From contig DATLGH010000062.1 of the NCBI GenBank assembly GCA_035540635.1, forward strand, positions 1-35,991: a stretch of DNA of 35,991 nt, given 5' to 3'. The stretch's first letter is position 1; each line of letters begins with the position of its first letter. A model generated the notes under the pieces. That model was not told the DNA's origin. It worked only from the letters and a program-made list of their open reading frames with translations, and made no database searches. Below, in pieces: positions 1 through 35,991 of this stretch. Position numbers and translations under genes: made by a program. This stretch comes from Egibacteraceae bacterium. Lineage in GTDB: Bacteria; Actinomycetota; Nitriliruptoria; Euzebyales; Egibacteraceae.

Positions 1-1447
1 ACCCCCCGCCGAGGACCGCCCCGGCGACGCGGCCGAACGCCCCGACGCGGCGGAGCGCCGCGACGCCGCGCGGAGGCCGCGGTTCGTCGTCCAGCACCAC
101 CTCGCGACCCGCCTCCACCACGACGTGCGCTTCGAGCGCCACGGCACCGCGCCGAGCTGGGCGGTGCCGAAGGGCCTTCCCGACGTACCGGGGCTGCGCC
201 ACCTCGCCGTGCAGACCGAGGACCATCCCGTCGAGTACCTGTCGTTCTCCGGGGAGATCCCCGCCGGCGAGTACGGCGGCGGCCACGTGCGCATCTGGGA
301 CGAGGGCACCTACGAGCTGCTCGAGTGGTCCGACGACAAGGTCACCGTGCGCCTGCACGGCCGCCGCCACACGGGGCGCTACCACCTTTTCCGCACCGGC
401 GGGACCGACGATCCCTCGCAGTGGATGGTCGTGCGGGCCGACGCGCCCGCCGAGCTGGCGGCCCCCCCGCCCACGCTCGCACCCATGCTCGCCGTCGACG
501 GGCAGGGGCAGGCGTTCGACGACCCCGACTGGCTGTTCGAGGTGAAGTGGGACGGCGTGCGAGCCATCGCCACGACGGTGCGCCCGGGCACGGGCGAGCC
601 GGCGTCGACCCGCCTCGTCAGCCGGCAGGGCAATGACATCACCACCGCGTACCCGGAGATCGGGAGCCTGTGGGAGCGCGTGCTCGCCCGCAACGCGGTG
701 CTCGACGGCGAGCTCGTGGCCTTCAACCCCGACGGGACGCCGTCGTTCCAGCGGCTCCAGCGGCGCATGCACCTGCGCGACGAGGCCGGCGTCGACCGCG
801 CCCGTGAACGCATCCCCGTCACCTACCTCGTCTTCGACGTGCTCGCCGTCGACGGGCGGGCCATCGTCGACCGCCCCCTCACCGAGCGGCTCGGGCTCCT
901 CGACGAGCTCCTCGTCCCCGGTGGCGCGGTGCAGCGCAGCCAGGCGGTCGCCGAGGCCGGGACGGCGCTCTTCGAGGCGATCCGTCAGCGGGGGCTCGAG
1001 GGACTCGTCGCGAAGCGGGCCGCGTCGCCGTACCGCCCGGGCAGGCGCAGCCGCGACTGGCTCAAGATCAAGGTCCGCCGCAGCGTCCGCTGCGTCGTGG
1101 GCGGCTGGCTGCCCGGGGAAGGCTCCCGGGGGGGCACGCTCGGGGCGCTGCTGCTCGGGCTGTACGACGAAGGGCGCCTGCGCTACGTCGGGCGCGTCGG
1201 CAGCGGGTTCGACGACGCCGAGCTCGCCCGCCTCGACGGCCTCCTCGCCGAGCGGGCGGCCGAGTCGCACTTCGCCGCTGGCACGCCCCGTCCGCCGAGG
1301 GGCGCCCGTTTCGTCCGCCCTGAGCTCGTCTGCCGCGTCGAGTACGGGGAGGTCACCGACGAGGGACTGCTGCGCGCGCCGTCCTACAAGGGTCTCGTGG
1401 CCGGCGCGGACCCCCGCAGCTGCCTCTGCGCCGACCTCGGCCTGTAG
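1..1447 (+). CDS. ligD: ATP-dependent DNA ligase, LigD-type (phosphoesterase + ligase domains), 5' end outside window
   Basis: The frame is open from base 2, so the gene starts before the window. The first visible stretch is an Ala/Arg/Asp-rich linker. It leads into a LigD 3'-phosphoesterase domain ([23 protein letters not shown], then [17 protein letters not shown]). The second half is an ATP-dependent ligase: motif I EVKWDGVR with the lysine that takes AMP (codon at 545), LDGELVAF (III), [11 protein letters not shown] (IIIa), EGLVAKR (IV) and DWLKIKVRR (V), then an OB-fold region to the stop. LigD works with Ku in non-homologous end joining. No polymerase domain follows the ligase domain, and whether one precedes the phosphoesterase cannot be seen. 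A GTG at 125 lies inside the phosphoesterase domain and is not a credible start. No ku gene is in the window. Confidence 0.93.
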
Positions 1448-1488
1448 CGGGGGTCAAGGCGGGGCGGCAAGGCGCCGAAGGGTGGCCT

Positions 1489-1791
1489 ATGGAGCTGCGC
1501 TTCTACCCTCAGCGCGTCGAGCGCCCCGCGCCCCCCACCCCGCTCACACCGTCGCAGGCGGTCCACCTCGGCGAGCACGGCCCGCCGGGCGACCACGCCC
1601 GGGCGGTCGCCGCCCCGCTCGCGCGAGGGCCCGCGCAGGCCCCGCCGCAGCCGGCGCCCCCGCAGCCCGCACTCCCCCAGCTCGCACCCCCGCAGCCGAG
1701 CCCCACCGCGTCGTCGCCGGCGACCCTCCCTGCGCCGACGCGGTCGTGGTGGCGGCGGCTGCTGTCCGGCCGGGGGCGCCACCGCCGCTAG
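1489..1791 (+). CDS. Proline-rich small hypothetical protein
   Basis: A 100-residue ORF lies between the ligase and clpS. It starts at ATG 1489 behind a weak AAGGG-like ribosome site. The N-terminus ([13 protein letters not shown]) is followed by a Pro/Ala/Gln region with an imperfect APPQPA repeat (roughly residues 45-70) and ends in a basic, tryptophan-containing tail ([15 protein letters not shown]). No domain, signal peptide or membrane segment is recognised. G/C-ending codons dominate as in its neighbours, which favours a real gene, but low-complexity ORFs of this length also arise by chance at this GC content. No function can be assigned. Confidence 0.4.
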
Positions 1792-1811
1792 CCGCCGCCG
1801 GTAGCCGCGCC

Positions 1812-1856
1812 GGTGTGTGGCCTGGCGCACTCCTGGGGGTGGGCAACCCACACACC
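1812..1856. repeat. Inverted repeat upstream of clpS
   Basis: Nine-base arms GGTGTGTGG (1812-1820) and CCACACACC (1848-1856) are perfectly complementary. A smaller hairpin GTGGG-CAA-CCCAC lies in the right-hand part. No T-run follows, so it is not an obvious intrinsic terminator for the preceding ORF. It could be a protein-binding or RNA structure ahead of clpS. Confidence 0.4.
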
Positions 1857-1907
1857 CTGATCCGCCGACAACCCCTCAGGACCCGCCCCGGAGTGCGCCG
1901 GGCGCGT

Positions 1908-1913
1908 TACGCT
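1908..1913 (+). promoter_or_regulatory. Candidate -10 element (TACGCT) for a leaderless clpS transcript
   Basis: TACGCT fits the actinobacterial TANNNT -10 pattern and ends 6 bases before the clpS ATG, so transcription would begin at or next to the start codon. There is no Shine-Dalgarno sequence before this ATG (the bases between are gctccc), which agrees with a leaderless mRNA. No convincing -35 box is visible. Confidence 0.4.
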
Positions 1914-1919
1914 GCTCCC

Positions 1920-2222
1920 ATGTCCGCGTCTGCACCGACCACCGCGCCGCAGCGCACCGACGACCCCGTCGGGGAGGAGACCACCGAGCGCGACCGCCCC
2001 TGGAACGTCATCGTGTGGAACGATCCGGTGACGCTCATGTCCTACGTCGTCTACGTCCTGCGCAAGCTGTTCGGCCACGACGAGCCGACGGCCACGAAGC
2101 TCATGCTCCAGGTCCACCACGAGGGCAAGGCGGTCGTAGCGAGCGGCCCACGGGAACGCTCGGAGTACCACGTCGCCCGCCTGCACGCGCACGGGCTGCA
2201 GGCCACCCTGGCCCAGGACTGA
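1920..2222 (+). CDS. clpS: ATP-dependent Clp protease adaptor ClpS
   Basis: This is a 100-residue protein of usual ClpS length. ClpS binds the N-terminal domain of a Clp ATPase (ClpC or ClpA) and delivers N-end-rule substrates to ClpP. After a disordered N-terminus (about 25 residues) come the family hallmarks: the [20 protein letters not shown] stretch, which contains the Asn-Asp-x-x-Thr substrate-pocket segment, then [14 protein letters not shown] and a final helix/strand ([15 protein letters not shown]). The ATG start is chosen because it gives the family length and lies just after a TANNNT element. DUF2017 follows after 5 bases, an arrangement typical of actinobacteria such as mycobacteria. 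Confidence 0.95.
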
Positions 2223-2227
2223 GCGCT

Positions 2228-2731
2228 GTGGGACTCGTCCACGGCGTGACCCGCCTTCCCTCCGGGCGGGTCCGTGTCCGGCTCACCGCGCGCGAGCGGG
2301 CGCTGCTGCGCTCCTTGCCCGACGAGCTGCGGCCTGTGCTGTCCGGCGAGGCGGACGGGAGCGCGGTCCACGAGCGGCTGTTCCCGCGGGGCTACGCCGA
2401 GTCCGGCCACGAGGCGGAGTACCGTGACCTCGTCGGCGACAGCCTCGTGGAGGAGCGCCTCGCCCGCCTCGAGGCGTTCGCCGCGACCCTCGACGCCGGC
2501 CAGGGTGGCCGCCTCGCCTGGACGGTGGAGCTGTCGCTCGACGACGCGCACGCCTGGCTGTCGGCGTTGAACGACGCGCGGCTGACCCTCGGGGTGCTCC
2601 TCGGCATCGTCGAGGAGTCCCAGTGGGAGCAGGGCCCCGACGACCGCAACCCCTCGGCCGTCGCGCTGTACTACCTCGGGTGGCTCCAGGAGCAGCTGCT
2701 CGCCGCGCTCATGCCGGGCCTCGACGGGTAG
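2228..2731 (+). CDS. DUF2017 family protein
   Basis: About 167 residues from a GTG 5 bases after the clpS stop; a second in-frame GTG at 2246 is possible. The sequence has the DUF2017 pattern: a basic N-terminal segment (RLTARERALLRSLPDEL), an acidic middle (YRDLVGDSLVEERLARLE), then WTVELSLDDAHAWLSALNDARL and a C-terminal helix with ALYYLGWLQEQLL. The family is found almost only beside clpS in actinobacteria and its biochemical role is unknown. Tight spacing suggests co-transcription and perhaps a function linked to ClpS. No membrane segment or signal peptide is seen. Confidence 0.85.
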   Translation: MGLVHGVTRLPSGRVRVRLTARERALLRSLPDELRPVLSGEADGSAVHERLFPRGYAESGHEAEYRDLVGDSLVEERLARLEAFAATLDAGQGGRLAWTVELSLDDAHAWLSALNDARLTLGVLLGIVEESQWEQGPDDRNPSAVALYYLGWLQEQLLAALMPGLDG

Positions 2732-2739
2732 CACCCGCG

Positions 2740-2765
2740 CCGCGGCTACCGTACGGTAACCGCGG
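2740..2765. promoter_or_regulatory. Near-perfect 26-bp palindrome, probable TetR operator
   Basis: The dyad is centred between 2752 and 2753. Its core TACCGTACGGTA is a perfect 12-bp palindrome and the flanks CCGCGG/CCGCGG extend it to 26 bp with only one mismatched pair. It lies 33 bases before the GTG of the adjacent TetR-family gene, the usual place for an autoregulatory operator. Confidence 0.65.
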
Positions 2766-2798
2766 CCCGCAGCGGTACCGGCACGAGGAGGGGACAGC

Positions 2799-3395
2799 GT
2801 GGAGCAACGCGTCCGGCTGAGCGCAGCGCACCGTCGGGCCCAGCTGCTCGACGTGGCCGGCCACCTCTTCCCGGAGTACGGCTTCCACGGGCTTTCCATG
2901 GAGCAGCTCGCCGATGCCGCCGGGGTAAGCAAGCCGGTGCTCTACCAGCACTTTCCCTCCAAGCGCGACCTCTACCTCGCGCTCGTCCACGACGCGGTGG
3001 CCGGGATGGAGGAGCAGGTCCGGACCGCGCTCGAGGGCACGAGCGACAACCGGGCCCGTGTGGAGGGCGCGATCGCCGCGTACTTCGACTTCGTGGAGGA
3101 CCGGCGCTTCGGGCTGCTGCTCGGCGCCGCCGAGCTCACCGACGACGACGTGCGCGCCGCCGTGGAGGGCGCCATGTCACGGGTTGCCGGCGCCGTCGGT
3201 GCACTGATCGCCGAGGACGCCGCTCTCTCCCCCCGCTCGGCGGCGTTCCTCGCCACGGCGCTGCGCGGCCTGGCGACGGAGGGCGCCCGCTGGTGGCTCG
3301 AGCACCCGGAGATCGACAAGCGCGAGGCCGTCGTGCTGCTGTCACGGCTGGCGTGGCGGGGTCTCGGCTCGTTCGGCCCCGGCAGCCCGATATGA
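2799..3395 (+). CDS. TetR/AcrR family transcriptional regulator
   Basis: 198 residues, starting at a GTG with a good ribosome site (GAGGAGGGGA). The N-terminal DNA-binding domain is canonical: helix 1 around RAQLLDVAGHLFPEYGFHGLS, then MEQLADAAGVSKPVLYQHF (helix-turn-helix), then PSKRDLYLALVHDAV. The rest is the divergent ligand-binding and dimerisation domain, including a WWLEH segment near residue 170. Such proteins are usually repressors released by a small molecule; the ligand is not predictable here. The palindrome at 2740-2765 is the likely binding site. No efflux or catabolic gene is adjacent, so its targets may be itself and distant genes. Confidence 0.92.
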   Translation: MEQRVRLSAAHRRAQLLDVAGHLFPEYGFHGLSMEQLADAAGVSKPVLYQHFPSKRDLYLALVHDAVAGMEEQVRTALEGTSDNRARVEGAIAAYFDFVEDRRFGLLLGAAELTDDDVRAAVEGAMSRVAGAVGALIAEDAALSPRSAAFLATALRGLATEGARWWLEHPEIDKREAVVLLSRLAWRGLGSFGPGSPI

Positions 3396-3424
3396 CCTGA
3401 TTCCATACTATGCAGGTAATTCCG

Positions 3425-3451
3425 TTACCCTAGAGTGTCACCCGCCGCAGC
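3425..3451 (+). promoter_or_regulatory. Weak candidate sigma-28 promoter (TTAC-N15-GCCGCAGC)
   Basis: TTAC at 3425-3428 is followed after exactly 15 bases by GCCGCAGC (3444-3451). Spacing and the GCCG core equal those of the stronger candidates before flgN and flbD, but the last half of the -10 and one base of the -35 differ. An inverted repeat GGTAA-N5-TTACC (3415-3429) overlaps the -35. If real, it would place the GGDEF-EAL gene in the FliA regulon. Confidence 0.22.
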
Positions 3452-3469
3452 TTTGAGGCCCGCCTCCGT

Positions 3470-6088
3470 ATGGCCCCTGACCGCCCTCGGCCGAGCACCT
3501 CGGATCCGGCCGCCGCCCGACGCACGGCGCGGCACGCCGCAAGCTCGGCGACGGCGCGCTTGGTCGCGCTCCGCGACCCCGACCTCCTCGCGCAGACCGT
3601 CGTCGACTCGCTCGTCGACGACTTCGGGGCTGCGCTCGCGCGGATCTGGCTCTACGACCCCGACACGGGGCTCCTGCATCTCGGCGCGAGCGCCGGCCTG
3701 GAGACGGCGCCCGACGAGTCCGGCGTTGACCTCACGACCTACCCGTGGCTGCTCGGCGACGCGAGCCAGAGCCCCCAGCCCTACGTGACGAACGACCCCA
3801 CGGCCATCGCGCAGTTCGAGCAGCCCCTGCTCGAGGAGTCCCGGGTGCGGGCGCTCGGCGCCTTCTCGCTCGCGATCGGCGGGGACTTCCAGGGGATGCT
3901 CGCCTACTTCGCCCGGGACCCGCTGCGGGAGGACGTCGTCGAGGTGCTCACCTCCTTCGCGACCACGGTCGGCGCCCTGATCAGCCAGCAGCGGGTGCTT
4001 CGGGAGGCGCAGCGGGCCACCCGCGACAAGGAGCAGTCGCTCGCCCTGCTCGACACCCTCTTCACCGCCTCGCCCGCCGGGCTGGGGTTCTGGGACACGA
4101 ACCTGCGCAACGTCCGGGTGAACGAGGCCCTCGCGGCGATGCACGACCTGCCCGTCGAGGCCTACCACGGGCGCACGCCGAGCGAGCTGCTCGGCACGCT
4201 CGGGGAGGACGTCGAGCTGCTGTTCCGCCACGTCCTCGACAGCGGCGAGCCGCTCACGGACTTCGAGGCGACGGTCAAGAACGCGAGCGGGCGCTCCCGC
4301 CACTGGGTGGTGAACTACTACCCCGTCCGCTCGCGCCAGGGCGGGCGGCTCGGCGTCGGCATGGCCGTCAACGAGGTGACGGGCCTGAAGCGGGTCGAGG
4401 AGGCGCTGCGCGAGAGCGAGGCGCGCTTCCGCCTGCTCGTCGAGGGGGTCACCGACTACGCCGTCTACCTCCTCGACCCCGACGGGCGGGTGGCGAGCTG
4501 GAACGCGGGCGCCGAGCGCATCACCGGCTACTCCGCCGACGAGATCGTCGGGCGTCTCGTCGGCACCTTCTACCCCCCCGACGAGGCGGCCGCCGGCGCA
4601 CCGGAGCACCGGCTCGCGCAGGCGGCGGCCACGGGGCGCGCGGAGGCCCAGGGCTGGCGGTTGCGCAAGGACGGCTCGCGGTTTTGGGCCGACACGGTCA
4701 TCACCGCGCTGCGCGACCTCCAGGGCGACCTCTACGGCTTCAGCGAGGTCACCCGCGACAGCACCGAACGGCGCACCCACGAGCTCGAGCTGCGCCACCA
4801 GGCGCTGCACGACCCGCTCACCGACCTGCCCAACCGGATCCTGCTGCAGGACCGCCTCGAGCTCGCGCTGCGGGAGGCGCGCCGCCGGCGGACGTCCGTC
4901 GCGTTGCTCGTCCTCGACCTCGACCGGTTCAAGGAGATCAACGACGCCTTCGGCCACCAAACCGGCGACGCGCTGCTGCGCGAGGTCGGCCAGCGGCTGC
5001 AGGGCCAGCTGCGCGAGAGCGACACGGTCGCCCGCCTCGGCGGTGACGAGTTCGCCGTCGTGCTGCCCGGGCTGGCCGACCCGGCCGACGGGTCCCGGCT
5101 GGCCCGAAAGCTGCTCGCCGCGCTCCAGCAGCCGGTCGCCGTGTGCGGCCACCACCTCGACGTGTCGGCGAGCATCGGCGTCGCGACCTTCCCCGATCAG
5201 GCCGTCGACGCCGGCGTGCTCATGCAGCGTGCGGACGCGGCGATGTACACCGCCAAGCGGCTCGCGCTCGGCTACGCGCGCTACTCCGACGACCTCGTCG
5301 AGGACGGCGCACCCCTGCCCGCCGCGTCCGACGAGCTCGCGCACGCGATCACCGCCGGCCAGCTGTTCCTCGTCTTCCAGCCGAAGCTGCACCTGGCCAC
5401 CGGGAGGGTGAGCGCCATGGAGGCGCTCGTGCGCTGGCGTCACCCGCAACGCGGCGTGCTCGGACCGCAGGAGTTCATCCCGCTCGCGCACCGCAGCGGG
5501 CTCATCCAGCCCCTGACCCGGTGGGTGCTCGACGCGGCCCTCGATCAGTGCCGGGCGTGGCAGCGCCAGGGCCGCGCCTACGCCGTGGCGGTGAACGTGT
5601 CCACCCGTGACGTGCACGACCACGCCCTGGAGGAGACCGTCGTCGCAGCGCTCGCACATGCGGACGTGACCCCCCGCAACCTCGAGCTCGAGATCACCGA
5701 GAACGAGATCATGTGGGACCCCGAGGCCGCCGCGGCAACGGTCAAGCGGCTCGGTGACGTCGGCGTGCGCTTCGCCGTCGACGACTTCGGCACCGGCTAC
5801 TCCTCGCTCGCCTACCTCAAGCGGCTGCGGGTGCACGAGCTGAAGATCGACCGCTCGTTCATAGCCGACCTCGTGACCGATCCGCGCGACGCCTCCATCG
5901 TCCGCTCGATCGTCGAGCTCGGGCACAACCTCGCGCTGCGCGTCGTCGCCGAGGGGGTGGAGACCCGGGAGGTCTGCGCCCTGCTCCGCGACCTCGGCTG
6001 CGAGCACGCGCAGGGCTACTACCTGCGGCGGCCGCTTCCCGCCGACGAGGCCGCGCGGGCGCTGCCGCCCGGGCTGCTGCCGGACTGA
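3470..6088 (+). CDS. Bifunctional-type c-di-GMP protein: GAF-PAS-PAS-GGDEF-EAL
   Basis: 872 residues with no membrane segment. Order: GAF-like domain (about 25-180), PAS (about 190-305), second PAS with PAC (about 315-435), GGDEF (about 440-605), EAL (about 620-865). The diguanylate cyclase site is intact (GGDEF at 524-528), with an RESD inhibitory I-site exactly five residues upstream. The phosphodiesterase site also looks intact: MEALVRWRHP (EAL at 651-653), AVNVS, LEITE, DDFGTGYSS, LKIDRSFI, AEGVE, AQGYYLRRPLP. Both activities are therefore possible, with the GAF/PAS part selecting between them. The start is the ATG at 3470; it has no good Shine-Dalgarno. Proximity to flagellar genes suggests a role in motility control, which is inference. 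Confidence 0.93.
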   Translation: MAPDRPRPSTSDPAAARRTARHAASSATARLVALRDPDLLAQTVVDSLVDDFGAALARIWLYDPDTGLLHLGASAGLETAPDESGVDLTTYPWLLGDASQSPQPYVTNDPTAIAQFEQPLLEESRVRALGAFSLAIGGDFQGMLAYFARDPLREDVVEVLTSFATTVGALISQQRVLREAQRATRDKEQSLALLDTLFTASPAGLGFWDTNLRNVRVNEALAAMHDLPVEAYHGRTPSELLGTLGEDVELLFRHVLDSGEPLTDFEATVKNASGRSRHWVVNYYPVRSRQGGRLGVGMAVNEVTGLKRVEEALRESEARFRLLVEGVTDYAVYLLDPDGRVASWNAGAERITGYSADEIVGRLVGTFYPPDEAAAGAPEHRLAQAAATGRAEAQGWRLRKDGSRFWADTVITALRDLQGDLYGFSEVTRDSTERRTHELELRHQALHDPLTDLPNRILLQDRLELALREARRRRTSVALLVLDLDRFKEINDAFGHQTGDALLREVGQRLQGQLRESDTVARLGGDEFAVVLPGLADPADGSRLARKLLAALQQPVAVCGHHLDVSASIGVATFPDQAVDAGVLMQRADAAMYTAKRLALGYARYSDDLVEDGAPLPAASDELAHAITAGQLFLVFQPKLHLATGRVSAMEALVRWRHPQRGVLGPQEFIPLAHRSGLIQPLTRWVLDAALDQCRAWQRQGRAYAVAVNVSTRDVHDHALEETVVAALAHADVTPRNLELEITENEIMWDPEAAAATVKRLGDVGVRFAVDDFGTGYSSLAYLKRLRVHELKIDRSFIADLVTDPRDASIVRSIVELGHNLALRVVAEGVETREVCALLRDLGCEHAQGYYLRRPLPADEAARALPPGLLPD

Positions 6089-6104
6089 CGCGGCGCCCCC
6101 GCGG

Positions 6105-6335
6105 CTACGTCGGTGACGAGCTCCCGGCCTCCTGGAGGGCGGCGCGCAGCGCGGCGCCCGTCGCGCGGACCTGCTCCCACTCGCGGCCGGCGCTCTTTGC
6201 GTACTCCATCGCCCCGCGGATGAAGATGCGGCGAACGACCTCCTCGTCCGTCCACGCCTCGCAGTCCCCCTCGACGGCGGCGAACAGCGGGCGCAGGAGA
6301 GCAAGCGCCTCGTCGGACACGCGCAGTTCCATCAT
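6105..6335 (-). CDS. Small hypothetical protein (76 aa)
   Basis: It begins at an ATG at 6335 with a strong GAGGAGG site 5 bases upstream; a longer in-frame extension lacks a ribosome site. The sequence opens MMELRVSDEALALL and appears mostly helical, with an acidic middle (EGDCEAWTDEEVVRR) followed by IFIRGAMEYAKSAGREW. The RIFIRGAMEYA stretch could be a short DNA-binding or dimerisation helix, but no family is recognised. It is convergent with the GGDEF-EAL gene (16-base gap) and divergent from the helicase gene. A good ribosome site and biased codons support it being real. Confidence 0.65.
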   Translation of the reverse strand: MMELRVSDEALALLRPLFAAVEGDCEAWTDEEVVRRIFIRGAMEYAKSAGREWEQVRATGAALRAALQEAGSSSPT

Positions 6336-6434
6336 CGCTGCCTCCTCTCGGTCCCCCCGGCCGCCGGGGCGCACCACGCGGGACTGGTAGGGTGGTCCCC
6401 GGATGATAGAGGCCTCGCGCGGGAAGCCCGATGC

Positions 6435-6455
6435 CCCCGGTCGACGCGACCGGGG
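6435..6455. repeat. Inverted repeat in the divergent region before the DEAD-box helicase
   Basis: Perfect 8-base arms CCCCGGTC (6435-6442) and GACCGGGG (6448-6455) around a 5-base loop, with no T-run. It sits about 100 bases from each divergent start codon (6335 and 6557), so it could be an operator or an mRNA leader structure of the helicase gene. No clear -10/-35 pair was recognised in this 221-base gap. Confidence 0.35.
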
Positions 6456-6556
6456 TCCGGGAAGCTCCCCTGACGCCACCCCGTGACGGTCGCCTGCCTC
6501 CCGACGGTCCCCACCTGCGGACCCGATCCCCGCTTCTCGGATTCGAGTGACCTCCA

Positions 6557-8548
6557 GTGACTGAGACGAAGACCTTCGCCGACTTCGGCGTGGCCGAGGA
6601 CATCCAGGCCGCCCTCGCCGACATCGACATCACGAGCCCCTTCCCGATCCAGGAGCTCACGCTGCCTCTCGGCCTGGCCGGCGCCGACGTGATCGGGCAG
6701 GCCCGGACCGGCACGGGCAAGACGCTCGCGTTCGGCATCCCGCTCCTGCACCGCGTCACCGACGACCCCCGCACGCAGGCGCTCGTCGTCGTGCCGACAC
6801 GCGAGCTCTGCATGCAGGTGCGCGACGACCTCCAGCGTGCCAGCGCACGGCGAGGCACCCGGGTCATCCCCGTGTACGGCGGCAAGGCCATCGACGCCCA
6901 GGCCGACGCCATCCGCACGGGCTCCCCCATCGTGGTCGGCACGCCGGGGCGCCTGCTCGACCTGCTGCGGCGGGGCATCCTCGACCTGTCGACGGTGAGG
7001 ATGCTCGTCCTCGACGAGGCCGACGAGATGCTCGACCTCGGTTTCCTGCCCGACGTGGAGGTCCTCATCGAGGCCTGCGGCGAGGACCGCCAGACGCTGC
7101 TGTTCAGCGCGACGATGCCGTCCGCCGTCGTGGCGCTCGCCCGCCGGTACATGCGCAAGCCGACGTTCCTGCGCGCCGAGGTCGAGGAGGCGCGCATCGC
7201 TCCGGAGACCGAGCAGCACTTCTTCTCGTGCCACCGGATGGACAAGCCGGCGGTCCTCGCCCGCATCCTCCAGACGCCCGGGCGCGGGCTGTGCGTGGTC
7301 TTCACCCGCACGAAGCGCATGGCCGACGTTCTCGCCTCCGAGCTGCGGGAGCGGGGGATCGTCGCGGCGCCGATCCACTCCGACCTGCGTCAGGAGGCCC
7401 GGGAGCGGGCGCTCGCGAAATTCCGCAGGGGCACCATCGACGTGCTCGTCGCGACGGAGGTCGCCGCGCGCGGGCTCGACATCTCCGACGTCACCCACGT
7501 GGTGAACTACGACTGTCCCGACGACGAGAAGATGTACCTCCACCGGATCGGGCGCACGGGGCGTGCCGGCGGCCGCGGGGTCGCGGTGACCCTGGCCGTG
7601 TGGAACGAGCTCGCGCGCCTGGAGATGATCAAGAAGGCGCTCGCCATCGACGCCCCGACCCACGAGGTCTTCTCCACGTCGCCGATCCTCGACGAGCTGT
7701 TCGACCTCCCGGAACGCGCGCCGCGCAAGCCGGCCCCGCAGCCACCGGCGACGGCACGCCGCAGCCCGCGCCGGGGCCGTGGCGACGCCGGAGGGCGGGG
7801 GGACCGCGGCCCGCGCGAGGCGGCCCGCGACCCCGACGCCAGGGAGCGGCCCGCCACCCCGGAGCAGCCCGCCGCCAGGGAGGCCGGCTCCCCCGCTGCG
7901 CGCCGTGTGCGCGCCCGGCGGCGCAGCAAGGCGGCGGAGGGGGATCCCGGCAGGCCCGCAGCCGCCGAGGAGGCGCTCGCAGCCCCGGAGGCAACGGCGG
8001 CACCCGAGGCGCCACCGGCCGCGGCGGCCCCCGCAGCGGCGGAGGGGCGAAGTGTGGGCACGCGCCGGCGCGTCCGCACGCGGACGGGCGGTCGTGCGGC
8101 GACCGACGGCGAGCCGGAGGCGGCCGGGGAGGCCGCCCCCGAGCCGGCGTCCCCGACGAGCGAGCCGGAGGCGGCGGAGGGGTCACCGAGGACCCGCAGG
8201 AGTCGCGCCGCCGAGCGGGCGCCCCGCCGGTCACGGGGGACCCCGCGGGATGCGCAGGGAGGAGCCGACGACGCCCGCCGGGACGAGCGCGCCTCCGGGG
8301 ACGCGCGCGGACGCCGGGACGATCGCGCCTCCGGGGACGCGCGCGGACGCCGGGACGAGCGCGCCTCCAGGGACGCGCGCGGACGCCGGGACGAGCGCGC
8401 CTCCGGGGACGGACGCGGCCGCCGGGCCCGGCCCCGCAAGCCGCGCCCGGAACCGCGCGTCGACCTCGACCGCGCCACCGTCGAGCGCGCCCGCGGCTCG
8501 GGCAAGCCCGCGCTGAACCGCCCCATGGCGGTGACCCACCTGCCCTGA
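6557..8548 (+). CDS. DEAD-box ATP-dependent RNA helicase with long low-complexity tail
   Basis: 663 residues from a GTG. The helicase core fills about the first 370 residues with all motifs: FPIQ (Q motif), ARTGTGKT (I), PTRELCMQV (Ia), TPGRLLDL (Ib), LVLDEADEMLDLGF (II), FSATMP (III), VVFTRTKR (IV), ATEVAARGLDIS (V) and HRIGRTGRAG (VI). It would unwind RNA in ribosome assembly, decay or cold adaptation. The last ~290 residues are Ala/Glu/Pro/Arg-rich, without a recognisable RNA-binding fold, and include four 12-residue repeats of the DERASGDARGRR type. The tail ends KPALNRPMAVTHLP. Arg-rich tails on such helicases usually add nonspecific RNA binding and can promote condensate formation. The start is supported by core alignment rather than by a strong ribosome site. 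Confidence 0.93.
   Translation: MTETKTFADFGVAEDIQAALADIDITSPFPIQELTLPLGLAGADVIGQARTGTGKTLAFGIPLLHRVTDDPRTQALVVVPTRELCMQVRDDLQRASARRGTRVIPVYGGKAIDAQADAIRTGSPIVVGTPGRLLDLLRRGILDLSTVRMLVLDEADEMLDLGFLPDVEVLIEACGEDRQTLLFSATMPSAVVALARRYMRKPTFLRAEVEEARIAPETEQHFFSCHRMDKPAVLARILQTPGRGLCVVFTRTKRMADVLASELRERGIVAAPIHSDLRQEARERALAKFRRGTIDVLVATEVAARGLDISDVTHVVNYDCPDDEKMYLHRIGRTGRAGGRGVAVTLAVWNELARLEMIKKALAIDAPTHEVFSTSPILDELFDLPERAPRKPAPQPPATARRSPRRGRGDAGGRGDRGPREAARDPDARERPATPEQPAAREAGSPAARRVRARRRSKAAEGDPGRPAAAEEALAAPEATAAPEAPPAAAAPAAAEGRSVGTRRRVRTRTGGRAATDGEPEAAGEAAPEPASPTSEPEAAEGSPRTRRSRAAERAPRRSRGTPRDAQGGADDARRDERASGDARGRRDDRASGDARGRRDERASRDARGRRDERASGDGRGRRARPRKPRPEPRVDLDRATVERARGSGKPALNRPMAVTHLP
8282..8425 (+). 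repeat. Four tandem 36-bp units in the helicase tail
   Basis: Four in-frame 36-base copies begin at 8282, 8318, 8354 and 8390. They encode DERASGDARGRR, DDRASGDARGRR, DERASRDARGRR and DERASGDGRGRR. The near-identity at DNA level indicates recent expansion, and copy number may vary between strains. Confidence 0.9.
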
Positions 8549-8593
8549 CGAGCGGTCTGCCACCCGTTGCGGCGCGGTGACCCACCTGCCCTG
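8528..8593 (+). repeat. Perfect 20-bp direct repeat spanning the helicase stop codon
   Basis: The 20-base sequence at 8528-8547 (coding the last AVTHLP residues and the first two stop-codon bases) recurs exactly at 8574-8593, 46 bases downstream in non-coding DNA. The flanking bases differ. It looks like a short duplication or remnant of a longer C-terminus. Confidence 0.8.
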
Positions 8594-8625
8594 CGCACGC
8601 CAACTCGCCCGCCGGCCGGGTCGCC

Positions 8626-9411
8626 TCAGGGGTTTCCGCTGACGGCGGCGCGCAGCGGGTCGGCGAGCGCCGGTCCGGCGGCGAGGACCCCGGGGTTGCC
8701 GTCGGGCGCGAGCAACGGCCCCACGACCGCCCCGGCCTCGGCGGCGAGCAGCGCGCCCGCCGCCCAGTCCCAGCGTGAGGGGGTGTCCTCGTAATAGCCG
8801 TCGACACGGCCCGCGGCGAGGGCGCAGAGGTCGAGGGCGGCCGAGCCGGCGCGGCGGATATCGCGCACGCGCGGCAGGAGGCCCGCCACGATCGCGGCCT
8901 GGCGACATCGGTGCTCCGCGTCGTAGCCGAATCCCGTCGCGACGAGCGCCCGCTCGAGCGGCACGGGATCGTTCACCGACAGCGGGCGCCCGTTCAGGCG
9001 GGCGCCGCCGCCCCGGACCGCGCAGAAGGTCTCGCCCCGCAGGGGATCATGCACGACGCCGACAACTGCTGACCAGGCGCCGCCGACGCGGTCCTCGCAC
9101 GCGACGCTCACGCACCACGCGGGGAACCGGTAGAGGTAGTTGACCGTCCCGTCGAGCGGGTCGAGGACCCACCGCAGGCCCGACCTCGCGGGCCGGTCCG
9201 CCCCCTCCTCGCCGAGGATCCCGTCGTCGGGCCGCTCGGCCACGATCGTGGAGACGAGCAGCTTCTCGGACGCCCGGTCGGCGTCGCTCACCGGATCGGT
9301 GACGCTCGACTTCGTCCCCACGCCGGTGGCGGCGCCGTAGCGCTCGAGCAGCTCCTCCCCGGCGCGTCGGGCCGCCCGCTCGGCGAGGTGGAGCAGGCCG
9401 TCTGCGGACAC
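8626..9411 (-). CDS. Inositol monophosphatase family protein
   Basis: 261 residues from a GTG at 9411, nine bases after an AAGGAG site; an in-frame GTG at 9417 is an alternative. These Mg-dependent, lithium-sensitive phosphatases hydrolyse inositol-1-phosphate, histidinol phosphate, fructose-1,6-bisphosphate or PAP. The two family signatures are present: WVLDPLDGTVNYLYRFP (metal-binding motif) preceded by the GEEGA glutamate, and near the C-terminus SRWDWAAGALLAAEAGA. TDPVSDADRASE matches the conserved Lys/Thr-Asp N-terminal segment. Length is normal. The substrate cannot be told from sequence; in actinobacteria, inositol-1-phosphatase and histidinol-phosphatase are the main candidates. It is divergent from flgN and probably unrelated to motility. 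Confidence 0.9.
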   Translation of the reverse strand: MSADGLLHLAERAARRAGEELLERYGAATGVGTKSSVTDPVSDADRASEKLLVSTIVAERPDDGILGEEGADRPARSGLRWVLDPLDGTVNYLYRFPAWCVSVACEDRVGGAWSAVVGVVHDPLRGETFCAVRGGGARLNGRPLSVNDPVPLERALVATGFGYDAEHRCRQAAIVAGLLPRVRDIRRAGSAALDLCALAAGRVDGYYEDTPSRWDWAAGALLAAEAGAVVGPLLAPDGNPGVLAAGPALADPLRAAVSGNP

Positions 9412-9497
9412 GGGCACGCGCTCCTTCTGGCTGGCGGATGGCCCGTACAGGCTACCGTCGCCTCCTGCCCGCCGGAATGCGGTGGGCCGCTCAGGCG

Positions 9498-9524
9498 TTA
9501 ACTCCTTCCCGGTACGGCCGACGG
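9498..9524 (+). promoter_or_regulatory. Candidate sigma-28 (FliA) promoter of flgN-flgK-flgL
   Basis: TTAA (9498-9501), 15 bases, then GCCGACGG (9517-9524). The sigma-28/sigma-D consensus is TAAA-N15-GCCGATAA/T. The same spacing and near-identical boxes precede flbD. The flgN ATG lies 7 bases after the -10, so the transcript would be leaderless or nearly so, and indeed no Shine-Dalgarno precedes flgN. Confidence 0.62.
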
Positions 9525-9531
9525 GACCGCC

Positions 9532-10044
9532 ATGACCGTGCGTGACCACACCCCCGGCCTCGACCGGCTGGCGGAGACGCTGGGCGCTGAGCGGCGCGTG
9601 GTGGAGTACCTGCTCTACAAGCTCGTCGCCGCGAAGCTGCTGCTCGCCGCGGACGAGCACCGTTTCGTGCCGCCCGCGCTCGAGGAGGTGGAGCGCGTGC
9701 TCGCCGCGCTGCGGGAGGCCGAGGCGCAGCGCGTGGACGCGCTGGCGGCGACCGCCCGCGAGTGGGCTGTCGCGGTGGGCGACCTGTCCCTGGCCGAGCT
9801 CGTGCGTCACGCACCCGAGCCGGTGGCGAGCGTGCTCCGCGCGCATGAGCACGCATTCCGCAACCTCGCGGAGGAGATCGAGAAGACCGCCGCCGACAAC
9901 CGGCGGCTGGCGACGAGCGCCCTCACCCACGTGCAGCGGGCGCTCGACGCGCTCACCGGCCCGACGGTCGGCGCGACGTACACCGCGTCGGGCCACCACC
10001 ACGCCGCGCTCCCGCGTCCCACCCGCCTGGACTCGGTGCTCTAG
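9532..10044 (+). CDS. flgN: FlgN-like flagellar export chaperone
   Basis: 170 residues, largely alpha-helical with heptad-like Leu/Ala spacing (for example LEEVERVLAALREAEAQRVDAL) and a disordered Thr/His-rich tail. FlgN chaperones bind the C-termini of the hook-filament junction proteins FlgK and FlgL and deliver them to the export apparatus. FlgN sequences diverge greatly, so the call rests on size, helical character and position directly before flgK, with a one-base stop/start overlap at 10044. It is probably made from a leaderless FliA-dependent message. It could alternatively be an unrelated helical protein, but the context is strong. Confidence 0.75.
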   Translation: MTVRDHTPGLDRLAETLGAERRVVEYLLYKLVAAKLLLAADEHRFVPPALEEVERVLAALREAEAQRVDALAATAREWAVAVGDLSLAELVRHAPEPVASVLRAHEHAFRNLAEEIEKTAADNRRLATSALTHVQRALDALTGPTVGATYTASGHHHAALPRPTRLDSVL

Positions 10045-11429
10045 TGGGCTTCATGGGCCTGCACACCGCCCTGAGCGGCATCCGGGCCGCGCAGACGGGG
10101 CTCGACACCGCGTCCCACAACGTCGCGAACGCGAACACCCCCGGCTACACCCGCCAACGCGTCGACCTCACCACCCGCAACCCCTACTACTCTCCCGTGG
10201 GGCTGATCGGCACCGGCGTCGACGTCGCGGCGATCGCCCGGGCCCGTGACGCCTTCCTCGACGCCCGGGCCCGCACGCTCGGCGCGGAGTTCTCCTGGCA
10301 TGACGCCACCGCGCAGCTGCTCCGGCGCACCGAGGCGGCGCTCGGCGAACCCGACCAGGGCCTCCCCCGCCAGCTCGGCGCGGTGTGGGACGCCTTCGAG
10401 GACCTCGCGCTCGACCCCGCTGACTCGGCGGCGCGCCGCCAGGTCCTGTCCGCGCTCGACGGCTTCGCCGCACGGGTGCGTGGGGTGGCGGTCGGCTGGG
10501 ATCAGCTCGCCGCCGACACCGGTGCCCGTCTCGCCGACGCGGTGCGGGAGGCCGATGGCCTGCTCTCCCGCGTCGCCGAGCTCAACCGCCAGATCGCCGA
10601 CGTGAGCCTGCGCCAGCCCCCACCGGGCGACCTGCTCGATCAGCGCGACCTCGCGGTGGACCGCGTTGCCGCGCTGCTCGGCGCGACGATCGGGACAGGA
10701 CCCGACGGGATGGTGACGATGTCGCTGCCCACCGGCGACGGCGGGGGCGTCACGCTCGTCACGGGGACGAGCGCGCGCACGCTCACCGTCGAGGGCGGGA
10801 CCGTGCGGACGGTCGTGGACGGTGCCGCCCTCACGGTCGCCCCCCGGGGGGAGACGGGGGCCCTGCACGCCTTCCTCACCGAGACGCTTCCCGGCAGGGT
10901 CGCGGCTCTCGACGCGTTCGTGAGTGATCTCGCCGCCGCCCTGAACGCCCAGCACGCCGCCGGCCGCGACGCCGAGGGCGCCCCCGGGGGCGCCCTGTTC
11001 ACCTTCGACCCGTCCGCAGGCGCCGCGCGCAGCATGCGGGTGTCAGCGGACGTGCTCGGCGACCCGCGGCGGCTCGCAGCGGGCGGTCCCGACGCCACGG
11101 GGCCCCACGATGCCCGCAACGCCGACGCGCTCGCCGCGCTGCGCGCCGCGAAGGTGGACGGCAAGCCGCCGTTCGACGGTCAGCTCGCCGCGTTCGTCGT
11201 CGAGCTCGGTGCGCGCGTGGCGACCGCGAGGAGCACCGCCGACGCGCAGGCGAGCCTCTCCGTGGCGGCCACGGTCGCCCGGCAGGGGGCTCACGGCGTG
11301 AGCCTCGACGAGGAGATGGTCGCGCTCGTCGCCTACCAGCGAGCGCTGGAGGCGGCGAGCCGGGTCATGACCGCCGTCGACCAGGCCCTCGACGTGCTCG
11401 TCAACCGCACCGGGATCGTCGGACGCTGA
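10044..11429 (+). CDS. flgK: Flagellar hook-associated protein 1 (FlgK)
   Basis: 461 residues. FlgK forms the first layer of the hook-filament junction and leaves the cell through the flagellar type III system. The N-terminal D0 signature is clear (MGLHTALSGIRAAQTGLDTA, then HNVANANTPGYTRQRV), and the C-terminus has the matching D0 helix (SLDEEMVALVAYQRALEAASRVMTAVDQAL). The middle contains the LNRQIADV and LLDQRDLAVDRVA segments typical of the family. The start is a GTG overlapping the last base of the flgN stop; the ATG at 10053 is an alternative that removes three residues. Length is within the FlgK range. Confidence 0.95.
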   Translation: MGFMGLHTALSGIRAAQTGLDTASHNVANANTPGYTRQRVDLTTRNPYYSPVGLIGTGVDVAAIARARDAFLDARARTLGAEFSWHDATAQLLRRTEAALGEPDQGLPRQLGAVWDAFEDLALDPADSAARRQVLSALDGFAARVRGVAVGWDQLAADTGARLADAVREADGLLSRVAELNRQIADVSLRQPPPGDLLDQRDLAVDRVAALLGATIGTGPDGMVTMSLPTGDGGGVTLVTGTSARTLTVEGGTVRTVVDGAALTVAPRGETGALHAFLTETLPGRVAALDAFVSDLAAALNAQHAAGRDAEGAPGGALFTFDPSAGAARSMRVSADVLGDPRRLAAGGPDATGPHDARNADALAALRAAKVDGKPPFDGQLAAFVVELGARVATARSTADAQASLSVAATVARQGAHGVSLDEEMVALVAYQRALEAASRVMTAVDQALDVLVNRTGIVGR

Positions 11430-11475
11430 CCGTCCGGTGGCCCGAGCGGAGCCACACGAGGACGAAGGAGGAGCG

Positions 11476-12366
11476 ATGCGGGTCACGAGCGAGATGATGG
11501 TCGCCAACTCCCTGCGGCGCCTGTCCACACGCCTCGAGCGCTACGAGCGTGCGCAGTCGCAGCTCGCCGCGGGCAGCCGCCTGCTCGCGGCGTCCGACGA
11601 CCCGTCGGGAACAGGGCAGGCGCTGGGCCTGAGGGCGAGCCAGCGAGCGCGGGAGCAGGAGGTGCGCAACGCCTCCGACGCCCGCAGCTGGCTCGGCCTG
11701 GCCGACAGCCAGCTGCAGGCCGCGGTCGAGGGCCTCCAGCGGGCGCGTGGGCTCGCGGTGCGGGGCTCGAGCTCCCTCAACGCCGACGAGCGCCGGGCGA
11801 TCGCGGCGGAGCTCGCGAGCGTGCGCGACGAGATGGTGACGATCGCGAACTTCGCGCATCGTGGGCGGCCGCTGTTCGCGGGGTACGGGGAGGGGCCCGC
11901 CGTCGCGCAGGTCGACGGGGTGTGGACCTTCCGGGGTGACGAGGGTGCGATCACCCGGCGGGTCGGCGAGTCCGACGTCGTGCAGGTCAACGTGACCGCC
12001 GCGGCGGCGTTCGGCTTCGGCAGCGCCGGGGGGGACGTCTTCACGATGCTCGACGAGCTCGTCGCGGCGCTCGACGCCCCGGACGCGGCCGCGGCGCTCA
12101 ACGCGGGGATAGGCCGCATCGACGGAGCCCGGCGGCACGTCGGTGACGCGCTCGCGCGGGTCGGCGCGAACACGAACCGGGTCGAGTCGGCGCGCCGGCG
12201 GTCCGAGGACGCCCTTGCCGCGACCCGCGGTCAGCTCGCCGAGGTGGAGGACGTCGACATCGCAGCCGCGATCATGGATCTGCAGACCCAGGAGCTCGCG
12301 TACACGGCGACGCTGCAGGCTCTCGCCCGTGCGCTCCCTCCCTCCCTCGTGAGCTTCCTGCGCTAG
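11476..12366 (+). CDS. flgL: Flagellar hook-associated protein 3 (FlgL)
   Basis: 296 residues, starting at ATG 11476 behind a strong GAAGGAGGAG site; an upstream in-frame GTG at 11437 has none. FlgL forms the second junction layer, onto which flagellin assembles. It has flagellin-like terminal domains: N-terminal MRVTSEMMVANSLRRLSTRL with QLAAGSRLLAASDDPSGTG, and C-terminal VEDVDIAAAIMDLQTQELAY. The central domain is short, as expected for FlgL. It follows flgK after 46 bases and precedes fliW, an order shared with Bacillus and other Gram-positive bacteria. Confidence 0.93.
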   Translation: MRVTSEMMVANSLRRLSTRLERYERAQSQLAAGSRLLAASDDPSGTGQALGLRASQRAREQEVRNASDARSWLGLADSQLQAAVEGLQRARGLAVRGSSSLNADERRAIAAELASVRDEMVTIANFAHRGRPLFAGYGEGPAVAQVDGVWTFRGDEGAITRRVGESDVVQVNVTAAAAFGFGSAGGDVFTMLDELVAALDAPDAAAALNAGIGRIDGARRHVGDALARVGANTNRVESARRRSEDALAATRGQLAEVEDVDIAAAIMDLQTQELAYTATLQALARALPPSLVSFLR

Positions 12367-12373
12367 CGCGCGG

Positions 12374-12420
12374 GTAGCGGGGCGGTAGCACACCACGCGC
12401 TCGAGTAGCGAAGCGGTAGC
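12374..12420 (+). repeat. Pair of 16-bp direct repeats upstream of fliW
   Basis: GTAGCGGGGCGGTAGC (12374-12389) and GTAGCGAAGCGGTAGC (12405-12420) differ at two central positions and start 31 bases apart, close to three helical turns. Each unit itself contains GTAGC twice in the same direction. A TANNNT-type TAGGCT follows at 12430-12435, about 24 bases before the fliW ATG, so the repeats lie where an activator or repressor would bind. Confidence 0.5.
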
Positions 12421-12459
12421 GCCCCCTACTAGGCTTGCCGCTCCCGGAGGTCACACCCC

Positions 12460-12861
12460 ATGAACGAGCCCGCGTCCATCCTCGAGTTCCCCGACGGCAT
12501 CCCCGGCTTCCCGTCGTCGCGGCGCTTCGTCCTGAGCGACCTGACCGAAGACGCCGAGGGGCCGTTCCAGGTGCTGCAGAGCCTCGACGACCCGACGCTG
12601 TCCATGGTGGTGAGCGTGCCATGGCCGTTCTTCCCCGACTACAGCCCCCGTCTCGACGAGACGGACCGCGCGGTCCTCGAGCTCGACGACCCCGAGGACG
12701 CCGTCGTGTTCTGCGGGGTGACCGCGGATCCCGACAACGGGACGGTCTTCCTCAACCTGCTCGGGCCTTTCGTCGTGAATGCGCGGACCCTCCGGGGCCG
12801 GCAGGTGGTGCTCACCGACCCGCAGCAGCCGGCGCGTGCGCCGGTTCTGCTGCGCGGGTAG
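12460..12861 (+). CDS. fliW: Flagellar assembly factor FliW
   Basis: 133 residues. FliW binds CsrA and releases flagellin mRNA from CsrA repression; free flagellin in turn titrates FliW, giving a partner-switch that matches flagellin synthesis to export. Family features are the LEFPDGIPGFPSSRRFVLSDL opening, QVLQSLDDPTLSMVV in the middle and VFLNLLGPFVVNARTLRGRQVVL near the end. The ATG has a GGAGG site nine bases upstream. csrA starts 3 bases after its stop, the usual arrangement. Flagellin itself (fliC/hag) is not in this window. Confidence 0.95.
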   Translation: MNEPASILEFPDGIPGFPSSRRFVLSDLTEDAEGPFQVLQSLDDPTLSMVVSVPWPFFPDYSPRLDETDRAVLELDDPEDAVVFCGVTADPDNGTVFLNLLGPFVVNARTLRGRQVVLTDPQQPARAPVLLRG

Positions 12862-12864
12862 CCG

Positions 12865-13161
12865 ATGCTCGTCCTGACGCGGCGCGCCGGTGAGTCGGTC
12901 GTCATCGGCAACGACATCGTCGTCACGGTGCTCGAGGTGCGGGGTGACCAGGTGCGCATCGGCATCGACGCGCCCCGCAGCGTGACCGTGCACCGCGAGG
13001 AGGTGTTCCGCACGATCGAGCGCGAGAACACCGCCGCGGTTGCCGCCGCCGAGCAGACCAGGGCGCTGCTGCGCGGCGCCGACCTGCCACGCCGCGTCCG
13101 GCGGCCCGATCCCGGCGTGCGGCGCGATCCCCTCAGCGGAAAGCGACCTCCACCTCGGTGA
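12865..13161 (+). CDS. csrA: Carbon storage / translational regulator CsrA with extended C-terminus
   Basis: 98 residues. CsrA is a dimeric RNA-binding protein that blocks ribosome sites containing GGA loops; in FliW-bearing bacteria its main target is flagellin mRNA. The first ~60 residues are canonical: MLVLTRRAGESVVIGNDIVV, then EVRGDQVRIGIDAPRSVTVH and REEVF with the conserved RNA-contacting arginine. Most family members end at 60-75 residues; here an extra basic, proline-rich stretch (ADLPRRVRRPDPGVRRDP and on) follows. The 3' end overlaps the convergent DUF4230 gene by 29 bases. A frameshift or lost stop could explain the extension, but the frame is open and plausible. Confidence 0.93.
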   Translation: MLVLTRRAGESVVIGNDIVVTVLEVRGDQVRIGIDAPRSVTVHREEVFRTIERENTAAVAAAEQTRALLRGADLPRRVRRPDPGVRRDPLSGKRPPPR

Positions 13162-13837
13162 AGCCCAGGGAGCCGAGCAGGCTCTCGAGCATGGCCCGGG
13201 TGTTGCGCTCGGCGGCGGCGATGAGGTCGGTCTCGCCCGCAGCCGCGCCCAGCCGTTCCTGCGCGAGCAGGTAGAGCTCCCGCTGGCTGCCCCCCTCGTC
13301 GGAGAGGAGCCCGCCGATCCGGTCGAGCAGGCCACGCCGGTGCTCGTAGACGTAGCTCTCCTCGAGGTCGATGCGCGGCGCGGACAGGCGGGGCGCGGGC
13401 AGGACGATGCGCGCGCTCGACCGGTCGTCGGACACGCGGACCGCGCCCCCGGAAAGCCCGGAGAAGTCGACCGTGGCGTCGACCGTGCCGGCGGCGACGA
13501 ACAGCGTCCGCTCCCCCGCCAACGCCGGCGGCAGGTACCGGGCGTGCTCCTCGACGTCGAGGAGCACCTGGAAGTGGCCGGTGGCGGCGCGGTACTCGCT
13601 GAGATCCTCGAGCGCCTGGAGGACCGCGGGCCCGGTGCGCTCCACCCGGTCGGTCGCGAAGGGGTTGGGGACGGTGGGGACGAGCCGCCCGAGCACGACG
13701 AGACCGGCGAGGCCGAGGACGACGACCACCGCGACGCCGGCGACGAACGCCCACACCCCGCCACGTCCCCGACGACCCGCCGAGGTGGCCCATCGCGGGG
13801 CGCCGCGGTCGGTGTCGTCGTCGACCCCTGCGCTCAC
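13133..13837 (-). CDS. DUF4230 domain-containing membrane-anchored protein
   Basis: 234 residues from a GTG with an AAAGGAGG site 7 bases upstream; longer in-frame starts are not needed. A basic N-terminus precedes one transmembrane segment (WAFVAGVAVVVVLGLAGLVV), and the rest is predicted outside the membrane. The body matches DUF4230: a VLQALEDLSEYRAATGHFQVL start, an acidic linker, a hydrophobic strand set, and a helical C-terminus with RNTRAMLESLLGSLGFTEVEV. The family is widespread in actinobacteria and firmicutes without a known function. It is convergent with csrA, overlapping it by 29 bases, and divergent from the small acidic gene at 14066. No link to motility is evident beyond position. 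Confidence 0.82.
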   Translation of the reverse strand: MSAGVDDDTDRGAPRWATSAGRRGRGGVWAFVAGVAVVVVLGLAGLVVLGRLVPTVPNPFATDRVERTGPAVLQALEDLSEYRAATGHFQVLLDVEEHARYLPPALAGERTLFVAAGTVDATVDFSGLSGGAVRVSDDRSSARIVLPAPRLSAPRIDLEESYVYEHRRGLLDRIGGLLSDEGGSQRELYLLAQERLGAAAGETDLIAAAERNTRAMLESLLGSLGFTEVEVAFR

Positions 13838-13976
13838 CCGGCAACCTCCTTTGCGGTCACGGCCCGGGCCACCGACAGGGTGTACCCGCGTGACCGCTCG
13901 ATCATGGCCTCCTGGGATGGGCGCGGATGACGCGCTGCCCTCTGACGGGGCCTTCGCGCTGGTGGCTGGCCCAGCT

Positions 13977-13996
13977 TTCCCGCGCCCGCGCGGGAA
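13977..13996. repeat. 20-bp dyad in the DUF4230 / acidic-protein divergent region
   Basis: TTCCCGCGC and GCGCGGGAA face each other across two bases. The site is 140 bases from the DUF4230 start and 70 bases before ATG 14066. It has no T-run, so an operator or structured leader is more likely than a terminator. Confidence 0.45.
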
Positions 13997-14065
13997 TCCT
14001 GCGTTTCGCTTGGGAGGGTGACGGGGATCTGCCAGCCATCCTGTCACCGACCCGAGGAGGGCGCG

Positions 14066-14239
14066 ATGCCGGCCGAAGACCCGAACGAGATGCAGACCAA
14101 CCAGGGCGAGGGCGAGGGCCTGCTGTCGGGTGAGAAGGCCATCCTCGACGACCTCGGCGGCTCCACCGAGCCGACGGACGAGGAGGAGGGGACGCTCGAG
14201 CAGAAGGTCGATGAGGCCAGGGACCGCCTGAGCTCCTGA
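14066..14239 (+). CDS. Small acidic hypothetical protein (57 aa)
   Basis: The start at ATG 14066 follows a GAGGAGG site by 5 bases; an upstream in-frame ATG at 14018 has no such site. The protein is strongly acidic and hydrophilic (about one third Asp/Glu), beginning MPAEDPNEMQTNQGEGEG and ending EQKVDEARDRLSS, with LLSGEKAILDDLGG in the middle. It looks intrinsically disordered with one short C-terminal helix. No family is recognised. It is convergent with the LVIVD gene (12-base gap). The ribosome site supports expression. Confidence 0.6.
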   Translation: MPAEDPNEMQTNQGEGEGLLSGEKAILDDLGGSTEPTDEEEGTLEQKVDEARDRLSS

Positions 14240-14251
14240 CCGCCCGGCGCG

Positions 14252-16366
14252 TCAGGAGCGCGTGCGCAGCAGGCTTGCCGCCGTGGCGACGCCCGTCAGC
14301 ACGACGAGCGCCAGCGCGAGCATGACCGGAGCCGGGGGGCCTCCTGACCGACTCCCGGCGATCGGCGCGACCGCCAGGTCGGTGCCCTTCCCACCCGCGG
14401 GCGAGACCGCGGGGTCGAGCAGGGGCGCCCGCTCGGTGCCGGCGGCGTCGTCCATGGGGGGGATGGCCCCGGCAGGCTCGTCGACGACGCAGTCGAGGCA
14501 CGGCACGCCACCACCGGCCGTGTGGCCGGCGTCGCCGGCGAGCCATGGGGCGGGGCCCTCCCCGCTCCAGCGGAAGACGTCGAAACCGCGGTCCATGTCG
14601 CCCGCGTAGACGTACGGCCCCTTGTGGAACTTCGCCGCCCACGTGTTCGCGCGGTCGAGCACCGCCGCGGCGAGCTCCCGGGGATGGCTCGGGTCCGACC
14701 AGTCCACGATTCGCGTACCCGCGATGTACCACCCCATCGACAGCACCTTCGTGCCGGGAGCGAAGCGGCCGAAGTGCGAGGTGCACGGCCGGTCGTCGGT
14801 GGGGCCGACGACGTTGGGGACGTAGTAGCCCAGCGGGCCGATCGGGGCCTCCTCGTTCGTGATGTCGTAGGAGGCCAGTCCTTCGCCGGGGCACACACCG
14901 GTCCCCTCGACGAGGAACCCGCCGAGCACGAGGCTCTCGTTGTTCGTCACCATCAGCTCGAGGTCCGGGCTCGGGAAGACCCCGTGGGCGTAGGAGCCGA
15001 CGTTGGGCGTCCGGGAGAGGAGCACGGGGTTCGCGGGGTCGCGCGTGTCGTAGATCCGGTAGTTGTTCTCCGACGCCGCGTACGCCCGATTGCCGCCAGG
15101 GCTGAACTCGATGTCGTGGACCCCGCCCTCGGTCGGGGCGCGACCGGTGAGCACGACGGGGTTGTCGAGGTCGGTGAAGTCGACGATGGGGATGTCGTTG
15201 AGGAGCCCGGGCAGTGCCCCGTTCGAGGCGTAGCCGTAGGGCCTGGTCGGGTGGAAGATGAAGTTGTGCACCCCCCCGTGGCCGGTCAGCAGCCGGTACA
15301 TCGGCGACCACCGGTACGGGTCGGTGATGTCGAAGACGCCGATGCCTCCCGAGCCCGACCCGATCACCGGCACCTTCGTGGACGCGGCGGTGAGGGACGC
15401 GTTCACCGTCGTGCCGCCGGCCACCGCGTCCCGGATCGGCTTGCCGTCGCTGTTGGCGATCTCCAGCCCCGGGATGCCCGACGCGACGCTGCTGCCCGCC
15501 GTCGGCTCGTCGTCAGCGTCGACCTGGACGAGGCCGACGGCTCCCGCCTGCTCGGCCGATGCGATCTTCTGCGCGAAGGTGAAGACGGGGCACTGGTCGA
15601 CCGGGTCCTCGCCGAGGTGGGCGTCGACGAGGGCGATCTTGCCCTGCACGTCGATGCCCGCGTAGCTGGCGGGCGTGCACCCGGTGCCCGCGTAGACGAG
15701 GTCGGCGGTCTGGCCGGCGACCGCAGCCGTCCCGACCCAGTGCGTCGCGCGCACGAACCCGGCGAGGCTCTCGGGGGCGTTGACCGTGACCCCCACGCCC
15801 GCCCCGCCGTCGCCCTCGTTGCCACACGGCTCCCCGGTCTGCTGGGTGAGGGCGAGCACCACCCGCGTCTCGCCGGTCTGCGGGTCGGTGAACTTCTTGA
15901 TCCCCACGTCGTTGCGGTCCTGGCGGCAGGTGACCTGCGTGACGAACCGGGGGTTCTCCGGGTCGGTGATGTCGAAGACGTAGCCGCCGCGCTGGTAGGA
16001 GCCCATGACCGCGAAGTCGCGCTCGGCCATGATCGGCCGGGTCGGGTTGCCCTGCGCGTCGACGGGTCCGAGCGGGTCGCCCTGCTCGTCGACGAGGACC
16101 CCGGTGGCGTAGTCGCGGAGCGCGACCGTGTGGGTGAAGAACTCGAGGTCCGTGCCGACGCGCGGGCTCCGCCCCGGATCGTGCTGCCCGGGGTTGAAGT
16201 TGTACACGTGCCCGAGGTTGAACAGCTCCGGCTCCCCGGGGGTGGCGGGGAGCTCTTCGGGGATGGCGACCTGCGCCCCCGCCCCGGCGGCCCCCACGCA
16301 GCTGAGGACGAGCAACGTGCTGACCGCTGCCGCGGTGAGGAAGGAACGCCTGCGAGCCCCCATCAT
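14252..16366 (-). CDS. Secreted LVIVD-repeat protein with protease-associated (PA) domain
   Basis: 704 residues from ATG 16366, with GGAGGAG 7 bases upstream. The N-terminus carries a twin-arginine-like signal peptide (RRRSFLTAAAVSTL, hydrophobic core, AGAQ cleavage region). The mature part has beta-propeller LVIVD-type repeats such as GGYVFDITDPENPRFVTQV, GIGVFDITDPYRWSPMY, IPIVDFTDLDNPVVLTG and YRIYDTRDPANPVLLS. A PA domain is inserted around residues 200-330 (AGIDVQGKIALVDAHLG, KIASAEQAGAVGLVQVD). The C-terminus has a Pro/Gly linker and one membrane helix (PVMLALALVVLTGVATAASLL) ending RTRS, so it is probably anchored on the outside of the membrane. Function is unknown; the fold suggests protein or ligand binding. 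No catalytic protease motif is visible. Confidence 0.85.
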   Translation of the reverse strand: MMGARRRSFLTAAAVSTLLVLSCVGAAGAGAQVAIPEELPATPGEPELFNLGHVYNFNPGQHDPGRSPRVGTDLEFFTHTVALRDYATGVLVDEQGDPLGPVDAQGNPTRPIMAERDFAVMGSYQRGGYVFDITDPENPRFVTQVTCRQDRNDVGIKKFTDPQTGETRVVLALTQQTGEPCGNEGDGGAGVGVTVNAPESLAGFVRATHWVGTAAVAGQTADLVYAGTGCTPASYAGIDVQGKIALVDAHLGEDPVDQCPVFTFAQKIASAEQAGAVGLVQVDADDEPTAGSSVASGIPGLEIANSDGKPIRDAVAGGTTVNASLTAASTKVPVIGSGSGGIGVFDITDPYRWSPMYRLLTGHGGVHNFIFHPTRPYGYASNGALPGLLNDIPIVDFTDLDNPVVLTGRAPTEGGVHDIEFSPGGNRAYAASENNYRIYDTRDPANPVLLSRTPNVGSYAHGVFPSPDLELMVTNNESLVLGGFLVEGTGVCPGEGLASYDITNEEAPIGPLGYYVPNVVGPTDDRPCTSHFGRFAPGTKVLSMGWYIAGTRIVDWSDPSHPRELAAAVLDRANTWAAKFHKGPYVYAGDMDRGFDVFRWSGEGPAPWLAGDAGHTAGGGVPCLDCVVDEPAGAIPPMDDAAGTERAPLLDPAVSPAGGKGTDLAVAPIAGSRSGGPPAPVMLALALVVLTGVATAASLLRTRS

Positions 16367-16516
16367 CTGCCCACTCCTCCGCGGGTGCATCCCGGCCCGG
16401 GAACGGGCCGCCTCACTGAGATATTCGCCGTCGCGCGGAGGATTCCTGTCGCCTCCGGCAGGGCCTCGGCGTGCGAGCGCCCGCGCCGTGGCGGGTCCGG
16501 CGGGGCGGACCTCGGC

Positions 16517-18016
16517 TCAGGCGGGTACGGCGGGTTGCGCCGGGTCGACCAGGGGCAGCGCGACGGCGACGAGGTCGGGGTCGAGGCTGGTGCCGGCGAG
16601 CGCGCTCAGCGCCGTTGCGATCGCCGGCGGGTCGGCGGGGCCCTCGGTGTGGGTCAGGCGCTCCACCGCGTCCGCGACGGCGATGATGCGCGCCGCCAGG
16701 GGGATGGCGTGACCGGACAGGCCGTCGGGGAAGCCGCCGCCGTCCCAGCGCTCGTGGTGGCCGCGGACCGCGGCGGCGACCTCGTCGCCGGCCGACGGGC
16801 GTAGGTAGTCCGCGCCGCGCGCGGGGTGGCTGCGGTACGCCTCGGCAAGGGGGCCGTCGTGGTCGCCGGCGCCGGCTATCGCCTCGGGCGCGACGGCGAT
16901 CTTGCCGACGTCGTGGAGCAGTGCCGCGAGCTGGATGCGGGTGCGGCGCTGGCCGTCGTAGCCGAGGCGCCAGGCGAGCTCGCCGGCGAGCTCGGCGACC
17001 CGCTCGCCGTGGCCGGGCGGGTAGGCGTCGTGGCGCTCCACGTGCGCGAGCATGCGCAGCGCCGCCTCGAGCTCCGTCGTGGACGACACGCCGAGCGACA
17101 GGGTGTCGGCGGCGACGACGCCGCCGTCCTTGTCCGCCGCCGCCACCTCGAGCGCCCGATGGGCGAGCTCGCGCACGGTCGCGACCTGCGCTGCCGCTTC
17201 CGCGCCGGCGTGACCCATGGCGAGCGCGAGCGGGTGGTAGCCGTTCGGGGCGAAACGCCGCGCGACGCGTCCGAGACGCAGCCCGAGCTCCTCGGCGCTG
17301 TCGGGCGCGAGGTCCATGCCGAGCACCGCGTGGTCGGCGGGCCCGAGCGTGAACAGCTCGACGGCGAAGCGCTCGGCGAGCTGGCGGAACGCCACCGCGA
17401 GGCGGCGGCGGACGAGCAGGGTCGCGTCGGCCGCGGCCCGCTGCTCGGTCCCCGGCAGGTGGAGGAGGCGCAGGAACGCGATGCGGGGGACCTGCCCGGC
17501 CTGGCTCAGTTCGGTCAGGCGCTGCGCGAACGCCGCGCCGGTCGGCTCGCCGGTGAGCGGGTCGCGGTTGCGCAGCGCGTCCCTGCCCCCGCGGGCCTGC
17601 GCGAGCTTGCGCTCGTAGGTGGTGATGAGGCCGGTGTCGTGCCCGGTGCCGGCGGCGAGGGCCGCGACGGCGTCCTCGTTGCCTTCCCCGATGACGCCCG
17701 CCGCACCTGCCCGCATGACCTCGACCGCCAGCCCCTCGCCGCCGGTGTGCACGAGCACCACGACCTTGCCGCGGGCGCGGCCGCGCAACCCCGACAGGGC
17801 CGCCATGAGCTCACCGCGCGGCATCCGGGTGGACACGACGACGACGTCGGCGTCGTCGGGCCCGTCGACGAAGGTGTGGGCTCCGGTCTCCTCCAGCCTC
17901 GCGCGCACCGGCGCCGGGACCTCGACCAGCAGCGTGCGCACCGGTGCGCCGGTGCCGGCAGGCTCGGTGCCCGGTCGGCGCTCGCGGGCGTCCTCGCCGG
18001 CGCCGCCGTCAGGCAC
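16517..18016 (-). CDS. HD-GYP c-di-GMP phosphodiesterase with degenerate receiver and GGDEF-like regions
   Basis: 499 residues. The first ~125 look like a response-regulator receiver, but the phospho-acceptor position reads VVVVSTRMP where DLRMP or similar is expected, so it is probably not phosphorylated. A vestigial GGDEF-like domain follows (NRDPLTGEPTGAAFAQRL and on) without a GGDEF motif. The C-terminal ~180 residues are an HD-GYP domain with the metal ligands present: HGERVAELA, LLHDVGKIA, HPARGADYL, GHHERWDGGGFPDGLSG (GFP in place of GYP) and IIAVADAVERL. It should hydrolyse c-di-GMP to GMP or pGpG. The GTG start overlaps the fliA stop by 8 bases, so the two are translationally coupled. 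Confidence 0.88.
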   Translation of the reverse strand: MPDGGAGEDARERRPGTEPAGTGAPVRTLLVEVPAPVRARLEETGAHTFVDGPDDADVVVVSTRMPRGELMAALSGLRGRARGKVVVLVHTGGEGLAVEVMRAGAAGVIGEGNEDAVAALAAGTGHDTGLITTYERKLAQARGGRDALRNRDPLTGEPTGAAFAQRLTELSQAGQVPRIAFLRLLHLPGTEQRAAADATLLVRRRLAVAFRQLAERFAVELFTLGPADHAVLGMDLAPDSAEELGLRLGRVARRFAPNGYHPLALAMGHAGAEAAAQVATVRELAHRALEVAAADKDGGVVAADTLSLGVSSTTELEAALRMLAHVERHDAYPPGHGERVAELAGELAWRLGYDGQRRTRIQLAALLHDVGKIAVAPEAIAGAGDHDGPLAEAYRSHPARGADYLRPSAGDEVAAAVRGHHERWDGGGFPDGLSGHAIPLAARIIAVADAVERLTHTEGPADPPAIATALSALAGTSLDPDLVAVALPLVDPAQPAVPA

Positions 18017-18878
18017 TGACGCGCCACCCGCCGGGGGCGCCCGCCTCGAGCCGGCTGCGCCACGTCGTCTCTGCGCTCACACCGGCGACGTAGGCGGCGC
18101 GCTGGCGGCGGCCGGGCGCGCCGGTCGGCACGGGCGGAACCGCGTCGAACGCGCTGGCGAAGTACGCCCGCAGGGCGTGGAGGGCCTCGGCACGGATCTG
18201 GGAGACGCGCGCCTCGGTGACGCCCATGGAACCGGCGACCTCACGGAGCCGCTCCCCACGGAAGTAGGTGCGCTCCACGACCTCGCGCTGCACGGGCGGG
18301 AGGTGGGCGACGCCGGTGCGGACGGTGCCCGACAGCTCGAGCCGCTCGAGGGCCTCCTCGGGAAGGCGATCGTCGGAGGACTCGGCGATGCACTCACCGA
18401 GGGTGGCCTCGGCGCTGTCGTGCTGGCCGAGCGGCTGGTCGAGGTGGAGCAGCGTCGCCGTCGCCGCGGCGGCGTGGCGGTCGGCGAGCTCGCGCTCGGT
18501 GATGCCGAGCGCGGCCGCCAGCTCCGCCGGGCGCGGGAAGCGGCCGTGCTGCTCCTCGAACCGCCGGCTGGCCTCATTGACATCTCGCATGCCGCGACGC
18601 AGCGCCCGGGTGGCCCAGTCACGCGAACGTGCCGAGTCGACCATCGCCCCGCGGATGCGGATGACGGCGAAGCGGGCGAACGGCACGCCCGCGGACGGGT
18701 CGTAGCGGCGGGACGCCTCCACGAGGCCCGCGGCGCCGGCGCTCCAGAGCTCCGCCCGGTCGACGTGGCGGGGGTAGCGGGAGGCGAGCTGCCGCAGCAC
18801 CTGCTCGACGAGGTGCAGGTGCTGCTCGACGAGGGTGTTCGCCTCGTCCTCGGGAGCAGGTCGGATCGTCTCGGTCAC
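18009..18878 (-). CDS. fliA: RNA polymerase sigma factor for flagellar genes (FliA/SigD/WhiG type)
   Basis: 289 residues from a GTG behind an AAAAGGA site. Region 2 is clear (RAELWSAGAAGLVEASRRYD, VPFARFAVIRIRGAMVDSAR, RDWATRALRR), region 3 follows (RFPRPAELAAALGITERELA), and region 4 carries the -35-binding helix-turn-helix (REVVERTYFRGERLREVAGS with MGVTEARVSQIRAEALHALR). There is no region 1.1, as expected for sigma-28. A ~40-residue extension after region 4 (GRRQRAAYVAGVSAETTWRSRL) is unusual. Its position at the end of the flagellar locus equals sigD in Bacillus. Likely targets are the TTAA-N15-GCCGAC sites before flgN and flbD. No anti-sigma factor FlgM was recognised in the window. Confidence 0.93.
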   Translation of the reverse strand: MTETIRPAPEDEANTLVEQHLHLVEQVLRQLASRYPRHVDRAELWSAGAAGLVEASRRYDPSAGVPFARFAVIRIRGAMVDSARSRDWATRALRRGMRDVNEASRRFEEQHGRFPRPAELAAALGITERELADRHAAAATATLLHLDQPLGQHDSAEATLGECIAESSDDRLPEEALERLELSGTVRTGVAHLPPVQREVVERTYFRGERLREVAGSMGVTEARVSQIRAEALHALRAYFASAFDAVPPVPTGAPGRRQRAAYVAGVSAETTWRSRLEAGAPGGWRVSA

Positions 18879-19049
18879 CGTGTTCGTCCTTTTTGCTCGC
18901 AAACCGCCGTCTGGCCGGTCGACCGCGTCCGGGCCTCCAAAGCATGTCGAGCAACGGCCGTTGCGTCTTGAGCGGGACGAAGCGATTTGGCCCGAACTGG
19001 CCTTGCGGGTGGGTCGGTTGGCAAGGGATGCCCGGTTCGTCGCGGTCCC

Positions 19050-19069
19050 GGGCCATGGCGCCATGGCCC
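19050..19069. promoter_or_regulatory. Perfect 20-bp palindrome between the unknown gene and fliA
   Basis: GGGCCATGGCGCCATGGCCC is its own reverse complement. Outside it, GGTCC (19044-19048) and GGACC (19073-19077) can extend the stem. It lies in the 214-base gap upstream of fliA, about 170 bases before its GTG. There is no T-run on the minus strand, so an operator is more likely than a terminator. No sigma-28 or TANNNT/-35 pair was convincingly found in the rest of the gap. Confidence 0.55.
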
Positions 19070-19092
19070 CTTCGGACCAGTCAGTCGGCGCG

Positions 19093-19509
19093 TCAGGCGC
19101 GCATGATGTCCAGCCGGCGGTTCATCGCGTCGAGCGCCGCGCGGACCGCCGCGACCTGCACGTCCTGGTGGATGACCGCCGCGCCGGTCTGCGGCATCGG
19201 GACCCCTGCGACGGTGACGGTGGCGAACACCACGACCGCGGCCGCGACGCCGCCGCCCGGGTCGACGACCCCGCACCAGTCGAGGCGGAAGTCGACGCCC
19301 CGGGGGGTGAGGGCCTCGAGAGCCTGAAGGGTGGCCGCTGCGGAAGCGGCCGACCTGCCCCGCTCCTCGGTCACTCTTGACTCCCCGATGTACTGGCGCC
19401 CGCGATGCTCGAGGGTCACGCGCACGATGTCACGGCCGCTCACGGCGACGAGGACGGGGCGGCTGCCCCCCGGATCGCGATGTTCCATCGCGCCATCGTA
19501 AGGATCCAC
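19093..19509 (-). CDS. Hypothetical protein with duplicated beta-alpha pattern, flagellar operon
   Basis: 138 residues from GTG 19509 close to an AGGAGGT site; ATG 19488 would give 131. No family is recognised with confidence. The protein seems to consist of two similar halves: a strand pair ending in a glycine (VTLEHRGRQYIGESRV and VTVAGVPMPQTGAAVI) followed by an Ala-rich helix (SAASAAATLQALEAL and VQVAAVRAALDAMNRRL). This layout resembles the C-terminal regulatory domain of 2-isopropylmalate synthase (LeuA), but that comparison is from memory of the pattern and may be superficial. It lies 8 bases after the NlpC/P60 stop and upstream of fliA, so it is likely co-transcribed with the flagellar genes. 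Confidence 0.65.
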   Translation of the reverse strand: MDPYDGAMEHRDPGGSRPVLVAVSGRDIVRVTLEHRGRQYIGESRVTEERGRSAASAAATLQALEALTPRGVDFRLDWCGVVDPGGGVAAAVVVFATVTVAGVPMPQTGAAVIHQDVQVAAVRAALDAMNRRLDIMRA

Positions 19510-19517
19510 AGCACCTC

Positions 19518-20141
19518 CTAGAGCATCCTCCGGATGGCGTCGGGCGGAGCCGTCCGCACGGGGGCGTACTTCACCACGTCGCCGGTGCGCGGCGCGTGGA
19601 TCATCTGCCCGTCGCCGGCGTAGATGGCGATGTGGTTGGGCCTGCCGCCGTGGCCGTTCCAGTAGACGAGGTCGCCCGGCCGCGCCTCGGCGAGGGACGG
19701 CACGGCCACCCCGGCGCGCGACTGGTCGCGGCTGACCCGCCGCGTCGCGACCCCGAGGTCGGCGAAGACCCGCTGGACGAACCCCGAGCAGTCGAGGCCC
19801 GTGGAGGGGTCGGTGCCTGCCCAGCGGTAGGGGACGCCGAGGTAGCGGCTCGCGGCCGCGACGACCGCGCCGCGGTCACCGGCGGTCGGGGGCCGGGACT
19901 GCTCGGCGCTCGACGCGGGGGGAGGCGGCATGGCCGGAGCGGCCGGGGTTGCCATCCCGGGGGGCAGGGTGGCGACCATCTCCCCGAGGGTAACGGGACG
20001 GGCCGTGGAGGCCGGTGACGGCCGGGTGGCTTCGCCGAGCGCCGCGGCGAGCGCGGCAGCGAACGCGGCGCCCGTCGGCGTTGCTGTGCCGGTGGGCGCG
20101 ACGGGGGGCACGCCGGGGGAGACGGCATCGATGGTGGGCAT
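19518..20141 (-). CDS. NlpC/P60 peptidoglycan hydrolase of the flagellar operon, probable flagellar export substrate
   Basis: 207 residues from ATG 20141 (GAGGAG upstream). The C-terminal ~110 residues are an NlpC/P60 cysteine peptidase, which cuts D-Glu-diaminopimelate-type bonds in the peptide stem: YRWAGTDPSTGLDCSGFVQ with the catalytic Cys, then RPGDLVYWNGHG and HIAIYAGDGQMIHAPRTG with the His. There is no Sec or Tat signal peptide. Instead the N-terminus is Ala/Pro/Thr-rich and disordered, and its first residues MPTIDAVS match MPTIGGVS of FlgD in this locus. Both proteins also have A26-F27-x3-L31, the form of the hook-subunit gate recognition motif. Inference: it is exported by the flagellar secretion system and opens the wall for the rod, replacing the FlgJ muramidase role. 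Confidence 0.88.
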   Translation of the reverse strand: MPTIDAVSPGVPPVAPTGTATPTGAAFAAALAAALGEATRPSPASTARPVTLGEMVATLPPGMATPAAPAMPPPPASSAEQSRPPTAGDRGAVVAAASRYLGVPYRWAGTDPSTGLDCSGFVQRVFADLGVATRRVSRDQSRAGVAVPSLAEARPGDLVYWNGHGGRPNHIAIYAGDGQMIHAPRTGDVVKYAPVRTAPPDAIRRML

Positions 20142-20184
20142 GGCTCCTCGAGGTGGCGGCCGGCGCCGCCGGTGCGGGTTGCGG

Positions 20185-20451
20185 TCAGGTGACGCGATCG
20201 GCGGGGCGGGCCCGGCGGCGGTCGGCGGGGTCGGGGTCCGCGGCCGGTGTCCGGCGTTCGAAGCGGGCGGCAGTCGACGACAGCCACCACCCGGCCCCAC
20301 GCCCGATCGCGGTGACCCCGACGAGCGTGACACCCGCCCGCAGGGCCGCGTCGGCGAGGGTGAGCGCCCCGAGGGCGAGCATGGCGGCGGTGGGCGCGAG
20401 CGCCACCAGCCCGAGCGCCCCGGTGAGGCGGCGGAGGGGTCCTGGCTTCAC
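20185..20451 (-). CDS. Small two-helix membrane protein in the flhG position
   Basis: 88 residues. The GTG start (20451) overlaps the stop of the FlhF-like gene in a GTGA arrangement, indicating translational coupling. Two hydrophobic stretches (about LTGALGLVALAPTAAMLALG and AGVTLVGVTAIGRGAGWWL) suggest a hairpin in the membrane, followed by a charged Arg/Asp-rich tail. No family is recognised. In Bacillus-type operons flhG (MinD-like ATPase) follows flhF; nothing in this sequence resembles an ATPase. NlpC/P60 follows after 43 bases. Coupling to the preceding gene and biased codons make it likely to be real. Confidence 0.7.
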   Translation of the reverse strand: MKPGPLRRLTGALGLVALAPTAAMLALGALTLADAALRAGVTLVGVTAIGRGAGWWLSSTAARFERRTPAADPDPADRRRARPADRVT

Positions 20452-21579
20452 CGGCGGGGCAGGAGACCGCGGATGGCGATCGCGATGTCGACGGGGTTGG
20501 CGGGCCGCGGGCTCCCTGATCCGCCCGCGGTCCCGTAGCCGAGGGCCAGCCCGAGGTCGGTGGCGACCTGGACCGCGTCGGGCAGCGACGCGTCCGCGAC
20601 CCACGACACGGCGGCCGGGTCGGCGAACAGCAGCGGGCGCCAGCCGGTGCCCCCGACGACCACGTGCAGCCACCGCGAGGAGCAGCCGGCGGAGATCCAG
20701 GCCCGGCTGTCCTCCCCGTCGCAGCCGCGCACGGCGAACGAGCCGAGCGCCGGCGCCTTGCAGCCGGGTGTGACGACAGGCAGCGCGAGCGCGTCGGCGA
20801 GCGGCAACGCGCACGGGCCGGCGAGGATCATCGGACCGTCGGGAAGCCGCCGGCAGAGCGGCGCCACCGCGGCGGCCAGGCGGGTGACCCACGCCGCGTC
20901 GTCCGCCGAACCGGCTCCGCCGACCGCGTCGACGACCGCGGCCGGCAGGCCGAGGCGGCGGAGGTTCTCCACGGTCCACACCGGCGCGCCAACGGGCGCG
21001 GGCGCAGGGCCCACGGGGGCGGCCGGCGGCGGCGTGAGCGCCGCGAGGACCGGCGCAACGGAGGCCGCGGCGGGGGTCGGCGCCGGCTGGACCGCAGGCA
21101 GGGGCATCGCCAGGGACTCCGCGGCGCGCGCGAGGGGATCCTCGGCGTGGCGCACCGCCGAGCGCGGGAGTACGGCGGGGTCGGGCAGCCCGGCGGCGTC
21201 GGACGCGCCGAGCTGGCGGCGGAGCACGTCGGCGAAGGAGCGCTCGGCGGCGTCGACGTCGGAGGTGATGCCGGCGAGCAGGCGCTCGAGCGCGGTGTCC
21301 CCCCCGGCGGTCGTCGTCGTCGCGTCCGCAGGCGACGGCGTGGCCGACACCGGCGAGCGAGCCGCGGGACCGCTCCCGCCGGCGCGGGCCCGGAGCTGGA
21401 CGACCTCGCGGGCGAAGAAGCCCCCGAGGCCGCCGCGCAGGACCTTGCCCGCTTCGACGATCGCGGCGTTGGCGCCGAGCCGGGCGTGCACCTCGGCGAG
21501 GGCCTGCTCGGCCGTGGGCGCCTCGACGATGACGTCGTCGGGGGTGGCGAGGGACGGGTCAGCTTCGGGGACGGACGGG

Positions 21580-21599
<20 letters not shown>
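20448..21599 (-). CDS. FlhF-like flagellar protein lacking the SRP-GTPase active site
   Basis: 383 residues; the ATG overlaps the flhA stop by 20 bases. The N-terminal ~50 residues after a short leader match the FlhF B domain (APTAEQALAEVHARLGANA, then VLRGGLGGFFAREVV). A long Ala/Pro linker follows. The C-terminal part should be the SRP-type GTPase that sets flagellar site and number. However, where GPTGVGKTTT is expected, residues 257-274 read MILAGPCALPLADALALP: only GP of the P-loop remains, and no later GTPase motifs (DTAGR, TKLD) are seen. It is therefore FlhF by position and N-terminus but probably cannot bind GTP as FlhF does. FlhF orthologues with a true GTPase domain may exist elsewhere in the genome. 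Confidence 0.78.
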
Positions 21600-23636
<2,037 letters not shown>

Positions 23637-23637
<1 letters not shown>

Positions 23638-24695
23638 CAGCTGGCTGCCCGGGCCGGGACGATGCCGCGCCGGCGGTAGGCGAGAGCGAGGACGACGGCG
23701 ACCGCCTCGTAGAGGGCGGCCGGGACGTACTGGCCGGCCTTGCAGCGACGGAACAGCGCCCGCGCGAGCGGGCGGTCCTCGGTGACGGTCACGCCGTGGC
23801 GGTACGCCTCCGCGCGGATCTTCGCGGCGAGGCGGTCCGCGCCCCTCGCGACGACCCGGGGAGCGGCCTCACCGTCGGCGTAGCGCAGCGCCACGGCGAG
23901 GTGGGTCGGGTTCGTCACGACCACGTCGGCGGTGGCCACGTCGCGGAGCATGCGGTTGCGCGACAGCTCGCTGTGCCGGCGCTTGCGCTGGGCGCGCATC
24001 AGCGGGTCGCCCTCGGCGTCCTTGTACTCCCGGCGGACCTCGTCCTTGCTCATGCGGAGCTCTTTCGCGGTGCGGTGGCGGTTCCACCCGTAGTCGGCCG
24101 CCGCGATGACCGTCGCGAGGAGCACGGCGCGGATGACGACGCCCCACGTCTGGTCGAGCGTGGCCGCAAGGCCCCCGTCGAGGCCCCGGTCGGCCGCGAG
24201 CTCGGTCGCCCATCCCTGCAGGGGAGCCCACACGATCGCGAGCAGCAGCCCGAGCTTGAGCGTGGTGCGGATGAGCTCCCAGCCGGCCCGTGAGGGCTTC
24301 AGCCGCTGCAGGCCCTTCTTCGGGCTGAGGTGGGAGAGCTTGGGCTTGGCCGCCCTGGGGGTCAGCCGGAAGCCGACCTGGCCGAAGCCGGCGGCCAGGG
24401 CGGCGACCACCCCCGCGACGAGCGGCGGCCCCCCGAGCGCGAGCGCCATGCGGGTGCCGCTGCCGGCGACGGCCGCGAGGTCGACCGCGCCGGTGGAGGG
24501 GACGGCGAGGAGCAGGCGGGTCTCCTCACGCAGGACCTCGAACCCGCGGCCGCCGAAAACCCGCAGCACCACGGCAGCGGCCACCAGCGAGACGGCGACG
24601 CCGACCTCCTGGCTGCGGGCCACGGTGCCCTCGCGACGCGCCTTCTGCCGTCGCTGGGGCGTGGCCTTCTCGGTTTTGCCGTCGAACCGACCCAC
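23637..24695 (-). CDS. flhB: Flagellar biosynthesis protein FlhB
   Basis: 352 residues from a GTG (24695) with GAGGAG five bases upstream. FlhB is the export-specificity switch: its cytoplasmic domain cleaves itself between Asn and Pro of NPTH, which lets secretion change from hook to filament proteins when FliK signals hook completion. The NPTH motif is intact at residues 262-265 (VVVTNPTHLAVAL). The N-terminus has the standard DGKTEKATPQRRQKARREG segment, then four membrane helices. The LSPKKGLQRL stretch and a long charged linker (ELRMSKDEVRREYKDAEGDP) are typical. Upstream, 121 bases separate it from the inserted membrane-protein gene; no terminator or promoter was recognised there. Confidence 0.96.
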
Positions 24696-24816
24696 GTGGG
24701 CTCCTCGTCCCCGCGGTGGGGAGCGTGGTATGCGAGCCGGTCCTTGGCCTGCCTTCCGTGCGTGCGTGCGCGGTCCGTGCGACGCGACCTCACCTGTCGA
24801 CCGCGACGGCCCGGGT

Positions 24817-26622
24817 TCAAGGGGTCGGCTCCACCGACCCCGTGGCCGCCACCGGCTGACCACTGCCTGCCAGGGCCGCGCGCGCCGGCGGCGGCGGGGC
24901 CGGCTCGTCGGGCGCGTCGTCCTCGCGGCGCGCCGCGCGGCGAGCGGTGACCGCCATGAGCGCGATCCACAGCGCGACGAGCGTGGCCAGCCCCGTGTAC
25001 GCGAGCGCCGCCGGCCATCCCGGACCCTCGGTCGCCTCGCGCAGCAGCACCTCGGTGTTGCGGACGAACTCCACCTGGCGTTCGGGGACGGGCGGCACCG
25101 CCGACGCGCCGATCTCCGGGTCGGCTGGCAGGGCGATCGGTGCGGCCATCACCTCGGGACCCCGCTGCAGGGTCACCATCGACTTCCAGCTGCCGGTGAC
25201 GGGGACCGCCTCGGTGGACCGGTACACCCCCGGGCCGACCTCGACGAGCGGGATTTGCCGGCTGCCGCCGCCCTGCCAGGAGGTGAGGGCGAAGGCCGTC
25301 GCGCGGTGAGCGGCGTCGGGCGGGTCGAGCGCCACCTCGACGTCGGCGGTGTCCCCCGCGATGTCGAGGCGGATCACCGCCGAGACGTCGCCGACCTGGC
25401 GGGGCAGCGGGTAGGCGAGCACGCCGAGGAGTGCGACGCCGGCCACCGCGAGCGCCGCGACCGGAAGCGGCTCTGCGCGGGGTAGGAACGCCCGGGCGAG
25501 GCCGGCTCCGAGCACCGCCGCGGCCGTCGCGGCCACCGGCCCGAGCAGCGCCGCCTTGACCGCGAGCGCGGCGGGGATCTCGTGCCACCACCCCGTCCCG
25601 ACGACCCAGGCCGCCTCGGTGAGCAGGCCGGCGGTGCCGACGAGCACGCCCGAGGCGACCGCGAAGCGCAGGCGCCCGGCGGTGCCGAGCCGCCACGCCA
25701 CCGCCTCGACGAGGAGCGCGGAGCCGAGGTAGAGCGGGAAGCGGGGTACGGTGTGACCGAGCGCCCCGCCGACGGCGAGGGCGAGCAGACCGCGCAGCGT
25801 GAGCGCGACGAGCACGGTCTTGACGGCACCCCAGGGTCCGAGGGCCAGGCGCGTGAGCACGAGGCTGAAACCCGCGGCCGCCATCACGAGCAGCGGCAGG
25901 TAGAGGACCTGGAACTGGGGCACGCCGAAGTCGAACTCGCCCTGGAAGGTGGACGCCCCGACGAGGACGGTCCCGGCGGTCAGGACGAAGATGCCCCGGC
26001 CGAGCCGGTTCGGGCGGGCGGCCGGCAGACCCTCGGCGCACATGAGCAGCGCGGCGATCGTCGCCGCCGACCCGCCGCCGACGAGCTGCAGGTGCGTCGG
26101 ACTCCACAGGGTCACGTCGATGCCGTAGGCCCGGTGCCACAGCTCGTCGAGCGGGAAGGCCGCGACCGCGCCGGTCCCGAGCGCGCCGAGCAGGACCGCG
26201 GAGTAGGGGATGCGAAGCCCCCAGGCGGAGAAGCCGACGTCGGCGTCGTCCACGGTCGCGAAGAGGATCGCGACGACCGCCGCATAGACGAGCCCGCCGA
26301 GCCCCACGAGGATCATCGTGTGGGAGGGGGTGAACAGCACGACGTCGCGGCCGTTGTCGATGTGCCAGGCGACGTCCCAGTAGAAGCCGATGACGACGAT
26401 GAGCAGGGCCATGAGGGCCGACAGCACCCCGGCCATCGACCACCCGGGGAACCCGGTTGCGCGCCGCAGGCTGTCGGAGACCCGGCCGATGAAGAACAGC
26501 ACCGCGTCCCGCTCGTTGCTCCGGCCGACCAGCGCCAGCCCGACGGTGATGAGGACGTAGAGCGACACGGGGACGAACAGCCACATCCACGAGCCGAGCC
26601 CATGCGCCACGACGGGGTCCAT
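24817..26622 (-). CDS. Polytopic membrane protein with duplicated WH-x3-G-x-DV-x-L-x2-P-x-H motif and extracytoplasmic beta domain
   Basis: 601 residues from ATG 26622 (GAGAGGAG upstream). Roughly eleven or twelve hydrophobic segments are seen. Two stretches exactly 76 residues apart share the pattern WH-x3-G-x-DV-x-L-x2-P-x-H: residues 86-101 (WHIDNGRDVVLFTPSH) and 162-177 (WHRAYGIDVTLWSPTH), so the N-terminal half contains a duplication. The His/Asp residues could bind a metal or haem. Residues ~425-500 form a soluble section with a YtkA/FixH/CopC-like look (DVEVALDPPDAAHRATAF, VGPGVYRSTEAVPVTGSWKS), then a last membrane helix and a Pro/Ala tail. The gene is divergent from a cupredoxin lipoprotein, which favours a copper-related role. 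It interrupts the fliR-flhB junction and is not a flagellar family. Confidence 0.75.
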   Translation of the reverse strand: MDPVVAHGLGSWMWLFVPVSLYVLITVGLALVGRSNERDAVLFFIGRVSDSLRRATGFPGWSMAGVLSALMALLIVVIGFYWDVAWHIDNGRDVVLFTPSHTMILVGLGGLVYAAVVAILFATVDDADVGFSAWGLRIPYSAVLLGALGTGAVAAFPLDELWHRAYGIDVTLWSPTHLQLVGGGSAATIAALLMCAEGLPAARPNRLGRGIFVLTAGTVLVGASTFQGEFDFGVPQFQVLYLPLLVMAAAGFSLVLTRLALGPWGAVKTVLVALTLRGLLALAVGGALGHTVPRFPLYLGSALLVEAVAWRLGTAGRLRFAVASGVLVGTAGLLTEAAWVVGTGWWHEIPAALAVKAALLGPVAATAAAVLGAGLARAFLPRAEPLPVAALAVAGVALLGVLAYPLPRQVGDVSAVIRLDIAGDTADVEVALDPPDAAHRATAFALTSWQGGGSRQIPLVEVGPGVYRSTEAVPVTGSWKSMVTLQRGPEVMAAPIALPADPEIGASAVPPVPERQVEFVRNTEVLLREATEGPGWPAALAYTGLATLVALWIALMAVTARRAARREDDAPDEPAPPPPARAALAGSGQPVAATGSVEPTP

Positions 26623-26719
26623 CTGCCGCTCCTCTCGCACCTCGTCCCACCGCGGCGGGCCCCCGAGGCTCGCGCTGCGGAATCCTCTTTCGGGGCGGCA
26701 TCGTACTACCGGTAACACG

Positions 26720-26740
26720 CCGGCGGGAAATCCCTGCCGG
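26720..26740. repeat. Inverted repeat in the divergent promoter region of the copper-type gene pair
   Basis: CCGGCGGG and CCCTGCCGG pair with one bulged base across an AAAT loop. The repeat is about 100 bases from each divergent start (26622 and 26834), so it could bind a regulator shared by both genes. This 211-base region also holds TACCGGTA (26707-26714) but no clear promoter boxes. Confidence 0.4.
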
Positions 26741-26833
26741 TTGCGATGGTACGTGTGCGGTCGCTGTGGTTTCCTGGGCAGCGGGGCGCTTCGCGCCAGA
26801 CGCGTCAACGGCCGACGAACCCAGGGGATGACC

Positions 26834-27643
26834 GTGAGCCTTACCACCGTGAAGCTGCTCGTGCTCGCGCCGGCGCTCGCCCTCGCTCTGGCCGCGTGCA
26901 ACGGCGACGACGTGACCGGGCCGACCCAGGCGCCCGAGAACGACGACGTCGCTGCGGACGTCGAAGCCTTCTGCGACGACGCGCTCGGCCTCGGCTCGCC
27001 CGGGGAGCCGGAGGTCGACTGGGAGACGGCGACCGAGGAGGAGATCGCCGCGGCGCAGCAGGTGTTCGCCGAGGAGCGGCTGCGTCCCCTCGTCGAGGAT
27101 CTGCGGGACAGCGCGCCGCAGGACGTGCAGGACGATGTGGCGACCCTGGAGGAGGCGCTCGACGAGGCCGAGGGCAGCGGGGACCTCGAGGCATTCTTCG
27201 GGGGAGCCGGCGGGCAGGCCCGCAACGCCATCGCCATCGAGGCCGCCGACCGCTGCGGTTGGAGCTCCGTGGACGTGACGATGGTGGACTACGAGTTCCA
27301 GGGCGTGCCCGAGACCCTGCAGGCCGGTCCGGTCGTGTTCTCCGCCACCAACGAGGGTGAGGAGAGCCACGAGATGATCGTGTTCGTCAAGCGGGAGGGA
27401 GTCGAGGAGACCTGGGAGGAGATCCTCGGGCTCGAGGAGGCGGAGGTCATGGAGCGCGTGGAGTTCGTCGCGGCGACCTTCGCGCCCGCCGGCGAGGAGA
27501 GCACGGCAGCCGCCGACCTCGATCCCGGCGAGTACGTCATGGTGTGCTTCATCCCCCAGGGCACGGACGCGTCCGGCGAGGAGGCCGGCGACGGGCCGCC
27601 CCACTTCCAGGAGGGCATGTTCGCCGACTTCACCGTGGAGTAG
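26834..27643 (+). CDS. Lipoprotein with C-terminal cupredoxin (type 1 copper) domain
   Basis: 269 residues from GTG 26834, six bases after an AGGGG site; ATG 26828 is the alternative. A lipoprotein signal is clear (short lysine-containing n-region, LALALAAC lipobox), so it sits on the outer face of the membrane. An acidic helical region follows, including LGLEEAEVMERVEFVAATF-like segments. The C-terminal ~120 residues are cupredoxin-like (VDVTMVDYEFQGVPETLQAG, VVFSATNEGEESHEMIVF, GEYVMVCFIPQG, PPHFQEGMFADF). All four type 1 copper ligands are seen: His (codon 27368), Cys (27545), His (27602) and Met (27617), the last three as C-x18-H-x4-M, with H-x4-M spacing as in plastocyanin. It should carry electrons or hold copper; the partner is probably the divergent membrane protein. 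Confidence 0.83.
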   Translation: MSLTTVKLLVLAPALALALAACNGDDVTGPTQAPENDDVAADVEAFCDDALGLGSPGEPEVDWETATEEEIAAAQQVFAEERLRPLVEDLRDSAPQDVQDDVATLEEALDEAEGSGDLEAFFGGAGGQARNAIAIEAADRCGWSSVDVTMVDYEFQGVPETLQAGPVVFSATNEGEESHEMIVFVKREGVEETWEEILGLEEAEVMERVEFVAATFAPAGEESTAAADLDPGEYVMVCFIPQGTDASGEEAGDGPPHFQEGMFADFTVE

Positions 27644-27700
27644 CCGGCCCACCGTCAGCGGAGCCAACCGGTTCAGGCCCGTCCGGCCGCCGCAGCCGCG

Positions 27701-28474
27701 TCAGCCGCGCAGGGCGCGCAGGCCGTCGGTGAAGGTGCCGGCGGTGGCGCGCAGCAGCCCGTCCATCGCCTCCGGGAACAGCAGCAGGGCGACCGAGACC
27801 ATCGACAGCGCGATGAGCAGCTTGGCGGGCAGGCCGAGCAGGAAGACGTTGGCCTGGGGCGCGAAGCGCGAGGCGAGGCCGAGGACGACCTCGACGATGA
27901 ACAGCGCGGACACCACCGGCAGGGCGAGCTCGGCGCCGACGAGCATGAGCCGGCTCGTCTGCCGGGCCGCCACGTCGAGCAGGGCCGAGGACCCCGCGAG
28001 CGCGCCGTCGAGGGCGACCACCTCAACGGACATCGACAGCCCCCGCACGAGCAGCTCGAGCCCGCCAGCGACGAAGAACACGGCGAGTCCGGTGAGGTTG
28101 AACAGCCGGCTGAACACCGCTCCCTGCTCGCCGCGCGTCGGGTCGATCACCTGGGCGACCGACAGGCCGCTCACGACGTCGACGACCCCGCCCGCGACCG
28201 CGAACATGTGGAACAGCACCCCGGTGAGGTAGCCGAGCGTGGCTCCCACAGCCGCGTTCACCGCGCCGGCGCCGAGCAGCGCGGCGAGCGTCAGCGGCCC
28301 CTCCATCGGCGCGGAGAGGAAGAGCCCGACGGCGAGGATGGTCGCGAGGCGGCCGGGCAGCGGCACGACCCGCGCGAGCATCGGGGAGGCGACGGCGAAC
28401 GCCGCCACCCGGGTGATCGACAGGACGAGCCCCGCAGCCCACGCAGGGTCGAGCGCCACGCTGAGCTGCTCCAT
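27701..28474 (-). CDS. fliR: Flagellar export gate protein FliR
   Basis: 257 residues. FliR is one of the three proteins (FliP, FliQ, FliR) that form the export gate in the middle of the basal body. Six hydrophobic segments and the family pattern are present: LSITRVAAFAVASPMLA near the start, the NAAVGATLGYLTGVLFHMFAVAGGVVDV region, then MLVGAELALPVVSALFIVEV and LGLPAKLLIALSM. The ATG overlaps the fliQ stop as ATGA. In Bacillus flhB follows at once; here two unrelated genes intervene and fliR is the last gene before them. Confidence 0.95.
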   Translation of the reverse strand: MEQLSVALDPAWAAGLVLSITRVAAFAVASPMLARVVPLPGRLATILAVGLFLSAPMEGPLTLAALLGAGAVNAAVGATLGYLTGVLFHMFAVAGGVVDVVSGLSVAQVIDPTRGEQGAVFSRLFNLTGLAVFFVAGGLELLVRGLSMSVEVVALDGALAGSSALLDVAARQTSRLMLVGAELALPVVSALFIVEVVLGLASRFAPQANVFLLGLPAKLLIALSMVSVALLLFPEAMDGLLRATAGTFTDGLRALRG

Positions 28475-28740
28475 CAGGACAGCGACGGAATGGAGCTCCA
28501 GAGCTGGGTGACCCAGGTGACGAGCTCGCGGATCATCCAGCTGCCGCCGAACATAACGATGAGCGCGACGCCGACGAGCTTCGGCACGAACGTGAGCGTC
28601 ATCTCCTGCACCTGCGTGACCGTCTGCACGAGCGACACGACCACCCCGATGGCAAGGCTCACGACGAGGATGGGGGCGGCCAGCTTCGCGGCGATCATGA
28701 GGGCGCCGGCGACGATCTGCAGGACCTGGGCGTCAGTCAT
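28474..28740 (-). CDS. fliQ: Flagellar export gate protein FliQ
   Basis: 88 residues, the normal size, with two membrane helices. It has the conserved start MTDAQVLQIVAGALMIAAKL, the helix-linker region VVSLVQTVTQVQEMTLTFVPK and the second helix around LVGVALIVMFGGSWMI. FliQ forms the outer ring of subunits around the FliP-FliR export gate. It lies 7 bases after fliP and overlaps fliR. Confidence 0.96.
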   Translation of the reverse strand: MTDAQVLQIVAGALMIAAKLAAPILVVSLAIGVVVSLVQTVTQVQEMTLTFVPKLVGVALIVMFGGSWMIRELVTWVTQLWSSIPSLS

Positions 28741-28747
28741 GGTCCGG

Positions 28748-29605
28748 TCACCCGATCCCCTTCACGGAGCCGACGAGGGAGCCGACGATCAGGACCCACC
28801 CGTCGACGAGGACGAACAGCAGGAGCTTGAGCGGCAGGGAGATGAAGACGGGCGGCAGCATCACCATGCCCATCGACATGAGCACCGCCGCGACGACCAG
28901 GTCGATCACGAGGAACGGCACGAACACGACGAAGCCGATGACGAACGCCGTCCGCAGCTCGGAGATCACGAACGCGGGGATGAGCGTGGAGGCGGGGACG
29001 TCCTCGACGGTCTCCGGGCGGGGCGTCCTCGCGAGGTCCATGAACAGCCGCAGGTCGCTGTCCCGGGTCTGCGCGAGCATGAACGCGCGGACGGGCGCGA
29101 AGCCGACGTCGATCGCCTCGGACTGGCCGATCTCCCCGGCGAGCAGCGGCTGGACCGCCTGCTCGTTCACCTGCCCGAGCACCGGCGCCATAACGAAGTA
29201 GGTCAGGAACAGCGCGAGGCCGACGAGCACCTGCGCGGGCGGGACGGTCTGCAGGGCGAGCGCGTTCTTCGCGAGCCCGAGCACGACGACGAACCGGGTG
29301 AACGTCGTCATGAGCAGGAGCAGGCCCGGCGCCGCCGAGCCGACGGTGAGCAGCAGGATGAGCACGACGGTGCGGGACAGGGCCGGATCGTCGGAGTCCA
29401 CCGAGATCGACACGTCCGGCACGGCGGGCACGGCGGGGTCGGCGCCGGCGGCACCATCGAGGTCGGTGGGGGCCGGGTCGGCGGGAGCGGCGGAGGCGTC
29501 GGGCGCCTCCTGCGCCGCCGCGGGGCCCGACAGGAGCCCCGCGAGCAGGATGGTGGTCAGTCCCGCAGCCGCGAGAAGGCGAAGCGTCCTAGCCGCGCGA
29601 CGCAC
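28748..29605 (-). CDS. fliP: Flagellar export gate protein FliP
   Basis: 285 residues. A cleavable signal peptide (RTLRLLAAAGLTTILLAGLL, then GPAAAQE) is followed by an unusually long Asp/Ala/Pro-rich extracytoplasmic linker of about 45 residues before the first membrane helix. The family core is unmistakable: LLLLMTTFTRFVVVLGLAKN, PPAQVLVGLALFLTYFVMAP, TLIPAFVISELRTAFVIGF, and LVVAAVLMSMGMVMLPPVFI with SLPLKLLLFVLVDGW. The GTG start at 29605 overlaps the end of fliO by 17 bases. FliP forms the central pore of the export gate together with FliR and FliQ. Confidence 0.96.
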   Translation of the reverse strand: MRRAARTLRLLAAAGLTTILLAGLLSGPAAAQEAPDASAAPADPAPTDLDGAAGADPAVPAVPDVSISVDSDDPALSRTVVLILLLTVGSAAPGLLLLMTTFTRFVVVLGLAKNALALQTVPPAQVLVGLALFLTYFVMAPVLGQVNEQAVQPLLAGEIGQSEAIDVGFAPVRAFMLAQTRDSDLRLFMDLARTPRPETVEDVPASTLIPAFVISELRTAFVIGFVVFVPFLVIDLVVAAVLMSMGMVMLPPVFISLPLKLLLFVLVDGWVLIVGSLVGSVKGIG

Positions 29606-29990
29606 GCAAGGGGCCTTGGAGATGGGTCCGGACCGTCATCGCGCGGAGACGGTCAACGAGGCCCATCCGTGGCCCGGGCAGGTGCGCGGCGGCCGGTTCC
29701 ATGGCCGCGGGGGATGCGGGGTCGTGCCGGTCGACGGACGCGCCGTCGGGGTCCAGCTCGCCGAGCAGCGACACGCCGTGCTCGCCGGCCCCTACGAGGA
29801 AGCGGCGGGCGCCGACCTCGACGACGGCGATTATCGCCCCGCGGGCCACACCGGTGCGGGCGACGACCCGCACACCGCTCGTCGTCGTGGCCTGCCGCCC
29901 CGCCCAGCGGCGGACGAGCAGGAGCGCGCCGATGATGACCGCCAGAGGCGGCAGCAGCCGGCCGAGGACCTCCACGCCGAAGGGTTCCAC
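29589..29990 (-). CDS. fliO: FliO-like flagellar biosynthesis protein
   Basis: 133 residues from a GTG 5 bases after the fliN stop. One N-terminal membrane helix (LLPPLAVIIGALLLV) precedes a cytoplasmic beta-rich domain with the FliO pattern (VRVVARTGVARGAIIAVVEVG, RFLVGAGEHGVSLLGEL), then an extended Pro/His-rich tail. FliO helps assemble or stabilise the FliP ring. The family is short and weakly conserved, so position between fliN and fliP is important for the call. Confidence 0.85.
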   Translation of the reverse strand: MEPFGVEVLGRLLPPLAVIIGALLLVRRWAGRQATTTSGVRVVARTGVARGAIIAVVEVGARRFLVGAGEHGVSLLGELDPDGASVDRHDPASPAAMEPAAAHLPGPRMGLVDRLRAMTVRTHLQGPLRASRG

Positions 29991-29995
29991 GGGGA

Positions 29996-30340
29996 TCAGG
30001 CGCGCCGCAGCAGTTCGGTGACGCGCACCCCGAGCTCGTCGTCGACGACGACGATGTCGCCGCGGGCGATCAGGCTGCCGTTGACGAGCACGTCGACCGG
30101 CGCGCCGACGGCCCGGTCGAGCTCGACGACGCTGCCCTCGGTCAGGCGCAGGAGGTCGCGGACCTTGAGACGGACCCGCCCGAGCTCGACGGTCACCGCG
30201 AGGTCGACGTCGGCGAGCAGGTCCAGCTCGCTGCCTCGCCCGGGCTCGACGCCGGGTCCGAGGTCGGGGAAGGCCACCGGCGCGACGTCCGGTGCGGTGC
30301 CGGTTGCCGGCGTGGGGGGGATCGACGTGCTCGCGGTCAT
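29996..30340 (-). CDS. fliN: Flagellar motor switch protein FliN
   Basis: 114 residues from ATG 30340, which overlaps the fliM stop as ATGA. After ~40 disordered Pro/Ala residues comes the SpoA/C-ring domain: LADVDLAVTVELGRVRLKV, DLLRLTEGSVVELDR, GAPVDVLVNGSLIARGDIVV and VDDELGVRVTELL. FliN polymers form the lower C-ring and bind the export ATPase complex via FliH. It is the short FliN form, with no CheC-like phosphatase part as in Bacillus FliY. Confidence 0.95.
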   Translation of the reverse strand: MTASTSIPPTPATGTAPDVAPVAFPDLGPGVEPGRGSELDLLADVDLAVTVELGRVRLKVRDLLRLTEGSVVELDRAVGAPVDVLVNGSLIARGDIVVVDDELGVRVTELLRRA

Positions 30341-31359
30341 GGGGCTGTCCTCAGGGTCTCGGTGGGATCGAAAGTGCGTCCGGTCGACTGGTCGACCCAG
30401 CGCGCGACCTGCAGAGCCAGCCGGCGCCCGCGGCGCCCGACGTGGCCCTCGACGACGCCGAACCCGCCGACCTCCCCGCGGACGGGGCGGCCCGCGCGGT
30501 GATCGAGGCGGATGACGTCGCCGACCGACAGCCCCGCGAGCGCGCGGGCGGGCAGCGGCGACTCGGCGAGGCGGACCTGCAGCGTGACGGCGACGTCGCC
30601 GAGGCGGTCGGCGACGGCGGCGCGCGCGGCGGTGTCCGCCGCGGCGGGAGCGGAGTCGCCCCCGGCCCCCGCGCTGATCTGGTCGAGGATCGGAGCGAGG
30701 AACGCCGGCGGGTAGCAGACCGTCAGCAGGCCCTCGGCGCCCACACCCTGGGACAGGGTGAGGCGGAAGGTCAGGAGCACGACCTCGTCGGACGGGGCGG
30801 CGACCTGCACGAGCTGAGGGTTGTACTCGACGCCGGCGAGCGCCGCCGGCCCGGTGCTGACCGCGCCGAGGGTCTCGTCGAGGGCCGCCGCGGCGTGCCC
30901 GAACAGGTCCGCGAGCAGGGCCGCCTCGAGCTCGGTGGGCCGCCGCGGCTCCGGCAGGCCGTGAGCGCCGGGGACGGCGCGCCCACCGAGTAGGCGGTCG
31001 ACGAGGACGAGCCCGAGGTCGGCGTTCATCTCGATCACCGCGCTGCCGGCCAGCCCCGGCGCGCAGACGGTGGCGACGATGTGGGGGTTGGGCATCGAGC
31101 GGATGTAGGCGTCGTAGGAGACCTGGTCGACAGCCAGCGGCTCCACCTGGACGAGCGCGCGCAGCGCGCCGCCCCACCCACTGGCCATGCGCCGGGCGAA
31201 CAGCTCGTGGGCGACCTGCAACGCCCGGACGGTGTCACGGCCCAGGCGCTGGCGGCGGCTGAAGTCGAACGGGGCCGCCCCGACGGTTGCCGCGGGCTGC
31301 GGCAGCGGCGCGGGGCGCACGGCGCGTCCCAGCGGCGTCGGAAGCTCCGCGGCGGTCAC
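30337..31359 (-). CDS. fliM: Flagellar motor switch protein FliM, without the N-terminal CheY-binding motif
   Basis: 340 residues from GTG 31359. FliM builds the middle of the C-ring and normally binds CheY-P through an N-terminal LSQxEIDALL helix. The body is clearly FliM: FDFSRRQRLGRDTVRALQVAHELFA, then the CheC-like middle domain (NPHIVATVCAPGLAGSAVIEMN, LVDRLLGG, PTELEAALLADLF) and a C-terminal SpoA domain (VTLQVRLAESPLPARALAGL, VGDVIRLDHRAGRP). The first ~30 residues are a Pro/Ala-rich stretch with no EIDALL-like sequence. A 98-base gap separates it from fliL and contains a candidate sigma-28 promoter. Its stop overlaps the fliN start. Confidence 0.94.
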   Translation of the reverse strand: MTAAELPTPLGRAVRPAPLPQPAATVGAAPFDFSRRQRLGRDTVRALQVAHELFARRMASGWGGALRALVQVEPLAVDQVSYDAYIRSMPNPHIVATVCAPGLAGSAVIEMNADLGLVLVDRLLGGRAVPGAHGLPEPRRPTELEAALLADLFGHAAAALDETLGAVSTGPAALAGVEYNPQLVQVAAPSDEVVLLTFRLTLSQGVGAEGLLTVCYPPAFLAPILDQISAGAGGDSAPAAADTAARAAVADRLGDVAVTLQVRLAESPLPARALAGLSVGDVIRLDHRAGRPVRGEVGGFGVVEGHVGRRGRRLALQVARWVDQSTGRTFDPTETLRTAP

Positions 31360-31425
31360 TGTTCGGCTTCCCCTTGGTGAGCTGGCGTCGGGGACGCGGC
31401 ATGGCGGCTGCGCTCCCGCCCTCTG

Positions 31426-31452
31426 CTGTCGACCGGGGACCGGGTGAGTAAA
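31426..31452 (-). promoter_or_regulatory. Candidate sigma-28 promoter before fliM
   Basis: Reading the minus strand: TTTA (31452-31449), 15 bases, then GTCGACAG (31433-31426). It differs from the flbD -10 (GCCGACAG) by one base and has the same 15-base spacing. It lies in the only sizeable gap of the motA-fliR block (31360-31457), so it could give fliM and downstream genes extra transcription. Confidence 0.4.
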
Positions 31453-31457
31453 GCGTC

Positions 31458-31925
31458 CTACTGGACGACGAGCTCGGTGAGCACGATGCGCAGCACCTGC
31501 CCGTCGGGGTAGACCCCGGCCGCCCGCGCAGTCAGCCGCCCGCGCAGCTCCTCGACGCCCGCTGGGGTGCGCAGGTGGTCGGCGGAGAAGGTCGCGATCT
31601 CCGACAGCGCCGCGTCCTTGAGAAGCGCGAAGCGGCCCTCGACGTCGGCGGCGGCGACGTCCGCCGCGAGCACGGCGGCGAAGCCGAAGCGGACGTAGTG
31701 CACCTGGGGACCGGCGAGGTTGGCGGTCATCTGCGCGACGTCGACGATCGCGCCCTCCTGGGGCGCCGCGTCGCCCGCCTGCTCATGGGAGCCGCTGAGC
31801 ACGAACACCGCCGCTGCGGCGCAGGCGAGCGCGAGGGCGGCGGCGACGGGCAGCGTGCGCCGCCGGCGCGCGGGTCGCCGGGCGGCAGAGGGGGTGTCGG
31901 TCAGCTCGGCGACTGCTGCGGCCAT
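31458..31925 (-). CDS. fliL: Flagellar basal body-associated protein FliL
   Basis: 155 residues from ATG 31925, chosen because AAGGAG lies 7 bases upstream; ATG 31931 would leave only one base of spacing. A basic N-terminus and single membrane helix (LPVAAALALACAAAAVFVL) precede the periplasmic domain, with the family features NLAGPQVHYVRFGFAAVL, DAALSEIATFSADHLRTPAG and VLRIVLTELVVQ. FliL associates with the stator and supports torque. The motB stop lies 2 bases before the start. Confidence 0.92.
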   Translation of the reverse strand: MAAAVAELTDTPSAARRPARRRRTLPVAAALALACAAAAVFVLSGSHEQAGDAAPQEGAIVDVAQMTANLAGPQVHYVRFGFAAVLAADVAAADVEGRFALLKDAALSEIATFSADHLRTPAGVEELRGRLTARAAGVYPDGQVLRIVLTELVVQ

Positions 31926-31927
31926 GG

Positions 31928-32749
31928 TCATGCTCCTTCGGCTGCCACGAGGATGTCGACGCGGCGGTTGAGCGCTCGGTTCACGGCACTGTCGTTGGGC
32001 ACGCGGGGTCGGAACTCGCCGTAGCCGATGGCGCCGAGCCGCTCCTGGCCCACCCCGAAGTCGGTGAAGAGCAGGGACAGCACGGCCACCGCCCGGTCGG
32101 TCGACAGGTTCCAGTTGGTGTAGTCGCCCCGCCGGAGCGGGGCGTCGTCGGTGTGGCCCTCCACGAGCACGTCGTTGCCGAAGCGCGCGAGCGGCTCGGC
32201 GACCGCGCCGATGATGCGCCGACCGAGCTCGGAGATGCGGGTCGAGCCGGTCTCGAACAGGATGTCGTCCGCGGCGATGCTGATGACGAGTCCGCGCTCG
32301 TCCATGTGGAAGTCGGCGTGGTGACGCAGCGCCGAGGCGGTGAGGGACTCATCGATCGCCGCGCGCACCCGCCGCAGCTGGTCGAGCTCGACCGCGGGCG
32401 GCGCCGCCGGGCCGGCGGCGGGCGGCGGCGCGTCGGTGGCCACGGGCAGCTCGGGGGTCACCGCGACGTTCAGGGGCCCGTCGTCGGCGGCGCCCTCTGG
32501 CACCACCCCGCTCGACGCGTCGAGCAGCCCCTCGCGCACCGCCGGGTTGCCGAACGGCGCCTCGAGTCCGCTCAGGAACGCCTCGAACTTGTGCTGATCG
32601 ATCTGGCTCATGGCGTAGAGCATCACGAAGAAGGCCATGAGCAGGGTGACCGCGTCGCCGTACGTGCCGAGCCAGCGCTGGCTGCTTTCACCGGACTGCG
32701 CGCGGGGGCGGGTGGGCTTGTACCGGCCGGTGGCCTTGCCGCGTGCCAT
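31928..32749 (-). CDS. motB: Flagellar stator protein MotB
   Basis: 273 residues from ATG 32749, overlapping the motA stop as ATGA. One membrane helix near the N-terminus carries the proton-binding aspartate at position 32 (YGDAVTLLMAFFVMLYAMS), the same number as E. coli MotB Asp32. A linker with a Pro/Ala patch leads to the C-terminal OmpA-like peptidoglycan-binding domain (LVISIAADDILFETGSTRIS, VLVEGHTDDAPLR, NWNLSTDRAVAVLSLLF, NRALNRRVDILV). It anchors the stator to the wall. Ion choice (H+ or Na+) cannot be decided by inspection. Confidence 0.96.
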   Translation of the reverse strand: MARGKATGRYKPTRPRAQSGESSQRWLGTYGDAVTLLMAFFVMLYAMSQIDQHKFEAFLSGLEAPFGNPAVREGLLDASSGVVPEGAADDGPLNVAVTPELPVATDAPPPAAGPAAPPAVELDQLRRVRAAIDESLTASALRHHADFHMDERGLVISIAADDILFETGSTRISELGRRIIGAVAEPLARFGNDVLVEGHTDDAPLRRGDYTNWNLSTDRAVAVLSLLFTDFGVGQERLGAIGYGEFRPRVPNDSAVNRALNRRVDILVAAEGA

Positions 32750-33561
32750 CAGGCCGCCCGGGGCGGCACGGCCGCGAGCGGGGTGACCGCCGCGCGGGCG
32801 GCGTACCCGACGCGTTGCGCGGGCGGCAGGTAGGTCTCGAGGCGCTCGACGAGCAGGCGCGGGCTCGCGCCCGCCTGGATGCTGAGGATGCCGTCGAGGG
32901 CGATGTCGCGGGCGGCCAGCTCCTGGTCGTTCAGCCGGGTGAGCCGGCTGGCCAGCGGCAGCCACACGAGGTTGGCGAACAGCACCCCGTAGAAGGTCGT
33001 GAGCAGTGCGAGCGCCATGCCGACCCCCAGCTGCGCGGGGTCGGTGAGGTTCTGCAACATGTTCACGAGCCCGACGACCGTGCCGAGCATGCCGAAGGTG
33101 GGCGAGTAGCCGCCGAGCGCCGTGAAGAAGCCGATGCACACCCGGTGGCGTTCGTCCACGGCCGCGATGTCGATCTCGACGACCTCGCGGACCTCGTCGG
33201 CGTCGAGCCCGTCGACGACGAGCTGCAGCCCTCGGCGCACTCCCTCGTCGGACACGTCCACGAGCCGCGCCTCGAGCGCGAGCATGCCGTCCTTGCGGGC
33301 GGTGTCGGCGAGCCCCGCGAGTGTCGTCACCGTGGCGTCGACGTCGGGCGGCGAGCCCCGGAAGGCCTGCAGCGCCGCCTTGGGGAAGCGGGACAGGTCC
33401 GCCTTGCGGTACGCCATGAGCGCCGCACCGATGGTGCCGAAGAACACGAGCACGAAAGACGACGGGCCGACAAGCGGGCCGAACGCGTTGCCGTCGATGA
33501 GGGTCGCGACGACGATGGACAGCAGGGCGAGCAGGAACCCGCCGATGAGCAGGGGGTCCAT
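32749..33561 (-). CDS. motA: Flagellar stator protein MotA
   Basis: 270 residues, four membrane helices. Family features: the first helix pair (LIGGFLLALLSIVVATLIDG; SSFVLVFFGTIGAALMAY), the cytoplasmic loop with charged residues that meet FliG (KDGMLALEARLVDVSDEGVRRGL), and the third/fourth helices (YSPTFGMLGTVVGLVNML with the conserved Pro; LALLTTFYGVLFANLVWLPL). MotA5MotB2 forms the ion-driven stator. It starts 3 bases after flbD. Having motAB inside the fliL operon rather than as a separate unit differs from Bacillus. Confidence 0.96.
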   Translation of the reverse strand: MDPLLIGGFLLALLSIVVATLIDGNAFGPLVGPSSFVLVFFGTIGAALMAYRKADLSRFPKAALQAFRGSPPDVDATVTTLAGLADTARKDGMLALEARLVDVSDEGVRRGLQLVVDGLDADEVREVVEIDIAAVDERHRVCIGFFTALGGYSPTFGMLGTVVGLVNMLQNLTDPAQLGVGMALALLTTFYGVLFANLVWLPLASRLTRLNDQELAARDIALDGILSIQAGASPRLLVERLETYLPPAQRVGYAARAAVTPLAAVPPRAA

Positions 33562-33564
33562 CGG

Positions 33565-33810
33565 TCAGCGCTCCGGCTCCGGCACGACCGACAGCCCGGG
33601 GCGGCCGGCGTCGCGCAGGTCGTCGGCGGCCACGAGCACCGAGGCACGGAACGCCACGATGCGCCGCACAACCTCGTCGGGCGTCTCCTGCACGATGGCC
33701 TTGCGACCGTCCACGAGGGTGAGGAGGGTGTCCGGGGTGACCTCGATCGCTTCGATGAGGTCAGCGTTGACGAACAGCGGTTCGCCGTGCAGTCGATGCA
33801 GGAGGATCAC
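33565..33810 (-). CDS. flbD: Flagellar FlbD/SwrD family protein
   Basis: 81 residues from GTG 33810 with AAGGAGGT upstream. The sequence follows the FlbD family: ILLHRLHGEPLFVNADLIEAIEV, then PDTLLTLVDGRKAIVQE and PDEVVRRIVAFRA. In Bacillus the equivalent SwrD lies between flgE and fliL and raises flagellar torque. Here it is followed directly by motA, which suits a stator-linked role. It is the first gene after a terminator and a candidate sigma-28 promoter, so it probably heads a motility operon. Confidence 0.92.
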   Translation of the reverse strand: MILLHRLHGEPLFVNADLIEAIEVTPDTLLTLVDGRKAIVQETPDEVVRRIVAFRASVLVAADDLRDAGRPGLSVVPEPER

Positions 33811-33853
33811 CGCGCACCTCCTTGTGCGTCGCCGGATGATCGTGTCGACCCGC

Positions 33854-33880
33854 CTGTCGGCGGGCGCCGGCCACGCTTAA
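33854..33880 (-). promoter_or_regulatory. Candidate sigma-28 (FliA) promoter of flbD-motA-motB-fliL
   Basis: On the minus strand: TTAA (33880-33877), 15 bases, then GCCGACAG (33861-33854). It matches the flgN candidate at 11 of 12 box positions and fits TAAA-N15-GCCGATAA/T. The flbD GTG is 43 bases downstream of the -10, leaving room for a leader with its AAGGAGGT site. Confidence 0.62.
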
Positions 33881-33893
33881 GGCGCCCCCTCCC

Positions 33894-34140
33894 GTGCCGT
33901 CAGAGGCGCTCGTCTCCCTGTCCTACGTCGTCGCGATCGTCACCGTGGCCACCATCGCGGTGCGCTCGCTGCACGGGGCGCTCACATCGGGCGACCTCGA
34001 CGACGGGGTGGTCCTCGGCCTGCTCCTGGCGCTACCGGCGATGGTCGGCGCGGCGCTCATCGCGCTCGCCATCCTCTCGCCGCTGTTCACCTGGTTCCTC
34101 GCGGCTACGCCGTCGGGTAGCGGCGACGGGCGGCCGCCCG
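33894..34140 (+). CDS. Possible small membrane protein; 3' end not defined
   Basis: From GTG 33894 the frame encodes two convincing hydrophobic segments (ALVSLSYVVAIVTVATIAV and VVLGLLLALPAMVGAALIAL) with strongly G/C-ending codons, then a Gly/Pro-rich stretch. No in-frame stop occurs until 35030, so formally the ORF would run antisense through all of flgE and its terminator, which is very unlikely for a real protein. The end given is only where coding character fades. Either a stop was lost by a frameshift or sequencing error, or the ORF is fortuitous. No clear ribosome site precedes the GTG (bases ccccctccc). In this 401-base flbD-flgE interval only this ORF, the flbD promoter candidate and the flgE terminator were found. 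Confidence 0.3.
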
Positions 34141-34157
34141 AACCCACGGTGGGCGGG

Positions 34158-34196
34158 AAAAGCGGTGCAGGCCCCGCCAGGAGGCGGGGCCTGCAC
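34158..34196 (-). terminator. Intrinsic terminator after flgE
   Basis: A perfect 14-bp stem, GTGCAGGCCCCGCC pairing with GGCGGGGCCTGCAC, with a 4-base loop. On the minus strand it is followed after three bases by TTTT (34161-34158). It begins 15 bases after the flgE stop, so it ends the fliK-flgD-flgE transcript and separates it from the flbD-motAB operon. Confidence 0.85.
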
Positions 34197-34211
34197 GTGG
34201 GACGTGCGCGG

Positions 34212-35012
34212 TCAGCGCTTGAGGTTGACGAGGTCCTGGAGCATCTCGTCGCTCGCCGTGATGGTCCTGGCGTTCGCCTGGAACCCGCGCTGGGCGAGGA
34301 TGAGGTTTGTGAACTCCTGGGCGAGGTCGACGTTGGACATCTCGAGCGTCCCAGCCTGCAGGCTGCCGCGCCCGTCCGTGCCCGGCTCGCCGACCTGGGC
34401 GGCGCCGGAGTTCGCGGTCGCCGCGAACAGCGTGCCGCCGATGCGCTCGAGACCACCGGGGTTGGCGAAGCGCGCCACGGCGATCTGGCCGAGCTCCACC
34501 TCCTGCCCGGCCACGTCACGGCCCATGATGCGGCCTCGGGCGTCGATGGCGACGTCGACGTAGCTCTGCAGGTCGGCCACCTGGACGGGGTTGCCGTCGG
34601 TGCCGACGACGAGCTCACCGGCCGGGCCGACGAGGTTGCCGGCCGCGTCGAACGCGAAGGCGCCGGCGCGCGTGTAACGCGGGCCGTCGGGGGTGCTCAC
34701 GACGAAGAACCCCTCGCCCTGGATGGCGAGGTCGGTGGCGCGCCCGGTGACCTGGGTCGCGCCCTGGGAGAAGACGCCGTCGACCGACGCCATGCGCGCG
34801 CCGAGGCCGAGCTGCATCGGGTTGATGCCGCCGGCCACGCCGGCCACGGCGCCGGTGCCGCCGCGCACGACCTGGGTGAGCGCCTCCTGGAAGGTGACCC
34901 GGGAGGACTTGTACCCGGTGGTGTTGACGTTGGCGATGTTGTTGCCCACCACGTCCATCATCGTCTGGTGGGCACGCAGGCCGGAGACCCCGGCGAACAT
35001 CGAGCGGAGCAT
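34212..35012 (-). CDS. flgE: Flagellar hook protein FlgE (short form)
   Basis: 266 residues from ATG 35012 with a GAAAGGAA site. The N-terminal rod/hook signature is clear (LRSMFAGVSGLRAHQTMMDV, NNIANVNTTGYKSSRVTF), as is the C-terminal D0 helix (LEMSNVDLAQEFTNLILAQR, then GFQANARTITASDEMLQDL). The middle has IQGEGFFVVSTPDGPRYTRAG. It is much shorter than enterobacterial FlgE (~400), similar to Bacillus FlgE (264). At this length it could also be a FlgG-type rod protein, but its place after fliK and flgD favours the hook. Confidence 0.87.
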   Translation of the reverse strand: MLRSMFAGVSGLRAHQTMMDVVGNNIANVNTTGYKSSRVTFQEALTQVVRGGTGAVAGVAGGINPMQLGLGARMASVDGVFSQGATQVTGRATDLAIQGEGFFVVSTPDGPRYTRAGAFAFDAAGNLVGPAGELVVGTDGNPVQVADLQSYVDVAIDARGRIMGRDVAGQEVELGQIAVARFANPGGLERIGGTLFAATANSGAAQVGEPGTDGRGSLQAGTLEMSNVDLAQEFTNLILAQRGFQANARTITASDEMLQDLVNLKR

Positions 35013-35041
35013 GAGCAGTTCCTTTCGTGAGGATGGGTTTC

Positions 35042-35449
35042 CTACAGGGAGGTGGAGCGGTGGATCTCGAGCGTGGCGTGCAGGGGCACCTCGCGGTCGC
35101 CGACGAGCAGCACCGGGCCGTGCGTCGTGAACCGGATGCCGTCGACGGTGCCGCGCACCTCCTCACCCGACACCCGGGCGAGCACCGTCGAGCCGACGAG
35201 GTCGTTGGCGATCGTGACCTGCGTCAGGCCGAGCATCTGCTGCTGAGCGGCGGCGATCTGCTGGAGCGTCTCGATCTGGGTGAACTGCGCGGTCTGCTGC
35301 AGCATCGCGGACGGGTCGGACGGCGCCATGGGGTTCTGGTAGCGCAGCTGGGCGACGAGCAGCTTCAGGAACGCCTGGCTGTCGAGGCCGCCGAGCGCTG
35401 AGGCGGTCGTGGGGACTGGGGCGGCGGACACCCCGCCGATCGTGGGCAT
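35042..35449 (-). CDS. flgD: Flagellar hook capping protein FlgD (short form)
   Basis: 135 residues from ATG 35449. The cap scaffold needed for hook assembly. The N-terminal family core is intact: FLKLLVAQLRYQNPMAPSD followed by MLQQTAQFTQIETLQQI. The C-terminal half has VGSTVLARVSGEEVRGTVDG and a short strand region, but no Tudor/fibronectin-type domain as in the ~230-residue enterobacterial form; short FlgD is common in Gram-positive bacteria. Residues 27-31 (FLKLL) correspond to the gate recognition motif of early export substrates, and MPTIGGVS at the start resembles the NlpC/P60 protein of this locus. flgE follows after 29 bases. Confidence 0.93.
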   Translation of the reverse strand: MPTIGGVSAAPVPTTASALGGLDSQAFLKLLVAQLRYQNPMAPSDPSAMLQQTAQFTQIETLQQIAAAQQQMLGLTQVTIANDLVGSTVLARVSGEEVRGTVDGIRFTTHGPVLLVGDREVPLHATLEIHRSTSL

Positions 35450-35465
35450 GATCGTGCTCCTCTGG

Positions 35466-35991
35466 TCACAGGCGCCAGCCCGCGGGAGCGGGCCGGCTCG
35501 GCGGGCGGCGCTGGCGGGAGCCAGGCGCGGGGACGGTGCTCTCAGGGGGTGGGCGGTGTTCGGGGGCTGGGCGCTCGTGCGCCCCGTCGCCTGCGAGCGA
35601 GAAGCCCCGGGCGGACAGCGCCGCCGACAGGTCGCGCTCCCAGCCCGCGGGCGCGGCTGCGCCCGTGCCGAGCACCGCGATGCGCACCGCGTCGCCGCGC
35701 AGGCTGACCACCAGGCGGAGCTCGCCGGCGTCGACCGTCACCCGCCGGGGCGCAGGCGCGAGCTCGAGGCGCTCGACGATGTCGGCGACCCGTTCGGCGA
35801 GGGCGCTCGGCTGTGGCCTGACGGCACTGGCCGGAACCTCGTGCGCCCGGCCGGGAGCCCCGGTGACCGGGGTGGGCGCCGCGGCCGGCGCGGCGGTGAG
35901 GTCGACGCCCGGCGCCGCGGCGCGCGGGCGCCGGGGGGCGGGGGCCGTCGGGAAGGCAGCCGCGGCTGGGGGCGTGGCCCCGGCCGGAGGC
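35466..35991 (-). CDS. fliK: Flagellar hook-length control protein FliK, C-terminal part (5' end outside window)
   Basis: About 175 residues are visible and the frame stays open to the window edge, so the start lies beyond 35991. The visible N-terminal side is Pro/Ala-rich, as in the flexible ruler part of FliK. It is followed by SALAERVADIVERLELAPAPR and RVTVDAGELRLVVSLRGD, which have the form of the FliK C-terminal domain (the hydrophobic core that touches FlhB), then a Pro/Arg-rich tail. An internal GTG at 35741 is not the start. FliK measures the hook and triggers FlhB to switch substrates. Identification rests on the domain pattern and on position directly before flgD. Confidence 0.75.
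   Translation of the reverse strand, partial: PPAGATPPAAAAFPTAPAPRRPRAAAPGVDLTAAPAAAPTPVTGAPGRAHEVPASAVRPQPSALAERVADIVERLELAPAPRRVTVDAGELRLVVSLRGDAVRIAVLGTGAAAPAGWERDLSAALSARGFSLAGDGAHERPAPEHRPPPESTVPAPGSRQRRPPSRPAPAGWRL

Follow-up and report, generated by a model that had tools for sequence, protein, structure and literature searches.

The Bacillus flgM-flgN-flgK-flgL-fliW-csrA operon, which has a SigD promoter, is one of the described systems closest to the locus studied here. Sigma-28 promoters (those of FliA, SigD and WhiG) follow the consensus TAAA-N15-GCCGATAA, and their starts have been measured in several bacteria, such that in E. coli the aer promoter, with -10 GCCGACAT and GCCGAC as an active -10 variant, begins transcription 6 bp after the octamer (PMC2859248), while in C. 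jejuni the sigma-28 -10 elements lie 6-8 nt before the transcription start site (PMC3847290). Leaderless mRNAs have also been described in actinobacteria, accounting for about 500 genes in M. tuberculosis (PMC3898074) and for 14% of CDS in Actinoplanes SE50/110 (PMC7682106). Leaderless mRNAs (common in actinobacteria) and sigma-28 promoters before flgN operons (normal) are thus known separately.

The window that we analyzed is an entire contig (C62; 35,991 nt) of a 3.46-Mb, 110-contig genome of an Egibacteraceae bacterium from the little-studied class Nitriliruptoria (Actinomycetota). At the level of sequence, it has a sigma-28-type element abutted to the start codon of flgN, which heads the operon for the flagellar hook-filament junction, and this placement is real and conserved.

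The flgN promoter element and its predicted message

The full flgN element, 9498-TTAACTCCTTCCCGGTACGGCCGACGG-9524 on the plus strand, reads TTAA-N15-GCCGACGG and ends 7 nt before the flgN ATG, exactly as the preliminary description had it. Its -35 element TTAA (9498..9501) was recognized by sequence and is kept as a T(T/A)AA-type motif in relatives, its -10 octamer GCCGACGG (9517..9524) was recognized by sequence, by weight matrix and by conservation of the first six bases in relatives, and the gap GACCGCC (9525..9531) leads directly to the ATG at 9532. All of this falls within a 120-bp intergenic region that has a divergent inositol-monophosphatase gene (8626-9411) upstream. Because measured sigma-28 starts fall 6-8 nt after the -10, transcription is predicted to begin at 9530-9532.

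The first gene behind the element is flgN itself (9532..10044, plus strand; Pfam FlgN PF05130, E 8e-15), for which 9532 is the earliest possible start codon of the frame. It is followed on the same strand by flgK (10044..11429; Pfam FlgK_D1), whose GTG start overlaps the flgN stop by one base and which is probably translationally coupled to flgN through this overlap, then by flgL (11476..12366; Pfam Flagellin_N/C), fliW (12460..12861; Pfam FliW) and csrA (12865..13161; Pfam CsrA), the last recognized gene of the run. The flgN AUG has no Shine-Dalgarno (SD) sequence, which also agrees with what had been proposed, in that its anti-SD duplex energy of -4.0 kcal/mol is what random 17-mers with the same composition average (-4.1 +/- 3.0). 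Energies for the SD-led genes compared within the regulon (flbD, flgB, fliC, flgL and fliW) ranged from -10.7 to -15.1, with flgL, which has its own strong SD, at -11.7. Four flgN orthologues gave weaker energies than flgN here (-1.7 to -3.0), and the exception was the flgN of a Nitriliruptoraceae MAG contig (L141; -6.4), where a GGAG lies too near the ATG for a usual SD. No Rfam RNA element was found near flgN.

We consider it very likely that a working sigma-28 promoter starts RNA at or near the flgN ATG and that flgN is translated leaderless, these two parts forming one joint explanation, and the flgN message is thus most probably a leaderless one of sigma-28 type. With a FliA/WhiG-family sigma, RNA polymerase would read TTAA as the -35 and GCCGAC as an extended -10, the DNA would melt just downstream of the -10, and RNA would start 6-8 nt after the octamer, which would set its 5' end no more than 2 bases from the first letter of the flgN ATG (9532). 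A flgN-flgK-flgL message started at the ATG would open with its own start codon and probably run on into fliW-csrA. Ribosomes would then bind the 5'-terminal AUG to translate flgN, would reach flgK via the stop-start overlap, and would translate flgL and fliW from their own SDs.

Regulon members and candidate sigma factors

At least five flagellar transcription units in this genome carry the element, two of them with it abutted to the ATG and three with a leader. The preliminary description had placed the same element with the same spacing before flbD, and this held for the spacing between -35 and -10 (TTAA-N15-GCCGACAG, 33854..33880, minus strand; an exact match with the same N15) but not for the distance to the start codon, which is 43 nt. 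The flbD leader (33811..33853, minus strand) contains the SD AAGGAGGTG and an ACAAGGA (CsrA-like) motif, which rules out a leaderless flbD; the gene itself (33565..33810, minus strand; Pfam FlbD) has a GTG start and heads a motA-motB-fliL-fliM... gene run. Leaders were also found for the flgB operon (122 nt after the promoter, SD AGGAGGTGGAG) and for the flagellin gene fliC (59 nt with an SD, after TTCA-N15-ACCGACAG). The second abutted case is fliS (contig C37 (L013):7892-8287, minus strand; Pfam and NCBIfam FliS), which is preceded at 8295-8321 on the same strand by TAAA-N15-GCCGACAG, followed by N7 and the ATG, with the third TWAA site in the genome at 8297-8321, and which looks likewise leaderless from the same element with a 7-nt gap. 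Elsewhere, fliS is near-leaderless in G002 (10 nt), while in most of the other relatives that could be read it has an SD or is coupled to fliD, and the idea that chaperone genes are leaderless as a class was dropped, as fliS appears so here only. Behind the fourth TWAA site (contig C81) no gene is evident. Leader presence can thus differ systematically among members of one regulon.

Profile searches revealed two FliA/WhiG-family sigmas in the genome. One candidate reader is a divergent FliA/WhiG-type sigma encoded in the flagellar gene run (18009..18878, minus strand) that scored 169 bits against TIGR02479, short of the cut-off of 189.6, and that is kept at 49-64% identity in order relatives. 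The other is a WhiG-type protein on contig C109, which alone scored above the curated cut-offs, with 270 bits for FliA_WhiG and 378 bits for WhiG. Five residues (R74, D81, R84, R91 and R94) do not vary across the sigma alignment, and these match -10-contacting residues of E. coli FliA.

It is possible, and we give this appreciable though limited weight, that the C109 WhiG-type sigma, and not the divergent FliA-like one, is the main reader of the promoter, or that both read it, as the curated cut-offs single out the C109 protein and as WhiG has a promoter specificity in common with flagellar sigmas (PMC8325347). The location of the divergent sigma within the flagellar gene run argues against this, as do its presence in the majority of genomes whose promoters take the TTAA/GCCGAC form, the tendency of genomes that do not have it (G010, G005 and family f2) towards TCAA/TAAA/CTCA with GCCGAT or GCCGAG, an association between sigma and promoter form that was judged by eye across few lineages, and the occurrence of WhiG homologues also in relatives without detected flagellar genes. 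This alternative concerns the identity of the sigma only and is compatible with the leaderless sigma-28 explanation.

Several further features were observed in these gene runs and genomes. The divergent sigma also occurs in G006 (93% complete), where no FlgK, FlbD, flagellin or FliS was detected, and its gene is adjoined here by an HD-domain (HD_5) gene (16517-18016, minus strand). An NlpC/P60 peptidoglycan hydrolase gene lies inside the flagellar gene run (19518-20333, minus strand), and fliR and flhB, normally adjacent, are separated by about 2.8 kb (24863-27700) with long ORFs on both strands, none of those tested having a Pfam match. AT-rich flagellin genes with strong SDs (L103, L116; G011:C232) were seen in a high-GC genome, and this is probably a contaminating contig in that MAG.

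Conservation among relatives and placement in the genome

Among Nitriliruptoria outside family f2, the -10 element stands 6-8 nt ahead of the flgN ATG in 18 of 19 readable genomes (7 nt in 12, 8 nt in 5 and 6 nt in 1), which together with the known sigma-28 starts supports the earlier suggestion of a FliA-type promoter giving a leaderless message. The gap is exactly 7 nt in the order relatives G018, G027, G002 and G011 (the last read by eye and confirmed in contig L131) and also in L141, and these five follow the pattern T[TA][AG][AT]-N15-GCCGA[CG]NN-N7-ATG. Identity over six flgN promoters was 94% in the -10 core (first six bases) and 75% in the -35, and it dropped to 36% over the spacer and to 38% over the gap, where 30% is expected by chance; because the motif is kept while spacer and gap are near chance, we infer selection on motif and distance, not mere relatedness. 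Family f5, the second family of the class, extends the observation, with GCCGA(C/T) or ACCGAC 6-8 nt before the ATG in 13/13 readable flgN genes (11 by pattern, and G057 and G046 by eye; L141 and G049 are probably one contig) and with a degenerate -35 (TTGA, TAGA, TACA). Among orthologous promoters TTAA and TAAA interchange at the -35, and GCCGAC prevails as the -10 in relatives. Elsewhere in actinobacteria, a 7-nt gap at flgN was also seen in the Dive96 MAG (L137). The leaderless arrangement is not essential to flgN, because G010 has no element before flgN, which is coupled there to an upstream gene, family f2 has a CTCA-type element and a leader with SD, and clear cases in other actinobacteria have the sigma-28 element 57-83 nt from flgN.

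These comparisons also bear on where translation starts. Given that a GTG lies two codons past the ATG and that sequence does not prove start codons, the sigma-28-type promoter could be real and flgN translated from a later in-frame start (the GTG at codon 3, 9538, or codons 23-24) behind a short or ordinary leader. We find this very unlikely, since no SD precedes these later starts either, it is the ATG and not the GTG that stays 6-8 nt from the -10 across 18 genomes, and FlgN proteins are similar over the stretch upstream of their conserved core.

Evaluating the element across the genome, we found exact TTAA-N15-GCCGAC twice in 3.46 Mb, before flgN and before flbD, with both matches within 70 nt of the heads of flagellar operons and none for the reversed-pattern control. 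As about 2.3 exact matches per genome are expected from composition alone, the count is unremarkable and only the placement is significant. The chance that a random match falls in any of five 60-nt zones on the same strand ahead of flagellar operons is about 4e-5, a figure that is indicative because the flbD element, 43-70 nt before its start, lies at the edge of such a zone. Within the whole 36-kb window, TTAA itself occurs only twice, each time as the -35 of the flgN or flbD element, and allowing up to one mismatch gave 4 matches versus 0.52 expected, a number that 0/100 shuffles reached; genome-wide, one mismatch gave 49 sites versus 30 in the control. Plain counts of TWAA-N15-GCCGAC in 30 genomes were not above the reversed-pattern control, and the signal therefore lies in placement and not in number. 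A weight matrix trained only on the flbD and fliC (flagellin) promoters of relatives, with flgN promoters kept out of training, was scanned over 103 kb of the genome, including the two contigs on which flagellar genes were found, and ranked flbD (18.7), flgN (17.5), fliS (17.3) and flgB (15.8) as its top four and fliC sixth (12.4), with 15.0 as the best score among 15 Markov controls. The predicted enrichment near flagellar genes was thus seen, both exact matches and the top four matrix sites preceding flagellar operons. That the element is a chance match, and that flgN has a normal leader and a different promoter further upstream, is hardly credible: an exact match is not rare in itself at about two per genome from composition, but the placement before flagellar operons, the independent matrix ranking and the class-wide conservation oppose it, and a search for a sigma-70 promoter gave no sigma-70-like site in 9300-13400.

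CsrA-type leaders and comparison with known systems

The leadered members of the regulon share a further motif, such that in the order (families f1 and f3) 13/15 leaders of flbD and fliC have ACANGGA over the SD, against 2/72 SD-bearing control starts, one of them fliC itself. This motif resembles the known CsrA consensus. It was not seen in family f2 and is absent from the flbD and fliC leaders of G010, and since G010 nevertheless has csrA, covariation between ACANGGA and CsrA is unproven. We tentatively raise, as a rather unlikely reading, that a single sigma-28 regulon uses leaders as a class-wide device, setting a leaderless junction/FliW/CsrA operon against leadered flbD (motor/export) and flagellin units with ACANGGA as a CsrA-type site. 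If true, leaderless flgN would be exempt from CsrA and the junction proteins would be set apart from filament and motor synthesis, although such an escape of flgN from CsrA is speculation. The covariation across phyla expected between leaderless flgN and csrA failed to appear. Family f2, with no csrA detected and a leadered flgN, fits a rule linking leaderless flgN to the presence of csrA in its operon, but we rejected it as a general rule because Blastococcus, Kineosporiaceae and UBA7422 have csrA with leadered flgN and because Dive96 is leaderless with no csrA found.

Compared with described sigma-28 promoters, the flgN element likewise has an extended -10 starting with GCCGA, a -35 at a spacing (N15) within the 15-16 nt of this class, enrichment at flagellar genes, a position before a flagellar operon and a cognate sigma family encoded in the genome. 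It differs from the consensus in its -35 TTAA (three of four bases, the second being T where the consensus has A), in C as the sixth -10 base, in GG where the last two -10 bases are AA, and in having the -10 abutted to the start codon. As in actinobacterial leaderless mRNAs, flgN has no SD, an AUG start with a predicted 5' end at it and a conserved -10 about 7 nt upstream, but its -10 fits an alternative sigma of the flagellar type, where the main leaderless -10 of M. tuberculosis is TANNNT. Given how widespread leaderless messages are among actinobacteria, this pairing is not as unusual as the preliminary description suggested.

The Bacillus operon has the same flgN-flgK-flgL-fliW-csrA order and a sigma-28-type promoter, but in B. 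inaquosorum (L208) its position is more distant, about 1.4 kb upstream of flgK and in front of a further gene, it is followed by a 48-nt leader with an SD, and flgN is not leaderless as it is here. Motilibacter, Kineosporiaceae, Blastococcus and UBA7422 likewise carry CTCA/TCAA-N15-17-GCCGA(T/C) directly before flgN, with 57-83 nt from -10 to flgN start and not the 7 nt seen here. We found neither a leaderless sigma-28 flgN message nor a sigma-28 start abutted to an AUG class-wide in the open-access papers searched. The promoter definition T[TA]AA-N15-GCCGAC is usable for annotating flagellar operons in high-GC Nitriliruptoria, where start codons called by SD may be misplaced. As both ingredients are known and their abutted, class-wide form was not found in those papers, the flgN arrangement represents a conserved variant and not a new kind of system, and it offers a conserved, testable case of a message that an alternative sigma factor most probably makes without a leader.
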